Shown in pieces: positions 1-64,000 of a stretch of 64,000 nt of DNA (position 1 is its first letter; each line of letters starts with the position of its first letter). Below the pieces are notes generated by a model. It had not been told where the DNA came from and searched no databases. It worked only from the letters and a program-made list of their open reading frames with translations. This stretch comes from Prevotella fusca JCM 17724 (GTDB lineage: Bacteria; Bacteroidota; Bacteroidia; Bacteroidales; Bacteroidaceae), in NCBI RefSeq assembly GCF_001262015.1, contig NZ_CP012074.1:1525001-1589000 (forward strand). The letters are read 5' to 3'. The translations under genes were made by a program, and so were the position numbers.

Positions 1-375
1 GAAGAGCTGGAAGAGCGTGTCTATATCTGCTGTACGATGGAGAACCAGCGACGAACGGACGAACGGCTCCCCATCTTTCAAGCGGCTCCACTCATACATC
101 GTGAAATCATTGTAGAACCGATGCTTGAAAGCATTGACTTCCGAGGTTCACTGAATGGTATTGAGCGCATCACCGTTGGAGGTGAATCGGGAACATACGC
201 CCGTCCCTGTCATTATGAATGGATATTGGATGTGCGCAGACAATGCGAACAAGCGGGCATAGGCTTTCATTTTATGCAGACTGGTGCCAACTTCTATAAA
301 GACGGTAAATATTATAAACTTACGCACAGGCTGCAAATGTCGCAGGCCGCACGTGCAAATATCAATATAGAATGA
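1..375 (+). CDS. DUF5131 family protein (phage Gp37/Gp68-like), 3' part
   Basis: The reading frame is open from the first base, so this is the C-terminal 124 codons of a gene that begins before the window. The visible part has VYICCTMENQ near the start, then GGESG followed by ARPCH, and a closing FHFMQTG segment. These are hallmarks of the DUF5131 (Gp37/Gp68) family, found in phages and in bacterial chromosomes. Members resemble radical SAM proteins, but their function is not established. The first in-window ATG (position 37) is internal. The stop overlaps the next gene by four bases (ATGA), so the two are translationally coupled. Confidence 0.8.
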   Translation, partial: EELEERVYICCTMENQRRTDERLPIFQAAPLIHREIIVEPMLESIDFRGSLNGIERITVGGESGTYARPCHYEWILDVRRQCEQAGIGFHFMQTGANFYKDGKYYKLTHRLQMSQAARANINIE

Positions 376-752
376 ACATTGAGGAATTCCGCCAACACTG
401 CCTTCCACTGAACGGTGTCACAGAAAAGATGCCGTTTGACAAGGCTAACAATGATTACGACCGCAACCTGCTGGTATTCTCCATCGGCGACAAGTGGTTC
501 TGCTTTGTGAATATTGAGGTCTTCGACTTCTGCGACCTGAAGTCTGCCCCAGATGTCTCTGCCGACTTACAGGCTGAATACGAAGCTGTAAAGCCCGGCT
601 ATCACATGAACCACAAGCATTGGATATCCGTCTACTTCAATCAGGATATACCCGACAAGCGTATCTTTGAGCTTATTGATGATGCTTACCAACGAGTGCT
701 GGGCTCACTGCCTAAGGGGGAACGGGAAAAGTACAAGGTGTCAAATATTTAA
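372..752 (+). CDS. MmcQ/YjbR family protein
   Basis: This 126-residue protein matches the MmcQ/YjbR (DUF419) fold family. It has an N-terminal NIEEFRQHCLPLNGVTEKMPFD-type opening, a central segment where GDKWFCFVNIE marks the conserved strand pair, and a C-terminal KHWISVYF plus LIDDAYQRVL helix. Family members are small cytoplasmic proteins with a CyaY-like fold and suspected DNA binding, with no proven role. The start overlaps the upstream stop by four bases, so it is probably cotranscribed with the DUF5131 gene. A hairpin terminator follows about 40 bases after the stop. Confidence 0.85.
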   Translation: MNIEEFRQHCLPLNGVTEKMPFDKANNDYDRNLLVFSIGDKWFCFVNIEVFDFCDLKSAPDVSADLQAEYEAVKPGYHMNHKHWISVYFNQDIPDKRIFELIDDAYQRVLGSLPKGEREKYKVSNI

Positions 753-794
753 TGGACAATACACGGCAAACTGATAACTTAAAATGCAGATAAT

Positions 795-832
795 ACGGAG
801 AAACAATCCAACATCAGGTCCTGTTTCTCCGT
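795..832 (+). terminator. Hairpin terminator after the MmcQ/YjbR gene
   Basis: Perfect 11-bp inverted repeat ACGGAGAAACA / TGTTTCTCCGT with a 16-base loop, followed by a T/C-rich stretch. It lies about 40 bases after the stop and before the next promoter. Confidence 0.6.
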
Positions 833-881
833 TCTCCATTTACTTTAACTATAAAAAAGCTGTTTTCATCCAATTAATACG

Positions 882-889
882 TATCTTTG
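882..889 (+). promoter_or_regulatory. -7 promoter box TATCTTTG
   Basis: This exact match to the Bacteroidota -7 consensus TAnnTTTG lies between the terminator and the outer-membrane protein gene. The -33 region about 20 bp upstream is poor (TGTTTT). Initiation here gives a leader of about 110-140 bases. Confidence 0.5.
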
Positions 890-1036
890 TCGCAGGAACA
901 ACACTATCCGCATGAAGATTAGTATAGAGGTATAGTATTATAAAACAGGGGGTGTAGTCTTTATCAAAACAAACAGAAACATTATCAACAGGAAAGAAAA
1001 CAATGATGACCTATCAAAAAAGGGTTAAGGATAGCT

Positions 1037-1816
1037 TTGTGTCTGTCTCTCCTCACACTCGTTCCAGTGCGCTCAATGGCACAGGACAACGACGACTTCT
1101 CGCCAGACGCACCCGGTGCAACAACCGGCGTCAGCATAATGCCCCAAGGAAAGATTGACTGGGAAACTGGTTTCTCGCACGAATGGAACAGGAGAAACGG
1201 TGCGCATGAACGTACATGGACTGTCAACACATCAATGTTCCGTCTCGGAATGACTCCACAGGCTGAGTTGAGACTGCAGATAGACGAATGTCTTACCCAC
1301 ACATCGGAAGGAAACTACGGAGGCATCGCCAATGCTGCTATTGGAACGAAAATCAAGGTTTATGAGGGTGGAAAGAGCTTGCCGAAAGTTGCTTTTATGG
1401 GTACATTGCTCATTCCCGGAGGCAGTCATGCACGCTACCTGCCCGGTCATGTCGGCTTTCAGGCGCATCTGCTATTTGAGAACGAGCTGAGCAGTAAGTT
1501 CACACTGGGCTATGAAGTGGGGAGTGATTGGAGCGGCGACACGAACAATCCCGACCTTTTCTTCGGTATCAACCTAACCTATCAGCCTTCTGACAAGTGG
1601 AGCTTCTTCGTCGAAAGCTATAACCGCTACAACTCTCAGCGACAGGACGACTGGGCAAAAGCGAGACGCAGCAGCCATTTCAACTGTATGAGTGAGTTCG
1701 GACTGACTTATATGCTTACGCCACGACTGCAATTAAACGCATACAGTGACATCTGTTTTAACGAGTTTTCCCGATACAATAACATCGGCTTTGGCATTGC
1801 GTGGCTGCTGAATTAA
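1037..1816 (+). CDS. Outer-membrane protein, phenol MetA-pathway transporter-like; signal peptide apparently frameshifted
   Basis: The protein has 259 residues when read from a TTG at 1037. The body has alternating aromatic strands, a GATTGVSIMPQGKIDWETG opening, and a C-terminal barrel ending in a hydrophobic residue (GIAWLLN). This suits the MetA-pathway outer-membrane family (PF13557), whose substrates are mostly unknown. The TTG start leaves a signal peptide with no positive n-region. The better start, ATG 1003 (MMTYQK), is in another frame. Removing one A from the A6 run at 1016-1021 would join it to GLRIALCLSLLTLVPVRSMA, a textbook signal peptide with a cleavage site near AQ. Either the gene is mutated or slipped, or the base call is wrong. 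The mature domain is intact. Confidence 0.7.
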   Translation: MCLSLLTLVPVRSMAQDNDDFSPDAPGATTGVSIMPQGKIDWETGFSHEWNRRNGAHERTWTVNTSMFRLGMTPQAELRLQIDECLTHTSEGNYGGIANAAIGTKIKVYEGGKSLPKVAFMGTLLIPGGSHARYLPGHVGFQAHLLFENELSSKFTLGYEVGSDWSGDTNNPDLFFGINLTYQPSDKWSFFVESYNRYNSQRQDDWAKARRSSHFNCMSEFGLTYMLTPRLQLNAYSDICFNEFSRYNNIGFGIAWLLN

Positions 1817-1922
1817 CCAAGGGAGCTTATTCATCAAGGAACTTTTCTACCTATAATCTATTCATAATTCGATTTTATTTCTTAATTTTGTGACGTTTTA
1901 AATTAGGGGTGTTGTGCCCCTA

Positions 1923-1930
1923 TACTTTTG
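1923..1930 (+). promoter_or_regulatory. mnmG: -7 promoter box TACTTTTG before mnmG
   Basis: TACTTTTG fits TAnnTTTG and ends 10 bases before the chosen mnmG ATG. If it is used, the leader is very short. The -33 partner is weak (TTTA, about 22 bp upstream). Confidence 0.45.
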
Positions 1931-1940
1931 TAAAAAGACG

Positions 1941-3812
1941 ATGAAATTCAAGTATGATGTACTTGTTATCGGCGGTGGACACGCAGGTTGCGAGGCTGCA
2001 ACAGCAGCAGCCAACATGGGTGCAAACACCTGTTTGGTAACAATGGATATGAATAAAATCGGTCAGATGAGCTGTAATCCAGCTGTCGGAGGAATTGCTA
2101 AAGGACAGATAGTCAGAGAGATAGATGCTCTTGGGGGCTATATGGGACTGGTAACCGACGCAACAGCGATACAGTTCCGTATGCTGAACCGGTCGAAAGG
2201 ACCTGCCGTATGGAGTCCACGAGCGCAGTGTGACCGTGGCAAGTTCATCTGGGAATGGCGGACAATACTCGACCATACTGACAACCTTGACATCTTTCAG
2301 GACCAAGCCGACGAATTACTGGTAGAGAATGATAAAGTGTTGGGAGTCAGAACAATATGGGGTATTGACATCTATGCACGTACGGTGGTTATCACTGCTG
2401 GCACATTCCTCAACGGACTGATGCACATCGGCAAGCGAAAGGTGGAAGGTGGACGATGCGCAGAGCCTGCTGTTCACAACTTTACAGAGAGTATCACGCG
2501 TCACGGTATTCGTGCCAAACGTATGAAAACCGGTACTCCCGTGCGTATTGACCGCCGTTCGGTTCACTTCGACGAGATGGAACCACAGCCGGGAGAGACG
2601 GATTATCACCAGTTCTCTTTCTATGGCCCGCACCGCCAGCTGCCACAGCTGCCCTGCTGGACCTGCAACACGAATGAGGAAGCGCACGAGGTGCTGCGCC
2701 GTGGAGTGGCTGACTCTCCCCTCTTCAACGGGCAGATTCAGAGTACAGGTCCACGCTATTGTCCTTCGATAGAGACGAAACTCGTCACCTTTCCCGACAA
2801 GAACAGCCATCCGCTCTTCCTTGAACCAGAGGGCGTGGATACGAACGAAATGTATCTGAACGGCTTTTCTTCAAGTATGCCTTGGGAGGTTCAGTTAGAG
2901 GCTATACACAAGATTCCCGCCCTGCGTGACGCAAAAATCTATCGCCCGGGCTATGCCATCGAATATGATTACTTTGACCCTACACAGCTGAAGCAGTCGT
3001 TGGAGTCGAAAGTCATCGAAGGATTGTTCTTTGCCGGACAGGTGAATGGTACCACTGGATACGAGGAAGCGGGCGGACAAGGCTTGGTGGCGGGTATCAA
3101 TGCCGCCCTGTTCTGCGCTGGCAAGGAGCCTTTCGTTATGAACAGGGACGAGAGTTACATCGGTGTGCTGATTGATGACCTCACGACAAAGGGCGTTGAC
3201 GAGCCTTACCGCATGTTTACTTCGCGTGCAGAATACCGTATTCTTCTACGTCAGGATGATGCTGATGCACGTCTGACGGAGCGGGCTTATAATATAGGTA
3301 CAGCTAAGCAGGACCGCTACGACTGGTGGATGCAGAAGAAGGAGAATATCAACCGTATTCTTGACTTCTGTAACAACACTTCGGTCAAGCCGGATTTAGT
3401 AAACGGTTTCTTGGAACAATTGGGAACGTCTCCTATCAAGGGAGCAACTAAGATTACAGAACTTGTGGCACGACCACAGATCAACTTCGAGAATCTCTCA
3501 GCTGTTGTTCCGAGCCTGAAGGAGGCTATTGAGGCTTCGCCTAACCGCAAGGAAGAGATTGCCGAGGCTGCGGAAATCAAATTGAAGTACAAGGGCTATA
3601 TTGACCGTGAACGTGTATTTGCTGAAAAGATGCACCGCCTTGAAGATATAAAAATCAAAGGACACTTCAGGTATAGTGAGCTGCATGACCTTTCAACAGA
3701 GTGCCGACAGAAGTTAGAGCAGATTCAACCGGAAACGCTCGCACAGGCAAGTCGCATCCCTGGAGTTAGTCCAAGTGACATCAATGTACTGCTTGTCCTG
3801 ATGGGAAGATAA
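1941..3812 (+). CDS. mnmG: tRNA uridine-5-carboxymethylaminomethyl modification enzyme MnmG (GidA)
   Basis: MnmG works with MnmE to install the cmnm5 group on U34 of certain tRNAs, using FAD and folate. The 623-residue length is normal. The dinucleotide-binding motif GGGHAG is at residues 11-16, followed by CNPAVGGIAKGQIVREID. The late motif GLFFAGQVNGTTGYEEAGGQ binds FAD, and the C-terminal helical MnmE-binding region is complete. The start was placed at ATG 1941 (MKFKYDVLVIGGG) rather than the upstream GTG 1914, because family members begin directly at this strand and the -7 box overlaps the extra codons. mnmG often lies near replication origins, which is of interest given the parS site just downstream. 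Confidence 0.97.
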   Translation: MKFKYDVLVIGGGHAGCEAATAAANMGANTCLVTMDMNKIGQMSCNPAVGGIAKGQIVREIDALGGYMGLVTDATAIQFRMLNRSKGPAVWSPRAQCDRGKFIWEWRTILDHTDNLDIFQDQADELLVENDKVLGVRTIWGIDIYARTVVITAGTFLNGLMHIGKRKVEGGRCAEPAVHNFTESITRHGIRAKRMKTGTPVRIDRRSVHFDEMEPQPGETDYHQFSFYGPHRQLPQLPCWTCNTNEEAHEVLRRGVADSPLFNGQIQSTGPRYCPSIETKLVTFPDKNSHPLFLEPEGVDTNEMYLNGFSSSMPWEVQLEAIHKIPALRDAKIYRPGYAIEYDYFDPTQLKQSLESKVIEGLFFAGQVNGTTGYEEAGGQGLVAGINAALFCAGKEPFVMNRDESYIGVLIDDLTTKGVDEPYRMFTSRAEYRILLRQDDADARLTERAYNIGTAKQDRYDWWMQKKENINRILDFCNNTSVKPDLVNGFLEQLGTSPIKGATKITELVARPQINFENLSAVVPSLKEAIEASPNRKEEIAEAAEIKLKYKGYIDRERVFAEKMHRLEDIKIKGHFRYSELHDLSTECRQKLEQIQPETLAQASRIPGVSPSDINVLLVLMGR

Positions 3813-3880
3813 GTGTAATGGAACTGAAAAGGTCCAACACGTGAACGGAACAGCAGTCTGACAAGCTCGGAAAAGCATAC

Positions 3881-3896
3881 TGTTTCACGTGAAACA
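3881..3896. other. parS-like ParB binding site, perfect palindrome
   Basis: TGTTTCACGTGAAACA is a perfect 16-bp palindrome identical to the widely conserved bacterial chromosomal parS consensus. It lies in the mnmG-apt intergenic region and overlaps the rejected upstream apt start (GTG 3889). No parA or parB gene is in the window. Confidence 0.75.
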
Positions 3897-3930
3897 AATG
3901 CATAAAACAAAACTATATAACAATCTGAAA

Positions 3931-4461
3931 ATGAACAAAGAACTATTATTAGACAACCTGAGATGTATCCCGGATTGGCCTATTAAGGGTGTTAACTTCC
4001 GAGATGTTACCACCCTGTTCAAGTCACCTGAAGCTCTTCAGGAGATTACTGACGAAATGGTTGAACTCTACGAAGACAAGGGTGTAACTAAAATTGTGGG
4101 TATCGAGAGCCGTGGCTTCGTTATGTCGTCTGCCGTTGCAACCCGTTTAGGTGCAGGTATCGTGCTTTGCCGCAAGCCAGGAAAGCTCCCTTGTGAGACC
4201 GTACAGGAGAGTTATCAGAAGGAATACGGCATGGACACAATCGAAATTCACAAGGATGCTATCAACGAGAATGACATTGTTCTCCTCCACGACGACCTCC
4301 TTGCAACAGGCGGAACGATGAAGGCTGCCTGCGACCTCGTCAAGAAGTTCAAGCCAAAGAAAGTGTATTGTAACTTCATTATCGAACTTCACACGGAGTT
4401 TCCTAATAGCCGTGACCAGTTCGACAAGGACGTTGAAATTAGTTCTTTGCTCCAATTCTAA
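3931..4461 (+). CDS. apt: Adenine phosphoribosyltransferase
   Basis: Apt salvages adenine by transferring it to PRPP to make AMP. The 176-residue protein has the PRPP-binding loop VLLHDDLLATGGTMKAA, the family opening IPDWPIKGVNFRDVTTLF, and the GIESRGFV segment. The start is ATG 3931 (MNKELLLDNLRCIPDWP), which matches the usual Apt N-terminus. The longer GTG reading from 3889 would begin inside the parS palindrome. A hairpin terminator follows the stop. The gene sits between mnmG and uvrC. Confidence 0.96.
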   Translation: MNKELLLDNLRCIPDWPIKGVNFRDVTTLFKSPEALQEITDEMVELYEDKGVTKIVGIESRGFVMSSAVATRLGAGIVLCRKPGKLPCETVQESYQKEYGMDTIEIHKDAINENDIVLLHDDLLATGGTMKAACDLVKKFKPKKVYCNFIIELHTEFPNSRDQFDKDVEISSLLQF

Positions 4462-4531
4462 TCAGCAAGACTGTGACAAGTATCTTTCCTCCCTACCCTT
4501 TTAAATAACAAAGAGGAAATGAAATGAAAAT

Positions 4532-4580
4532 AAAAGAACGAGGAGCATCCCGCAGATCGGGCCGCTCCTCGTCTCTTTTA
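4532..4580 (+). terminator. Terminator downstream of apt
   Basis: Stem ACGAGGAGC (4538-4546) pairs with GCTCCTCGT (4564-4572). It is flanked by an A-rich left arm (AAAAGA) and a right arm ending in TCTCTTTT, which gives a bidirectional rho-independent terminator shape. Confidence 0.6.
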
Positions 4581-4663
4581 AAATACATCTCTGCTACTTG
4601 CCCACATACTCTTAGATTACAACATCCTTCCCCCTCCCTTCTCTTCGAAGCCCGTCGACACCA

Positions 4664-4702
4664 GCAAACACGTGAAACAGCCTTCACGTTCCACGTGAAA
4701 CA
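4664..4702. other. Second parS-like site (4687-4702) with adjacent half site (4664-4679)
   Basis: CGTTCCACGTGAAACA at 4687-4702 differs from TGTTTCACGTGAAACA at two positions, and from the Bacillus variant TGTTCCACGTGAAACA at one. A half site ACACGTGAAACA ends at 4679, eight bases upstream. Both lie in the apt-uvrC intergenic region, 0.8 kb from the perfect site. Confidence 0.6.
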
Positions 4703-4742
4703 AAACGTTTTAAAACACCTTTAAACAAAGGAGTTACGCAAA

Positions 4743-6578
4743 ATGAATAAAGAAGAAAACTTGAAGCGAACAGCTTATCTAAAGAACATTGTGCTCAACA
4801 TGCCCGAGAAACCGGGCACGTATCAGTTCTATGATAATGAGAAAACTATCATCTATGTCGGCAAAGCAAAGAATCTGAAGAGGCGTGTTTCATCATACTT
4901 TCATAAAGAGGTTGACCGCTTCAAGACAAAAGTACTGGTTTCTAAGATTCACGATATTTCCTACTCTGTGGTCAAGACAGAGGAAGATGCGCTTTTGATA
5001 GAGAATCAACTTATCAAGCAATACAAGCCAAAATACAATGTATTGCTCAAAGATGGAAAGACTTATCCCAGTATTTGCGTAACAAACGAATACTTCCCAC
5101 GCATCTTCAAGACACGCACTATCAACAAACGCTACGGCACTTTCTACGGTCCTTACAGCCACATCGGAAGCATGTACGCCATTCTTGACATTATAAAGAA
5201 GGTATACAAGCCCCGCACCTGTCGCTTCCCTATTACGAAAGAAGGAATCGAGCAAGGTAAATACAAGCCTTGCTTAGAGTATCATCTACATAACTGTGGA
5301 GCTCCTTGTATCAACAAACAAAGTTATGAAGATTATCAGGAAGCTATAAAACAAGCACGGGAAGTATTGAAAGGAAACACCCGTGAAGTCCAGAAACTCC
5401 TGAAAAAACAAATGGAGAAATATGCAGAAGAGCTGCGGTTTGAGGAAGCTGAACTCTGTAAACAACGCTATCTCGCTCTCGATAACTTCGCTGCAAAGAG
5501 CGAAATCGTTAGTCATACGATTACAGATGTCGATGTATTCACAATTGTAAGCGACGATACAAGAAAGAATGCTTTTATCAATTATATTCACGTAACCAAC
5601 GGTGCAATCAATCAAAGTTTCACTTATGAATACAAGCGTAAGCTCGATGAGTCCGATGAAGAACTGCTTAACGAGGCTATTCCAGAGATACGTGAACGGT
5701 TCAACAGCACAGCCAAGGAGATTATCGTCCCCTTTGAACTTGATTTCAAAGTGAAAGGTGCAGAGTTCTTTATCCCACAGCGGGGCGACAAACATCATCT
5801 TTTAGAGCTTTCAGAGATGAATGCCAAGCAATACAAGTTCGACCGCTTGAAACAAACAGAAAAGCTGAATCCAGAGCAAAAACAGACCCGTTTGATGCGA
5901 GAACTACAGGAAAAGCTGAAGTTAACGAAGCTACCTTATCACATAGAATGCTTTGATAACTCCAACATTTCCGGCACTGACGCTGTCGCTGGCTGTATAG
6001 TATATAAGGGAATGAAGCCCTCCAAGAAGGATTATCGCAAATACAACATCAAGACAGTAACTGGTCCTGACGACTACGCATCCATGCAAGAGGTTGTCAG
6101 ACGACGTTACAGCCGGATGCAGGAAGAAGAAACTCCCCTGCCCGACCTCATCATCACGGATGGTGGAAAGGGGCAGATGGAAGTGGTCAGAGAGGTGGTC
6201 GAAGACGAACTCCATCTGAATATCCCCATTGCAGGACTCGCCAAAGACGACCGCCACCGCACCAACGAACTCCTTTTCGGATTCCCACAACAGACAATTG
6301 CCTTAGACATCAAGGGCGAACTCTTCAAGGTTCTCACCCAGATACAGGATGAAGTGCACCGCTACGCTATCTCCTTCCACCGCAAAAAACGCTCTAAAAA
6401 TCAGTTACACAGCGAGTTAGATAATATCAAGGGCGTCGGACCAAAGACAAAAGACGCATTATTAAAGAAACTGAAGAGCGTAAAAAGGATTAAAGAAGCT
6501 GAAAATCAAGAACTTACAAGTATAATAGGCGCAAGTAAAGCGAGTATTGTTTACAATTATTTTCACTCTGACAGGTAA
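4743..6578 (+). CDS. uvrC: Excinuclease ABC subunit C
   Basis: UvrC makes both incisions in nucleotide excision repair after loading by UvrB. The 611-residue protein is complete. It has a GIY-YIG endonuclease domain near residues 20-95 (PGTYQFYD, then IIYVGKAKNLKRRVSSYF), a UVR motif around 220-245 that contacts UvrB, an RNase H-like nuclease domain with IECFDNSNISGTDAVAG and LIITDGGKGQ, and a C-terminal helix-hairpin-helix (IKGVGPKTKDALLKKL). The dtd promoter begins about 20 bases after its stop. Confidence 0.97.
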   Translation: MNKEENLKRTAYLKNIVLNMPEKPGTYQFYDNEKTIIYVGKAKNLKRRVSSYFHKEVDRFKTKVLVSKIHDISYSVVKTEEDALLIENQLIKQYKPKYNVLLKDGKTYPSICVTNEYFPRIFKTRTINKRYGTFYGPYSHIGSMYAILDIIKKVYKPRTCRFPITKEGIEQGKYKPCLEYHLHNCGAPCINKQSYEDYQEAIKQAREVLKGNTREVQKLLKKQMEKYAEELRFEEAELCKQRYLALDNFAAKSEIVSHTITDVDVFTIVSDDTRKNAFINYIHVTNGAINQSFTYEYKRKLDESDEELLNEAIPEIRERFNSTAKEIIVPFELDFKVKGAEFFIPQRGDKHHLLELSEMNAKQYKFDRLKQTEKLNPEQKQTRLMRELQEKLKLTKLPYHIECFDNSNISGTDAVAGCIVYKGMKPSKKDYRKYNIKTVTGPDDYASMQEVVRRRYSRMQEEETPLPDLIITDGGKGQMEVVREVVEDELHLNIPIAGLAKDDRHRTNELLFGFPQQTIALDIKGELFKVLTQIQDEVHRYAISFHRKKRSKNQLHSELDNIKGVGPKTKDALLKKLKSVKRIKEAENQELTSIIGASKASIVYNYFHSDR

Positions 6579-6596
6579 ATTGTCAAATAAATATTG

Positions 6597-6604
6597 TATA
6601 TTTG
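6597..6604 (+). promoter_or_regulatory. dtd: -7 promoter box TATATTTG before dtd
   Basis: TATATTTG fits TAnnTTTG and lies only four bases from the dtd ATG, so transcription would start at or next to the start codon. The -33 element is weak. Confidence 0.5.
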
Positions 6605-6608
6605 CGAT

Positions 6609-7061
6609 ATGAGAATTGTGATACAACGTGTTAGCCAGGCTTGTGTTACCATCAACAAGCAAGTAAAGTCTTCCATAGGAGCCGGTTACCTTGTCCTCCT
6701 CGGCATTGGTAAAGACGACACTGAAGAAGATGTCAACTGGTTAGTAAAGAAAGTGATAGCCTTGCGTGTTTTCGACGATGAAATGGGCGTAATGAACCGC
6801 AGCATCATGGATGTTGATGGCGAAATACTCGTTGTTTCCCAGTTCACCCTTATGGGAAGCCATAAGAAAGGAAACCGTCCAAGCTGGATTCATGCAGCCC
6901 CACACGAAATCTCCATCCCGCTCTATAATCGCTTCTGTGCCGCTCTGAGCGACGCCTTGAGTAAGCCTGTAGGTACTGGAGAGTTCGGCGCAGACATGAA
7001 GGTGGAATTACTGAATGATGGTCCTGTAACCATCTGCATGGATACAAAAAACAAGGAGTAA
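6609..7061 (+). CDS. dtd: D-aminoacyl-tRNA deacylase
   Basis: Dtd hydrolyses D-aminoacyl-tRNAs (and glycyl-tRNA(Ala)), keeping D-amino acids out of proteins. The 150-residue protein opens with the family signature MRIVIQRVSQACV. It has SQFTLMG, the motif with the invariant Ser-Gln pair, and ends with NDGPVTICMDT, the cross-subunit Gly-Pro motif. ATG 6609 was chosen because the upstream TTG would place the promoter box inside the coding region. In this lineage dtd is commonly followed by the MazG-like gene and deoC, as here. Confidence 0.96.
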   Translation: MRIVIQRVSQACVTINKQVKSSIGAGYLVLLGIGKDDTEEDVNWLVKKVIALRVFDDEMGVMNRSIMDVDGEILVVSQFTLMGSHKKGNRPSWIHAAPHEISIPLYNRFCAALSDALSKPVGTGEFGADMKVELLNDGPVTICMDTKNKE

Positions 7062-7257
7062 ACTTCACCGGGCTACCTCAACAACGCTTGACAGAAGAAA
7101 GACAAACAGGATTTGAAGGTAAATAAACAAAGAGAAAAGCGATAGAATGGGGATTTTTCTCCATCTTTCTTACCAGAGTTCACCACACATATCCGCTTCA
7201 ACCTGTACCTATTAATAGCTTGTCAACACACATCATCAAACAAAAATAACAGAAACA

Positions 7258-7581
7258 ATGACGATAAAAGAAGCACAGCAAGCCGTTGACAAATGGATAA
7301 AGGAAAACGGTGTACGCTACTTCAGCGAGCTGACAAACATGGCATGCCTCACAGAAGAAGTAGGAGAACTGGCACGTGTGATGGCACGTACATACGGAGA
7401 CCAGAGCTTCAAGGAGGGTGAAAAGCCTAACTTAGGCGAAGAAATGGCTGATATTCTATGGGTTCTGCTCTGCCTTGCCAATCAAACCAGCGTCAATCTC
7501 ACCGAGGAATTACAAAAGAGTTTTGACAAGAAAACCAAACGTGACAAAGATAGGCATAAAAACAATCCAAAATTAAAATGA
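7258..7581 (+). CDS. MazG-like nucleotide pyrophosphohydrolase
   Basis: This short single-domain all-alpha NTP pyrophosphohydrolase has 107 residues. The metal-binding acidic helices are visible as CLTEEVGELARV and GEEMADILWVLLCLAN, the EExxE and ExxxD pattern of the MazG family. It probably removes non-canonical or excess nucleoside triphosphates. It lies between dtd and deoC, about 200 bases from each, and is probably part of the same nucleotide and tRNA quality-control cluster. The lysine-rich C-terminus has no recognisable domain. Confidence 0.9.
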   Translation: MTIKEAQQAVDKWIKENGVRYFSELTNMACLTEEVGELARVMARTYGDQSFKEGEKPNLGEEMADILWVLLCLANQTSVNLTEELQKSFDKKTKRDKDRHKNNPKLK

Positions 7582-7782
7582 GACTATTTAATCCAATAAA
7601 ATAACCTATAATATAAAAACGAAAGCTATTTTAGGGAAAAATAAAACTCTGACTGAATGTCAAAACTACGTTTCTCCAATATCAAAAAACGACAATGGAA
7701 AACGACAAAATGCAGAAACATGCTTTTATACATTCACTTCTCTACATAGAAACCATAACAACAAATATAATTAAAACTAATC

Positions 7783-8730
7783 ATGGGTACAATTAAAGAC
7801 ACAGTATCAAAAGACATCCAGGCGCAAAAAAACGTTGGAATCGTCGAAAAAAGCGAGTATGATCAGGCTTTGGCACAGTACAACCTCAACATCACTGACG
7901 AGGAAGTAAAGGCTGCCGTAACAAAGATTATCGCTGAAAAAGTATCAGAGAACGACAACCTTGAGGTAAAGAAGTTCCTCTTGGGAAGCGTTGAGCTAAC
8001 TACACTCAGCACAACAGACACTGAAGAAAAGGTGCTCGCCATGGTTGAGAAGGTAAACCGATTCGACAGCGAATATCCTGACCTCCCTCACGTTGCAGCT
8101 CTCTGCGCCTATCCTTGCTTCACAAAACTGATGGCAGACAGCCTTGAGGTTGATGGCGTTGACATTACAAATGTAACGGGTAACTTCCCATCTTCACAGA
8201 CATTCCTGGAGGTAAAGACCATCGAAACAGCCCTCGCTATCAAGGACGGTGCAACCCACATCGACATTGTCCTTCCAGTAGGAAAGTTCCTTTCCGGCGA
8301 TTACGAAGGCGTTTGTGACACCATCAGCGAGATGAAACAGGTATGCGGTGATGTGCCAATGAAGGTCATTCTTGAGACAGGTGACCTCCGTAACGCCAGC
8401 GACATCAAGACTGCTGCCCTCCTCTCTATGTATGCTGGTGCTGACTATATTAAGACAAGCACAGGCAAGGAGAAGGTCAGTGCAACCCCAGAGTCTGTGT
8501 ATGTAATGTGCCAGGCTATCAAGGAGTACTATGACAAGACGGGCATTCAGATTGGTTTGAAGCCTGCCGGAGGCATCAATACGGTGATGGATGCAGTTAT
8601 CTACTACACTATCGTCAAGGAGGTTCTCGGTGAGAAATGGCTCACTAACTACTGGTTCCGCATGGGTACCAGCCGTCTTACCAATCTCTTGCTCAGCGAA
8701 ATCATTGGTACTGAAACTAATTTCTTCTAA
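7783..8730 (+). CDS. deoC: Deoxyribose-phosphate aldolase
   Basis: DeoC splits 2-deoxyribose-5-phosphate into glyceraldehyde-3-phosphate and acetaldehyde in deoxynucleoside catabolism. The 315-residue protein is a TIM barrel. The Schiff-base lysine segment is YIKTSTGKEK, the second active-site lysine lies in IGLKPAGGI, and the catalytic Asp is in the THIDIVLPVG strand. The N-terminal 60 residues or so are longer than in the short E. coli-type enzyme, as is usual in Bacteroidota. Two hairpin terminators follow. Confidence 0.95.
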   Translation: MGTIKDTVSKDIQAQKNVGIVEKSEYDQALAQYNLNITDEEVKAAVTKIIAEKVSENDNLEVKKFLLGSVELTTLSTTDTEEKVLAMVEKVNRFDSEYPDLPHVAALCAYPCFTKLMADSLEVDGVDITNVTGNFPSSQTFLEVKTIETALAIKDGATHIDIVLPVGKFLSGDYEGVCDTISEMKQVCGDVPMKVILETGDLRNASDIKTAALLSMYAGADYIKTSTGKEKVSATPESVYVMCQAIKEYYDKTGIQIGLKPAGGINTVMDAVIYYTIVKEVLGEKWLTNYWFRMGTSRLTNLLLSEIIGTETNFF

Positions 8731-8739
8731 GTTTCTCCT

Positions 8740-8770
8740 ATCATCAGCACAAAATTAAAGTGCTGATGAT
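8740..8770 (+). terminator. Hairpin directly after deoC
   Basis: Perfect 11-bp stem ATCATCAGCAC / GTGCTGATGAT with a 9-base A-rich loop, beginning 10 bases after the deoC stop. The T tail is poor (TATATAAG), so it may act with the next hairpin. Confidence 0.6.
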
Positions 8771-8797
8771 TATATAAGATAAAACAAAAATAACTAA

Positions 8798-8829
8798 TAA
8801 GGGGTACGCAATTTGTGTGCCCCTTTATT
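8798..8829 (+). terminator. Second terminator after deoC
   Basis: Stem AAGGGGTACGC / GTGTGCCCCTT with an AATTT loop and G-T wobbles, followed by TATTGT. It has the form of a rho-independent terminator. Confidence 0.55.
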
Positions 8830-8830
8830 G

Positions 8831-9434
8831 TATCTACACATGAAAATCGTCGATATTTAAAATTACTTGCAAAAAAGCATTATCAAAAAATATTCAAAAA
8901 AAATAATCTATAATAGAATTATATATAGTCTATTTAATTGCAAAGAGCCAACAAATCAACTATAAAATACCATCCATTAAGCTGAAACAAGAACAAAATA
9001 AAAAGAATACATACAACCAAATCAAATATAAGAAGACAAACACCTTACTCTTCTAAACCATAAAATTAAGTATCCTAAATAAGCCGTACTTAATTAGAAT
9101 ATCATCCTTACAAATACTTACTTTTAGTCGAATAACTCCTTTCTAATGACAAATTACAAACTCCTTAACAACACCTTGCAAGATAAAAAGCCACCAACAC
9201 CATTTCTGATGCATAATAACACGTCGGTAGAAAAAGGAAAGAGAGCTTTAAACTGTCATCATAATAATATATTGGAAGACACTAATGACTAACCTACATG
9301 ACGCACACACAATAACGAAATTTATTTACATAACAGACTCCCATCATCTTCTTAAACACAAGGAAATAAGTCTGAAAGCACCCCTTTATATCTAACAGTA
9401 TATCAATACCTTATAAGACCACACGAGAAAAGAT
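8831..9434. other. AT-rich intergenic DNA with no recognised gene
   Basis: This is the first part of the gap of about 960 bp between the convergent deoC and polyprenyl synthase genes. It is very AT-rich, with stop codons in all frames. I see no open frame, tRNA-like fold or strong promoter. A 22-bp-period array begins at its right end. Confidence 0.5.
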
Positions 9435-9522
9435 GCCTAATTGGACTTCAATTAAGCCTTAGTTAGAGCTCAATTAAGCACCTATTGAACGCCAATTAGT
9501 GCTTAATCAAACTGCAAGTAAG
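9435..9522. repeat. Family C array: four 22-bp units with central palindromes
   Basis: Four consecutive units of exactly 22 bp start at 9435, 9457, 9479 and 9501. Units begin with C or G plus CCT or similar, and end in TTAAG, TTAGT or GTAAG. The centres form imperfect palindromes such as TTGGACTTCAA, TTAGAGCTCAA and TTGAACGCCAA. The array lies between the 3' ends of deoC and the polyprenyl synthase gene. Unit boundaries resemble those of family B. Confidence 0.7.
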
Positions 9523-9691
9523 CATCAACACATGAAAAGAAAAGATGAAATTATATGACAAACAAGGCGTAAAAAGAAAATCTCTTCATGGCAATTGAAA
9601 AACGTCACCATGAAGAGAAACCATAATCATCATAACAAGTAATAAGTACTGTCACAATGAAAAACACATATCAATAATTGCCATCGGGCAA

Positions 9692-10672
9692 TTACTTTTT
9701 CCTTTTAATTACATAATCAAGGTAAGTCTGAAGCGCAGAACAGACACTTTCGTCCTTTACATAGTTATCAAGGAAAGTCTGCGCTGCAGCATGAAAATCC
9801 CACATACGGCGTTCCGCATACTCAATACCACCGTTTTCCTTGGCAAAATTGACCATTCTATCGATTTCCGCACGTGTCACGTCGTGTGCTTTTACCTTAC
9901 GAGCCAATGCCAGCATTTCCTCATTTTTTGTCGAATTCAACGCATAAATGATAGGTAATGTGAGCTTTCCTTCAGCCAGATCATTGCCTGTAGGCTTACC
10001 TATCTCAGCATCAGAGTCGTAATAATCGAAGATATCATCGCGAATCTGGAACACTATTCCGAGGTTCTTACCAAAGAGCCTTGCAGCTTCTACCTCCTCT
10101 TCTGATGCGTCAGCCGACTCGGCTCCAATGGCTGCACACGCCTCAAAGAGGGCTGCAGTCTTGCGTTCAATAATCTTATAATATACCTCTTCTGTAATTT
10201 CCTTATTTTGGATATTCGACAGCTGTAGTATCTCCCCATCGCTCAATGTACGTCCCAACTCTGCCAGACGGCGCACGATAATCTCCGAATGAGTATAGCT
10301 GACATGCAGCAAAGCCGTTGAAAGCACGTAATCACCCACCAGAACGGCAACCTTATTATCATAGTCAGCATTGACACTCGCCTGCCCTCTCCGCTCATCA
10401 GACTCATCGACGACATCATCGTGAACAAGTGAAGCCGTATGCAAAAGCTCCAGTCCTACAGCAGCGTGCTGTGTTACTTCAGAAACCTTACCAAAGTTCT
10501 TTGCCATCAGGAGGATGAGAATGGGTCGCATGCGCTTCCCTGCCCGCTGCTTGATATGGTTCAACACCGTCTGCAACAAGCCGTCTTCGTGGTCGAGCGC
10601 ATGATTGAAAAGGTCGATGAAATCGCCCAATTCTGCCTCAATCGGTTGTTTTATGAGTGAAAGGGTATCCAT
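9692..10672 (-). CDS. ispB: Polyprenyl diphosphate synthase (IspB-like)
   Basis: This trans-isoprenyl diphosphate synthase extends an allylic diphosphate with isopentenyl diphosphate, probably making the octa- or longer prenyl chain for menaquinone. Both aspartate-rich motifs are present: LVHDDVVDESDERRG (first) and FQIRDDIFDYY (second). KRMRP near the start binds diphosphate. The start is ATG at 10672 (MDTLSLIKQPIEAEL, 326 residues). An upstream in-frame ATG at 10705 would put the -7 box TAAATTTG inside the coding region. The gene is convergent with deoC and divergent from polA. The exact chain length cannot be read from the sequence. Confidence 0.9.
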   Translation of the reverse strand: MDTLSLIKQPIEAELGDFIDLFNHALDHEDGLLQTVLNHIKQRAGKRMRPILILLMAKNFGKVSEVTQHAAVGLELLHTASLVHDDVVDESDERRGQASVNADYDNKVAVLVGDYVLSTALLHVSYTHSEIIVRRLAELGRTLSDGEILQLSNIQNKEITEEVYYKIIERKTAALFEACAAIGAESADASEEEVEAARLFGKNLGIVFQIRDDIFDYYDSDAEIGKPTGNDLAEGKLTLPIIYALNSTKNEEMLALARKVKAHDVTRAEIDRMVNFAKENGGIEYAERRMWDFHAAAQTFLDNYVKDESVCSALQTYLDYVIKRKK

Positions 10673-10765
10673 TATTGACTTTAAATTTGATACAAATTTA
10701 CTCATTTTATCGGAGATTATGGAAGAAAATTAGTAATTTTACAGCTAAAAATAGAATAATTAGTT

Positions 10766-13528
10766 ATGGCAAAACTCTTCCTTCTTGACGCTTATGCGCT
10801 CATCTATCGTTCGTACTACGCATTCATCAAAAGTCCGCGTATCAACTCCAAAGGACTGAATACATCAGCTGTGATGGGCTTTTGCAACACGCTGAATGAA
10901 GTGCTCACAAAGGAGAAGCCAACGCATATCGGCGTAGCTTTCGATCATGGAAAGACTTTCCGCCATGACGCTTTCCCGGAATATAAGGCACAGCGTGAGG
11001 AAACACCAGAGGATATAAAGCTGTCAGTACCTATCATCAAGCAGATTCTTGAGGCAATGCGCATCCCTATTTTACAGGTAGACGGCTTTGAGGCAGACGA
11101 CATTATCGGTACTGTTGCAACTCGCTTTGGCACCGATGGAATCGATACTTTTATGCTTACGCCTGATAAAGACTATGGTCAGTTGATTGGTCCGAACGTC
11201 TTTATGTATCGTCCTCGCCACGGTGGCGGATACGAGATATTGGGAGAAAAAGAGGTAGGAGAAAAGTATGGCATCCCTACCCCAGCCCAGGTAATCGACC
11301 TTCTGGCGTTGATGGGCGACTCGGCAGACAACTTTCCGGGTTGTCCGGGTGTTGGAGAGAAAACTGCCGCTAAGCTGATTAATCAGTTCAGCTCTATTGA
11401 TAACATGCTTCAACACACTGATGAGATAAAGGGAAAACTACGTGAGAAAGTCGAGAATGCTGTTGAAGATATTAAAATGTCAAAGTTCCTCGCAACCATT
11501 CGGACAGATGTTCCGATGCAACTTGAATTGGATGAGCTCAAAGTCGAGCAACCCGACGAAACAAAGTTGCGTACGATATTCGAGGAATTAGAATTCAAGA
11601 CGCTTATCAACAAGTTTCTTAACAAAGGTGAAACAAAGCCAAAAACAGCCAATAATCAGCTTGATTTATTTGCAGAAAACACGACCAATGCGTCAGATGA
11701 GCCGAAAAATGCGAAATTTGAGACCATAAAAACAACCCAACATGAGTATAAACTCGTTGAGAATGAGGAAGAACTACAGCAGCTTTGTGACTTTTTTATG
11801 ACAAAAGAGTTTGTCAGTATAGACACAGAAACCACCTCAACCGATGCAATCAGTGCTGAATTGGTGGGTTTGAGCTTCTCGGTTGAAGAATACAAGGCAT
11901 TTTATGTTGCTGTACCAGCCAACCGTGAAGAAGCGTTAAAAGTCGTTCAGATATTCAAACCGCTGTACGAAAGCGACAAAATAATGAAAATCGGTCAGAA
12001 CATCAAATATGATTATGAAGTGTTGAGCAGGTATGACGTAACACTACAAGGCAAGATGTTCGACACGATGATTGCCCACTACCTCATCCAGCCAGAGCTA
12101 CACCATAACATGGACTATATGGCTGAGACGCTGCTCGGCTATCAAACCATCCACATTGAGGAGCTGCTTGGACCGAAAGGAAAGAAGCAGAAGAATATGC
12201 GTGACCTCTCCCCCACCGATATATATGAGTATGCTGCAGAGGATGCCGACATCACCCTGCGCCTGAAGAACGTGCTTGAGCCACGCTTGAAGGAGCTTGG
12301 CGTGGAAGAGCTCTTCTGGGATATCGAGATGCCTTTGGTGCGTGTACTGGCTGACATGGAGCTGAATGGCGTATGCTTAGACACTGAAGCACTGCAAGAG
12401 ACGTCAAAAATATTCACTGAACGTATGATACAATACGAACAGGAAATATACAAGGAGGCAGGCGAAGAGTTCAACATCTCAAGTCCAAAACAGGTGGGTG
12501 ACATCCTCTTCGGCAAGCTACAGGTTATGGACAAGCCTAAGAAAACGAAGACGGGACAGTATGTTACGAGTGAAGAGGTGCTGCAAAACCTTGAAGGAAA
12601 GAATCCTATAGTACGTAACATCCTCAATTACAGAGGTATGAAGAAGTTGCTAAGTACATATATTGATGCTCTTCCCAAGCTGATCAACCCACGCACAGGA
12701 CATATCCATACGTCGTTCAATCAGGCTCTTACAGCCACAGGACGACTCTCATCGAGTGACCCTAACCTGCAGAACATCCCAGTACGCACGGATGACGGCA
12801 AAGAGATACGCAAGTGCTTCATACCAGAAGAAGGCTGCCTGTTCTTTTCAGCTGATTACAGTCAGATAGAGTTGCGCATTATGGCACACCTCTCTGAAGA
12901 CGAGAACATGATGGAGGCGTTCCGTGAGGGGCACGACATCCACCGTGCAACGGCTGCAAAGATATGGCACGAGGATATAGACAAGGTAACCGATACACAG
13001 CGAAAGAAGGCTAAACAGGCCAATTTCGGCATCATTTACGGTATCACAACCTACGGACTTGCCCAGCGTATGGACATCTCGAACGGTGAGGCTAAAGAGC
13101 TGATACAGGACTATTTCCGCACTTTCCCAAAGGTTCAGGCGTATATGGAACAGGCTAAAGAAGTGGCAAGAGCCAAGGGATATGCCGAGACACTCTTCCA
13201 TCGCCGCCGCTATCTGGCTGATATCAACAGCCGTAACGCCACTGTACGTGGTTTTGCAGAGCGTAACGCCATCAATGCACCGATACAGGGAACAGAGGCA
13301 GATATTATCAAGGTGGCAATGGTTCGTATCTGGGAACGCTTCAAGAAAGAAGGAATCCGCTCTAAGATGATTCTCCAGGTGCACGATGAACTTAACTTCT
13401 CGGTCTATCCTGAGGAGCGTGAACAGGTGGAACGAATCGTCATTGAGGAGATGCAGAACGCTTATCCGCTGAATGTTCCATTGACAGCTGATGCCGGATG
13501 GGGCAAGAACTGGCTGGAGGCACATTAA
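10766..13528 (+). CDS. polA: DNA polymerase I
   Basis: This 920-residue enzyme fills gaps and removes RNA primers in replication and repair. The N-terminal 5' nuclease (residues 1-290) has GFEADDIIGT and GDSADNFPGCPGVGEKTA. A 3'-5' exonuclease domain begins near 340 with SIDTETTSTDA, keeping the catalytic Asp-x-Glu, so proofreading is probably active. The polymerase domain has SADYSQIELR near 694, the O helix KQANFGIIYG near 750, and LQVHDEL near 870. A linker around residues 285-340 is rich in Lys, Thr and Asn. It is divergent from the polyprenyl synthase gene, with the starts less than 100 bases apart. Confidence 0.97.
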   Translation: MAKLFLLDAYALIYRSYYAFIKSPRINSKGLNTSAVMGFCNTLNEVLTKEKPTHIGVAFDHGKTFRHDAFPEYKAQREETPEDIKLSVPIIKQILEAMRIPILQVDGFEADDIIGTVATRFGTDGIDTFMLTPDKDYGQLIGPNVFMYRPRHGGGYEILGEKEVGEKYGIPTPAQVIDLLALMGDSADNFPGCPGVGEKTAAKLINQFSSIDNMLQHTDEIKGKLREKVENAVEDIKMSKFLATIRTDVPMQLELDELKVEQPDETKLRTIFEELEFKTLINKFLNKGETKPKTANNQLDLFAENTTNASDEPKNAKFETIKTTQHEYKLVENEEELQQLCDFFMTKEFVSIDTETTSTDAISAELVGLSFSVEEYKAFYVAVPANREEALKVVQIFKPLYESDKIMKIGQNIKYDYEVLSRYDVTLQGKMFDTMIAHYLIQPELHHNMDYMAETLLGYQTIHIEELLGPKGKKQKNMRDLSPTDIYEYAAEDADITLRLKNVLEPRLKELGVEELFWDIEMPLVRVLADMELNGVCLDTEALQETSKIFTERMIQYEQEIYKEAGEEFNISSPKQVGDILFGKLQVMDKPKKTKTGQYVTSEEVLQNLEGKNPIVRNILNYRGMKKLLSTYIDALPKLINPRTGHIHTSFNQALTATGRLSSSDPNLQNIPVRTDDGKEIRKCFIPEEGCLFFSADYSQIELRIMAHLSEDENMMEAFREGHDIHRATAAKIWHEDIDKVTDTQRKKAKQANFGIIYGITTYGLAQRMDISNGEAKELIQDYFRTFPKVQAYMEQAKEVARAKGYAETLFHRRRYLADINSRNATVRGFAERNAINAPIQGTEADIIKVAMVRIWERFKKEGIRSKMILQVHDELNFSVYPEEREQVERIVIEEMQNAYPLNVPLTADAGWGKNWLEAH

Positions 13529-13540
13529 TATCCTCACCCG

Positions 13541-13598
13541 GAAACCTCCCCCAGAAACCTCTCCCAGAAGCCTCCCCCGACCCCTCCGAAAGGAGGGG
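13541..13598. repeat. 13-bp tandem repeat plus CCCCTCC hairpin after polA
   Basis: Three 13-bp units (GAAACCTCCCCCA and variants) at 13541-13579 are followed by a perfect hairpin CCCCTCC-GAAA-GGAGGGG at 13581-13598. The GC-rich patch stands out in an AT-rich region. Similar CCCCTCC/GGAGGGG hairpins occur near 35630, 48755 and 54075. It may act as a terminator for polA, though no T tract follows. Confidence 0.6.
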
Positions 13599-13833
13599 AG
13601 TGCAGAAAGAAGAGAGAATTAAAAGGGTTAAAAAAAGTTTGGTAATAGCTACGTTTATAATCTATAAAACGAACTATAATAGTCTATAATTAAAACATAA
13701 AGATAAAAAAGGTGGCAGATTTCGACTTTATAGAGTAGAAATATAGATGCTTATAAGGGCAAACAGAAATCGAAGAGATTGACTACAGACTTAGAGAGGA
13801 GCATGGTTTAAGAGCCTCCCTACCCTTCTCACC

Positions 13834-13923
13834 GAATTATTTTCATGAAGAAAAAGAATTATTTTCATGAAAAGAAATATTTTTCTTCACGACAAGAAAT
13901 ATTTTTTTTCATGAAAAGAATTT
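13834..13923. repeat. Family A element copy 1 (four 22-bp palindromic units)
   Basis: Opens with GAATTATTTTCATGAAG and closes with TTTCATGAAAAGAATTT. Four cores (CATG, CATG, CACG, CATG) are spaced 22 bp apart. It lies 306 bases after the polA stop. Confidence 0.85.
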
Positions 13924-14065
13924 AGAAAAGGACTGAAAGTAGAGGTCAAAGGAGGATGGAAATTCCCATCATTTTTCATGCCGTAAATACAAAAAAGAGC
14001 CTTTTCAACGGCTTGGAAGCAGTGTTAAAATATAGAAAAAGGCTATCCGTTTAGCTTTTTTGGCG

Positions 14066-14073
14066 TAATTTTG
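14066..14073 (+). promoter_or_regulatory. -7 promoter box TAATTTTG before the GH3-like gene
   Basis: Matches TAnnTTTG, 26 bases before the ATG. The -33 region is not clear. Confidence 0.5.
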
Positions 14074-14099
14074 CAATTTAATCAACCAGAGAAATTTGA

Positions 14100-15611
14100 A
14101 TGAGTCTTACTAATATAGTAAACAAGTTGTACTTCCAACCGCGTCGCAAGGAGCTTGAACGCTACGTCACGGCTGGAGAGACTATCCAGCGGGAAGTCAT
14201 GGAATACCTCGTTGAGCGGGCTAAGGACACCGAATACGGTCGTAAGCACCTGTTCTCAACGATTAAGTCGTATGAGGATTTTGTACAGAATATTCCAGTC
14301 AATACCTACGAAGAACTGAAGAGCGACATCAACCGTATGCGCCACGGAGAACGGGATGTGCTGTGGCCGGGAGTGGTAAGATGGTACGCAAAATCTTCTG
14401 GTACGACCAACGACAAGAGTAAGTTTATTCCTGTTTCTCACGAGGGATTGCAGACGATTCACTATCAAGGTGGAAAGGATGTTATCGCTTACTACCTTAG
14501 CAATCATCCTGAAAGCCGCCTCTTCAATGGCAAGGGTCTCATCTTAGGTGGTAGTCATTCTCCGAATTATAATCTGTATAACTCACTCGTCGGTGACCTG
14601 AGTGCCATCCTCATTGAGAACATCAATCCCCTCGTAAATCTTTGTCGTGTGCCCAAGAAAGAGACTGCCCTTCTGAGCGACTTTGAGGTGAAACGCGACC
14701 GAATTGCACAGGAAACACTGAAGCAGAACATCACCAACATATCGGGCGTTCCGTCGTGGATGCTCTCCGTACTAGTGCGTGTGATGGAACTAAGTGGCAA
14801 GCAGCACCTGGAGGAGGTATGGCCTAATCTGGAGGTATTCTTCCATGGTGGTATCCCTTTCACGCCTTATCGCAAGCAGTATGAACAGCTCATTACCAAG
14901 CAGGGCATGAACTATATGGAGACTTACAACGCTTCCGAGGGCTTCTTCGGCATACAGGATGACCCGACGGACAGCAGTATGTCACTTATGCTCGACTATG
15001 GTGTGTTCTATGAGTTCCTGCCAATGGACGAGTTTGAAAGCGAACGCCCGAATATCGTCCCACTGTCAGGTGTGGAGATAGGGCGCAACTATGCAATGCT
15101 CATCAGTACCGCCTGCGGACTCTGGAGATACGAGATCGGAGACACAGTGCAGTTCACTTCGACCAATCCTTACAAGTTCATTATCACCGGCAGAACCAAG
15201 TATTTCATCAATGCCTTTGGTGAGGAGCTCATTATGGACAATGCTGAGAAAGGACTTGAGGCAGCCTGCAAGGCTACTGGTGCACAGATTTCTGATTACA
15301 CCGCAGCCCCAATGTATATGGATGCGAAGGCTAAGTGCCGCCATCAGTGGCTCATTGAGTTTGCGAAAGAACCATCTTTACTTGAAAAGTTTGCCACTGT
15401 CCTTGATGCGAAGCTGCAGGAAATCAACTCCGACTACGAGGCAAAACGCTTCCATGACATTACCCTCCAGCCGCTTGAGATTATCGTTGCCCGTAAGGAA
15501 CTCTTCAACGACTGGCTCAAGACAAAGGGTAAACTCGGTGGACAGCATAAGATTCCACGCCTTTCAAACAGCCGTACCAACCTTGAAGAACTGCTGAGTA
15601 TGAACCAGTAA
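14100..15611 (+). CDS. GH3 auxin-responsive promoter family protein (acyl-adenylate enzyme)
   Basis: The 503 residues show the GH3 fold of the ANL adenylating superfamily. The ATP phosphate-binding loop is YAKSSGTTNDKSKF near residue 100. A second motif, NYMETYNASEGFFG, lies near 275, and a hinge and catalytic region with YRYEIGDTVQFTS-type sequence (read here as LWRYEIGDTVQF) and ITGRTKYFINAFGEEL lies near 340-380. Plant GH3 enzymes conjugate amino acids to hormones. The substrate of the common Bacteroidota homologues is unknown. It lies between polA and an Ig-like lipoprotein gene. Confidence 0.9.
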   Translation: MSLTNIVNKLYFQPRRKELERYVTAGETIQREVMEYLVERAKDTEYGRKHLFSTIKSYEDFVQNIPVNTYEELKSDINRMRHGERDVLWPGVVRWYAKSSGTTNDKSKFIPVSHEGLQTIHYQGGKDVIAYYLSNHPESRLFNGKGLILGGSHSPNYNLYNSLVGDLSAILIENINPLVNLCRVPKKETALLSDFEVKRDRIAQETLKQNITNISGVPSWMLSVLVRVMELSGKQHLEEVWPNLEVFFHGGIPFTPYRKQYEQLITKQGMNYMETYNASEGFFGIQDDPTDSSMSLMLDYGVFYEFLPMDEFESERPNIVPLSGVEIGRNYAMLISTACGLWRYEIGDTVQFTSTNPYKFIITGRTKYFINAFGEELIMDNAEKGLEAACKATGAQISDYTAAPMYMDAKAKCRHQWLIEFAKEPSLLEKFATVLDAKLQEINSDYEAKRFHDITLQPLEIIVARKELFNDWLKTKGKLGGQHKIPRLSNSRTNLEELLSMNQ

Positions 15612-15684
15612 AAGGTGAAAAAGTTAAACGGTAAAACAGTAAAAGAGAGTTTGAAAGGTATAAAGGTATAAAAGTAAAACAGCG
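15612..15684. repeat. Low-complexity GTAAAAG/GGTATAAA repeat tract
   Basis: The interval between the GH3-like and lipoprotein genes consists of A-rich 7- to 9-base variants such as AGGTGAAA, GGTAAAAC, AGGTATAA and AAGTAAAAC. The complementary pattern (TTTTACCTTTTTACC) recurs about 120 bases later inside the lipoprotein signal sequence, and again at 23770-23850. Confidence 0.6.
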
Positions 15685-15686
15685 AT

Positions 15687-17732
15687 ATGAAGAAGATAAA
15701 ACAAAGATATTGCCCAGGAAACATGGATGGAAAGGATGACTTTTCAGCTAAGGTCAGCTATTGCCTTTCAGCATTTTACCAACCAAACGTTTTACCTTTT
15801 TACCTTCTTACCTTCTTACTTTTCCTCCTTTCCTCCTGTGCCAAGATGGGACAACCTGATGGAGGATGGTATGACGAGACCCCACCAAGGGTGCTGGCTG
15901 CCTCACCTGCCGAGCGGGCAACAGACGTAAACAGCAAGAAGGTAAACATATATTTCAATGAGTTTGTCAAGTTGGAGAACGCATCTGAGAAGGTTGTCGT
16001 CTCTCCACCACAGATTGAAGCTCCTGAAATAAAGGCTACTGGTAAGCGAATAACGGTGACTCTGCAGGACAAGTTGCAGCCCAACACCACCTACACTATC
16101 GACTTCTCTGATGCCATCTCCGATAACAACGAGGGCAATCCATTAGGAAATTACACCTACAGCTTCTCCACCGGCGACCATATCGACACCCTTGAGGTAT
16201 CAGGCTATGTGCTGGAAGCAGAGAACCTGGAGCCTGTCAAGGGCATCCTCGTGGGTCTTTACAGCAATCAGAACGATACAGCTTTCGAGAAACAACCTAT
16301 GCTGCGTGTCTCACGCACCGACAGTCGTGGACGTTTCATCATACGAGGTGTTGCCAAAGGTGACTACCGTATCTATGCGCTACAGGACATGGACGGCAAC
16401 TATATGTACAATCAGAAGAGTGAAAAACTGGCTTTCACGCCCGAAATCATCATGCCGTCGTGGAAGCCGGATATACGACAGGACACGCTCTGGATTGACT
16501 CCCTGCGTATCAAGGACATCAAGCAGGTACCCTACACCCACTTCCTTCCTGATGATGTGGTGCTGAATTCCTTTACAGCTACACAGACAGACCGGTTCTT
16601 CCTGAAGTCTGAACGCAAGGAAGCAAATCATTTTACACTCTTCTTCAGCTATGGAGATGCTGACCTACCACAGATAAAAGGGCTCAACTTCAATGCCAAA
16701 GATGCGTTCATAACAGAACCAAGTATGAACCAGGACACCATCAACTACTGGCTTCGTGACACTGTCCTCGTCAATCAGGACACGCTGCGAATGCAGATGA
16801 TATACAACATGACGGACAGTACTGGCAAGCTCATCCCTAAGACTGACACGCTGGAAATACTCCCAAAGACACCATACGCCAAGCGTTTGAAGCGTCAGCA
16901 GGAGGAATACGACAAATGGCATAAGAAGCAGGAGAAGGCGAAAGAACGTGGCAAAGCCTATGAAACAGAGATGCCAACTGTACCGTTAGAGGTAAAATAT
17001 GATGTCCCTTCGCAGATGGATCCCGACCAGAACCCAAGGTTCCACTTACCTGCTCCAATTGCAAAGACAGACACCTCAAAGATACATCTCTATGAGAAGA
17101 TTGACACCCTTTGGTATCGGGCAAAATATCAGTTCGGTGCAGAGATCGGCAAACCACGCGCTTTGAAACTTGTCAGCACATGGAATCCGGGACATGAATA
17201 CAGTCTTGAGGTGGATTCCGCAGCCTTCACAGACATCTACGGCAATGTGTCCGGGAAGTACAAACAGGGCATCCGCATCCCATCAATGGACGAGTACAGT
17301 ACGCTGGTCATGACCTTACAGAACATGGATGGCAAGAACTGTCTGCTGCAGTTGCTCAATGAAAGCGACAAACCAGTGAAAGAGGTGAACGCAAAAGACA
17401 ATCTGGCAACATTCCACTACGTCAAGCCCGGCAACTATTACCTCCGACTTATCGTTGATGACAACGACAACGGAAAGTGGGACACGGGCGATTATGCCAC
17501 CCAGCGACAGCCCGAAGCCGTATATTATTACCCGAAATCCATCGAATGTAAGGCAAAGCGTGATGTACAGGGAACATGGAATCCGCGTCAGATTCCACTC
17601 TACAGGCAGAAGCCTGCGGCAATAACAAAGCAGAAAGCCGACGTTCAGCACAAGATAAAGAGGCGTAACCTTGAACGTGCACGTAGTCTTGATATTCCGC
17701 TGCCAACCGACCTTCTCAATTCGGGTAAGTAG
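15687..17732 (+). CDS. Lipoprotein with bacterial Ig-like domain
   Basis: This predicted surface or periplasmic lipoprotein has 681 residues. The signal has a hydrophobic stretch ending in LLSSC (lipobox). The segment PRVLAASPAERATDVNSKKVNIYFNE onward is typical of SbsA-type Ig-like domains (PF13205), followed by a carboxypeptidase-regulatory-like module (LEVSGYVLEAENLEPVKGI). A charged stretch near 390-430 is Lys/Glu-rich. The n-region before the hydrophobic segment is unusually long, and ATG 15687 and ATG 15723 are both possible starts. The signal helix is encoded by the TTTTACC repeat. Function is not known. Confidence 0.8.
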   Translation: MKKIKQRYCPGNMDGKDDFSAKVSYCLSAFYQPNVLPFYLLTFLLFLLSSCAKMGQPDGGWYDETPPRVLAASPAERATDVNSKKVNIYFNEFVKLENASEKVVVSPPQIEAPEIKATGKRITVTLQDKLQPNTTYTIDFSDAISDNNEGNPLGNYTYSFSTGDHIDTLEVSGYVLEAENLEPVKGILVGLYSNQNDTAFEKQPMLRVSRTDSRGRFIIRGVAKGDYRIYALQDMDGNYMYNQKSEKLAFTPEIIMPSWKPDIRQDTLWIDSLRIKDIKQVPYTHFLPDDVVLNSFTATQTDRFFLKSERKEANHFTLFFSYGDADLPQIKGLNFNAKDAFITEPSMNQDTINYWLRDTVLVNQDTLRMQMIYNMTDSTGKLIPKTDTLEILPKTPYAKRLKRQQEEYDKWHKKQEKAKERGKAYETEMPTVPLEVKYDVPSQMDPDQNPRFHLPAPIAKTDTSKIHLYEKIDTLWYRAKYQFGAEIGKPRALKLVSTWNPGHEYSLEVDSAAFTDIYGNVSGKYKQGIRIPSMDEYSTLVMTLQNMDGKNCLLQLLNESDKPVKEVNAKDNLATFHYVKPGNYYLRLIVDDNDNGKWDTGDYATQRQPEAVYYYPKSIECKAKRDVQGTWNPRQIPLYRQKPAAITKQKADVQHKIKRRNLERARSLDIPLPTDLLNSGK

Positions 17733-17789
17733 AAACAAAAGGTATCAAAATACAAACAACATAGCTTTAGTAAAAACATTCAATACTAT

Positions 17790-17845
17790 AAACACCCTCG
17801 CCTGTCCACTCCCCTATCAAGGGTTAGGATTGACGAGGGTGTTTT
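17790..17845. terminator. Terminator between convergent lipoprotein and acyltransferase genes
   Basis: AAACACCCTCG pairs with CGAGGGTGTTTT across a loop of about 33 bases and is followed by TTTTCGTT. It is probably used by the lipoprotein gene. Confidence 0.5.
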
Positions 17846-17958
17846 CGTTATTTCAATTTCGTAATGACTATTACCGTAATGACCCTTACTTTATCACCAT
17901 AAGACTGCATCTTTCTTTGATGACAACAAGGAAAACAAGCCTTAACAGTGGTTCTCCT

Positions 17959-18050
17959 GAAATTATTTTCATGAAAAAAAATATTTTTCTTCATGAAAAT
18001 AAATATTTCTTTTCACGTAAATAAATTCTTTTTTTCGTGAAAATAATTCG
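17959..18050. repeat. Family A element copy 2
   Basis: Four cores (CATG, CATG, CACG, CGTG) at 22-bp spacing, with AAATTATTTTC and GAAAATAATTCG ends. It lies between two converging genes, 227 bases from one stop and 117 from the other. Confidence 0.85.
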
Positions 18051-18166
18051 CAACAGGTGATTAATTTAAGTCTATATTACCCTACCTTGCTATTTGAAAA
18101 GCAAAGTTTAGTCCCCCTTCAAAAGGCTTATTAAGATGCTGTACAGCTGTTACAAGCTACTAAAAT

Positions 18167-19174
18167 CTAAGATACTGGAATACCAGAAATCATTGCCAAA
18201 AATCGACCGAAACGATTATTTCGGAAATTGAAAAGCAGTTTATAGATTAAGAAAGGTCCATAAACGCCTGTCAGAATAGCGAGGAAAATATAAAAAGCAG
18301 TATCGAAATGAGTGAATCGCATTAGTATCTGAATACTCAATGCTTGAAAGATTCCATGATAAAGATAGATGGTATAAGAAGCTGGGGAGAGGTGATTGAA
18401 GAAACAAAGTTTGTATTTTGCGTATAAGCGCGCCAAAGCAAGCGACATAAGAATACCATCCGAGGCGAGGAATAAGCCCGTTAGAGGGGATGTATTTACG
18501 TTTAGGCCGATGATTGACAGGGCAAACGTAAGAAGGAATAGTAATAATGCTGTTATCTCCTTATTGAGGAAACGCAGCAGACGGAAGTTGGACACGAAAC
18601 AGCCTAAAGCAAAATAAAAGGCGTAATGGATAGCCCCAACAATATTGAAAACTGTATCGTGAGAGAAAGGTAGGCTGATACTTATTATTGCAAGTACAAG
18701 AAGTAAAAGGCAGAAAACAGCATGAGAGGCTCTGCGTTGTACTCGCCGTGAAAGAGAAAGGGCTATCACTGCAAAGAGAAATAGAAAGAATAAGGTGGGC
18801 AGGAACCAATAGGAGCCGTTGACATTATGGTAAGGATAGATGAGCATCAATACATATTCGCTCCAATTAGCTTGTATCGGACGCACCATAAACTGCGACA
18901 AAAGAACCTTTGGAACAAAGAGCAGGGTACTCAAAGCAAAGTAAGGGAGTAGCAGACGCACTGCTTTACGACGTAGGAAAACGTAAGGTTGTAACTTTCT
19001 TCCTTGTACTGAGACATTGAAAAGATAGCCCGATACGAAGAAGAAGAGGGGTACATGGAACTGATAAATCCAATCAACAATCAGACTCTCCGTCTGAAAG
19101 AAGGAGTGTCCGATGACTACCAAGAGGATAGCAAACACATGGAGAAAGGAGATTTCAGCTATCTTTTGTTTCAT
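18167..19174 (-). CDS. Acyltransferase family 3 membrane protein
   Basis: The 335-residue polytopic protein has about 10 hydrophobic segments. The opening FLHVFAILLVVIGHS carries the active-site histidine typical of acyltransferase-3 (OafA/WecH-like) enzymes, and FHVPLFFFVSGYLF follows. Family members transfer acetyl or other acyl groups to surface polysaccharides across the inner membrane. Its start overlaps the stop of the upstream gene by four bases, so it is the last gene of the GT2-PorZ-membrane protein-acyltransferase cluster. Acylation of a surface glycan is inferred from this context. Confidence 0.88.
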   Translation of the reverse strand: MKQKIAEISFLHVFAILLVVIGHSFFQTESLIVDWIYQFHVPLFFFVSGYLFNVSVQGRKLQPYVFLRRKAVRLLLPYFALSTLLFVPKVLLSQFMVRPIQANWSEYVLMLIYPYHNVNGSYWFLPTLFFLFLFAVIALSLSRRVQRRASHAVFCLLLLVLAIISISLPFSHDTVFNIVGAIHYAFYFALGCFVSNFRLLRFLNKEITALLLFLLTFALSIIGLNVNTSPLTGLFLASDGILMSLALARLYAKYKLCFFNHLSPASYTIYLYHGIFQALSIQILMRFTHFDTAFYIFLAILTGVYGPFLIYKLLFNFRNNRFGRFLAMISGIPVS

Positions 19175-20565
19175 TTTATGCGCTTTACCTGTTCGTCTTC
19201 AGCATACCATACACCATCACAGCCTGCTATCTCAGCTTTTGGAAGCAAGGATTTCAACTGACGTTTATCTGTTATTTCTTCATTGAGAATGGTCTTTGGC
19301 CATTGATAACCTGTCTGCTGACGAACTGAATAACCCCATCCGAAAGCCTCAAAGGGAATCACCCAAAAGGAAGAATACTTCGTTTCGCCTTTGTCTAAGT
19401 GTATCAGCATTACTTTGTTGACGGGTCGGTTACATTGACTGACGATGCTCTTTGCCATCCGTTCGCCCATCTTGCCCGATAGCCAAGAGGCATAGCCGTG
19501 ATGAAAAAGGGTGAAGGCTGCGGTCAGAAGATAGAGTAATGCTGAAAGTATTAGTGCCCGCTTGTTCTTTATCCGTTCGCAAAGTAGGGCAATCATTACC
19601 GCAACAAAGGGCAGAACAGCATAGCAGTGCATCAATGTGAAGACGGTCATAAGATTGACGAAAGCCCCGGCAAAGATGGATAAAAACAGTATTACAAGCG
19701 GCTTCTGCAATCTACAGGAACGCAGCAGAAGCCAGATAAAGGGCAAAGGAAGGAATCCTGTGACCACAACAACAGTAAGATGGCGGTGCTGCGGATGGAT
19801 GAGACTGGCGTAATCAATGGGATAGAAGGTCATTCCTAATAATAAACCAAGGTTGCGTAGCAGTCGTATTATGGTGAAATCCATATAGACATTGTTCTCA
19901 AGATGGAAGCTATCGGTCAACAGGAAACGGCAAACAAGATAGAGAACAAACAACGAACATCCACAAAGAAGGTGCTTTAAAGCACGGTTAAAACGTTCTT
20001 TTCCCATGCTCCATACGATGAATGGCGGACATACAAACCAAATATAACCAGACTCTTTGGCAAAGACTGATAGCAAAGAGCACAGTAACCATAGTATAAG
20101 TTTTCGGTATCCTGACAGGCTGATGTAGCTATATAGGGCAAGAAGTCCCCATAGAAGCGAATAGACTTGATTGAGGGAATCGATGTTCAAGACCGTTCCC
20201 AAGGTGCCTGACGACAAATAAAAGAAAATGACAGACAGGTTACGAGACAACGTACTTACCCTGAACCATTGCAGAATCTTATAGACCAACAACGTGTTAA
20301 GGATGTGTCCTAATAGGATGAAAAGGTGGTTTAAGGTTGGAAACAGTCGGTAATCAAGTCCGAGAAAATGCCCAAAAAGCACATCAAAGGGACGCCAGTA
20401 ATTGCCGTCAGGGAGCAGACTTTGAAGCGTAAGAGGTTCTGTCTGCGGTACGGTATAGTATGTCCAGTCATCAAAGGTAGGCTGAAGTTGACAAAGCAAC
20501 AGCAATGCCAACGGAGCAGTCAGTACTATCCAAAAGATGGGATTACGCCCTGTCCGTGCCTTCAT
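19171..20565 (-). CDS. Polytopic membrane protein, GT-C glycosyltransferase-like
   Basis: The 464-residue protein has about 10-11 transmembrane segments. An acidic loop after the first helix (TFDDWTYY, then YWRPFD) resembles the Asp-containing first periplasmic loop of GT-C transferases, which use lipid-linked sugar donors. The C-terminal 90 residues look soluble. No strict family signature is visible, so the transferase assignment is tentative. It sits nine bases after PorZ and overlaps the acyltransferase gene by four bases, which fits a role in the same surface glycan pathway. Confidence 0.7.
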   Translation of the reverse strand: MKARTGRNPIFWIVLTAPLALLLLCQLQPTFDDWTYYTVPQTEPLTLQSLLPDGNYWRPFDVLFGHFLGLDYRLFPTLNHLFILLGHILNTLLVYKILQWFRVSTLSRNLSVIFFYLSSGTLGTVLNIDSLNQVYSLLWGLLALYSYISLSGYRKLILWLLCSLLSVFAKESGYIWFVCPPFIVWSMGKERFNRALKHLLCGCSLFVLYLVCRFLLTDSFHLENNVYMDFTIIRLLRNLGLLLGMTFYPIDYASLIHPQHRHLTVVVVTGFLPLPFIWLLLRSCRLQKPLVILFLSIFAGAFVNLMTVFTLMHCYAVLPFVAVMIALLCERIKNKRALILSALLYLLTAAFTLFHHGYASWLSGKMGERMAKSIVSQCNRPVNKVMLIHLDKGETKYSSFWVIPFEAFGWGYSVRQQTGYQWPKTILNEEITDKRQLKSLLPKAEIAGCDGVWYAEDEQVKRIK

Positions 20566-20573
20566 AGCCTCAA

Positions 20574-22598
20574 CTAATTAACAACAGCAACCTTACAAAC
20601 AGTGCCATTATCGCCGTTTTCATCGGCACTCTGCACCATATAAACTCCTGATGCGACACGTTTTCCATTCTTATCCTTGCCATCCCAGACGAAAGTACCA
20701 CCATTACTTGTGCCTTCAGCAACGAGAACTCCATTCGTTGTAACAATCTTCACATCCGCATTCAACGACAAACCGACAATTGTGACAGGTCCTGTATAAC
20801 CTGGTTTTACGGGATTTGGATAGGCGTATGTGCTGTTATCATCTGGCGAATCAACAGCCTTTGTGGCATCGCTCATATAAGAACAGAGCCCTTTGTCAGT
20901 AGCAAAGAACACCTCACCTGTAGCATGATTGATGGAAACAGACTGTATGTTATTGGACAACAGGTTGCTGTTAGTGGTGATAAAGTGCTGCAACTGCATC
21001 ATATTATCCGCACTGATAAGATAGACACCATTACCCTTTGTACCGAACCACTTGCGTCCTCCGCCATCAACAGCTATAGCAGTAATCTCAAGACCTGCGA
21101 GAAGATAGTCCGCAAGATTAGTCCCGTCGTTGCGTGGAACCTTAACTTGTACGAAGCGATAGCTGTCCTGTTTGTTCATCTGAGAGCGTTGGAGCAGCAA
21201 CGGACCGGCTGTTGTTCCAATCCATATATTGTTATCCAAGTCTTCTGCCCAGCAGTGTACAGCCGTAATATCCACGTTAGAACCATCGTCATTGATGAAA
21301 CGTGTATAGGCATTAAGTTTGTCATTCTTGGGATCATAAGAGAACAGTCCCGGCTGAATCCAGTGGTCATTACAGAACCAAAGGAGGTTACGGCTGTCCA
21401 GACGCATCTGTGACAAGCCTGAAAGTCCTACACCATCCTTCATCAGTTCTGCCTTACTGAAGGATGTCATCTGCCCATCCTTCGACATCCGGATGAGGTT
21501 TTCTTTCTTCGTCTGGTTGTTGAGTACCCACAGATTACCCTCTCTGTCATACGCCAGTCCATTTACTAACACATAATCATTACCCAGTTCCCTACCGTCA
21601 TCCATAGCACTCTGCAGGATGCTGTTGTCCTTATTATAGAAGGCTACCATCTTACCAGATAGGAACTCATAGAGCCCTGTCCTCGCCCCAACAAACACAT
21701 GATTGCTGTTCCGAGGATCTACAGCTACCGCCTTTGTTCCTAAATATGCATAACCCGTACGAGCAGAGAAATCGTCCTCAAAGAAGTCCCAATCATCTCC
21801 CTGCAACACCTGTACTATGCCCGGATTTTCCCAGTTATCAGCGATGGGATCATAGTATCCACCAGTAGTGTACAGACGGTTATTCCGGAAATCAGTCCAT
21901 ATAAAGGTATTGCGCTTCGGACCACCGGGACTAAGCCGCTTTGCCTGTGCCAGCAGGTCAGCATCCATCGTATGTGAACGTGCCACATAGTTCCCTACCT
22001 GCGTCCAGTTGCTTCTGTCAAGAAGATTAGCAGTCAATAAAGCACGATACAGACCATTATTCTGGCTGGCAGCATAGATGTAATTGCCTTCTATATAGCT
22101 ATAGTTGACAGGGAAAGCGAGGTTATAGCTGTCGGTTATCTCTGCCTTGGAGACATTCAGCTTGACGAGTCCGAAGCCCGTAGAGAGATAACAGTAAGCA
22201 CCCGACATATCAATGCCATTGACGGTTTTATCCACTGCCAGCGTCTTCAGATAGTAGTCAGGTACGTTCGTAACATTCCCCTTGTCATCCATAAGGTCAA
22301 TGTTGTAATCAGAATAGACAATCACTAACCGTCTGGCAGTCCGGTTCCAGCCGATGAACTTGATGTCCATACCACTCAATCCATTGATCTTATCGTAAGT
22401 CCGTATACTCTGGTCGTTCCTGTTATAGGAGTAAAGACTGTTGGAAGCAAGCACATACAGCTTGTTTCCTCCCTGCTCCACCCACTGTATATTACTGTAG
22501 GAAAGATAGTTCTTCCACGTTCCTATCCCTCCGGCAACGGCAGATGCAACAACTGAAACCAACAGAAAAAGCGACAGGAAATATCTTTTTATTGTCAT
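20574..22598 (-). CDS. porZ: PorZ-like type IX secretion system component, beta-propeller protein
   Basis: The 674-residue protein has a signal peptide ending near SAVAG and the opening GTWKNYLSYSNIQWVEQGGN, characteristic of PorZ. Two-component-regulator-type propeller repeats follow (NNGLYRALL, NIWIGTTAGPLLL, GRKWFGTKGNGVYLI). A C-terminal FlgD/sorting-like Ig domain has TFVWDGKDKNGKRVASGVYMV. In Porphyromonas, PorZ is part of the surface complex that exchanges the sorting domain of secreted cargo for anionic LPS. It overlaps the upstream GT2 gene by four bases and lies among glycan genes. The assignment rests on N-terminal pattern and architecture. Confidence 0.8.
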   Translation of the reverse strand: MTIKRYFLSLFLLVSVVASAVAGGIGTWKNYLSYSNIQWVEQGGNKLYVLASNSLYSYNRNDQSIRTYDKINGLSGMDIKFIGWNRTARRLVIVYSDYNIDLMDDKGNVTNVPDYYLKTLAVDKTVNGIDMSGAYCYLSTGFGLVKLNVSKAEITDSYNLAFPVNYSYIEGNYIYAASQNNGLYRALLTANLLDRSNWTQVGNYVARSHTMDADLLAQAKRLSPGGPKRNTFIWTDFRNNRLYTTGGYYDPIADNWENPGIVQVLQGDDWDFFEDDFSARTGYAYLGTKAVAVDPRNSNHVFVGARTGLYEFLSGKMVAFYNKDNSILQSAMDDGRELGNDYVLVNGLAYDREGNLWVLNNQTKKENLIRMSKDGQMTSFSKAELMKDGVGLSGLSQMRLDSRNLLWFCNDHWIQPGLFSYDPKNDKLNAYTRFINDDGSNVDITAVHCWAEDLDNNIWIGTTAGPLLLQRSQMNKQDSYRFVQVKVPRNDGTNLADYLLAGLEITAIAVDGGGRKWFGTKGNGVYLISADNMMQLQHFITTNSNLLSNNIQSVSINHATGEVFFATDKGLCSYMSDATKAVDSPDDNSTYAYPNPVKPGYTGPVTIVGLSLNADVKIVTTNGVLVAEGTSNGGTFVWDGKDKNGKRVASGVYMVQSADENGDNGTVCKVAVVN

Positions 22599-23503
22599 AT
22601 AGCGTTCTTTGCGTAATGTAAATAATACAAGAGTTTATACACATTAAACCAAAAAACATTCGGTTTATTGCCTAAGAGGCAATTCTTTATAGGAGAAGAC
22701 AGTTGCTTATAGGCAATTATAAAGAACGGAGTCAGGTGTAAAGTCTCAATGCGTTCGGCTTTGTCAAGCAGGCGGGAATAGCCTTTCAGCTCCTTTCTGA
22801 AGGCAAAGAGCGTGCGTAATGCCTCTTCTGTCTTGGCGAGGTAACTGGCGTTATCCTCAAAATCACAGAAGAGTACAGGGTTATCTATATGCCTTACATG
22901 AACCTGTTGCTGCTGGAAACGTTTTCCCAAAAGCACATCTTCATAACCATAATGACTGATGTTCTCATCGTAAGGCTGTTCTCCTAAGACCGACCGTTGT
23001 ACAAGAAGATTCGTTGCCAAATGCTGATAAGGATGGCTCTGGCGGCTCTCTACGGTATTGTTTGTCTCACATTTCCGTTCATAGCAGTATCTGAGATTAC
23101 CTTTCCAACGGTCTGGACTACCCCCAATAGCGATTCCTCCCACCACTACATCTGCTTCTGTTTGCAGATAATTGCAAATAAAAGAAGGATTATCCAAGGA
23201 TAAATCGCCATCAATAAAGAGTATCTTTTCCCCCTTCGACTGCGATACAAGGAAGTTGCGGATAGCCGAACGCCCCACGTTCTTCTCTCTGATAATATAA
23301 CGAACACCCTTCAAATGCTCAATTACCTTGTTCTCATCTATAAGATGCTGACAAGCTGCATTCGTACCAATAGCACCCGATAACGAGCCATCATCTGCCA
23401 CTATGATTTCAAAGTCTGCCTTGCATTCCACGCACTGCCGATGTAACTCTGTCACCAAAGCTACACAACTACAATTGTAAACAGGAAGAAGAATAGACAA
23501 CAT
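22595..23503 (-). CDS. Glycosyltransferase family 2
   Basis: The 302-residue protein opens with MLSILLPVYNC and has IIVADDGS for the nucleotide-sugar site and ILFIDGDLSL as the DxD-like motif, a standard GT-A fold. The NVGRSAIRN segment is typical of GT2. It is first in an overlapping four-gene run with PorZ, so it probably adds a sugar to a surface glycan used or recognised by the secretion system. The substrate cannot be told from sequence. Confidence 0.9.
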   Translation of the reverse strand: MLSILLPVYNCSCVALVTELHRQCVECKADFEIIVADDGSLSGAIGTNAACQHLIDENKVIEHLKGVRYIIREKNVGRSAIRNFLVSQSKGEKILFIDGDLSLDNPSFICNYLQTEADVVVGGIAIGGSPDRWKGNLRYCYERKCETNNTVESRQSHPYQHLATNLLVQRSVLGEQPYDENISHYGYEDVLLGKRFQQQQVHVRHIDNPVLFCDFEDNASYLAKTEEALRTLFAFRKELKGYSRLLDKAERIETLHLTPFFIIAYKQLSSPIKNCLLGNKPNVFWFNVYKLLYYLHYAKNAI

Positions 23504-23648
23504 AGCAGATATTAAATGGTTTATAAACTTGTATCAAACGATTAATAGTACGCTAATTAGCTTTGAACTTATGCTTATCAAACTAATTAACACAGCCCTT
23601 TTCAACGTTTATATTAGCTTTCTGGCAGCATAGGAAACAACCTTCTTC

Positions 23649-23739
23649 AAATTATTTTCATGAAAATAAATTCTTTTTTTCGTGAAAAGAAATATTTTTC
23701 TTCATGAAAATAAATATTTATTTTCATGAAAATAATTCG
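23649..23739. repeat. Family A element copy 3
   Basis: Cores CATG, CGTG, CATG, CATG with conserved C residues at 23659, 23681, 23703 and 23725, exactly 22 bp apart. It lies 81 bases 3' of rdgB and upstream of the GT2 gene. Confidence 0.85.
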
Positions 23740-23764
23740 GCAAAGGGTAATTCTCAAAGTCTAA

Positions 23765-23850
23765 AAGGGGCTTTTTAACGTTTTACTTTCTTACCCTTTT
23801 ACCTTCCCAAAAGGGCGTTTTAGCGTTTTACTCCTTTACTTTTAACCTTT
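23765..23850. repeat. TTTTACC low-complexity tract entering the 3' end of rdgB
   Basis: Variants of GTTTTAC, CTTACCCTTTTACC and TTTACTTTTAACC cover about 85 bases and include the last codons of rdgB, which encode a lysine-rich tail. The same repeat type occurs at 15612-15684 and 15784-15832. Confidence 0.55.
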
Positions 23851-24419
23851 CCCAAGTATTCAGCCAGCTTCTTCACAGCCCTTGCACGATGGGAAATCTG
23901 GTTCTTAATTTCCTCTCCCAGTTCTGCAAAACTCTTGTCATATCCCTCTGGGATGAAGACAGGGTCATATCCGAAGCCCTCCGTACCGTGCTTTTCTGCA
24001 GCAATCCTGCCCTCTACCCTACCCTCAAACTGGTGTTCTACACCGTCGATGACAAGGGAGATAACCGTGCGGAAACGTGCCGTGCGGGCGGTTTTACCTT
24101 CCAATTTCGCCAGCAATTTACACATATTCGCCTCGCTGTCGTGATCAGTCCCCTCCGCATAACGTGCCGAACGGACACCGGGTTCACCACCGAGCGCATC
24201 CACTTCAAGCCCCGTATCGTCAGCAAAACAGTTCTGACCGTAATGTTCAACAACGTAAGCTGACTTCTGACGGGCATTCTCCTGCAGTGTTGCCCCTGTC
24301 TCGGGAATATCCTCGTTACAGCCTATTTCAGCCAGAGAAACGATTTCAAAGTCCTTTCCGAGAATATCCCTAATCTCCTCTAACTTATGCTTATTGTTTG
24401 TTGCAAATACTATTTTCAT
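23820..24419 (-). CDS. rdgB: XTP/dITP pyrophosphatase (RdgB/HAM1)
   Basis: This 199-residue enzyme hydrolyses deaminated purine triphosphates (ITP, dITP, XTP) and so limits mutagenic incorporation. The opening [19 protein letters not shown] is the substrate-binding SHR/TNN motif. [28 protein letters not shown] sequence is present around residue 70, and [10 protein letters not shown] and SHRARA appear near the C-terminus. The start is ATG 24419 (MKIVFATNN), and the track upstream of it has no family similarity. The last ten or so residues (Lys/Gly/Val-rich) are encoded by a low-complexity repeat. It is probably cotranscribed with yitT and leuS. Confidence 0.94.
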
Positions 24420-24487
24420 CTTCATAAAACGTTTTGTGAACGCAGAAAAACACATGTTTAACGCTTCTAAAGCTCCTTCCTACAAGA

Positions 24488-24551
24488 AAGACGCACGCCC
24501 CGTATGTCCTTAAAGGCTTATCGACATCAGACACACGAAGCGTGCGTCCCT
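24488..24551. repeat. Two REP-like GACGCACG hairpin arms between yitT and rdgB
   Basis: AAGACGCACG..CGTATGTCCTT (24488-24511) and GACACACGAAGCGTGCGTCC (24531-24550) are imperfect hairpins. They resemble those at 25674-25696 and 60677-60699 and form a small interspersed family. Confidence 0.55.
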
Positions 24552-24587
24552 GCAAATTAACAGATGGAACACAGCCCTTCAACGTTC

Positions 24588-25574
24588 TTATTTCTCTTCA
24601 TTCGCAGGCTTCCCTTCAGCTTGTGCCAGCTTCTTTTCCTGCTTTCTCATTTCCTTTTTTGCCTTGATCTTTATCTGGTCAAAGCCCTCACCATAGACAC
24701 CGATGACCGAACTCTGGCTCACAAAGGCTGTAGGGTCAACCATCTTGATAATTCGGAAGATGGTCTTACTCTCGTTGCGCTTTGCCAACAAGCAGATAAC
24801 CTTCATCTCATTGCCCGTGTACCAGCCGTGTCCGTCGAGGATAGTCAGTGCATGATCGGTCTCATCCACAATGGCATTGGCAATCTCCTCATGCTTCCAG
24901 GAGAAGATCATGAACTGCACTGACTCTCGTCTCATGTTCATCACGTGGTCCAACATGAAACATTCAATGAACATCGTACAGTAACCAAAGACCATCTTAT
25001 GCATACGTTCCATTATATCACCGAACTGAGGGAAGAACATACAGCTACCCACTATCAGAACATCAACACCCATCAGGACCTGTCCTAACGAAATATCGTG
25101 ATACTTGTTGACGCAGGCTGCAATAATATCCGTACCGCCCGTGCTTCCATTGTTGAGGAAGACGATTGCCAGTCCTGTACCTGTAAGACTACAACCTATA
25201 ATCAATGACATAAAGTCCTGACCCTCACCAAGCATCTTAACCAGATGCCCACTTGCATCCTTAGGCATCAAGTCCTGTGCAAATATCAACATGAAATAAA
25301 GGGCAAAGATGGCATAGATGGTCTTCATCAGGAACTTGAAGCCCAATATCTTCAGAGCAACTATCAACAACGACACGTTGATGATTATATAGGTATTCTG
25401 AATTTTAAAGCCCGTAGCATAGTAGATTACAGCCGACATACCCGTCACTCCACCCGTTACAATCTCGTAAGGCATGAGGAAAACGGTGAAGGCTGCTGCA
25501 TAGAGAAGTAAGCCTACAGTCAGAAAGAAATAATCTTTGGCTTCAGAGCGGATGAGTTGCTGATCAATAGTCAT
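24588..25574 (-). CDS. YitT family membrane protein (DUF161/DUF2179)
   Basis: The 328-residue protein has five to six N-terminal membrane helices (residues 15-195), with the conserved MPYEIVTGGVTGMS and NNGSTGGTDIIAA signatures. A C-terminal soluble DUF2179 domain follows. The start was set at ATG 25574 (MTIDQQLIRSEAKDYF), because the 36 residues before it are unlike the family and come from repeat-bearing intergenic DNA. A charged Lys/Glu tail ends the protein. Transport function is suspected for the family but not defined. It lies between leuS and rdgB. Confidence 0.9.
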   Translation of the reverse strand: MTIDQQLIRSEAKDYFFLTVGLLLYAAAFTVFLMPYEIVTGGVTGMSAVIYYATGFKIQNTYIIINVSLLIVALKILGFKFLMKTIYAIFALYFMLIFAQDLMPKDASGHLVKMLGEGQDFMSLIIGCSLTGTGLAIVFLNNGSTGGTDIIAACVNKYHDISLGQVLMGVDVLIVGSCMFFPQFGDIMERMHKMVFGYCTMFIECFMLDHVMNMRRESVQFMIFSWKHEEIANAIVDETDHALTILDGHGWYTGNEMKVICLLAKRNESKTIFRIIKMVDPTAFVSQSSVIGVYGEGFDQIKIKAKKEMRKQEKKLAQAEGKPANEEK

Positions 25575-25673
25575 AAGGTTCTTTGAATTTGGTTGATAAT
25601 GAAGAGGATGTATCAAGACAGTGATAATCCGTACATACACACGGCTTGTGCATCCGCATAAGATTGCTGCGGA

Positions 25674-25696
25674 GGGACGCACGGAGCGTGCATCCC
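25674..25696. repeat. REP-like hairpin GGGACGCACG
   Basis: GGGACGCACG-GAG-CGTGCATCCC is a 10-bp stem with one C-A mismatch, in the leuS-yitT gap. A near copy is at 60677-60699. A weaker relative (ACACACGGCTTGTGCATCC) is at 25637-25655. Confidence 0.6.
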
Positions 25697-25732
25697 CGTC
25701 TTAACACAGCCTCCTCATTGATTATTTTATTG

Positions 25733-28636
25733 TTACTTGCAAACGATGTTGATGATCTTCTTCGGCACAACGATAATCTTCAGGATTGTCTTACCGTCGA
25801 TATAGTGCTGGCTTCGTTCGTCTGCCAGTGCGCTCTTCTCGATGTCTTCCTTCGTTGCATCAGCCGGGAAGGTCATCTGGAAACGTGCCTTGCCATTGAA
25901 AGATACAGTCAGCTGAACCTCATTCTCAACGAGATAGGACTCGTCCCATACAGGCCACTGGGTATCGAAGACACTCTTTGTATCGCCACCCAACTGCTCC
26001 CACAGTTCTTCAGCCATGTGCGGTGCGAACGGTGCGATGAGCACAACCATCGTCTTCAACAGCTCACGGTTGGCGCACTTCTGCTGTCCAAGCTCGTTCA
26101 CGCAAATCATAAACGCTGAAATAGCGGTGTTGTAAGAGAACTGCTCAATGTCGCCAGTCACCTTCTTGATGAGCTTGTGAACGCTCTTCAGTGAGTCCTT
26201 TGAAGGCTCATTGTCATTGAGTTCCTGCTGATAAAGTTTCCAGAACTTCTTCAGGAAACGGAAACAACCGTCAATACCGTTCGTATCCCAAGGCTTACTT
26301 GCCTCTACAGGACCCAAGAACATTTCGTAAAGACGGAGCGTGTCTGCACCATACTGCTCAACGATAACATCCGGATTGACAACGTTGAACATAGACTTTG
26401 ACATCTTCTCTACTGCCCAGCCGCACTTGTAGGTGGCGGGTGCTGGGTGTTGGGTGTTGACGTCTTCTGCTGATGATGTGCCGTCCTCGAAGATGAATTC
26501 AGCATTGTTATACTCTGGACGCCATGCCTTGAAAGCCTCAATATCGAGTACATCAGCATGAACGATGTTGACATCAACATGGATAGGAGTAGTCTCATAC
26601 TTGTCTTTCTGTCCCAAGCTGACAAAGACCGGTGCCTTTGAGTGGTCGTCAGAGTTGATACGATAAACGAAGTTAGAGCGTCCCTGGATCATTCCTTGGT
26701 TCACCAACTTCTCGTATGGTTCTTCTTTACAGCTGCAACCGCAGTCGAAGAGAAACTTATTCCAGAAACGGCTGTAAATCAAGTGACCTGTTGCATGCTC
26801 GGTACCACCGACGTAAAGGTCTACATTCTGCCAGTACTCGTCTGCCTTTTTGCCCACAAGTGCCTCGTCATTGTGCGGGTCCATATAGCGAAGATAGTAT
26901 GCTGAGCTACCAGCAAAACCCGGCATTGTGTTCAACTCCAATGGGAATACAGTCTTATCATCAACCAATGACTTCTCAACTACCTTACGTTCAGCCTCGT
27001 TCCAAGCCCAAACCTTCGCACGACCCAATGGTGGTTCGCCGCTTTCTGTTGGTTCGTACTTGTCGATTTCAGGCAATTCAAGTGGCAAACACTCCTCCGG
27101 TATCATGTAAGGCATTCCCTGCTTGTAATAGACTGGGAATGGTTCTCCCCAATAACGCTGGCGTGAGAAGATCGCATCACGCAAACGATAGTTCACCTTC
27201 ACACGTCCGATACCCTTCTCGGTAACAAACTGCTTTGTCTTCGCAATAGCCTCCTTGACCGTAAGACCATTGAGAGAGAAACCGTCCGTGCTCTCTTTAC
27301 CTTCCGCAGGAGAGTTCGTTACGATTCCTTCCTTTGCATCAAAGCTCTCTTCTGAGACATCAGCACCCTCAATCAATGGGATGATTGGAAGGTTGAAAAA
27401 CTTTGCAAAGGCATAGTCACGACTGTCATGAGCAGGCACAGCCATAATCGCTCCTGTTCCATATCCAGCTAAAACATACTCTGAAATATAAATAGGAATC
27501 TGCTCACCAGTGAATGGATTGATACCTTTTGAGCCTGAGAAGACACCTGTCACCTTACGGTCAGACATACGCTCTAACTCTGTGCGCTTCTGTACATACG
27601 CCAAATACTCCTCTACCTCAGCCTTCTGAGCCTCTGAAGTAAGTTCTGCAACGAGTTCTGACTCTGGTGCCAATACCATGAAGCTAACACCAAACATCGT
27701 ATCAGCACGCGTGGTAAAGATCGTGAATTTACCCTCTTTCTCACCCTCACCAGTTGGTGTAAGGTATTTGAATTCAACCTCTGTTCCCTCAGAACGGCCA
27801 ATCCAGTTCTTCTGTGTCTCCTTGATAGAGTCAGACCAGTTGACAGTCTCCAATCCATCAAGCAATCGCTGTGAATAAGCAGACACACGAAGACACCACT
27901 GCTTCATCAACTTCTGTACAACAGGATAGCCCCCACGCTCACTCACACCATTGACAACCTCGTCATTGGCAAGCACCGTTCCGAGTCCCGGACACCAGTT
28001 TACCATCGTCTCACCGAGGTAGGCAATACGGTAGTTCATCAGCTTCTCCTGCTGTTCCTGCTCGTCCATGCTCGCCCAGTCACGTGCCGAGAACATCAGT
28101 TCCTCGCTCTGTGCGACATTGAGGTTCAGTGTTCCCTCTTCCTCAAAATGGCGGACAAGCTCCTCGATAGGCATTGCCTTCTGCAGCGTGTAGTCATAAT
28201 AAGACCCGAACATACGCTCAAAAGCCCACTGTGTCCAGTGGTAATAACGTGGGTCACAGGTACGCACCTCACGGTCCCAGTCGAAACTGAAACCGATCTT
28301 ATCCAACTGCTCACGGTAACGGGCAATGTTCGTATCGGTAGTCAGCTGTGGGTGCTGACCCGTCTGAATGGCATACTGCTCAGCAGGAAGTCCGTAAGCA
28401 TCATATCCCATAGGGTTCAACACGTTGAAACCCTTTAGTCGCTTATAGCGTGCATAGATGTCACTTGCAATGTAACCCAACGGGTGTCCGACGTGCAGTC
28501 CGGCTCCTGACGGATAAGGGAACATATTAAGCACATAGAACTTCTGCTTAGTCTCGTCTTCAACAACTTTGTAGGTCTTGTTCTCAACCCACTTCTGTTG
28601 CCATTTCTTTTCAATGTCTATGAAGTTGTATTCCAT
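25733..28636 (-). CDS. leuS: Leucyl-tRNA synthetase
   Basis: This class I synthetase charges tRNA-Leu. The 967-residue protein has the HIGH motif as [10 protein letters not shown] near residue 50, a CP1 editing domain, and the catalytic loop [10 protein letters not shown] near residue 744. Just before that loop, between FIFEDG and [13 protein letters not shown], is an insertion of about 17 residues containing NTQHPAPAT. It is encoded by four copies of a GGTGTTG-type heptamer (26432-26459 on the plus strand) also found at 34164-34282. I recall homologues having a short link here. The insertion is in frame and the protein is otherwise complete. Confidence 0.97.
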
Positions 28637-28662
28637 TCTTATTTTTAATTATAACTAATGTG

Positions 28663-28670
28663 CAAATTTA
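28663..28670 (-). promoter_or_regulatory. leuS: -7 promoter box TAAATTTG for leuS
   Basis: On the minus strand, TAAATTTG matches TAnnTTTG about 27 bases before the leuS start. No clear -33 partner is seen. Confidence 0.5.
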
Positions 28671-28812
28671 CAAAAAGTTTCCGTAAAACGCCTCGTTTCG
28701 ATGGGAATTATAGAACGAAATAGTATAATAAACTTTGTTTACTTAGGGTAGGATAACTCCTTTATAACAGTAAACTGCTCTTGTCTCAACTGCATATTGC
28801 ATAACTTTTATT

Positions 28813-28900
28813 CCTCCGCACCACCCGTGCTAAGCCTCCGCACCATTGGTGCTAAGCCTCAACACCACTTGTGCTAAACCTTAATACGTCAGTAGTTAAG
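28813..28900. repeat. Family B array 1: four 22-bp palindromic units
   Basis: Units of exactly 22 bp start at 28813, 28835, 28857 and 28879. Each begins CCT and ends TAAG or TAAA. Cores are GCACCACCCGTGC, GCACCATTGGTGC, ACACCACTTGTGC and TACGTCAGTA. The array lies in the divergent leuS/OMP gap. The left half of the gap (28671-28812) and the right half (28901-29161) show no gene. Confidence 0.8.
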
Positions 28901-29161
28901 GGTAGGAAGAGCGGGATTTGCTGTTACACTAAACCATTGGTAAGGCTCTATTGGCAAACAGAAATAGAAAGAGTCTTATCAAACCACTATTAATCAACAC
29001 ATTAAAAGAGGGTTTATCCTATTCTACAATCTGCTCTCTAACCGAACACTGTGCGCATTTCTGCTTTGTAATTTACTTGAATTATGAATAGAGGAAAGAC
29101 AATAAAAAGAGTTAAATTACGGAATACAAGAATAAGAAAGTAAAAATACTTTCAAAATTAA

Positions 29162-29191
29162 TTGAAGTTTATAAGGAAAAAAGTATCTTTG
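29162..29191 (+). promoter_or_regulatory. Promoter TTG-N19-TATCTTTG before the OMP receptor gene
   Basis: TTG at 29162-29164 and TATCTTTG at 29184-29191 are 19 bp apart, which fits the Bacteroidota consensus spacing. It leaves a leader of about 30 bases before ATG 29228. Confidence 0.65.
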
Positions 29192-29227
29192 CATCATATT
29201 GATAACTATAAACTTAACGCTTTAATT

Positions 29228-31405
29228 ATGTGCAATAAATTGATACTATTACTCACTGCCTGCCTCTCGGCAACAGCCCTGTCAGCCCAGAACACAACCA
29301 AAACGGACTCCACCAAGACACAGAAGTTGGAGGAAGTCGTCGTAACACAAAGGCGACAGCTTATCAAGAATGATATTGACAAGCTGACTTATGACGTGCA
29401 GCATGACAAGACTGCACAGACGAAGACAACCTTGGAAATACTCAAGAAAATACCCCTTGTCACCGTTGACGGACAGGAAAATATCAAGGTTCAAGGCTCT
29501 ACCAGTTTCAAGGTGTACAGGAACGGACATCCCGACCCAAGTTTTTCTGGGCAGAACCTTAAGGAGATTCTCAAGGCAATACCCGCTTCTGCCATCAAGA
29601 GAATCGAGGTTATCACCGACCCCGGTGCCAAGTATGATGCAGAAGGAACTACGGCTATCCTCAACATCGTCATGATGAGCAATACTAAACTACAAGGAGT
29701 GTCAGGTAATGTGAACTCGAATATTGACTCTCACGGCTCTGCAAGACTTGGTACTTATCTGACCACAAAGGTGGGAAAACTTACGACAACTGTCAATTAT
29801 AACTATGCAAACCAGAACAAGAAACAGACAGAAAGCTATAGAGAGGAAGCCTACAACTACGTAAAGACTGGCGAACACACGCATGAATATGGTAAAAACA
29901 GCACGGGTGCAACAATACATTTCGGCAATATCAATGCCAGTTACGAGATTGACTCACTCAACCTGATGACCGCATCAACCAATTTCTTCGGCTATAAAGT
30001 CGATGCTAACACACAGAACACGAATGAACGGTGGGACAAGAATAACCAACTGATTTACAAATTCAATAATGATATGACCACACCGGGCTACTCATATGTT
30101 AATCTTGGAGGACGTTTTGACTATCAACACAAGACCCATTTAGATGGAGAAGTGCTTACACTCTCTTATATGCTGGCTGCCACACGACAGCACACTACAT
30201 TCCGTCAGGCATATAGCAATATGGTAAACTTCCCTGTCAGCTATACAAGTTACGACCGGAACACCCGTGAACGCTTCACGGAACATACCTTCCAGATTGA
30301 CTATGTACGACCCTTTGGAAAACACCATAAGATAGAAAGCGGAACAAAATATATTCTTCGCTACAACAACAGTACGTCATTAATGGACTATCAAGGGACT
30401 ACACCTGACATGGAAAGCAAGTTCAAGCATAACGCACAAGTAGCAGCTGCATACCTGTCATATATCCTCACCGCTGGTAAATGGGCTGCCCGTGCAGGCT
30501 TAAGATATGAATTTACCCGCATGAAAGCATCCTATCCCGATGGTAGTAATGCTGATTTCCACACTAATCTCAATGACTGTGTACCATCAGCAAGCCTACA
30601 ATACAAAATCCGTGATGGACAGACACTGAAATTAAGCTATAGCACCAGCATCAACAGACCCGGCATCAACTACCTTAATCCAGCCGTAATCAGCACGCCA
30701 ACAACAGAATCCTTTGGTAATGCAAACTTAGGAAGCAGCCGTAACCAAAAGCTACAACTTTCATATATGCTGGTTGCACCAAAGTTCACATTGCAACTTA
30801 ATCCCTATTATTCATTTACCAACAATGGTATCGCTCACATCATGTATGAGCAGAACCACAAAAATGTCTATACGTATCAGAACATACTGAAAAGCAAAGT
30901 TTTCGGTATTTCATCCTACACAGCATGGACTCCTTTCACCGGAACATCGTTTACACTCAATGCTTCCATGCGTTATGCCCGAATCACCTTACCCACACCT
31001 TATCTCAAGAACAGCGGATGCGGTGGTGGTATCTACTTTAATTGGGATCAGAAAATACCATGGAAATTAACGTTGTCAACCAGTCTTGGAGGTGAATATG
31101 GCAACAGAGTTTACAACCCGTATGCCATTGAAGGGCACTGGTTCTATTATGATTTTACATTGACTCGTCGCTTCCTTAAAGACAAGTTGACAGTATCTTT
31201 ATCAGCAGAATCGCCTTTCATCAAAGAAAGATCAACTACCTATCGTATTGTTCAAGGCGATTATACTGGTTATGAACGTGCTGTTATGAAACCTCGCAGC
31301 TTCGGCATCCGTCTTTCATGGAACTTTGGTAAGCTGAAGGCAAGCGTCAAGAAGGCTGAACGAAGCATTCAGAATGATGACTTAGTGGGCGGAGGAAAGA
31401 AGTAA
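29228..31405 (+). CDS. Outer-membrane beta-barrel receptor, TonB-dependent type
   Basis: The 725-residue protein has a signal peptide ending near ALSAQ and a plug-like region (residues 25-155) with KLEEVVVTQRRQL, IPLVTVDGQENIKV and VITDPGAKYDAEGTTAILN. A beta-barrel with alternating aromatic strands runs to the end (PF14905-type). ATG 29228 was chosen because the promoter box lies within the longer reading from 29162. It lacks the N-terminal carboxypeptidase-like domain of its paralogue at 57820-60297. It stands alone, with no SusD partner, so the substrate is unknown. Confidence 0.9.
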   Translation: MCNKLILLLTACLSATALSAQNTTKTDSTKTQKLEEVVVTQRRQLIKNDIDKLTYDVQHDKTAQTKTTLEILKKIPLVTVDGQENIKVQGSTSFKVYRNGHPDPSFSGQNLKEILKAIPASAIKRIEVITDPGAKYDAEGTTAILNIVMMSNTKLQGVSGNVNSNIDSHGSARLGTYLTTKVGKLTTTVNYNYANQNKKQTESYREEAYNYVKTGEHTHEYGKNSTGATIHFGNINASYEIDSLNLMTASTNFFGYKVDANTQNTNERWDKNNQLIYKFNNDMTTPGYSYVNLGGRFDYQHKTHLDGEVLTLSYMLAATRQHTTFRQAYSNMVNFPVSYTSYDRNTRERFTEHTFQIDYVRPFGKHHKIESGTKYILRYNNSTSLMDYQGTTPDMESKFKHNAQVAAAYLSYILTAGKWAARAGLRYEFTRMKASYPDGSNADFHTNLNDCVPSASLQYKIRDGQTLKLSYSTSINRPGINYLNPAVISTPTTESFGNANLGSSRNQKLQLSYMLVAPKFTLQLNPYYSFTNNGIAHIMYEQNHKNVYTYQNILKSKVFGISSYTAWTPFTGTSFTLNASMRYARITLPTPYLKNSGCGGGIYFNWDQKIPWKLTLSTSLGGEYGNRVYNPYAIEGHWFYYDFTLTRRFLKDKLTVSLSAESPFIKERSTTYRIVQGDYTGYERAVMKPRSFGIRLSWNFGKLKASVKKAERSIQNDDLVGGGKK

Positions 31406-31554
31406 AAACAGGTCGTTAGGACTGCATAACATGCGTTATTTGGCTTGGAGAACGACGTAAATTTAAGTCCAAAGAATGGTTTTTAATCACCCATTTTAGC
31501 ATAGAAAATCAATAGACAGTCCCTCTTTTGAAGATCAAGAGACTTATCAAAAGC

Positions 31555-31644
31555 GAATTATTTTCATGAAGAAAAATATTTATTTACGTGAAAAGAAATA
31601 TTTTTTTACGTGAAGAAAAATATTTTTCTTCATGAAAATAATTT
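31555..31644. repeat. Family A element copy 4
   Basis: Four cores (CATG, then two with ACGTG, then CATG) at 22-bp spacing, with GAATTATTTTC and GAAAATAATTT ends. It lies 150 bases after the OMP gene stop and 300 before the next start. The rest of the gap 31406-31952 holds one promoter and no gene. Confidence 0.85.
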
Positions 31645-31834
31645 AGAAACAAGTAACTATAGGTAGGGTCACAAGGGGAAATTAGGAAATAAAACGGCAA
31701 CTTAACACACCTGTTTTATGCCCAATTAAAAACGTATTCATACCTAAAAACAAATAGGCTTAGGATAACTTATTTGCCACAAACAACTTGTCAACTCGTT
31801 AACACGTTAACCCGCTAACTTTCTGTCACTTTCT

Positions 31835-31865
31835 TTTGCCATTATAATAAAAAGGAGTATCTTTG
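31835..31865 (+). promoter_or_regulatory. Consensus promoter TTTG-N19-TATCTTTG
   Basis: TTTG at 31835-31838 and TATCTTTG at 31858-31865 form a full consensus promoter with 19-bp spacing, about 90 bases before the start of the conserved hypothetical gene. Confidence 0.75.
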
Positions 31866-31952
31866 CGAAAGACAAACAGATATACTCCTACACCTAAGTT
31901 TTTCACTTTCAATCTTTGAAGAAAGAGGGGTAGGGGATGGGAATTTACGATT

Positions 31953-32600
31953 ATGGCAACACATCCTTTATGGTCTGACGACTACTGGCTGCTACTCCTA
32001 CAGCTTTACCTAAAAAAGCCAGAGGGAATGAAACCGATGTATTCACGTGCATTGGTAGACCTCAGTCTGGAGCTACACATACCACCAAAGAACCTCTATG
32101 AACAGCTTTTCAAGCTGCGCCACCGTGATACGCCCATCATCAAACTCATCTGGGAGACCTACGGGGAGAACACACGAAAACTGAACAAAGACGTAAAAAA
32201 ACTGCGTTCGATGAAGGGATTTGGGCAACCGAGAGAGTTCTACGATGGTGTGAAGGTGCGCGAAACCTTTGAACATGACTTCCTGCCATTGGAAGGCTAT
32301 CAAGAACTGAAGCCCTTTATGCTCATTATAGTTCTCGACCTCTATTTCCGCCTCACCCCGATTACGATGGTAACGGAGACACCAGAGGTGATAGACCTTG
32401 CTAAACTGATGAAGATAAAGCCACGGACAGTGGTTAAGGTGATGGATGTCTTCCAGTTCTGCGACCCCTATCTGAACCATGATGACCTCATGATATCACC
32501 CTTATTAATGCCTTGCCAGGAGGTGTGGAACCGCTATGGAAATGATAACCCAGAGAAACTTTCTGCCTTGGCAGCACAATTAAAGGAATATTTCACTTGA
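31953..32600 (+). CDS. Conserved hypothetical protein upstream of rpoN
   Basis: The 215-residue protein has no signal peptide or membrane helix. It is rich in Leu, Lys and Pro, with predicted helices throughout (YWLLLLQLYLKKPEGMKP, LSLELHIPPKNLYEQLFKL). I do not recognise a named domain. The helix-turn pattern near LELHIPPKNLYEQLFKLR and LAKLMKIKPRTVVKVMDVF could be a winged-helix or HTH pair, which is only a suggestion. It is 45 bases upstream of rpoN, with a second promoter in the gap. Confidence 0.8.
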   Translation: MATHPLWSDDYWLLLLQLYLKKPEGMKPMYSRALVDLSLELHIPPKNLYEQLFKLRHRDTPIIKLIWETYGENTRKLNKDVKKLRSMKGFGQPREFYDGVKVRETFEHDFLPLEGYQELKPFMLIIVLDLYFRLTPITMVTETPEVIDLAKLMKIKPRTVVKVMDVFQFCDPYLNHDDLMISPLLMPCQEVWNRYGNDNPEKLSALAAQLKEYFT

Positions 32601-32617
32601 TTATACTTGTTTTTTAG

Positions 32618-32625
32618 TACTTTTG
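32618..32625 (+). promoter_or_regulatory. rpoN: -7 promoter box TACTTTTG before rpoN
   Basis: TACTTTTG matches TAnnTTTG, 20 bases before the rpoN ATG. TTG at 32597-32599 is 18 bp upstream. Confidence 0.6.
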
Positions 32626-32645
32626 CAGCACAATTCAGGTAAACA

Positions 32646-34160
32646 ATGGCACAGGAACAAGTACAGATTCAAACCCAGAAACAACAACAGGTACAGCGGC
32701 TCTCACAACAGCAGATGCTGCAAGTGAAGTTGTTGGAGATGCCACTGACAGAATTAGAGGAAAGTGTCAATGCCGAACTCGACGATAATCCTGCATTAGA
32801 AGCAGGCGGAGAGGAGACCGATAACATTGACAGCAACGATACTGTAGAGCATTCAGAAGACGATGATTTCGACACGCTGCAGGAACGGGAAGAGCGACAG
32901 GATGCCCTCGACTCGGCACTGGAGCGTATGCGTTCGGATGATGATCTTCCTACATACGATTCAAGACAGCAACGGAACAACGCTGAATATGAGGAAATCG
33001 TCTACGGAGATACAACGTCATTCATCGACAAGCTCAATGAGCAGGTGGGCGAAAGAGAGCTTACCGAGCAGCAGAAGAGTATCTTGGAATATCTTATCGG
33101 TAGTCTTGATGATGACGGATTGCTACGGAAAGACCTCGATAGTATCAGCGATGAGCTAGCTATCTATCATGGGATTGACGCTACTACCAAGGAATTGGAA
33201 GAGGTGTTGAAGATTCTGCAGGACTTTGACCCAGCAGGTATCGGTGCACGGAGTCTGCAGGAATGCCTGTTGTTACAGGTAGACCGCAAGGTTGAGAACG
33301 GCGACTGGCAGCGTGACGGACAGTTGTACAAATACATCCGCACCATCCTTTCAAATCATTTCGATGCCTTCACAAAGAAACACTGGGACAAGATTCAAAG
33401 CGCACTCTCACTGTCTGACCTTCAGGTAGAGGCTCTTCAACGTGAGATACGAAAGCTGAATCCGAAGCCGGGCTCGTCAATGGGAGAGACACAGGGTCGT
33501 AACCTGCAACAGATAACACCTGACTTTATCATTGACACCGAGGATGATGGTACGGTGACTTTCAGCTTGAACCACGGCAATCTGCCCGAGCTGCACGTTT
33601 CACAGACCTTCAATGATATGCTGGAGACCTACCGCAACAACAAAGCCGGTATGAACCGACAGGAGAAGGAAGCGCTGCTCTATGCCAAGGAAAAGGTTGA
33701 TAAGGCGCAAGGCTTCATTGAAGCGGTAAAGCAAAGACGGCATACGTTGCAGGTGACGATGAAGGCTATCATTGACATTCAGCGGAAGTTCTTCCAGGAT
33801 GGAGATGAAGCGGACCTCAAACCAATGATTCTCAAGGATATTGCTGACCGCACAGAACTGGACATCTCGACCATATCACGTGTGAGCAACATCAAGTATG
33901 CACAGACACGTTGGGGTACCTTTCCGCTGCGTTTCTTCTTCACTGACAGCTATACGACGGAGGATGGTGAGGAAATGTCTACCCGGAAAATCAAGTTGGC
34001 ACTCAAGGAAGTAATCGACAGTGAAGACAAGCGTAAACCGCTCAGCGATGATGCGCTTGCCAAGGTGATGAAAGAAAAAGGGTTTCCAATAGCACGTCGC
34101 ACCGTAGCCAAGTATCGCGAACAGCTCGGACTGCCAGTTGCAAGACTAAGGAAGGAGTGA
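32646..34160 (+). CDS. rpoN: RNA polymerase sigma-54 factor
   Basis: The 504-residue protein has the glutamine-rich region I (QVQRLSQQQMLQVKLLEMP) that contacts activators, an acidic region II (residues 45-100), a core-binding domain (LQDFDPAGIGARSLQECLLL), and a C-terminal RpoN box ARRTVAKYRE that recognises the -24 element. It therefore directs transcription from -24/-12 promoters with AAA+ activators, none of which is in the window. The 3' end runs into a heptamer repeat tract. Confidence 0.95.
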   Translation: MAQEQVQIQTQKQQQVQRLSQQQMLQVKLLEMPLTELEESVNAELDDNPALEAGGEETDNIDSNDTVEHSEDDDFDTLQEREERQDALDSALERMRSDDDLPTYDSRQQRNNAEYEEIVYGDTTSFIDKLNEQVGERELTEQQKSILEYLIGSLDDDGLLRKDLDSISDELAIYHGIDATTKELEEVLKILQDFDPAGIGARSLQECLLLQVDRKVENGDWQRDGQLYKYIRTILSNHFDAFTKKHWDKIQSALSLSDLQVEALQREIRKLNPKPGSSMGETQGRNLQQITPDFIIDTEDDGTVTFSLNHGNLPELHVSQTFNDMLETYRNNKAGMNRQEKEALLYAKEKVDKAQGFIEAVKQRRHTLQVTMKAIIDIQRKFFQDGDEADLKPMILKDIADRTELDISTISRVSNIKYAQTRWGTFPLRFFFTDSYTTEDGEEMSTRKIKLALKEVIDSEDKRKPLSDDALAKVMKEKGFPIARRTVAKYREQLGLPVARLRKE

Positions 34161-34163
34161 TGG

Positions 34164-34282
34164 GGTGATGGGTGTTAGGTGTTGAATGTTAGGTGTTGGG
34201 TGTTGAGGGCTTCCAATTATTGGGTGTTAGGTGTTGAATGTTGGGTGTTGAGGACTTCCAATTATTAGGTGTTAGGTGTTAA
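34164..34282. repeat. Nested heptamer repeat (GGTGTTR)n
   Basis: Runs of GGTGTTA, GGTGTTG and AATGTTG heptamers are broken twice by a 16-base spacer AGGRCTTCCAATTATT. This gives a higher-order repeat of about 50 bp in the rpoN/PAP2-like gap, ending three bases before the next start codon. The same heptamer lies inside leuS (26432-26459). Confidence 0.8.
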
Positions 34283-34285
34283 AGC

Positions 34286-34903
34286 ATGAACGAAAAGAAT
34301 ATTATATTAACAGCAAGGGTCGTGAGCATGGTGCTCACCCCATTCTATTTACCCGTCGTGGGCATACTGGCTATCTTCATATTCAGTTATCTCAGTATGT
34401 TCCCGTGGCAGGCAAAGCTGTCGTATGTATTCATGGTCTATGCGTTTACGGTGCTCATCCCTACCCTGCTCATCCATCTTTACCGTCAATACCACGGCTG
34501 GACACCCATCCAGTTAGGGCAACGGGAACGGAGAATGGTTCCTTACGTAATTTCCATTCTCTGCTACTTCACGTGCTTCTACATCATGAACCTGCTGCAT
34601 CTGCCCCACATGCTGACGTCGATACTCATGGTGGCACTGGTGATTCAGATTCTCTGTGCTGTCATCAACGTGTGGTGGAAGATTTCTACTCATACGGCAG
34701 CAATCGGTGGTGTAACGGGTTCTCTGATAGCCTTTTCCCTGCTGTTCAACTTTAATCCGATGTGGTGGCTCTGTCTAACGCTCTTCGTTTCAGGCTTGGT
34801 GGGCAGTAGTAGGATGATTCTCAGGCAACATTCATTAGGACAGGTGACGTCAGGATTCTTATTGGGACTGGTCTGCTCGTTCCTTACTATCATCATTGTG
34901 TAG
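34286..34903 (+). CDS. PAP2-like integral membrane protein
   Basis: The 205-residue protein has about six membrane helices. The C-terminal half has KISTHTAAIGG and GSSRMILRQHSLGQVTSGFLLG, which resemble the SGH and SR-x5-H-x3-(D/Q) motifs of PAP2 phosphatases. The first motif of the active site is not well kept, so it may be a degenerate member. It starts right after a heptamer repeat and lies between rpoN and purE. An undecaprenyl or lipid phosphatase role is possible but unproven. Confidence 0.75.
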   Translation: MNEKNIILTARVVSMVLTPFYLPVVGILAIFIFSYLSMFPWQAKLSYVFMVYAFTVLIPTLLIHLYRQYHGWTPIQLGQRERRMVPYVISILCYFTCFYIMNLLHLPHMLTSILMVALVIQILCAVINVWWKISTHTAAIGGVTGSLIAFSLLFNFNPMWWLCLTLFVSGLVGSSRMILRQHSLGQVTSGFLLGLVCSFLTIIIV

Positions 34904-35030
34904 GACAAACTGGCGGGGATCGTCCCCCTATTGTCCGAAAGATGAATTACTTATCCGACAGGAGTGAGTGCCTTCCTACAAATTTACGTATACAACAAAC
35001 AAAGAATATCTACCTAATACAATACAGAAT

Positions 35031-35537
35031 ATGAAGCCATTAGTAAGTATTATCATGGGCTCAACAAGCGACCTGCCCATCATGGAAAAAGCTTGTAAGT
35101 GGTTGGAAGAGCAAGAGATTCCCTTTGAGGTGAATGCGCTCTCAGCACATCGTACACCTGATGCGGTGGAGACTTTTGCCAAGGAAGCGAAAGGTCGTGG
35201 CGTGAAGGTAATCATTGCTGCGGCTGGTATGGCTGCTGCTCTGCCTGGCGTTATCGCAGCTTCAACGCCCCTTCCAGTCATCGGTGTGCCCATCAAGGGT
35301 ATGCTTGACGGACTTGATGCCTTACTTTCTATCGTTCAGATGCCTCCCGGAATACCTGTTGCTACCGTTGGCGTCAATGGTGCACAGAATGCAGCTATCC
35401 TTGCTGCAGAGATGATTGCACTCGGTGATGAGGCTATTGCCCAGAAGATTGACAACTGGAAGGCATCATTAGGACAGAAGATAGAGAAGGCTAACAAGGA
35501 GTTGGCTGAACTGAAGGATTATAAGTTTAAGTGCTAA
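35031..35537 (+). CDS. purE: N5-carboxyaminoimidazole ribonucleotide mutase
   Basis: PurE moves the carboxyl of N5-CAIR to C4 to make CAIR in purine synthesis. The 168-residue protein has the opening [14 protein letters not shown], the active-site stretch [22 protein letters not shown] and [17 protein letters not shown] 35031 ([11 protein letters not shown]) is the family start. The 21 extra codons upstream do not resemble PurE. It lies between the PAP2-like gene and ispG. Confidence 0.95.
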
Positions 35538-35623
35538 GACCTCTTCCAAGCCCTCCAAACAAGGAGAGTAACTATCGGAAATAATTAACATAAAGGTCGC
35601 TATCACTTATTATCTCTTACTAT

Positions 35624-35660
35624 ATCCCCTCTCATAGAGGGACTTGGGGTGGTCTTTTAT
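35624..35660. repeat. CCCCTCTC hairpin fragment
   Basis: CCCCTCTCATAGAGGGACTT followed by GGGGTGG, in the purE-ispG gap. It resembles the GC-rich hairpins near 13581, 48755 and 54075. Confidence 0.45.
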
Positions 35661-35706
35661 CATACCAAAAGGGCTTTGGAAGACACCCCATTATATAAAT
35701 AGAACA

Positions 35707-37635
35707 ATGATTGATTTATTCAACTTTGAAAGAAGGAAAAGCTCTGTTACCCATGTTGGTGCACTCAACATCGGTGGAGAGAACCCTGTACGCGTACAGT
35801 CAATGACGACGACTTCCACGGATGATACCGAAGGAAGCATTGCACAAGCTAAGCGAATCATTGATGCAGGAGGAGAACTTGTACGCCTTACAACGCAAGG
35901 AAAGCGTGAGGCTGAGAACTTAAAGAATATCAATGCACAGCTTCGTGCGGATAATTATATGGCTCCGCTCTGTGCAGACGTTCACTTCAATGCGAACGTG
36001 GCAGACGTGGCTGCTCTCTATGCAGAGAAAGTTCGTATCAATCCGGGTAACTATGTCGACCCGGCTCGTACGTTCAAAAAACTGGAGTATACCGATGAGG
36101 AATATGCTCAGGAACTACAGAAGATTGAGGACAGACTCGTTCCTTTCATCAATATCTGTAAGGAAAACCACACTGCTGTACGTATCGGTGTGAACCATGG
36201 CAGCCTCTCTGACCGCATCCGCAACCGTTATGGCGATACGCCGGAAGGTATTGTAGAAAGCTGTATGGAGTTCCTCCGCATCTTCCGCAAGTACGACTTC
36301 CATGACATTGTCATCTCCATTAAGTCATCCAATACGGTTGTTATGGTTCGTTCCGTACGACTCCTTGCTGCTGAAATGGACAAGGAAGATATGCACTATC
36401 CGCTCCACCTTGGTGTTACCGAGGCTGGTGAAGGTGAAGACGGACGCATCAAGAGTGCCGTAGGTATCGGTGCTTTGCTCGCTGATGGGCTTGGTGATAC
36501 GATCCGTGTGTCATTGAGTGAAGAGCCAGAGTGCGAGATTCCTGTGGCTAAACACCTGACATGGTATATCCGTCGACATGAGAAACACATCCTCATCCCC
36601 GGCGAACAGTATGCTGGCTTTGACTATCTCCACCCTAACCGACGTGAGACAGTAGCGGCTGGGAATATCGGCGGCGAGAATGTTCCTGTTGTCATTGCCA
36701 CTCGAAAGGCTGACCAGACTACTGCGGAGGTGTCATCACCAGACTTACCGAAGCCCGACTATATCTATGTACAGGGTGAACTGCCAGAAAATCGGGGCAA
36801 GAAGCAGAAGTATATCCTTGATTACGATGCCTATATGCACCTTGCCAACAGTGGTAAACAGTCCTTGGAGAATGTCTATCCTATCTTCCCAGTGACGGGA
36901 ATGCCTTTCATCAGTGCAATAAACACTGATGTTAAGTTCCTCGTCTTGAAGTTCGGCACACCTTCAGAAGAGTTCCTTGCCTGTCTGAAGACTCATCCAG
37001 AGGTAGTGGTAGTATGTATGACAAGCCATCAGAACCGCCTCGGTGACCAGCGTGCACTGGCGCATCAGCTGATGATAGCAGGGGTAAAGAACCCTATTAT
37101 CTTCGCACAGATGTACCAGCATTCGACCACCGAAGAAAAGGAAGAAAGCAAGAATAGCCAACAGTCAGAGACAACTACTGCCAAAGAAAGATTCCAATTG
37201 GAAGCTGCAGCAGATATGGGTGCACTGATGATGGACGGACTCACCGATGGTATATGGCTGATGAACCATGGCAACCTCCCACAAGAGGATGTCGAGCAGA
37301 CTGCCTTCGGTATTCTCCAAGCAGGTCGATTGCGTATGGTCAAGACCGAATACATCTCTTGCCCGGGCTGCGGTCGTACCCTCTACGACCTCCGCACGAC
37401 TATTGCCCGCATCAAGGAGGCTACGAAGGGCATGACAGGACTGAAGGTAGGAATCATGGGCTGTATTGTAAACGGACCGGGTGAGATGGCTGATGCCGAC
37501 TATGGATACGTGGGTGCAGGACCAAAGAAGGTGAGTCTTTACCGCAAACAAGTGTGCGTTGAGCACAATATACCAGAAGAAGAAGCGGTTGAGCGACTGC
37601 TTGCCTTGATCAAGGCAGATCAGAACAAGGCGTAA
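35707..37635 (+). CDS. ispG: 4-hydroxy-3-methylbut-2-enyl diphosphate synthase, large form
   Basis: IspG (GcpE) reduces MEcPP to HMBPP in the MEP isoprenoid pathway using a [4Fe-4S] cluster. The protein has 642 residues, longer than the E. coli enzyme (about 370), because a middle domain lies between the TIM barrel and the iron-sulfur domain, as in plants and Bacteroidota. Cluster ligands are Cys552 and Cys555 (SCPGCGRTL) and Cys586 (GIMGCIVNGPGE). A Ser/Glu/Lys-rich linker is near residue 480. ATG 35707 is preferred, since the 21 upstream codons are unrelated intergenic DNA. Confidence 0.95.
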   Translation: MIDLFNFERRKSSVTHVGALNIGGENPVRVQSMTTTSTDDTEGSIAQAKRIIDAGGELVRLTTQGKREAENLKNINAQLRADNYMAPLCADVHFNANVADVAALYAEKVRINPGNYVDPARTFKKLEYTDEEYAQELQKIEDRLVPFINICKENHTAVRIGVNHGSLSDRIRNRYGDTPEGIVESCMEFLRIFRKYDFHDIVISIKSSNTVVMVRSVRLLAAEMDKEDMHYPLHLGVTEAGEGEDGRIKSAVGIGALLADGLGDTIRVSLSEEPECEIPVAKHLTWYIRRHEKHILIPGEQYAGFDYLHPNRRETVAAGNIGGENVPVVIATRKADQTTAEVSSPDLPKPDYIYVQGELPENRGKKQKYILDYDAYMHLANSGKQSLENVYPIFPVTGMPFISAINTDVKFLVLKFGTPSEEFLACLKTHPEVVVVCMTSHQNRLGDQRALAHQLMIAGVKNPIIFAQMYQHSTTEEKEESKNSQQSETTTAKERFQLEAAADMGALMMDGLTDGIWLMNHGNLPQEDVEQTAFGILQAGRLRMVKTEYISCPGCGRTLYDLRTTIARIKEATKGMTGLKVGIMGCIVNGPGEMADADYGYVGAGPKKVSLYRKQVCVEHNIPEEEAVERLLALIKADQNKA

Positions 37636-37741
37636 ATCGGCGATTGGGACATAAATAGATGTAGTTCATCATCAGCATCTTTCGTTATCATATCAACGGC
37701 TGTAATGACTCTCTATCCTCATTTCCTATCGTCGTGTTAAC

Positions 37742-37807
37742 ACTCCGCACGAGTGGTGCTAAGCATCAACACCACTCGTGCTGACCGTGAACACCAATGG
37801 TGCGGAG
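37742..37807. repeat. Family B array 2: three 22-bp palindromic units
   Basis: Units start at 37742, 37764 and 37786. Cores are GCACGAGTGGTGC, ACACCACTCGTGC and ACACCAATGGTGC. A possible degenerate unit precedes it. It lies in the 528-bp ispG-kinase gap, which otherwise shows no gene. Confidence 0.8.
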
Positions 37808-38129
37808 ACTTAACTCGCCTGCAAGAAATAGTTGACTTTATAATATAACATCCTATACGAATGCGTGGCAGTCGATAGGTTGGATATCAAAAGCCATACT
37901 AATTGATAAGAGGGGATAATAGATGCGAAGATCAATGATTAGGGGTAAATAACAGATAGAGCTTGGTCAATTAGGCATAAAAAGACGATTAATCTGACTA
38001 AAAGATTGTACCAACTGGGGCTATTTGCCTAACAAGCGAAACAATCCACCCTTATAAAGCACTGATTTACCGATTATTACCACTCCGTGTTAAAACAAGA
38101 AAAAGTAAAAACGTAGGATAACTTCCGCT

Positions 38130-38160
38130 TGCTTCTTTCCTTTTAAAAGACTATCTTTGC
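38130..38160 (+). promoter_or_regulatory. Promoter TTG-N20-TATCTTTG at the kinase start
   Basis: TTG at 38130-38132 and TATCTTTG at 38153-38160. The G of the -7 box is only three bases before the ATG at 38164, which predicts a leaderless transcript. Confidence 0.65.
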
Positions 38161-38163
38161 AAC

Positions 38164-39231
38164 ATGAAGATATTGGAGGAAATAAAGAAGTTATGCCTGA
38201 GCCGCTACAACCTGTCCGTTCTTGGCGCACAGGTAGGCATTTATGCGCTCCTTGTTTCCATCTGGTCACTGGTCATCATGCTGCTCGAGCACGATGTCAA
38301 TGCAGCCAAAGAGTCAATGCGTGTCAATGCCTTCGTACTCTTCCTGCTACTGATTGTCTTCATGGCAAACTTCTATCTGCTTGTTCCTTACCTCTTTGAA
38401 GCAAAGAGCAAGCTCAAGCACTGGGCATTCTGGGTTATCAACCTGCTGTTCATCATCCTATGGAACCACCATATCTTCAGCATCTATAACGACGATTTGC
38501 CCAATGCTCCGATACGGATAGGCTTCTATCAGTTTGGTGTGATGTGGATGATTCTCAACTATGCAATGGTGGTTGCTGCTATCTTCGTACGCTACTATAT
38601 CCGGCATAACACGCTCAGAAGACAGCTGAGGGAAGAGAAACAGAAGATGACGGAGGCCGAACTGGCGTGGCTGAAGAACCAGCTGAACCCACACTTCCTC
38701 TTCAATACGCTCAACAACATCTCATCGCTCACACAGACAAGCCCGAACAATGCCCAAAAGGCAATCGGTCAACTGTCTGAACTCCTGCGTTATGCACTCT
38801 ATGAGACGCAGCCAAAGGAGGTGAGCCTGAATGGTGAGATTGCTTTCATCAAGAACTACATCAATCTGATGACATTACGGTCAGGCAGCAATGTAGAGAT
38901 AAAGAGTCAATTCATCATCCACAACTCACAACTGCTCATTGCGCCATTGGTGTTCCTGACACCTGTCGAGAATGCCTTTAAGCATGGCATAAGTGCCAAC
39001 AAGCCATCGTTTATCCACATATCCATCACGGAGGATAACGGTAAGATAGTCTTTCTCTGTGAGAACAGTAACTACCCCAAAAACGACACAGACAAGAGTG
39101 GAAAGGGTATCGGACTTGAGAACATGTACCGCCGTTTGGAGCTGATTTACCCCGGAAGGTATCAGATTGAACAGCGTATCAGCCAGCAGACTTACCACAT
39201 CAAGATTACAATCAAGCCTTATAAGCGATGA
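38164..39231 (+). CDS. LytS-type sensor histidine kinase
   Basis: The 355-residue protein has four membrane helices (residues 20-150). A short linker is followed by the His_kinase domain (PF06580) with LKNQLNPHFLFNTLN carrying the phospho-accepting His. The ATPase part has ENAFKHG (N box) and GKGIGLENMYRRL (G box). In this group the kinase is usually next to a LytTR response regulator. None is adjacent here, since the next gene is pabB. The signal is unknown. The start is set by family length and by the promoter box. Confidence 0.92.
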   Translation: MKILEEIKKLCLSRYNLSVLGAQVGIYALLVSIWSLVIMLLEHDVNAAKESMRVNAFVLFLLLIVFMANFYLLVPYLFEAKSKLKHWAFWVINLLFIILWNHHIFSIYNDDLPNAPIRIGFYQFGVMWMILNYAMVVAAIFVRYYIRHNTLRRQLREEKQKMTEAELAWLKNQLNPHFLFNTLNNISSLTQTSPNNAQKAIGQLSELLRYALYETQPKEVSLNGEIAFIKNYINLMTLRSGSNVEIKSQFIIHNSQLLIAPLVFLTPVENAFKHGISANKPSFIHISITEDNGKIVFLCENSNYPKNDTDKSGKGIGLENMYRRLELIYPGRYQIEQRISQQTYHIKITIKPYKR

Positions 39232-39305
39232 CCAAAGAGGGAAGAAAATAAGAAACTATCAATAATAACAAACACTTATAACGGTCTATCATCAGCACCC
39301 AACAC

Positions 39306-40295
39306 ATGAAACTCTATAATCGTGAACACGCCATCCAGCGCATGAACACACTGGCAAAGAACGGCAAAGACTTTATCTTTATCATCAATTATAAAGCCGA
39401 TGGCGCATACGTAGAGGAGTCTACGGACATTGACCCACATGAATTGCTTTTTGCCTTCCCAATCCTTGACAATATTCCTGAGGCTGAAAGCTACAGAACC
39501 AATACTGTGGAATGGCATACAGAACCACTCACAAGAGAAGACTATGAACGTCGTATCAACCTTGTCAAGCAAAGAGAGCGTGAAGGCGACAGCTATTTAG
39601 CCAACCTCACGTGCAGGATTCCTGTCCGTACAAACCTCTCGCTACACGATGTCTTCATGCGTTCAAAGGCATTATACCGCTGTTGGATGAAAGAGAAGTT
39701 CGTCTGCTTCTCTCCAGAAATATTCGTTCGCATCAACGAAGAAGGTCTTATCAGTTCCTTTCCAATGAAGGGAACGATTGATGCAACACGTCCTGACGCT
39801 GAGAAGGAACTGATGGAGAATAAGAAGGAAGCGGCTGAACACGCTACCATCGTCGACCTTATCCGCAACGACTTGAGTATGATAGCAGAGCAGGTGCGGG
39901 TGAAACGCTATCGTTATGTCGACCATCTGACAACAAACAAGGGTGAAATCCTGCAGACAAGTTCAGAGATTACAGGACAGCTTCCTACGGATTATCGTGA
40001 GAACGTCGGCACACTGCTTTTCCGTTTGCTCCCTGCCGGCTCTATTACGGGTGCACCAAAGCCACGTACAATGGAGATAATTGATGAGGCTGAGGGCTAC
40101 GAAAGAGGCTTTTATACGGGTGTGATGGGCTGTTATAGCAAAGGACAACTGGACAGTGCGGTGATGATTCGTTTCATTGATCAGGATGAAGACGGACAGT
40201 TCCATTATAAAGCTGGGGGAGGTATTACGGCACAGAGCAATAACAATGACGAATATAAAGAGGTGATTGAGAAGGTTTATGTGCCAATATATTGA
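39306..40295 (+). CDS. pabB: Aminodeoxychorismate synthase component I
   Basis: PabB converts chorismate and ammonia to 4-amino-4-deoxychorismate for folate synthesis. The 329-residue protein is a chorismate-binding domain without a long N-terminal region. SFPMKGTIDATRPDAE carries the Lys of the PIKGT-like motif that marks PabB over TrpE. RNDLS, GEILQTSSEITGQL and LLPAGSITGAPKPRTMEII are the other conserved blocks. It overlaps the next gene (aminotransferase class IV) by 17 bases, a common folate pair. No glutaminase (PabA) gene is nearby. Confidence 0.93.
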   Translation: MKLYNREHAIQRMNTLAKNGKDFIFIINYKADGAYVEESTDIDPHELLFAFPILDNIPEAESYRTNTVEWHTEPLTREDYERRINLVKQREREGDSYLANLTCRIPVRTNLSLHDVFMRSKALYRCWMKEKFVCFSPEIFVRINEEGLISSFPMKGTIDATRPDAEKELMENKKEAAEHATIVDLIRNDLSMIAEQVRVKRYRYVDHLTTNKGEILQTSSEITGQLPTDYRENVGTLLFRLLPAGSITGAPKPRTMEIIDEAEGYERGFYTGVMGCYSKGQLDSAVMIRFIDQDEDGQFHYKAGGGITAQSNNNDEYKEVIEKVYVPIY

Positions 40296-40872
40296 AACAA
40301 TAAGGGTAGTAGACGGCTGTATCTGCAACCTTGCATACCACGAAGAGCGATTGAACCGCACACGCAAGGAAATGTTAGGACTGACAGAGCCGCTGCATAT
40401 AGCTGGCCTTCTGCAGTCTGTTAGCTTACCGATGGAATGCTCGAAGCTACGCTTTGTCTATGATAAAGAGGGCATCCACGACATCACTTGTACACCTTAT
40501 ATACGTAAGGAAATCAACTCCTTGCGCCTTGTCTACGACAATAACATCAGCTATCCCTATAAGAGCACAGACCGATCTCAACTTAACGAACTAAAAAAAC
40601 AGCAAGGTGACTGTGACGAAATACTTATTGTTCGTGACAATCACCTTACAGATACTTCCTATACCAACATTGCACTCTATGATGGAGAACAATGGTTTAC
40701 ACCCTCTACGCCACTCCTTTGCGGAACGATGCGGCAACGACTGCTCAACTGTGGACTAATTCAAGAGCGTGATATCATGGTCTCTGACATTCCCGATTAT
40801 CAGTATATAAGCCTCTTCAATGCCATGATTTCATTGGGAGAAGTTATACTACCAGTCGATAAGATCAAGTAA
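40279..40872 (+). CDS. pabC: Class IV aminotransferase family, probable aminodeoxychorismate lyase
   Basis: The 197-residue protein follows pabB with a 17-base overlap (ATG 40279, MCQYIETIRVVDG). The PLP-binding lysine is probably in YPYKSTDRSQLN, followed by DEILIVRDNHLTDTSYTNIALY and TPLLCGTMRQRLL, which are class IV blocks. This and the coupling with pabB suggest release of pyruvate from aminodeoxychorismate to give p-aminobenzoate. It is shorter than E. coli PabC (about 270 residues), as is usual for this compact form. A family A element begins six bases after its stop. Confidence 0.88.
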   Translation: MCQYIETIRVVDGCICNLAYHEERLNRTRKEMLGLTEPLHIAGLLQSVSLPMECSKLRFVYDKEGIHDITCTPYIRKEINSLRLVYDNNISYPYKSTDRSQLNELKKQQGDCDEILIVRDNHLTDTSYTNIALYDGEQWFTPSTPLLCGTMRQRLLNCGLIQERDIMVSDIPDYQYISLFNAMISLGEVILPVDKIK

Positions 40873-40877
40873 ACAGC

Positions 40878-40969
40878 GAATTATTTTCATGAAAATAATT
40901 ATTTTTTTTCACGTAAATAAATATTTTTCTTCATGAAAATAAACATTTCTTTTCATGAAAATAATTTGC
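40878..40969. repeat. Family A element copy 5
   Basis: Four cores (CATG, CACG, CATG, CATG) spaced 22 bp apart, with GAATTATTTTC and GAAAATAATTTGCG ends. It lies between converging pabC and retron reverse transcriptase, six bases from one stop and 66 from the other. Confidence 0.85.
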
Positions 40970-41034
40970 GAAAGGTAGCCATCTACATGACGAAAGATGA
41001 GAATTACGCTGCTTATTAACTTACTTTTTACTGC

Positions 41035-42360
41035 TTACAGACGTGATTTTAAAAACAATTTGATGAGTATAATAGCAACCAATATAATCACCATCAATAT
41101 AAAGTTAAGGATGCGTTTGTTCTTTTTTCTTGGATCATAAGGATTATTGCTTGTAGTTCCAAGCTGACGTGATGATGTGTTGTCATTTGACAAAACAGTA
41201 GTTCTTGTCACTCTATCTTTGACCGATTTAGAAAGATACTTACCCATATAAGCCTTATATTCCACCTCTTTTATTTCTCTCTTATTCGTTTGTTGCAAAG
41301 AAGTATAACGACTAACAAAACGCTGATAGAGTGGGTCATCGGCTCCACGCACCATCTTCATATAGTTCAGCTTACCACCCAGAACTTTATTAAGAGGTAC
41401 GTGGTTCTGATGCCCCTTTGTCTTTCCGTGCTGCAACTTGTAGCTCTTCCACGCAGCCTGACAGGCATCTTCATAGCCGTAACGTTCCCAGATATACAAC
41501 AGTGAACGGATTTCACACACATAACGGCGGCTAACATTCACTTTCTCCGTTACCATCAAGCCCGTTACCTCCTGCCGTCTTCCACGGCGTTGTAAGTGGG
41601 TTTTCGCCTCATTCAGTATGAAGCCGTAACGCTCAACGATAGTCTTTATCTGCTGTGCCAGTTCTCCCTGTGGACGAAGTATGTCTGCATCAGAACTGAA
41701 GGTGAGGTCATCAGCATAGCGGGTAAAGGTGACACCCTGTGCAGCAGCTACGCCCGCAATCTCCTTATCCATCTCCCGACAAATAAAGTTCGACAGTGTT
41801 GGCGATGTTGCAAATCCCTGTGCCAACACCTCTTCACCGTTATCCGTGCGCACAGTAGCCAGTCCTGAAACGAGTTCTGCAGCCAATGACGAGAAGCCGA
41901 AAGGCTCTGCCATCAAGCAGTCAGCCACCTGACGGCGTGTGATAGTGGGGAAGAAGTTTTTTAAATCAAGGTTCAAGATATAACGTTTGCCCACGTGTGG
42001 ACGTGCATTATCTACCACAGAACGACCACAAACGAAGCCGTATGCCCAAGGGGTAGGCTCATCATAGGTCTGCAGGACGATGTTCAATATGTGAAGAACA
42101 TCATGCAGTCTTCCTTTCGGAGCAGTAATCTCACGATAACCACCGTGCTTCTTGCGAAGTCGGAATGTCTTGCAGCGTCGCCGTATATTATTGGTATCAG
42201 CAAAGAAACTAAGCTGTTTCCCACGAAAGTCAGAATAGATGTAGGGTGCTTTCAGTTCATTCAGCAGCTTAGCAAGTTCCTGTGCATCATTTAAATAACG
42301 CAACCGATTCTCAAAATCAGCCTTTGTGTATTCTCTTCCGTTTACTGTTCTGGTAGCCAT
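41035..42360 (-). CDS. Retron reverse transcriptase with C-terminal membrane helix
   Basis: The 441-residue protein has all core reverse transcriptase motifs: NLDLKNFFPTI (Asp pair site), QGFATSPTLSN, YADDLTF (Y215-D218) and LNEAKTHLQRRG. Retron-specific markers are NARPH (residues 118-122, NAxxH) and the VTG motif (265-267). After the RT core a linker rich in Arg, Lys and Ser (330-415) leads to one hydrophobic helix at about residues 417-437, then a short basic tail. Upstream on the same strand is a structured ncRNA with its own promoter. The helix could be a fused membrane effector. No separate effector gene is adjacent. Confidence 0.9.
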   Translation of the reverse strand: MATRTVNGREYTKADFENRLRYLNDAQELAKLLNELKAPYIYSDFRGKQLSFFADTNNIRRRCKTFRLRKKHGGYREITAPKGRLHDVLHILNIVLQTYDEPTPWAYGFVCGRSVVDNARPHVGKRYILNLDLKNFFPTITRRQVADCLMAEPFGFSSLAAELVSGLATVRTDNGEEVLAQGFATSPTLSNFICREMDKEIAGVAAAQGVTFTRYADDLTFSSDADILRPQGELAQQIKTIVERYGFILNEAKTHLQRRGRRQEVTGLMVTEKVNVSRRYVCEIRSLLYIWERYGYEDACQAAWKSYKLQHGKTKGHQNHVPLNKVLGGKLNYMKMVRGADDPLYQRFVSRYTSLQQTNKREIKEVEYKAYMGKYLSKSVKDRVTRTTVLSNDNTSSRQLGTTSNNPYDPRKKNKRILNFILMVIILVAIILIKLFLKSRL

Positions 42361-42384
42361 AGTGCGCTTGTTTTAAACAAAAAA

Positions 42385-42505
42385 ATAGGAACGCTGTAAG
42401 GGAATTACTTTTATCGTGAACCTTCGTTAACGATAAAACGATACTTCGTATCAAACTCCAGCGAATACGCCGGAAACTACTTCTAATTCTTTCAGACGTT
42501 CCTAT
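42385..42505 (-). ncRNA. Retron ncRNA (msr-msd)
   Basis: Read on the minus strand, the RNA begins with a1 ATAGGAACG and ends with the complementary a2 CGTTCCTAT, which is followed by a T run. Between them are an msr hairpin TCCGGCG-TATT-CGCTGGA (42457-42474), a second stem GATAC-GAA-GTATC (42440-42452), and an msd hairpin at 42409-42438 with stem TTTTATCGT/ACGATAAAA and inner AAC/GTT around a GAAG loop. The order a1-msr-msd-a2, immediately 5' of the reverse transcriptase start, is the standard retron layout. The msd is short (stem-loop of 30 nt). Confidence 0.82.
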
Positions 42506-42511
42506 CTTTGG

Positions 42512-42519
42512 CAAAGATA
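42512..42519 (-). promoter_or_regulatory. -7 promoter box TATCTTTG of the retron
   Basis: On the minus strand, TATCTTTG lies directly before a1 of the retron ncRNA, so transcription would begin at or just before a1. With the a1 sequence it forms a palindrome TATCTTTGGCAAAGATA. Confidence 0.65.
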
Positions 42520-42684
42520 GATATTATAATTTAAACAGCAAAACTTTTCAACTATTAAATCATAACTGTAAAATATTTGTTGAGACTTGGTAAAACGGTT
42601 ATAAATCTTTAGGAATCAAGTAATCAAATATTTTGAATGCTGAAAACGAGTCTGTCTTGTCTACTAAATAAAGCCTCTAAGGAC

Positions 42685-42715
42685 TTGTATTTATCCCCAT
42701 AAAACAATACTTTTG
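42685..42715 (+). promoter_or_regulatory. Promoter TTG-N20-TACTTTTG before the sigma factor gene
   Basis: TTG at 42685-42687 and TACTTTTG at 42708-42715, spaced 20 bp. It leaves a leader of about 80 bases that holds an AT-rich stretch but no clear structure. Confidence 0.65.
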
Positions 42716-42801
42716 CACACGATAAATATTTTTTTTATCCCTATTGTGTAGTTTTTCATTTACTACCTGCGTCTAATGGGCAAAATAAACCTTTAAACAA
42801 G

Positions 42802-43296
42802 ATGGACAACCTACAGAATGAACAGGACTTCTCACGCATCGTGAGAGAACATAAAAGCACCATCTACACCGTGTGTTATATGTTCTCAAAGGATGAAGAT
42901 GAGGTGAACGACCTCTTTCAGGAGGTGCTGATAAACCTTTGGAAGGGTCTGCAGAACTTCCGAGGAGAAAGTGATGTGCGCACGTGGCTCTATCGTATCA
43001 GTCTCAATACCTGCATCTCCTGCGACCGGAAGAAGCGGAAACGGAAAATGATTCCGCTCTCAATGAACATCAATCCCTTCACGGATAGCGATGAAGACAG
43101 CCGACAGGTACAACAACTTAATCGCCGTATCAGCCAGTTAGGACCTTTCGACCGTGCTATCATCCTGCTTTGGTTAGAGAATATGAGCTATGAGGAGATT
43201 GGTGAAATCGTCGGTATCAGTACGAAGAATGTCTCCGTGAGACTCTATAGAATCAAGGAGAAACTCAAGAAAACAAGTGAAACAACAGTGGAGTAG
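42802..43296 (+). CDS. RNA polymerase ECF sigma factor
   Basis: The 164-residue protein has sigma-70 region 2 (DEDEVNDLFQEVLINLWKGL, RTWLYRISLNTC) and region 4 (ENMSYEEIGEIVGISTKNV followed by RLYRIKEKLK). It binds core RNA polymerase and selects an alternative promoter set. The next gene encodes a membrane protein with four helices that may control it. It is not preceded by a FecR-type anti-sigma gene, and no SusCD pair follows. Confidence 0.93.
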   Translation: MDNLQNEQDFSRIVREHKSTIYTVCYMFSKDEDEVNDLFQEVLINLWKGLQNFRGESDVRTWLYRISLNTCISCDRKKRKRKMIPLSMNINPFTDSDEDSRQVQQLNRRISQLGPFDRAIILLWLENMSYEEIGEIVGISTKNVSVRLYRIKEKLKKTSETTVE

Positions 43297-43320
43297 GGGA
43301 GTAACCATATAAGGAATGGG

Positions 43321-43374
43321 ATTAGCCTTATTGGTCTTATTAGCCCTATTAGCCTAATTGGTCTAATTAGCCCA
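43321..43374. repeat. Six tandem 9-bp repeats (ATTAGCCTA type)
   Basis: The units are ATTAGCCTT, ATTGGTCTT, ATTAGCCCT, ATTAGCCTA, ATTGGTCTA and ATTAGCCCA. The tract lies between the ECF sigma gene and the membrane protein gene, within the transcribed leader. Confidence 0.85.
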
Positions 43375-43416
43375 TACCCTACAAGACTTAACAATCACAT
43401 TAAAAAGAAAACTACA

Positions 43417-44025
43417 ATGGAAACAAAGCATACAGAGTTTGAGGAAATGCGCCAGCAATTGGGCATCCTCAAGAATAAACTTGAAAACCAGACACTCATC
43501 AACGACAAACTTATCAGGCAGTCAATGCTCGATAAGATGTCGTCTATGAAGAAATATACATGGTTTTCATTCTTAGTGTTACTATTTATTTATTATGCCT
43601 ATTATGAAGCTCGGGAGATATTTAACCTGTCTTGGTGGTTCTACGGATTCACTGTTATATTTATGACTTTCAGTGTCGGTTTCGATGCTTATATCAATCA
43701 TGTCAATAAGGAAGAGTTCCTCAATGGTGATCTCATAGCAGCATCTCTACAAATGCAACGAATGAAAAAGCTCCGCAAAATATCCTTATTATGTGGTATC
43801 TCTATATTGACAATATGGGTTCCTTGGATTTGCTTAGAGGTATACAATGGTTTGGGTGTTGCGAATGGAGGAGAAAATGAATCCTTATTCTATAGTATGA
43901 TGATTGGTGGTGGGGTCGGCTTAATCATCGGAGCAGTTATCGGTATAAGCATTTACTTCCGTATGCAACGCATTAATTCCGATATTATCCAACAGATTGA
44001 TGAACTTAAAAAAGAGACAGAGTAA
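43417..44025 (+). CDS. Membrane protein downstream of the ECF sigma factor
   Basis: The 202-residue protein has an N-terminal cytoplasmic helix (residues 1-45, charged, coiled-coil like: EEMRQQLGILKNKLENQ), then about four membrane helices (48-65, 75-95, 122-142, 160-180) and a short C-terminal charged helix. I do not recognise a family. Position after an ECF sigma gene with a 120-base gap suggests a role in its control, for example as an anti-sigma factor, but no known anti-sigma domain is seen. A strong terminator follows. Confidence 0.8.
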   Translation: METKHTEFEEMRQQLGILKNKLENQTLINDKLIRQSMLDKMSSMKKYTWFSFLVLLFIYYAYYEAREIFNLSWWFYGFTVIFMTFSVGFDAYINHVNKEEFLNGDLIAASLQMQRMKKLRKISLLCGISILTIWVPWICLEVYNGLGVANGGENESLFYSMMIGGGVGLIIGAVIGISIYFRMQRINSDIIQQIDELKKETE

Positions 44026-44061
44026 AGAAGAATAAAGACAGAGTAACATATAAACAAAGTG

Positions 44062-44112
44062 CAGGGTAACATAAGAACTTATTGCTTGTTCTTATGTTAC
44101 CCTGTCTTCTTT
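44062..44112 (+). terminator. Strong terminator after the sigma/membrane protein genes
   Basis: Perfect 17-bp stem CAGGGTAACATAAGAAC / GTTCTTATGTTACCCTG with a 9-base loop, followed by TCTTCTTTTTCTT. Confidence 0.85.
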
Positions 44113-44216
44113 TTCTTATATGAGTTCTGATGTCCCTTTGTTACTATGTATAATTTACTTTGTTACTATGTCTCCCTTACTCTTCTATTTCCCTACTATA
44201 TCAATGATAATAGTGT

Positions 44217-46877
44217 CTATCCTTTCAGTATCTTCTTAATATCATTCAGCTTGTTGAGGGCTTCAACAGGTGTAAGATTATTGACATCAAGACCGAGGAT
44301 TTCGTCACGAATCTGCGTAAGGACAGGATCATCGAGTTGGAAGAAGGAGAGTTGCATACCTTCTCTGCTCTGGTCAAGATGCTCAACAGCAGCCTTTCCG
44401 ACACTACCCACTTGTGCATTGTCTGCTTCAAGTTCCTTAAGAATGACGTTGGCACGCTTGATAATGGAACGAGGCATACCCGCTATCTCCGCTACATGAA
44501 TACCAAAGGAGTGCTCACTACCACCTTTCTCCAACTTACGAACGAAGATTATCTTTCCATCCACTTCCTTCACAGAGACGTTGAAGTTCTTGATACGTGG
44601 AAAATTCTTCTCCATTTCGTTCAATTCATGGTAGTGTGTAGCAAAGAGGGTACGAGCTTGTGCACGTGAATGTTCGTGCAGATACTCTACAATAGCCCAT
44701 GCAATGCTGATACCATCATAGGTACTTGTACCACGCCCCAGCTCATCAAAGAGCACCAGAGAGCGTGAAGTGACATTATTTAGGATGTTTGAAGCCTCCG
44801 TCATCTCAACCATAAAGGTTGATTCTCCTAATGAAATGTTATCCGAAGCACCCACACGTGTGAAGATTTTATCCACCATTCCGATGCGTGCTCGTTCAGC
44901 AGGAACAAAACAACCTATCTGTGCCAAGAGTACGATGAGTGCCGTCTGGCGGAGTAGGGCAGACTTACCCGCCATATTCGGACCCGTGATCATCATTATC
45001 TGTTGGCGTTCCGTATCAAGCAATACATCATTAGGCACATACTGTTCGCCTATCGGCAGCTGTGTTTCAATTACCGGATGGCGACCCTGCTTAATGTCTA
45101 ACACCTCCGAATCGTCCACCACTGGGCGCACATAACGCTGCAACTGTGACACCTTCATGAACGAAAGCAGACAGTCGAGATGAGCAATGAGGTTGGCATT
45201 AATCTGTATCTGCGGAATAAACTCCTGCATATCCTGTACCAGCTCCATATAAAGCTGATTTTCCAAAGCCAATATCTTCTCGTCAGCACCGAGTATCTTC
45301 TCCTCGTATTCCTTGAGTTCAGGTGTGATGTAACGTTCTGCCTGCGCCAGTGTCTGCTTACGAATCCAATCCTCTGGCACCTTGTCTTTGAACGTATTGC
45401 GCACCTCTAAGTAATAGCCGAATACGTTATTAAATCCTATCTTCAGTGAGCTGATACCCGTCTGCTCAATCTCTTTCTCCTGAATCTCCAACAGATACTG
45501 CTTTCCGTTGTCACGGATAGAACGCAAATCATCGAGCTCCTGGTTATAACCTAAGGCTATCACGTCGCCTTTATTGACCAACTGTGGAGGGTCAGGCTGT
45601 ATCTCTTTCTCTATCCTATCACGTAGGGACTCACAGAGGTTCAGCTGTTCGCCAATCCTCTTCAGCGTATCGCTCTTTGCATAAAGGCAAGCCGTCTTGA
45701 CGGGTTGGATAGCCATAAGGGCATTCTTCAGCTGCACTACCTCACGAGGTGACACACGACCGACTGCTACCTTTGAGATAATACGCTCCAAGTCGCCTAT
45801 ACGATGGAACTGTTCATTGATACATTCGCGGAAATCAGGCTCACGGAAGAAATAATCAACTACGTCCAAACGCTCATTGATAGGCTTTACTTCTTTCAGT
45901 GGGAAGACCATCCAACGGCGCAACATACGTCCACCCATTGGCGTAACGGTATTGTCGATAACGTTCAAAAGCGATGATCCACCCTCATTCATTGATGCAA
46001 TCAGCTCCAAAGAACGGATGGTGAAGCGGTCCATTCGCACGTATTTATCTTCTTCAATACGTGCCAATGAAGTGATATGATTGATTTGTGTATGCTGTGT
46101 TATCTCCAGATACTGCAGGATAACACCTGCTGCAATAACACCGTTATTCAAATGATCAACACCGAAACCCTTTAGATTCTTCGTGCCGAAGTGCTTCAGT
46201 AGCTTCTGACGTGCCGTCTGATCAGTAAACACCCAATCGTCCATATCGAACGTACAAAGGCGTGTACCGAAGTAGCGTTCAAAGTCTTGCTTCTTCGCAC
46301 GGTCAAAGAGCACCTCCTTTGGTTGGAAGTTACCTAACAGCTTTTCGACGTAATCAAAGGTGCCTTCACCGGTCAGAAACTCACCAGTAGATATGTCCAA
46401 GAAACTGACTCCACAAGCACCTTTACCGAAGTGTACCGCTGCAAGGAAGTTGTTTTCCTTATAGTTCAGTACGTTATCGCTCATGGCAACACCTGGTGTG
46501 ACAAGTTCTGTGATACCACGCTTCACCATCTTGTCCATTGCTGACAGCCCTTTCTTGCCTTTGATGGCCTCACGCTTCTTCTTCGGGTCTTCTAACTGGT
46601 CGCAGATAGCCACACGCTTTCCGGCACGAATGAGCTTAGGCAAATAAGTATCAAGGGCATGGTGCGGGAAACCAGCCATCTCCATAGAGTCGCTGCTACC
46701 ACCATTATTACGACGCGTAAGGGTAATACCGAGTATTCTTGCCGACTCCACAGCATCCTCACCATACGTCTCATAGAAGTCACCACACCTGAAGAGCATC
46801 AATGCTCCAGGATGTTGCGCCTTCATCGAGAAGAACTGTTTCATCATCGGGGTAAGTCCCTTATCGTCTTTTGCCAT
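44217..46877 (-). CDS. mutS: DNA mismatch repair protein MutS
   Basis: MutS binds mismatches and recruits MutL. The 886-residue protein has the mismatch-contact motif [11 protein letters not shown] near residue 35, the connector and lever domains, and the ATPase with Walker [14 protein letters not shown] near residue 620 and [16 protein letters not shown] (Walker B and signature). [19 protein letters not shown] segment follows, and the C-terminal region keeps a MutS-II-like helical tail. It is complete. Confidence 0.97.
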
Positions 46878-46926
46878 ATCTTTTACTTCCTTATTAAGTC
46901 TGTTTCCTATTTTATCCTTAGACTTA

Positions 46927-46934
46927 CAAAATTA
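46927..46934 (-). promoter_or_regulatory. mutS: -7 promoter box TAATTTTG for mutS
   Basis: On the minus strand, TAATTTTG lies about 50 bases before the mutS start. Confidence 0.5.
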
Positions 46935-47002
46935 CAAAAATAAGGAGGAAAGCCCAAATATTCCCTTGCTTTTCATGTTGTTTTTAATATCTACCTAAAG
47001 AA

Positions 47003-47031
47003 ATAGGGATGCAATGTCGTTGCATCCCTAT
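47003..47031 (-). terminator. Terminator of the small lipoprotein gene
   Basis: Perfect 12-bp stem ATAGGGATGCAA / TTGCATCCCTAT with a 5-base loop, between the lipoprotein stop (47074) and the mutS promoter. On the minus strand the following bases are TTCTTTAGG, a weak T tail. Confidence 0.55.
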
Positions 47032-47073
47032 ATTATTTCGCAACAGCTTTCTATGCTGTTAAAAAAGAAAATC

Positions 47074-47460
47074 TTATCTCTTAGTAAATTCTGCTTTTAC
47101 AAGTTTACCATTTTCTACCTCCTGTAAAATCATCTTGTCACCATTAACTTCACCCCAAATAGTATTTTCTTCTATTTTAAATGATATTTTATTACCCTTC
47201 AAAACATAGTTAGTCTCGAACTCATCATGATCTTCTTTAGTAGGATTCTTATCAAGATTAAAATCATTTATAAATTTAACTACCGTATTTGACTTGAATT
47301 CTAATACTACCATTTCTTTGATAACATCACCTTTTTTCTCGAAATAATGCCATGTAGTACCTACAAGAGCATTAGGTGTTTCTTCCTCTTTATCTGAGGA
47401 ACATGCTGTGAATAACATCATTGGCAATAATGCCAATAAAATCAATAAATACTTTTTCAT
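47074..47460 (-). CDS. Small lipoprotein, lipocalin-like
   Basis: The 128-residue protein has a type II signal (LLALLPMMLFTACSS) with lipobox FTAC. The mature part opens NALVGTTWHYF and has alternating strands (MVVLEFKSNTVVKF, NKISFKIEENTIWGEV), a pattern seen in Bacteroidota lipocalin-like lipoproteins. It is AT-rich compared with neighbouring genes. It is monocistronic, with promoter box TACCTTTG and a terminator. No function can be assigned. Confidence 0.82.
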   Translation of the reverse strand: MKKYLLILLALLPMMLFTACSSDKEEETPNALVGTTWHYFEKKGDVIKEMVVLEFKSNTVVKFINDFNLDKNPTKEDHDEFETNYVLKGNKISFKIEENTIWGEVNGDKMILQEVENGKLVKAEFTKR

Positions 47461-47489
47461 ATTTTTTTAATTTGAGTTATAATTTTATA

Positions 47490-47497
47490 CAAAGGTA
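47490..47497 (-). promoter_or_regulatory. -7 promoter box TACCTTTG for the small lipoprotein gene
   Basis: On the minus strand, TACCTTTG matches TAnnTTTG about 30 bases before the start codon. Confidence 0.6.
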
Positions 47498-47616
47498 GTC
47501 ATTATGCTCTAAAAACACAAATGAAATACAGCATAAGACCAACTATATCAGTTTATTTAACTACTTTTATATAAACAAAATAATAGATTATAATCACTAA
47601 AAAAGCTACACACAAA

Positions 47617-47708
47617 GAAATTATTTTCACGAAGAAAAGAATTTATTTTCATGAAGAAAAATATTTATTTACGTGAAAAAAAATATTTATTTTCACGAAA
47701 ATAATTCG
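47617..47708. repeat. Family A element copy 6
   Basis: Four cores (CACG, CATG, ACGTG, CACG) spaced 22 bp apart, ends AAATTATTTTC and GAAAATAATTCG. It lies 163 bases 3' of lgt, in a gap with no gene. Confidence 0.85.
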
Positions 47709-47870
47709 ATGAAAAGCGTTAACTGCTGATATATCAATACTTGGAATGATGCTAATTAATCGAATATAACGAATTAATTAACGGCATTTACTTCTTATAA
47801 AACGAATTGCACGAATACCCATTAAGTAGGAATATTCGTGCAATTAACGTAACTTGTAATCTGAACTTTC

Positions 47871-48713
47871 TTATGGAAGTTTACCTTCCTTGCCTCTTGA
47901 GCGTAGGATTGACCATACACCAAGAGCTATAAGAGGAATACTTAATATCTGACCCATATCGATAGGCAAACCTGCCTCAAAGGCTACCTGTATCTCCTTA
48001 GTGTATTCAATGAAGAAACGGAAGGTGAAAATGAGCGTTAGACAGAGTCCGAAATAGAGTCCTGTACCCACTTTCTTAGGATACTTTCTGTATATTAAAT
48101 AAGTCAGAACAAAGATTATCAGATAAGCAATAGCCTCATATAACTGTCCCGGATGACGTGGTTTATCGTCTACATTATAGAAGATAAATGCCCAGGGAAC
48201 GTCTGTTACCTTACCGATAATCTCTGAATTCATCAAGTTTCCAAGGCGGATAAAGCAGGCTGTGATACCTGACACGATACCGAAGAAATCAAGTACTACC
48301 CACGTATCCATCTTCATATTGCGGATATAAAGGAAGAGAGCGATAAGCAATCCAGCCACTCCACCATGCGATGCAAGTCCTTGATAGCCCACATACTTCC
48401 ATGAACCGTCAGCCATTTCACGGATAGGAACGATGATGGACAGGATACCTTTCCACGAAGTGAGGAAGTCCTGCGGCTCATAGAAGAGACAATGACCCAG
48501 GCGGGCACCTGCCAGTACGCCAAAGAAGACATAAAGGAAGAGCGGGTCAAACTTCTCTGCAGGGTATTTATGACGCTTGTAAAGCCACTGCATCATGAAA
48601 TAACCCAAGGCAAGACCTACCAGCCAGCACATTCCATACCAGCGGACAGGGACAGGACCGAGCTGGAAGATTACCTCATCGGGCTGCCATGCGATGTAAA
48701 GTAGATTATTCAT
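47871..48713 (-). CDS. lgt: Prolipoprotein diacylglyceryl transferase
   Basis: Lgt adds diacylglycerol to the lipobox Cys of prolipoproteins in the inner membrane, the first step in maturing the lipoproteins in this window. The 280-residue protein has about seven membrane helices. YQGLASHGGVAGLL carries the essential His-Gly, and RLGNLMNSEIIGK is the Lgt signature. HPGQLYEA is near the C-terminal third. ATG 48713 (MNNLLYIAWQPDEV) was chosen, and the 11 upstream codons are not family-like. A CCCCTC-rich hairpin and ychF lie upstream. Confidence 0.95.
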   Translation of the reverse strand: MNNLLYIAWQPDEVIFQLGPVPVRWYGMCWLVGLALGYFMMQWLYKRHKYPAEKFDPLFLYVFFGVLAGARLGHCLFYEPQDFLTSWKGILSIIVPIREMADGSWKYVGYQGLASHGGVAGLLIALFLYIRNMKMDTWVVLDFFGIVSGITACFIRLGNLMNSEIIGKVTDVPWAFIFYNVDDKPRHPGQLYEAIAYLIIFVLTYLIYRKYPKKVGTGLYFGLCLTLIFTFRFFIEYTKEIQVAFEAGLPIDMGQILSIPLIALGVWSILRSRGKEGKLP

Positions 48714-48754
48714 AGTTATGATATAAAAAGAAAACCATACCACCAATGATTATC

Positions 48755-48785
48755 CCCTCTCTGTGCCGAGAAGGGTGGGGTAGGG
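48755..48785. repeat. CCCCTCTC hairpin between ychF and lgt
   Basis: CCCCTCTCTG followed by GAGAAGGGTGGGG forms an imperfect GC-rich hairpin just 3' of ychF. It resembles the elements at 13581 and 54075 and may end ychF transcription. Confidence 0.45.
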
Positions 48786-49889
48786 CTATACATTAAATCT
48801 GAAGTGCATGATGTCACCGTCCTGTACAACGTATTCCTTACCTTCGATGCCGAGTTTACCAGCCTCACGAATAGCTGCCTCAGAACCATATTTAATGTAA
48901 TCGTCGTACTTGATGACCTCAGCACGGATAAAACCCTTCTCAAAGTCGGTATGAATAACACCTGCACACTGCGGAGCTTTCCAGCCTTTATGGAAGGTCC
49001 ATGCCTTTACCTCCATCTCACCTGCGGTGATGAAGGTCTGGAGGTTGAGCAGATGGTATGCCTTATTGATAAGTCGGCTCACACCGCTTTCTTCCAGTCC
49101 CAGCTCTTCAAGAAACATCTTCTTGTCTTCATAGCTGTCGAGTGATGCGATATCTTCCTCGGTCTTGGCAGCGATAATCATTGCTTCAGCACCTTCCTCA
49201 GCTGCAATCTTCTCAATCATCTGACTGTATTCGTTGCCTGACTTGGCACTTGTCTCGTCAACGTTGCAGACGTAAAGCACAGGCTTTGTTGTCAGAAGGA
49301 AGAGATCATGCGCTGCCTGCTGCTCCTCCTTGCTTTCAAACTCAACGCTGCGGGCATTCTTACCCTGCTCCAGCACTTCCTTATATGCTTCCAATACAGA
49401 TACCATTATCTTAGCATCCTTATTTCCTGCAGCAGCAACTTTCTGCTGTTTAGCAAGCTGCGCCTCGATGGTTTCAAGGTCTTTGAGCTGCAATTCTGTA
49501 TCGATAATCTCCTTATCTTCAATCGGATTGACAGCCATACCACCCTCACGTACCACGTTATCGTCCTCGAAACAGCGGATTACATGAATGATAGCGTCGC
49601 ACTCACGGATATTACCAAGGAACTTATTACCCAGTCCTTCACCCTTTGAAGCGCCCTTGACGAGTCCTGCGATGTCGACAATCTCACAGGTAGCCGGTAC
49701 GATCCGTCCCGGATGAACAATCTCAGCCAATTTATTCAGTCGCTCGTCTGGAACGGTAATCACGCCGAGGTTCGGCTCAATTGTGCAGAAAGGGAAGTTA
49801 GCTGCTTGTGCTTTGGCACTGCTCAAGCAGTTGAAAAGTGTGGACTTACCTACGTTCGGCAGTCCTACTATACCACATTTTAATGCCAT
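48786..49889 (-). CDS. ychF: Redox-regulated ATPase YchF
   Basis: The 367-residue Obg-family P-loop protein prefers ATP. G1 is [32 protein letters not shown] is the switch region, and YVCNVDE stands in for the usual NKxD loop, which explains ATP preference. A coiled-coil insert is near 130-170, and the C-terminal TGS domain includes [25 protein letters not shown]. It interacts with ribosomes in other bacteria. Confidence 0.96.
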
Positions 49890-49918
49890 GTCTTAAATAA
49901 ACGTTTATTTCTTTTGTG

Positions 49919-49926
49919 CAAAAGTA
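49919..49926 (-). promoter_or_regulatory. ychF: -7 promoter box TACTTTTG for ychF
   Basis: On the minus strand, TACTTTTG lies 30 bases before the ychF start. Confidence 0.6.
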
Positions 49927-50002
49927 CATAATTAATTCGATATAACCGATAAGAAGTGGGAATAAGCTCGGAGAAGATAAGCGGTGATGATAAGCGATAA
50001 TT

Positions 50003-50061
50003 AAAAAAAAGGCGATAATAAGCGGTTATGTGTTTCTTATCATTAACGCTTATTATCGCCT
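50003..50061 (-). terminator. Terminator of the acpP-fabF-rnc operon
   Basis: Perfect 15-bp stem AGGCGATAATAAGCG / CGCTTATTATCGCCT, followed on the minus strand by eight T residues. It lies 34 bases after the rnc stop. Confidence 0.85.
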
Positions 50062-50094
50062 ATAAAAACTCCTATACTTATCAGCTCCTGCCTG

Positions 50095-51162
50095 CTATCC
50101 TTTCTCAAACGCCTCTGCTTCAGCAGCTGCGATGATGGCTTCACGATCGAATGGCTTTGAATGTGAGATGTCAGAGAGGTCGAAGTCGTCAGTACTCTCC
50201 CTTGCTTCTGGCTCTACAGAAGATTCCATCTTACCAGTTTTCTCCTCATCAGCAACTGATGACTTCTCATCAAACACCTCCGTCAGGAATGGATTTTCAT
50301 GCTTTTCAACCTTAGCTTCAGAATCTACCATGAAGTTCATGTCCTGCGATGTTTCAGGCACATTGAGCACCGGTTCTTCTTCCATCTTCGTACGATTAGC
50401 CTTGGCTGAGAACACTTCATCAATGAACTGAGGCTCACGACGCAAACGTTGCAGCGTCAGTTTGGAAGCCTCTTGCTGGCTTTCCTTCTTTGAATATCCG
50501 TGTCCCTCGCCACATGGAAGTCCCTCCATGATAACCTGGAAGTGGAAAGTAGGGCTGCCCTGCTTGTCTTTTTGGTTCTCAATCAGCTTGAACTCCATCT
50601 TAACCTTGTTCTTCTGGCTCCATTCGATGAGCTTCGACTTGAAGTTCACCTCCTTGTAAGCCACCTTGTCGATGTTGATCATTTCACCAAGAACCTGTTT
50701 CTTCATGAACTTCATGCAAGCATTATAGCCATGATCCAGATAGAGCGCACCAACCAATGCCTCAAAAGCATTACCACCAAGATAACTGTTATGCGAAGAC
50801 GTGTGACCATTAGAAAGAATCAACTGATTGATTCCCATTTCCTTTGCCAGTCGGTTCAGCGTATCGCGTTGTACTATCTTCGAACGTGTATTGGTCAGGA
50901 AACCTTCACGTTTCCCTGGGAAATGCTCGTAAACAATGTCACCGACGATGGCATCAAGAATGGCATCGCCAAGGAATTCAAGTCGTTCATTGTTTACGGG
51001 CTTACCCTTTGCGTTACGACGCGCTACGCTCTTGTGCAAGAGTGCAGTCTTATAATAACTGATATCGTGGGGGATAATGCCGATAATTTGGTACAAAGAC
51101 AAATAAAGCTCCTTCTCCTTACGGAAAGGGAGCTTTATTCTATCAATTATATTATTCAGCAT
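50095..51162 (-). CDS. rnc: Ribonuclease III with acidic C-terminal extension
   Basis: This endonuclease cleaves double-stranded RNA in rRNA and mRNA processing. The 355-residue protein has the catalytic signature NNERLEFLGDAILDAIVGD and GGNAFEALVGALYLD, then a dsRNA-binding domain (KSKLIEWSQKNKVK to KKESQQEASKLTLQRL). After about residue 245 comes a tail of about 110 residues rich in Glu, Asp and Ser, absent from the 220-230 residue E. coli enzyme. ATG 51162 (MLNNIIDRIKLPF) was chosen. It overlaps the fabF stop by 11 bases, which implies coupling in an acpP-fabF-rnc operon. Confidence 0.94.
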   Translation of the reverse strand: MLNNIIDRIKLPFRKEKELYLSLYQIIGIIPHDISYYKTALLHKSVARRNAKGKPVNNERLEFLGDAILDAIVGDIVYEHFPGKREGFLTNTRSKIVQRDTLNRLAKEMGINQLILSNGHTSSHNSYLGGNAFEALVGALYLDHGYNACMKFMKKQVLGEMINIDKVAYKEVNFKSKLIEWSQKNKVKMEFKLIENQKDKQGSPTFHFQVIMEGLPCGEGHGYSKKESQQEASKLTLQRLRREPQFIDEVFSAKANRTKMEEEPVLNVPETSQDMNFMVDSEAKVEKHENPFLTEVFDEKSSVADEEKTGKMESSVEPEARESTDDFDLSDISHSKPFDREAIIAAAEAEAFEKG

Positions 51163-52414
51163 ATTTCTTGAATATGACACAAGCATTGTGACCACCGAAA
51201 CCGAAGGTATTGCTGAGTGCAGCACGTACCTCACGCTTCTGAGCCTTGTTGAACGTAAAGTTCAGATTGTAGTCCAATTCAGGATCCTTGTCATCTTCCT
51301 CATGGTTGATGGTAGGAGGAATAATATCATTCTTTACAGACAATACACAAACCATTGCCTCTACAGCACCTGCTGCACCGAGAAGGTGACCAGTCATACT
51401 CTTTGTAGAAGAGATATTCAGCTTGTAAGCTGCCTCACCGAACAACTCCTTGATAGCCTTAGCCTCAGAGATGTCACCAACAGGAGTTGATGTACCGTGA
51501 ACATTGATATAGTCAATGTCCTCAGGCTTCATACCTGCATCCTCAAGTGCTGCCTTCATAACGAGCTTGGCACCGAGACCCTCCGGGTGAGAAGCAGTAA
51601 TATGGTGAGCATCAGCTGACTCGCCTTCACCTACCATCTCTGCATAAATCCTCGCACCACGAGCCTTTGCATGCTCCAGTTCCTCAAGGATAAGACAACC
51701 TGCACCTTCACCCATTATGAAGCCGTCACGGCTTGCTGAGAATGGACGTGAAGCATGCTCAGGATCATCATTACGTGTAGAAAGAGCGTGCATGGCATTG
51801 AAACCACCTACACCGCAGGCGCAGATAGCTGCCTCAGCACCACCACTGACGATTACATCAGCCTTACCCAGACGAATCTGGTTGAATGCTGCAGCCAGTG
51901 CATTGGTTGAAGATGCACATGCAGATGTCGTCGTATAGTTAGGACCGTGGAATCCGAATTGGATACTGATCTGACCAGAAGCGATGTCAGCAATCATCTT
52001 CGGAATGAAGAAAGGATTGAACTTAGGACCGTTCTCTGGATGCTGAGCGTAATAAGTCACCTCATCCTCGAATGTCTTGATACCGCCAATACCTACACCA
52101 TAGATAACACCAACGCGGTTCTTGTCAATCTTCTCCAAGTCAAAACCAGCATCCTTGACACCCTGAATGGCACTGATCATTGCCAACTGGGTGTAACGGT
52201 CGAGCTTGCGCGCCTCCTTACGGTCAATGTAATCATTGACGTTCAGGTCCTTGATTTCGCAGGCAAACTGCGTCTTGAACTGGGTTGTATCGAAATGTGT
52301 AATAGGAGCAGCACCGCTCTTACCTGCCAGCATGTTCTGCCAGGTCTCCTCTGGAGTGTTACCCAATGGAGTAACGGCGCCAAGACCTGTTACAACTACT
52401 CTTTTTAATTCCAT
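51152..52414 (-). CDS. fabF: Beta-ketoacyl-ACP synthase II
   Basis: FabF condenses acyl-ACP with malonyl-ACP in fatty acid elongation. The 420-residue protein has the Cys-His-His triad: Cys in TTSACASSTNAL, His in NVHGTSTPVGD and His in KSMTGHLLGAAGA. The opening KRVVVTGLGAVTPLGN is standard. It follows acpP by about 90 bases with a terminator-like hairpin between them, and its end overlaps rnc. Confidence 0.96.
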   Translation of the reverse strand: MELKRVVVTGLGAVTPLGNTPEETWQNMLAGKSGAAPITHFDTTQFKTQFACEIKDLNVNDYIDRKEARKLDRYTQLAMISAIQGVKDAGFDLEKIDKNRVGVIYGVGIGGIKTFEDEVTYYAQHPENGPKFNPFFIPKMIADIASGQISIQFGFHGPNYTTTSACASSTNALAAAFNQIRLGKADVIVSGGAEAAICACGVGGFNAMHALSTRNDDPEHASRPFSASRDGFIMGEGAGCLILEELEHAKARGARIYAEMVGEGESADAHHITASHPEGLGAKLVMKAALEDAGMKPEDIDYINVHGTSTPVGDISEAKAIKELFGEAAYKLNISSTKSMTGHLLGAAGAVEAMVCVLSVKNDIIPPTINHEEDDKDPELDYNLNFTFNKAQKREVRAALSNTFGFGGHNACVIFKKYAE

Positions 52415-52445
52415 GCGTTGAAATATAAATTAAAAAAGTAAAGTA

Positions 52446-52481
52446 AAAAAAAAGCCAAGCAAAGGCATACGCTTTGCTTGG
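52446..52481 (-). terminator. Terminator or attenuator between acpP and fabF
   Basis: Perfect 10-bp stem CCAAGCAAAG / CTTTGCTTGG with a 7-base loop. On the minus strand it is followed by nine T residues. It lies 20 bases after the acpP stop and before fabF. Partial read-through would set more acpP than fabF transcript. Confidence 0.8.
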
Positions 52482-52502
52482 TACTTTTATCTTGAGTAAA
52501 CC

Positions 52503-52739
52503 TTACTTAGCGTTTTCCTCAATGTAAGAGATAGCGTCGCCAACAGTAGCGATCTTCTCAGCCTTATCATCTGGAATAGAAATACCGAACTCCTTCTCGA
52601 ACTCCATGATGAGCTCTACTGTATCCAAAGAGTCAGCACCGAGGTCGTTTGTGAAACTTGCCTCTGCCTTTACCTCTGCCTCGTCAACACCGAGTTTGTC
52701 TACGATAATAGCCTTTACTTTTGATTCAATTTCTGACAT
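52503..52739 (-). CDS. acpP: Acyl carrier protein
   Basis: The 78-residue acidic protein carries the growing fatty acyl chain on a phosphopantetheine attached to the Ser of [15 protein letters not shown]. Length, acidity and this motif are standard. It leads the acpP-fabF-rnc run, with a strong promoter upstream and a hairpin with a T run downstream. Confidence 0.97.
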
Positions 52740-52792
52740 AATTGTAAATTTTAAAATGTTTAATATTGATTTCCAAATTCAAAATGCGGTTG

Positions 52793-52823
52793 CAAAGGAA
52801 CTGTTTTTTTTCGATGTGTGCAA
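52793..52823 (-). promoter_or_regulatory. acpP: Promoter TTG-N20-TTCCTTTG for acpP
   Basis: On the minus strand, TTG is followed 20 bp later by TTCCTTTG, a one-base variant of TAnnTTTG. It leaves a leader of about 50 bases. Confidence 0.6.
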
Positions 52824-53389
52824 GTTTTTTGGTTAAAAAAGCACATACTCTTGCACAAACCATATATCTTTGTGCAGCTTTTTGACTGTTTTATCACTTT
52901 ATCATGCGATAAATCAAATGATTATATTACTTCATTCAAACCTTACTTGTAATATTTCACAATCAAGAAGGGATTATTTTTAGTCGGAAACTACAGAATC
53001 TGCCGCAGATCATAGACAATGATAAGATTAGAAAACAGTCGAATCATGGTTCTATTTATGGCTTTCACCTTAATTAATATTGAATACTGATAATACTTCA
53101 GACAATACATTGCACCGTATCAGAATAAGCAAAAAAAGTATTGATGAACGAGGAAACAGGAATTTACCTTGCCGGGAAAACCACTCCGCTTTCTTCTTTA
53201 AAGAGCATAACAGACTATATCACAGGAAGAGAGGCAAAAACCATAATAAAGACAAAAAGACACAAACAACTGACCATACTCATAAAAACGAACCGTTCAG
53301 CATGGATTTTACAGAACCTGCCTTGAGTATTTCTTACATTCAGACAGACAATCTTTAATTAATAATCTATGAAAAACAACGGTTTTTAT
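52824..53389. other. Intergenic region between divergent acpP and DUF4254 genes
   Basis: About 570 bases without a supported gene. Two overlapping short open frames (53080-53358 and 53141-53326) exist in different frames, both basic and with low-complexity Lys/His/Thr content. Neither looks like a real protein. No tRNA or hairpin array is seen. Confidence 0.45.
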
Positions 53390-53420
53390 TTTGTGCTTTA
53401 AGGATTTTACTATATATTTG
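53390..53420 (+). promoter_or_regulatory. Consensus promoter TTTG-N19-TATATTTG
   Basis: TTTG at 53390-53393 and TATATTTG at 53413-53420, spaced 19 bp. This full-consensus promoter lies about 28 bases before the DUF4254 start. Confidence 0.75.
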
Positions 53421-53447
53421 CAAAATAAACAGAAAAATAAAAACCGA

Positions 53448-54053
53448 ATGTCATTTACAAAACATTGTAACGAGATTTTCAATCAGGCTATCCGTGACTA
53501 CCATATTACGGATAATGTAGATACGCCGATTAGCAACCCCTACGACAGAGATTCCATCGAAAACCGTCTCTATCTGAAGTGCTGGATTGACACTGTTCAG
53601 TGGCATTTCGAGGATCTTATCCGCGACCCACACATCAATCCTGAAGAAGGAATGAGTCTCAAACATCGCATTGACCGCTCAAACCAGGACCGTACAGACC
53701 TTGTTGAGCAGATTGATTCTTACTTCCGTCAGCTCTACTCGGATGTGACACCGCTTCCTGAAGCTACCATCAACACCGAGAGCCCGGCATGGGCAGTTGA
53801 CCGCCTGTCTATCCTTGCCTTGAAGATTTACCACATGAAGGAGCAGACCGAGCGCACGGATGCTTCAGCTGAACACGTTGAGAAGTGTAAGTCAAAACTG
53901 AATATCCTCCTCGAACAGCAGAAGGATCTCAGCCTTGCCATCGACCAGTTGCTCGATGACATTCAGCATGGCCGCAAGTACATGAAGGTTTATCGACAGA
54001 TGAAGATGTACAACGACCCTGCAACGAATCCGATACTCTACAATAAGAAATAA
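53448..54053 (+). CDS. DUF4254 domain-containing protein
   Basis: The 201-residue, all-helical, acidic cytoplasmic protein matches the DUF4254 family of Bacteroidota (LYLKCWIDTVQWHFEDLIRDP, AWAVDRLSILALKIYHMKEQ). Function is unknown. The family often sits beside LPS heptosyltransferase-like GT9 genes, as here. ATG 53448 was chosen because the promoter box lies inside the longer frame from 53391. Confidence 0.88.
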   Translation: MSFTKHCNEIFNQAIRDYHITDNVDTPISNPYDRDSIENRLYLKCWIDTVQWHFEDLIRDPHINPEEGMSLKHRIDRSNQDRTDLVEQIDSYFRQLYSDVTPLPEATINTESPAWAVDRLSILALKIYHMKEQTERTDASAEHVEKCKSKLNILLEQQKDLSLAIDQLLDDIQHGRKYMKVYRQMKMYNDPATNPILYNKK

Positions 54054-54074
54054 ATAAAAAGAAATCCCTCCGCC

Positions 54075-54099
54075 GTCCCCTCCCAGTGTGGGAGGGGAC
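54075..54099. repeat. GTCCCCTCCCA hairpin
   Basis: Perfect 11-bp stem GTCCCCTCCCA / TGGGAGGGGAC with a GTG loop, 22 bases after the DUF4254 stop. It may be a terminator and belongs to the CCCCTCC hairpin family. Confidence 0.65.
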
Positions 54100-54230
54100 G
54101 TAATTGCTATTGAGGGTAAACTCTGCTAAGCGTTATCAGCTATGAATAAGCGCACATTATCGTTTATTCCTGCCCGATAACAGCCTGTCACATCTCATTT
54201 CTTATCCAAGCCTATTATCCCTGTCATCCT

Positions 54231-55286
54231 ATGAAGACCCCACACATCCTTATTATCCGATTCTCTGCCATGGGAGATATTGCCATGACAGTACCCGTTG
54301 TCTACTCGCTTGCAAAGCAGTATCCCGATGTGAGAATCAGCGTCCTTTCCCGTCCTTTTGCGCGTCCTTTCTTTCAGAATCTTGCGCCGAACATATGCTT
54401 TATGTCTGCTGACCTGAAAGGTGAATACAAAGGATTTACAGGGCTCAACAAACTTTACAGGCGACTGGTAGCGAAGCATCCCACTACCATAGCCGATTTC
54501 CATAACGTTCTCCGCACACGTTTCCTGCGGCTGCGATTCCTCCTTGGCGGATATTCCGTGGCACATATCAACAAACACAAACAAGGGAAGAAGCTCTTGT
54601 GTCAAGCTGAAAACAAGGTGTTAACACAGCAGCCTACCTCCTTCCAGAACTATGCTGATGTGCTTGAAGCACTGGGCTATCCTATTAAAATTGAATTTAC
54701 GAGCATCTTTCCGCCTGAAGGTGGCGACCTGAAGAGCCTTCCCAATATAATAGGTGTAAAACAGAAGGAAGAACGTTGGATAGGTATTGCACCCTTTGCA
54801 GCCCATGCAGGTAAGATGTATCCACAGGAAAGAATGGAACAAGTTGTGCGCAAACTGACCGAGAAACATCCTTCCTGGCGCATCTTCCTCTTCGGTGGAG
54901 GCAGACAGGAGATTGAAGTGCTGAACCGCTGGGCAGCACAGTTTCCGCAGTGTCTATGCGTTGCCAATGCCCTTAAAGGACTGGAACAGGAACTCATCCT
55001 CATGAGTCATCTCGACACAATGCTGTCAATGGACAGTGCCAATATGCATCTTGCTTCCCTCACCGGCACACGGGTTGTGAGCGTATGGGGCGCAACCCAT
55101 CCTTATTGTGGCTTCATGGGCTGGCAACAGAAGGAAGATGATGCCGTGCAAATCAATACGCTTTCTTGCCGTCCTTGCTCTGTCTTTGGCAATAAACCCT
55201 GCCATCGTGGCGATTTTGCCTGTATGAATAATATTCTTCCTGAAGAGATTATTCAGCACATTGAAGCTGGATTACTGTCGGAATAG
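54231..55286 (+). CDS. Glycosyltransferase family 9 (heptosyltransferase-like)
   Basis: The 351-residue GT-B protein of the ADP-heptose:LPS heptosyltransferase family has the opening HILIIRFSAMGDIAMTVPVV and, in the donor domain, GIAPFAAHAGKMYP and MDSANMHLASLTGTRVVSVWGATHP. It probably adds a sugar to the lipid A core region. Its 3' end is 43 bases from the next lipoprotein start. Donor sugar cannot be told from sequence. Confidence 0.92.
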   Translation: MKTPHILIIRFSAMGDIAMTVPVVYSLAKQYPDVRISVLSRPFARPFFQNLAPNICFMSADLKGEYKGFTGLNKLYRRLVAKHPTTIADFHNVLRTRFLRLRFLLGGYSVAHINKHKQGKKLLCQAENKVLTQQPTSFQNYADVLEALGYPIKIEFTSIFPPEGGDLKSLPNIIGVKQKEERWIGIAPFAAHAGKMYPQERMEQVVRKLTEKHPSWRIFLFGGGRQEIEVLNRWAAQFPQCLCVANALKGLEQELILMSHLDTMLSMDSANMHLASLTGTRVVSVWGATHPYCGFMGWQQKEDDAVQINTLSCRPCSVFGNKPCHRGDFACMNNILPEEIIQHIEAGLLSE

Positions 55287-55329
55287 AACACCAGAATATA
55301 ATAAAGATAAGCTACTAAACATCCCTTAT

Positions 55330-55950
55330 ATGAAACAAATATTTATCTTTTTCGTCTTTCTTCTTTCGCTCCTGTCCTCCTGCTGCAACAAGACTTGTCA
55401 AAAGCCAGCAGACAGTAGTCCATTAGACAGCTTAGTCCTTGTTGACACCACACAGATGAAGTCAGCCTTTCTAAATTGTGTTCATCGGTTTATCATGCAA
55501 TATCCTAAGGATAAAGCGTTCATTCTTAAATGTGGATACGGATACGAAGACCATGGTATCACGACAAATGGGGTCTATATCAACAGTGACGTCTTTATGA
55601 TTCAACCAGCTTATTACGATATATTTATGGGTGGAGAATGGTCTGTTGATGATATGTATCCTTCACATTATTTCAAGATAGACAACCGCATCGTATTCCT
55701 CTGCTCACGTTCAGATTCCTTTATGAAGCAGGAGAAATACCGGAAAGCCTACCATCAGATAGTGTCTGATAAACTACGTGTACACTATGAGGATTTAGCT
55801 TTTATCCTTGTTGAACACAAAGACAACAAGGCTACATTGCTGTCAAGTGATGAAATAAGAAAACGAAAGATTAGTCCTATCAGTGCTTTTAGAGAAGTTG
55901 TCAAATTTACAGCTCCAAAGGTTACTGATGAGGAATTAGAAAACGAATAA
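55330..55950 (+). CDS. Hypothetical lipoprotein
   Basis: The 206-residue protein has a type II signal (FFVFLLSLLSSCC) and lipobox LSSC, then a Thr/Ser/Asp-rich linker and a domain of unknown type (AFILKCGYGYEDHGITTNG, YYDIFMGGEWSVDDMYPSHYF). ATG 55330 (MKQIFIFF) was chosen over the upstream frame. It follows the GT9 gene and is probably cotranscribed. I do not recognise a family. Confidence 0.8.
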   Translation: MKQIFIFFVFLLSLLSSCCNKTCQKPADSSPLDSLVLVDTTQMKSAFLNCVHRFIMQYPKDKAFILKCGYGYEDHGITTNGVYINSDVFMIQPAYYDIFMGGEWSVDDMYPSHYFKIDNRIVFLCSRSDSFMKQEKYRKAYHQIVSDKLRVHYEDLAFILVEHKDNKATLLSSDEIRKRKISPISAFREVVKFTAPKVTDEELENE

Positions 55951-56071
55951 CTTTATCAAACATTATGATAAGGTGATTTTATGATACGGAAACAGTAACT
56001 ATAAACGCAATAAAAGACAACCTTCCCACCTTTATTTCCCATCCTTTTTCACCCATTCATCGCTCTTTACG

Positions 56072-56162
56072 GAATTATTTTCATGAAAATAAATATTTTT
56101 CTTCACGTAAATAAATATTTTTCTTCATGAAAATAAATTCTTCTTTTCATGAAAATAATTCG
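56072..56162. repeat. Family A element copy 7
   Basis: Cores CATG, CACG, CATG, CATG at 22-bp spacing, with GAATTATTTTC and GAAAATAATTCG ends. It lies between converging lipoprotein and AAA ATPase genes. Confidence 0.85.
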
Positions 56163-56220
56163 CAGAAAGTGGCTGGAAATGCAGAAAGAACGGTTGACAA
56201 AGATTTAAAAACAGGGAATT

Positions 56221-56294
56221 AAAGGAGTCAAGCCAATAGTTTTTCGTAGAGAAGAAGAGTATCATACGATAAAAACCATTGGCTTGACTCCTTT
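56221..56294. terminator. Long inverted repeat, terminator of the AAA ATPase gene
   Basis: AAAGGAGTCAAGCCAAT pairs with ATTGGCTTGACTCCTTT, extended by GTTTTT/AAAAAC, around a loop of about 20 bases. It is 22 bases 3' of the AAA ATPase stop. Confidence 0.75.
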
Positions 56295-56316
56295 AACTTT
56301 TTTACTTCTGTTCTCC

Positions 56317-57456
56317 CTAAAACATCATCTTCCTTTGGAACCACTTGGCAAAAACAGGGTCAGTGATTGCCAATTCTTTCCCACGATTCTCAATCAAGTC
56401 ACGTTCAAGGAGGGCTTTCTTCAATCGGTTGATATTCGAGTAACTACCCAAATGGTATTTCTCCCGCACCTTTGCCAGTCCGAAGTCCTTCGTAACACCA
56501 GAGGAAATGGCACGCAGGAAGTTAAGCTGATACTCTGAAAGAGGCTCAACCATCTGCATAAAGAGTACCTCATTCGTAGCTAAAAGGTCGTCTGTTGCCT
56601 GTTTTACATCGGTTTCATCCACAGTTTCTCCTTCTTCTTTCTGCGTATAAACAAGCCAGGATAACTGCTGGACATAAGCAGAATAATTGTCTGTGAACCT
56701 GCAGATCTCCTCTGCAAGGGTTGGACTGATTGTCCTTTTGCCATCTGCAAAATGGCTGACAATATACTCCACCCATTCAGCTGTTGAAATCTTGTCAAGT
56801 ACTATCAAGTCACCAAACTGATAGAAAGGCATACTGCGGTGCAGGAAGATGCTGCTCATCAAGTGATGCTTACTACCGAAAAGGCAATAAGACACATGCT
56901 TCTGATGCTGCCATACGGTTCTCAGCCGTGCCTGCACCTGCTTGCTGTCAGCCATCTCACCTACCTGCTGGAATTCATCTATGCAGACGACAATGCGCTT
57001 TCCTTTCTTTACAGCGATCTTTTCAGCCATCTCAAGCACCTCCTCCGGTGTATGTGTCTTCGGTGTTATTCCCAGAGAAAGCGTAAAATCAGAGTTCGGT
57101 TCAGGACTGAATGATATTTTCGGCGTAAGTCTGTACAGGAATTCCTTTGCATCCTCAAGCCACATACTCTGCCTTGATGCCGTCTGTTTCAGCACTTCCG
57201 ATGCCAAACGGTTGTAAAAGTCATACTCACTCTTACAGCCAAAGATATCCAGATAAACCGTAATAATATCTTCTGACTTCAGCTTATCACATACACGCAT
57301 CACCAAGGAAGTTTTTCCCAAACGGCGGGGAGACATCAGAATGACATTGATGCCACCTCTGAAATTATCCATAAGTCGCTTTGTTTCCACTTCTCTTCCT
57401 ATGAAGTTATAGTCAGAAACCGCTACTCCATAAACGAATTTCTTGCACATAATCAT
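56317..57456 (-). CDS. AAA ATPase (ATPase_2 family)
   Basis: The 379-residue P-loop ATPase has FIGREVETKRLMDNF, Walker A SPRRLGKTSL near residue 45 and Walker B RIVVCIDEFQQVG near 150. The C-terminal 90 residues form a predicted winged helix (DFGLAKVREKYHLGSYSNINRLKKALLERDLI). This is the ATPase_2 type (PF01637), common in Bacteroidota and archaea. Roles are unclear and may include toxin-like or DNA-binding functions. A 15-bp repeat cluster overlaps its promoter and may be an operator. A long inverted-repeat terminator follows. Confidence 0.87.
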   Translation of the reverse strand: MIMCKKFVYGVAVSDYNFIGREVETKRLMDNFRGGINVILMSPRRLGKTSLVMRVCDKLKSEDIITVYLDIFGCKSEYDFYNRLASEVLKQTASRQSMWLEDAKEFLYRLTPKISFSPEPNSDFTLSLGITPKTHTPEEVLEMAEKIAVKKGKRIVVCIDEFQQVGEMADSKQVQARLRTVWQHQKHVSYCLFGSKHHLMSSIFLHRSMPFYQFGDLIVLDKISTAEWVEYIVSHFADGKRTISPTLAEEICRFTDNYSAYVQQLSWLVYTQKEEGETVDETDVKQATDDLLATNEVLFMQMVEPLSEYQLNFLRAISSGVTKDFGLAKVREKYHLGSYSNINRLKKALLERDLIENRGKELAITDPVFAKWFQRKMMF

Positions 57457-57482
57457 TACGGTTTTAATTTATCTTACGTTTG

Positions 57483-57490
57483 CAAATATA
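57483..57490 (-). promoter_or_regulatory. -7 promoter box TATATTTG for the AAA ATPase gene
   Basis: On the minus strand, TATATTTG lies about 27 bases before the start. Its upstream region is occupied by the 15-bp repeats. Confidence 0.6.
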
Positions 57491-57507
57491 GTAATAAAAC
57501 ACCAATC

Positions 57508-57552
57508 ACACAAGTTTGTGTGACACAAGTTTGTATGATACAAACTTGTATC
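57508..57552. promoter_or_regulatory. Operator-like cluster of three 15-bp repeats
   Basis: Units ACACAAGTTTGTGTG, ACACAAGTTTGTATG and ATACAAACTTGTATC lie head to tail. The last two contain a perfect palindrome with arms ACAAGTTTGTAT / ATACAAACTTGT (57525-57549). The cluster lies just upstream of the AAA ATPase -7 box, where a repressor or activator would bind. Confidence 0.55.
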
Positions 57553-57600
57553 ACTATTAAAATGCTTATCTACAAATGCTTATGAAGTCTGAAAATAAGA

Positions 57601-57640
57601 AATAGTCTGTATCAAAACAGCTTGATACAGACTATTTTTT
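57601..57640 (-). terminator. Terminator downstream of the OMP receptor gene
   Basis: Perfect 15-bp stem AATAGTCTGTATCAA / TTGATACAGACTATT with a 6-base loop. A T run follows on the plus strand and TCTTATTTTC on the minus strand. It probably ends minus-strand transcription from the 57820-60297 gene. Confidence 0.7.
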
Positions 57641-57719
57641 ATGTCTTTTTGACGTAGAAATAACGAATAAAAAGATAAGATTCTACGCACACTTTTCATA
57701 CTGAAAAACTACTCGATGC

Positions 57720-57809
57720 GAATTATTTTCACGCAAAGAAAGAATTATTTTCATGAAGAAAAACATTTTTTTTCACGTAAATAAATATTTTTCTTCATGA
57801 AAATAATTC
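57720..57809. repeat. Family A element copy 8
   Basis: Conserved C residues at 57730, 57752, 57774 and 57796 are exactly 22 bp apart. Cores are CACG, CATG, CACG, CATG. It lies 11 bases 3' of the OMP receptor stop. Confidence 0.85.
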
Positions 57810-57819
57810 AGAGAAGTGG

Positions 57820-60297
57820 CTACATACCACCGCCGGCACCCATTCCAACACCATTCATCTGCTGGTCGTTCTTCTTCTCTTGGAAGTCATTTGAGATATT
57901 ACTCTTATGTGTCTGGAACTGCTTCTTGGTGTTTCCAAAATTCCAAGTGATGGTTAATGCCACCTGTTGTACTGGTATCGTGATGTTCATGTGGTTCTCG
58001 AAGTTAGCACCACGGCTGTATTGCTTGATGTGCATCTTTCCCGTCAAAGGTACGAAATACATCAGACTGAGGTTGAGTTTGTCCTTGATAAAACTCTTTG
58101 AGAGGGTTGATGTGAACATATTAAAGCCACCATTATGACCCTGCAATAAGTATTTCTTGGTCAGTCCACCAAAAAATACGCTCCAATTCAGCTTCCAAGG
58201 GAAGGTCTGCTGCAGTCCCAAGAATGCGCTTGCCTGCCATCCATGATTATATTCGCCCAACTGCTGGGAACGGATATCTCCATAGTCAAAGCCACCGTTG
58301 AGCATGATACGTGTCTTAGGGGTGACGGCATAGTTCATAAAGGTAGTGAAGTTGGTCCAGCGGCTACGCACGATGTTGCCGTAAGTAGTGTTCAGTACAC
58401 CGCTGTTCATAAATGAATACTGCTCAATCTGGTTGTTGGCAAAGGCCTCACCAAGTGTCATATTAATCATGAACTTCGGTGTAAAGTAATTGAATACCAG
58501 ACTTACTTTGTGGCTCTTCTCAACCGATAGGTTCGGATTACCATAACTCAAGAACGTTGGATTGGAACGATCGATATATGGGTTGAGGTAACTAACGCCC
58601 GGACGGCTGATACGCATGTTATAGTTTAAGCCTAAATTGACACCGCCTGAGATGTTATAGGTGAAGCTGGCAGAGGGTACAAGACTTCCATAGTTCTTCT
58701 TGAAGTCGGCACCGGAACCAACGATAAAATTCACCTTCTCCCACGTATGCTCATAACGCAGACCTGCCTTTGCACCAAACTTACCCATCGTTGCACTGTA
58801 CTCAGCATATTCTGCCAAGATACTCTGTGTGTTCTTGTAGTCCACACTGTTGGCTGCATTATAAACCTCCTTGCCTCCAGTGATGTCATAGAACTTAGAG
58901 TCAGATGAATTGCGATGAGAGATAAACTTCAAACCAGTACTCAATGTCTGTCCTTTTCCTAATGGAGTCGTGAAGTCAATCTGCACAGTATGTTCCGTTC
59001 CACGTGTCTTAGAGGCTGAATAAAGGTCTTTTAAAGGAATCGTCACACCTGCCGGCAGTGCATCATAGATGCGTCGGTTATTGTTCTCCGCAGGGGAAGT
59101 TGTGAAGAGATAACTCAGCGTCAGGCTGCTTGTGCGTGCCTTATTAAAGAAGCGTTGATAGTCTACACTTCCATTAAATGACGTATTCTTATTCTCCATC
59201 GTCATCTCATTGCCGTACGTAAAGCCAGTTCCATAGACTCCACCTGAGAAGGTTGTCATAGGGTGTCCATCATTCTTCATCTTGTAACCGGTCAAACCAA
59301 AGGTAGCACCGATATTACTCATAGAGTCGAGTTCATAGCCTAAGCTGATGTTAGCCATCGAAAAATTGATTTTTGTATTGCCCTTTTGCCAATAGGACAT
59401 AGCAGACCCATCAGATGAAGTACGGCGCATTTCGGTTTCTGTTCCGTTTGACTTGATTTTCGTTCCCATGACATTGGCACTGTAGGTGAGCTTTCCCTGC
59501 TGTCCACTAAAGAAGGTTGTGGTACGGTAGCCCTTGTTGCTTAGGGTGAAAGCTACATTACCGTTATATCCATTCATCTTTGCCTTGCTCTTTCCATCAC
59601 CGCTGTTCATAATGATATTCAGCACACCACCGACTCCTTCTGCATCATATTTTGCACCGGGATTGGTGACCACTTCGATGGATTTCACAGCCGAAGCAGG
59701 CATTGCCTTGAATATCTGTGAAGGATTGGAAGAGAACATTACGTTAGGTTTTCCGTCCACATAAACCTTGAAGGAACCTTGTCCATTGACGGTGATATTG
59801 TCCTGTCCGTCCACAGTTACCATCGGAACCTTACGTAACATATCAAGTACTGTGTTTGTCTTGGCATCATTGTCGCTTTGAACATCATAGGTCATCTTGT
59901 CGGTTTCCATCTTCACCAGCGGCTTCTGTGCCACTACTTCCACGCCCTGCAGCTGTTTCGTGTCATCCTGTACAAGGAGTTTTCCGAGGTTGATTATGCC
60001 ACCCGTTGCCGTCAGTTGTACCTTCCGCAGAATTTCCTTGCGTCCCATTGAAGTGAAAGAGACGAGATAACTGCCCTGTCCTGTCACCTTCTGAGAGAAC
60101 TTTCCATCCTGTCCTGTCACCGACATAGCCACTGGAGTCTCGCTTTTCTTACCTTTGTAGACTCTGATTGTAGCGTAAGGCTCACCCTCATGTGTCAGTG
60201 AGTCGAGCAGTTCGCCTGATATGGTTGATGTCTGACCGTGTGCGGTCATGGCAATAACCACCATACCTAAAGTAAAGATTAACCTGTTAACTTTCAT
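57820..60297 (-). CDS. Outer-membrane beta-barrel receptor with N-terminal regulatory-like domain
   Basis: The 825-residue protein has a signal peptide ending near TAHGQ and a carboxypeptidase-regulatory-like domain (residues 22-105: TISGELLDSLTHEGEPYATI, GSYLVSFTSMGRKEI). A plug-like region follows with LQGVEVVAQKPLVKMETDK, VPMVTVDGQDNITVNGQ and VVTNPGAKYDAEGVGGVLNI, then a large barrel of PF14905 type. The tail is Gly/Met-rich. It is a longer paralogue of the gene at 29228-31405. No SusD-like partner is adjacent. Promoter box TATCTTTA is upstream. Confidence 0.9.
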   Translation of the reverse strand: MKVNRLIFTLGMVVIAMTAHGQTSTISGELLDSLTHEGEPYATIRVYKGKKSETPVAMSVTGQDGKFSQKVTGQGSYLVSFTSMGRKEILRKVQLTATGGIINLGKLLVQDDTKQLQGVEVVAQKPLVKMETDKMTYDVQSDNDAKTNTVLDMLRKVPMVTVDGQDNITVNGQGSFKVYVDGKPNVMFSSNPSQIFKAMPASAVKSIEVVTNPGAKYDAEGVGGVLNIIMNSGDGKSKAKMNGYNGNVAFTLSNKGYRTTTFFSGQQGKLTYSANVMGTKIKSNGTETEMRRTSSDGSAMSYWQKGNTKINFSMANISLGYELDSMSNIGATFGLTGYKMKNDGHPMTTFSGGVYGTGFTYGNEMTMENKNTSFNGSVDYQRFFNKARTSSLTLSYLFTTSPAENNNRRIYDALPAGVTIPLKDLYSASKTRGTEHTVQIDFTTPLGKGQTLSTGLKFISHRNSSDSKFYDITGGKEVYNAANSVDYKNTQSILAEYAEYSATMGKFGAKAGLRYEHTWEKVNFIVGSGADFKKNYGSLVPSASFTYNISGGVNLGLNYNMRISRPGVSYLNPYIDRSNPTFLSYGNPNLSVEKSHKVSLVFNYFTPKFMINMTLGEAFANNQIEQYSFMNSGVLNTTYGNIVRSRWTNFTTFMNYAVTPKTRIMLNGGFDYGDIRSQQLGEYNHGWQASAFLGLQQTFPWKLNWSVFFGGLTKKYLLQGHNGGFNMFTSTLSKSFIKDKLNLSLMYFVPLTGKMHIKQYSRGANFENHMNITIPVQQVALTITWNFGNTKKQFQTHKSNISNDFQEKKNDQQMNGVGMGAGGGM

Positions 60298-60318
60298 GTT
60301 CTTATCGTTTTACAGCTG

Positions 60319-60326
60319 TAAAGATA
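60319..60326 (-). promoter_or_regulatory. -7-like box TATCTTTA before the OMP receptor gene
   Basis: On the minus strand this is a one-base variant of TAnnTTTG, about 22 bases before the start. Confidence 0.4.
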
Positions 60327-60779
60327 ATATCATAATACGATAAAGTAAATCCTGGAAAAGATAAACAACTTTAAAGATATGCACTATAAATCACCTTAAT
60401 GCAGCGCATTACACATAATCATCTGTATCGAATTGATTGCAAAAATAATAATTACATTCTTATCATACAAGTTTTAGAAGAGGTAATTAATAGTCAATGG
60501 ATTATTTTTTTCAAACCGATGGTATGAATTACATTGTAATGAAATCAGCTGAAAGTCTGTGAGAAAAAGCGATTGAAAAGAACATTGCATCGTATTACCT
60601 ATTATATGACCAACGGCTGGTAATCGTACAACAAACTGTTGGCAACGCTCTTATAGCTGCCTATATAAAAAAGAAGGGACACACGGTTCGTGCATCCCTA
60701 ATGGTAGGAAACAGCTTTTAAACAGCCTGTCTCCTACATTCTCTCTCTGAAAAATAATATTAATAATGTGTCGTCTTGT
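60327..60779. other. Intergenic region between the OMP receptor and DUF3108 genes
   Basis: About 450 AT-rich bases without an open frame. It contains one REP-like hairpin GGGACACACG-GTT-CGTGCATCCC at 60677-60699, 3' of the DUF3108 gene, which may act as its terminator. I see nothing else. Confidence 0.5.
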
Positions 60780-61589
60780 TTATTTCACCTGTGAAGTAAT
60801 CGGACTGTTGATACCCTTCATTGATACAAGGAAGGCTTTGGCAGAACCGAACTTCAGTCGCATATCAAGGCGTACAGGGATGTGGTTGCTGTCATCAGTA
60901 ACATAGAAATTGGCTATCTCGCGCCACTTCTCATCCTCATACTCAAAATAGCTAAGACGCAGACAACGGTACTTATGACCATTATCAGCTTTGATATTCT
61001 CCTTACCACCATAGACGATGCGGGCAGGATGACGGCTGTTTCCGTCGACGATGGGGAACTTCACCACTTCACCTTTCTTCCAGCTCTCAGGGTTGAAGCT
61101 ACGTGCACGCAGGAAGATACTCATCATATCGAAGGAACAGTCATCGTATGTATTCTCCATCCACTGGTGTTTTCCTTCGTTATTGATTCTGTGCTGGCGC
61201 AGTTTACTCTTACCATTATGATAAGAGTAGAATACCTCATCCACCGTGTATCGCTTTCCTTCCCTTGCTCCCTTACGGAAGTAGAGCGGTTCCATCTGCT
61301 TTGAATTATACGCAAGCAACGTGTCACGCAGTACGAAGTAATCATCCAGTTTGCCGTTGCCACGTGTCGTCAGCGAAGCACGATAAGCCGGAGTACCCTT
61401 ATAGGTAGAGGAAACAGTGTACCAAGAAGCCGTACCTGCCTTCACCCATATAAACTTCCAGTTATAGTAAAGGTTATATGTAAGGTATTCTCCACTGCTG
61501 AAAGCCGTGTTACGGAACGTACACTGTGCGGATGCACTGACGGCTATCATTGCAAAAAGACATACTATATAAATCTTCAGCTGTTTCAT
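60780..61589 (-). CDS. DUF3108 domain-containing protein
   Basis: The 269-residue protein has a signal peptide ending near AVSASAQ and a DUF3108 domain (FSSGEYLTYNLYYNWKFIWV, then TASWYTVSSTYKG). The family is a predicted periplasmic or outer-membrane-associated beta-sandwich of unknown role. The gene faces away from the DnaA-box cluster, with a possible -7 box (TATCTTTG, 61817-61824 minus strand) inside that cluster. Confidence 0.9.
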   Translation of the reverse strand: MKQLKIYIVCLFAMIAVSASAQCTFRNTAFSSGEYLTYNLYYNWKFIWVKAGTASWYTVSSTYKGTPAYRASLTTRGNGKLDDYFVLRDTLLAYNSKQMEPLYFRKGAREGKRYTVDEVFYSYHNGKSKLRQHRINNEGKHQWMENTYDDCSFDMMSIFLRARSFNPESWKKGEVVKFPIVDGNSRHPARIVYGGKENIKADNGHKYRCLRLSYFEYEDEKWREIANFYVTDDSNHIPVRLDMRLKFGSAKAFLVSMKGINSPITSQVK

Positions 61590-61791
61590 ATTCTCCGTTT
61601 TATCCGTTCAACTTGTATATTATTCTTTATTTCTCTTTTAAAAGAAAAAAGAATGTTTTAGTATGATGGGCTGTGGATTAGTGCAGAACTTTTCAGTCAT
61701 TTTCTTGCCAGAATGGTTATCAAACTTTGGTGTCAGTTTATTAACAAGTTATGCTTTCTTTTTCTGTTTGATATTCAGGCATTATACTTAG

Positions 61792-61988
61792 TTATCCACA
61801 TTATCCACAATCGGTGCAAAGATAATAAGTTTATATCTTTTTTGATATGAAAGTTGTGTAAAACTTCTCTAAAACTGCATTAATAACCTTGTGGATATCC
61901 ACATAGAGCGGTCTTCTTCTGTGGCTGTGTGGATATCCACAGGGTTATAAAAGAGTTATCAACCGAGTTTTCCACAGAGTTATCAACA
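61792..61988. other. oriC: DnaA-box cluster, candidate chromosomal replication origin
   Basis: Two perfect DnaA boxes TTATCCACA lie head to tail at 61792-61800 and 61801-61809. Two identical 14-bp palindromes TGTGGATATCCACA (61890-61903 and 61928-61941, 38 bp apart) each hold two inverted ATATCCACA boxes. TTTTCCACA is at 61968-61976 and TTATCAACA at 61980-61988. That is eight exact or near boxes in about 200 bp of an AT-rich gap between DUF3108 and nrdB. No dnaA gene is in the window. Confidence 0.6.
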
Positions 61989-62050
61989 GTTTTGTAATAA
62001 GTATATGTGTGTTTATAAACTCCAACATCCTATTATTCATTTGTGTTGTA

Positions 62051-62116
62051 TGTAAACACGGGGCGTGTTAGTGGTAAACACATAGTGTGTTAGTGCTCAG
62101 CACAAGTGGTGCGGAG
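62051..62116. repeat. Family B array 3: three 22-bp palindromic units
   Basis: Units start at 62051, 62073 and 62095. Cores are ACACGGGGCGTGT, ACACATAGTGTGT and GCACAAGTGGTGC. It lies 62 bases to the right of the last DnaA-like box. Confidence 0.78.
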
Positions 62117-62207
62117 TATTATATAAGGTTTAATGAGATGATGAATGATTCAGTTGAAAGGTAAGAATTCATCGGAAGTAGACTGATGTAAGCAAGCATA
62201 AAATAAT

Positions 62208-62255
62208 AAGCCAAATGTATTGTTGATAGTTTGTAACCTACAATACATTTGGCTT
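62208..62255. terminator. Terminator after nrdB
   Basis: Perfect 16-bp stem AAGCCAAATGTATTGT / ACAATACATTTGGCTT with a 16-base loop and T-rich flanks on both strands. It shields the origin-like region from nrdB transcription. Confidence 0.75.
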
Positions 62256-62327
62256 TATTTATCTTTATGCAGATATGATGAGTTAAAGCTAATAACTTTG
62301 TTTTATTCTTGGAATGAACCTCTTTGC

Positions 62328-63374
62328 TTACAAGTCATCAATCAATGCCGTACTCTTGGCGTATGCCGTACTCTTAGCTTCAAAGAAGTCGGTCTTTACC
62401 ATATTGGCATTAGAGTACTGCCCTACCCACTTCATGTTCTCAGGTTCCTTCTGGTTGTCATCATAGAGGAAACCAAAACCGAGACCCGACCAGCGGAGAT
62501 TGCCCAGATAACGGATATAATCAGATACCATCTGAGCGTTAAGTCCCTGCACATCATTGCCGATAACGTATTGTCCCCATGCTATTTCCTGGCGCACACC
62601 CTCACGTATCATATCCTCATAAACCTTTATCTTCTCAGGAGTGAACATATCAGGCTCTTCTTTCTTCAGCTCAAGAATAATGCTGCGGAAGAGCCACAGG
62701 TGTGTATTCTCATCCCGGTTGATATAGCGTATCTCCTGTGCAGACCCCGACATCTTGCCATTTCGGCTGAGATTATAGAAGAACATAAATCCACTGTAGA
62801 AGTAGATACCTTCAAGGATGAAGTTAGCAATGAGCGTCTTCATCAGGCTGAACTTATCACGTTTCTCATGGAACTCATTGTAACAGTCGCCGATGAACTT
62901 GTTACGGTTCAATAGGTGCTCATCAGTCTTCCACTGATAGAGAATGTCGTTACGCTCTTCAGGACTGCAGATAGTATCGAGCATGTAGCTGTAACTCTGA
63001 CTATGGATACACTCCTGGAACGCCTGGATATGCAGACAGAGGTTTACCTCGTTCGCAGTAATATATTCACTGATAGTCGGGAGGTTGTTGCTCTGCAGCG
63101 AATCAAGGAAAACAAGGAAGCTGAGAATCTTGTCGTAGGCTGTACGTTCAGCCTTTTCAAGACGCGGATAATCCTTGAAGTCCTGTGAAAGATTGATTTC
63201 CTCCGGAATCCAAAAGTTATTCATTGCCTGTCTGTACCAGTCACTCACCCATGAATACTTCATGTTATTAAAGTCATTCAGATTAGTAGTATTACCGCCA
63301 ATCATTCGTCTCAAGCGCAGGTCAATGTCGCCTGAAGGGTTGAATAAGGTATTACGTTTCAGTTTATTGTCCAT
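62328..63374 (-). CDS. nrdB: Ribonucleoside-diphosphate reductase subunit beta (class I)
   Basis: This small subunit carries the di-iron tyrosyl radical cofactor. The 348-residue protein has metal ligands in LSFLVFLDS (Asp), AFQECIHSQSYSYML (Glu, His and radical Tyr region), NFILEGIYFYSGF (Glu) and RDENTHLWLF (Glu, His). The C-terminal tail that docks on NrdA ends in STALIDDL. It follows nrdA by 90 bases on the same strand and is probably cotranscribed with it. Confidence 0.95.
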   Translation of the reverse strand: MDNKLKRNTLFNPSGDIDLRLRRMIGGNTTNLNDFNNMKYSWVSDWYRQAMNNFWIPEEINLSQDFKDYPRLEKAERTAYDKILSFLVFLDSLQSNNLPTISEYITANEVNLCLHIQAFQECIHSQSYSYMLDTICSPEERNDILYQWKTDEHLLNRNKFIGDCYNEFHEKRDKFSLMKTLIANFILEGIYFYSGFMFFYNLSRNGKMSGSAQEIRYINRDENTHLWLFRSIILELKKEEPDMFTPEKIKVYEDMIREGVRQEIAWGQYVIGNDVQGLNAQMVSDYIRYLGNLRWSGLGFGFLYDDNQKEPENMKWVGQYSNANMVKTDFFEAKSTAYAKSTALIDDL

Positions 63375-63464
63375 TATTTTTACGTTCTCTTTATCGTTTT
63401 GTTGTTTTAAATCCTATAACTTCCTTGATTCCTTTAGCTGTTGCCAAGTTCTTTATTACTATAA

Positions 63465-64000
63465 TCAAGATGCGCAGCTTTCGCACTCTTCCACCTCTAA
63501 TGACTTGCTTCGGACATAGTAGATGGTCTTGACACCATCCTTCCAAGCCAGCAGGTAAAGGTCGAGTATCTGGCGCATTGTGAAGTCATTGGTGATATAT
63601 AGGTTCATACTCTGTGCCTGGTCGATATGCCGCTGGCGTACACCAGAAGCACGGACACTCCACTTCTGGTTGATAAGATAAGCACTCTTATACATCCAGT
63701 AAGTCTCATCTGAAAGCTCAGGAGCAACACGTGGAAGCATACTTCCCTTCTTCTCTTCCAGGAAGAAACGCTTCATAATAGGGTCTAAGCCGGCTGTTGT
63801 GCCTGCAATGATACTTGTACTGCTGGTTGGAGCGACAGCGAGAAGATAAGCATTGCGCATACCCTGCAGTGCAACTGTCTTACGGACATCCTGCCATTCA
63901 GCACTATCATAACCACGCTTATCAAAGTAAGCACCCGTCTGCCAGTCACTTCCCTCAAAGAACTGATAGCTTCCCTTCTCCTTGGCAAGGTCTGAACTGG
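63465..64000 (-). CDS. nrdA: Ribonucleoside-diphosphate reductase subunit alpha, 3' part
   Basis: The open frame continues past the window end, so only the last 178 codons are seen. They include the substrate loop LAVAPTSSTSIIAGTTAG, VRASGVRQRHIDQAQSMNL, and the radical-transfer tyrosines in KTIYYVRS. The C-terminal redox Cys pair is ECESCAS, reduced by thioredoxin. The nearest ATG in the window (63860) is internal. The real start lies beyond 64000. Confidence 0.93.
   Translation of the reverse strand, partial: SSDLAKEKGSYQFFEGSDWQTGAYFDKRGYDSAEWQDVRKTVALQGMRNAYLLAVAPTSSTSIIAGTTAGLDPIMKRFFLEEKKGSMLPRVAPELSDETYWMYKSAYLINQKWSVRASGVRQRHIDQAQSMNLYITNDFTMRQILDLYLLAWKDGVKTIYYVRSKSLEVEECESCAS

Follow-up and report, generated by a model that had tools for sequence, protein, structure and literature searches.

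A retron of Prevotella fusca whose reverse transcriptase ends in a conserved tail-anchor-like helix

The stretch of Prevotella fusca DNA analysed here (the window, 64,000 nucleotides) contains a retron cassette of 1.54 kb on the minus strand (41024-42561), which comprises a Bacteroidota-type promoter-like site, a retron ncRNA and a gene for a reverse transcriptase (RT) of 441 aa. Judged from its sequence, the element is almost certainly a genuine retron. Comparison with related loci shows that promoter-like site, ncRNA and RT travel together, and that a conserved, tail-anchor-like helix sits where related single-gene retrons have their effector. We give an even chance to the proposal that the cassette represents a new, stand-alone retron subtype with a single gene, RT-TM, whose helix serves as effector and is restrained by msDNA. 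Retrons copy a small RNA into DNA, and a role of this one in antiviral defence is probable. The RT-TM subtype is not named in the libraries searched here.

Extent of the cassette

The whole cassette is delimited as the block (41024..42561, minus strand) that the window has in common with P. multiformis (locus L003), where it is 96% identical over 1540 columns and lies in an unrelated neighbourhood. Outside the block, the stretches of the two loci that were compared yield just three short matches of 65-93 nt, to repeats near 40877-40967. The initial annotation had placed the element at 41035..42519; at 42519, however, the promoter -7 element begins, and the shared block ends at 42561.

The neighbours of the retron encode a chorismate-binding enzyme and an aminotransferase IV (pabB-like and pabC-like) and a sigma factor, and a PADLOC search of four neighbours in the window gave no defence match. 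Between pabC and the retron lies a tandem repeat with a period of 22 (40884-40964); repeats resembling it match at L003 2442-2532. A 202-aa protein, membrane-bound by appearance, is encoded at 43417-44025, beyond the sigma factor and two genes from the retron. Together with the sigma factor, it is also present in L004 and L007 and is absent from L003, L005, L006 and L100-L104.

Reverse transcriptase

The RT frame (41035-42360, minus strand) begins with a retron RT core of residues 1-368 (41257..42360, minus strand). YADD, NAxxH and VTG are the named motifs of retron RTs, and all three, already read in the initial annotation, are found at residues 215-218, 118-122 (as NARPH) and 265-267, respectively. 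In an alignment of 18 hand-picked rows (A1), YADD, VTG and the N, A and H of NAxxH are invariant. RVT_1 is the sole Pfam match at E up to 0.1. The protein further matches retron RT models and solved retron RTs, Ec67/Eco2 first, and in PADLOC the core is best matched by types XI, XII and I-C, with matches that stop at residues 365-368. An AlphaFold prediction from the 18-row alignment, a check suggested at the outset, gives a mostly confident RT core, a low-pLDDT stretch at residues 380-409 and a helix at 410-440. The fold of the RT is Eco2-like, and the closest solved structure is that of retron Eco2.

The ncRNA and its promoter

The ncRNA (msr-msd) extends from a1 to a2 at 42385..42505 on the minus strand, as supported by a covariance model and by covariation. 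The a1 repeat ATAGGAACG (42497..42505, minus strand) and the a2 repeat CGTTCCTAT (42385..42393, minus strand) form helix 1 of the covariation test. They enclose, on the same strand, msr hairpin 1 (42456..42475; helix 2, 99.0% of cells paired), msr hairpin 2 (42439..42453; helix 3, 96.2% of cells paired) and a 30-nt msd hairpin (42409..42438; helix 4), the presumed msDNA template, in which 7 of the 9 modelled pairs have two-sided changes; the positions of a1, a2 and msd were counted by hand. The candidate branching G at 42483 (minus strand) stands in a TTAG that is present in all 14 ncRNAs, and we take it to be the likely branching residue by likeness to known retrons. This arrangement of repeats, two msr hairpins and one msd hairpin is the one recognised in the initial annotation, and the covariation over 13 rows confirms it.

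Across these 13 distinct rows, 96.5% of cells are paired, and two-sided changes occur at 15 pairs and in 37 cells, against 5.5 and 7.8 in shuffles, none of 500 being as high. The alignment had been fitted to the model; a MAFFT alignment likewise has 15 pairs with two-sided changes. Further pair types in the ncRNA alignment are in no excess over shuffles (46/500), and shifting the pairing partners along the ncRNA destroys the structure. The fold is more stable than any of 200 shuffles (z = -4.55). Folding does not tell the two strands apart, as the opposite one does just as well (z = -4.80); the strand was therefore assigned from the promoter, the RT and comparison.

With the covariance model, the strand that carries the RT gives 161.6 bits (match 42372-42511) and the other strand 21.3 bits, the window being one of the rows that built the model. 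All 14 helix-clade loci score between 84.5 and 164.4 bits, each of them except L012 having been used in building the model, in some cases under a different locus number. When the model is run against 68 sources, the sole match outside the clade with E < 0.01 is L060 (31.4 bits, E 0.005), just upstream of an RT. Rfam has no match in the window at gathering scores and none at 42300-42600 at E up to 1; thus, no described RNA family is recognised.

The promoter consensus of Bacteroidota consists of TTTG at -33 and TAnnTTTG at -7. The putative -7 element TATCTTTG (42512..42519, minus strand) lies directly before a1, and TAnnTTTG is found in this place at all 14 helix-clade loci as compared to 1.7% in shuffles. 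At 11 of the 14 loci the -7 element is preceded, at a distance of 19-20 nt, by a -33 element TTTG (42539..42542, minus strand, in the window). The promoter type of the host differs from the sigma-70 type, and the sigma-70-like sites (9 versus 5.0 expected, sd 2.3) were therefore set aside. Terminator-like sites did not appear in the promoter/terminator scan.

Linker and C-terminal helix

The core is followed by a poorly conserved linker of variable length (residues 369-409; 41134..41256, minus strand), in which pLDDT falls below 50 at 380-409 and of which the 412-aa form lacks 29 residues. The C-terminal helix (residues 410-440; 41041..41133, minus strand) is supported by AlphaFold, hydropathy and homologues and has a tail-anchor layout. 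Its mean pLDDT is 67 for residues 411-420, 88 for 421-430 and 82 for 431-440, and its hydrophobic core, the best 19-mer, starts at residue 417 with a mean Kyte-Doolittle value of 3.05. The single strong hydrophobic helix that had been read from the translation is thus recovered.

A helix was counted where the best 19-mer has a mean hydropathy of at least 1.9, in homologues within the last 45 residues. By this measure it is present in 123 of 128 homologues among the matches listed (120 of 834 and 120 of 778), at identities to the window RT down to 46%. The five others are P0096, whose C-terminus is unlike that of its kin, as if frame-shifted, and four shorter proteins (268-330 aa) whose sequences end ahead of the tail. 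In 30 representatives picked by hand for charge and hydropathy, no more than 9 residues separate the end of the hydrophobic core from the C-terminus, and the net charge is positive on the N-side in 26 and on the C-side in 22. Hydrophobic moments of the helices range widely, from 0.17 to 1.00, and hence no common pore-lining face is visible. In the last 27 codons dN/dS is below 1 (0 to 0.91) in the 20 of 21 pairs for which it is computable, with few changes. We consider the helix very likely to be functional and membrane-inserting.

Close homologues in which no helix can be read are L016, P0096, P0099, P0102, P0104 and P0105. Off-frame ends, either sequencing errors or natural off-states, are seen in L016/L102, P0096 and P0099.

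The helix clade

A quick tree built from 100 RT cores without their tails places the helix-bearing rows in one group with an SH-aLRT of 100. The tree includes 24 of the 128 homologues, hand-picked, and omits L001, L011, L014, L031, L032, L040, L042, L043 and L049 as repeats, as well as all RTs below 225 bits; it has no bootstraps, and long end branches, including that of L047, are flagged. The helix is present in 38 of the 39 rows of the group, the exception being L016, where the conserved tail is present in another frame. L046/L047, from another genus of the family, fall inside the group on a long branch. A helix that arose by chance is ruled out by this well-supported group and the retention in 123 of 128 homologues.

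When at most 30 loci per search are considered, the helix-clade RT is found in 7 of 200 genomes of the genus (the tail of L016 being off-frame) and in 8 of 399 genomes of the family, the window's own genome included in both, and among 393 genomes of the order and 395 of the class just the window's own appears; perhaps the clade does not extend beyond this family. Close relatives are absent from viral contigs (best 39% among 80 of 263 matches), plasmids (180 records, all < 60%) and phages (44 records, all < 60%).

The RTs of the window and P. multiformis share 96% identity. Between the window and genome G124, taken as P. multiformis, identities of the neighbours are lower, namely 89.5% for IspG (part), 88.7% for the histidine kinase, 84.5% for PabB and 73.5% for PabC, which fits a transfer of the cassette. 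The pabC region of G124 aligns with the window on the pabC side alone, and the sigma factor is not in that stretch. The retron-less genomes G010, G024 and G204 have close matches to both genes on different contigs or more than 2 Mb apart, and none of these four genomes offers a clean empty site.

Exchange is also suggested within the gene. Between L041 and L044, differences affect 53 of 1104 bases in the core versus 74 of 219 in the tail (p 3e-30), and between L013 and L044, 77 of 1104 versus 77 of 219 (p 2e-25); linker and helix of L044 have diverged from these two as if swapped between alleles. The window RT (L010) and L004 give the reverse, with 159 of 1104 core and 18 of 219 tail differences (p 0.012), and core and tail are alike in divergence between the window and L041 (p 0.33).

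Neighbouring genes of helix-bearing and helix-less RTs

The flanks of 11 helix-clade loci, up to 4.5 kb per side, sort into six neighbourhoods. The first unites the window, L004, L005 and L007 by the sigma and/or pabC side; the others are L003, L006, L100, L101/L102 and L103/L104. No ORF of at least 60 aa is common to different neighbourhoods at E 1e-5. L016, whose neighbourhood is the one covered among the six close homologues in which no helix can be read, has genes in common with L101; none of its genes belongs to the partner families described below.

Helix-less Bacteroidia relatives (L017-L024 and others) have a related RT core, 38-45% identical for L017-L024, and differ in their surroundings. 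One of two downstream gene families (26 and 13 loci) is present at 39 of 61 loci, in frames whose openings lie between 50 nt ahead of the RT stop and 177 nt beyond it, and an upstream family is common to 19 helix-less loci. None of these families, defined as single-linkage BLAST groups, is matched beside any of the 11 helix-clade loci; the flanks covered are mostly 1.5 kb at helix-less loci versus 4.5 kb at helix-clade loci. This comparison supports the initial reading that no effector gene is adjacent. Nor did any close homologue emerge, among the neighbourhoods covered, that lacks the helix and has a conserved effector gene next to it, since the helix-less RTs with partner neighbours fall outside the helix group and are at most 45% identical where an identity is given. 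Partner gene and helix look like alternatives. Both downstream families are also missing at 22 of the 61 helix-less RTs; some long RTs among these may carry a fused domain.

As to the partner genes themselves, RNxxxH-like motifs in both of the two sequences scanned are what bears on their reading as HEPN nucleases. Pfam gives no match over cut-off (best DUF4145 0.034 and RICH 0.015), and PADLOC gives none.

Comparison with known retrons

Among 3395 retron or retron-like RTs, about 32.8% have a fused effector domain, examples being Toprim, protease and TIR (PMC12405507, in excerpt). In Eco2 (Ec67), of type I-C RT-Toprim, the fused effector is a C-terminal Toprim domain with residues up to 586 (same excerpt), whereas the window RT has a disordered linker and one hydrophobic helix in its place; the type I-C model is matched at 14-323 of 529, and NF038237 gives 190.7 bits at a cut-off of 450. 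The core is most like RT-Protease_XI (305.8 bits, matched at 32-326 of 510), without the fused protease, and also resembles RT-TIR_XII (278.6 bits, matched at 28-342 of 475; NF042941 248.3 bits, cut-off 600), without the fused TIR, the window RT being 441 aa versus 475-510 for these profiles. Since RT-Protease is the top-scoring model for the core, the system might be given a wrong name by annotation tools.

The window retron resembles Eco6 (Ec48) in having a proposed membrane effector. The accessory protein of Eco6 is separate and has two helices (PMC8989520, in excerpt), in contrast to the one RT-fused helix here, and no separate two-helix neighbour of the Eco6/Ec48 kind was found, no gene being shared across the six neighbourhoods. 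Titles and abstract openings in the literature, a scope that leaves most subscription papers outside and makes for weak evidence, contain no retron RT with a fused membrane helix.

Proposed mechanism and alternatives

In the mechanism that we propose, the RT would make a short msDNA from the msd hairpin, and the RT-msDNA complex would stop the C-terminal helices from inserting or assembling. A phage protein that removes or binds the msDNA would then free the helices, which would cluster in the inner membrane and depolarise it, so that the infected cell is stopped. The initial annotation had likewise suggested an effector reduced to a fused helix; the retron, the fused helix and the lack of an adjacent effector stand, and membrane damage by the helix upon loss of msDNA inhibition can reasonably be inferred.

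Whether the helix itself is the effector is evenly balanced. A single helix is also the simplest membrane anchor, which speaks against it, as do the varied hydrophobic moments and the 22 helix-less RTs without partner families. The Eco6 accessory protein alone was non-toxic in one study (PMC8989520, in excerpt), a further point against. So is the membrane-like protein gene two genes away in the window, L004 and L007, and it is possible that an effector is encoded elsewhere in the genome. The fullest form of the proposal, in which one fused transmembrane helix is the whole effector, msDNA is the antitoxin and the linker-helix unit is swapped cartridge-like between alleles, is tentative and falls a little short of an even chance.

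The strongest alternative, though an unlikely one, is that the helix is just an anchor by which the complex of RT and msDNA is kept at the inner membrane, so as to sense infection there or to bind a membrane effector whose gene lies elsewhere in the genome. The tail-anchor layout with its mostly positive N-side, a helix sequence that varies with hydrophobicity kept, and the variable linker length all agree with an anchor; however, the six neighbourhoods have no partner gene in common, the cassette alone is shared with P. multiformis, and the helix sits where relatives have the effector. It is improbable that the retron has a non-defence task such as msDNA-based regulation at the membrane, for which the negative PADLOC result in the four window neighbours would speak, because the patchy presence in the genus and the signs of transfer resemble those of defence genes. 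That the tail is a functionless leftover of a protease, TIR or Toprim domain since lost, as might be read from a core that matches the type XI, XII and I-C models just to residues 365-368 and from the few close entries in which no helix can be read (L016, P0096, P0099 and three short ones), is very hard to reconcile with the retention of the helix, its single well-supported group and the low dN/dS.

If one helix suffices, as the effector reading has it, a working retron could consist of a single RNA together with a single protein of 412-441 aa, and control of membrane insertion by msDNA would be directly testable. The helix would then be perhaps the smallest retron effector, a built-in membrane-toxin peptide. 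The RT-TM retron is not rare in sequence data, given that one close protein cluster, P0053, represents 3759 member sequences.

Further observations

Members of a downstream family of the helix-less RTs lie at L018:2915-3748, at L021:2831-3769 and at 24 more loci, the RNxxxH-like motif having been seen in the two scanned. The helix-less RTs L008, L018, L051, L076 and others have similar short C-terminal peptides despite their differences in length, of the form LCExxFDLSxL or VDIDELNNDLDSLLN, or with a GLDEAM-like stretch; these are perhaps docking sites for the partner protein. We also note that the same genome encodes, outside the window, a second retron-like RT of 364 aa (L002, G000:C1:1715257-1718874), which is nearest to the St85 family model with 225.3 bits at a cut-off of 235.
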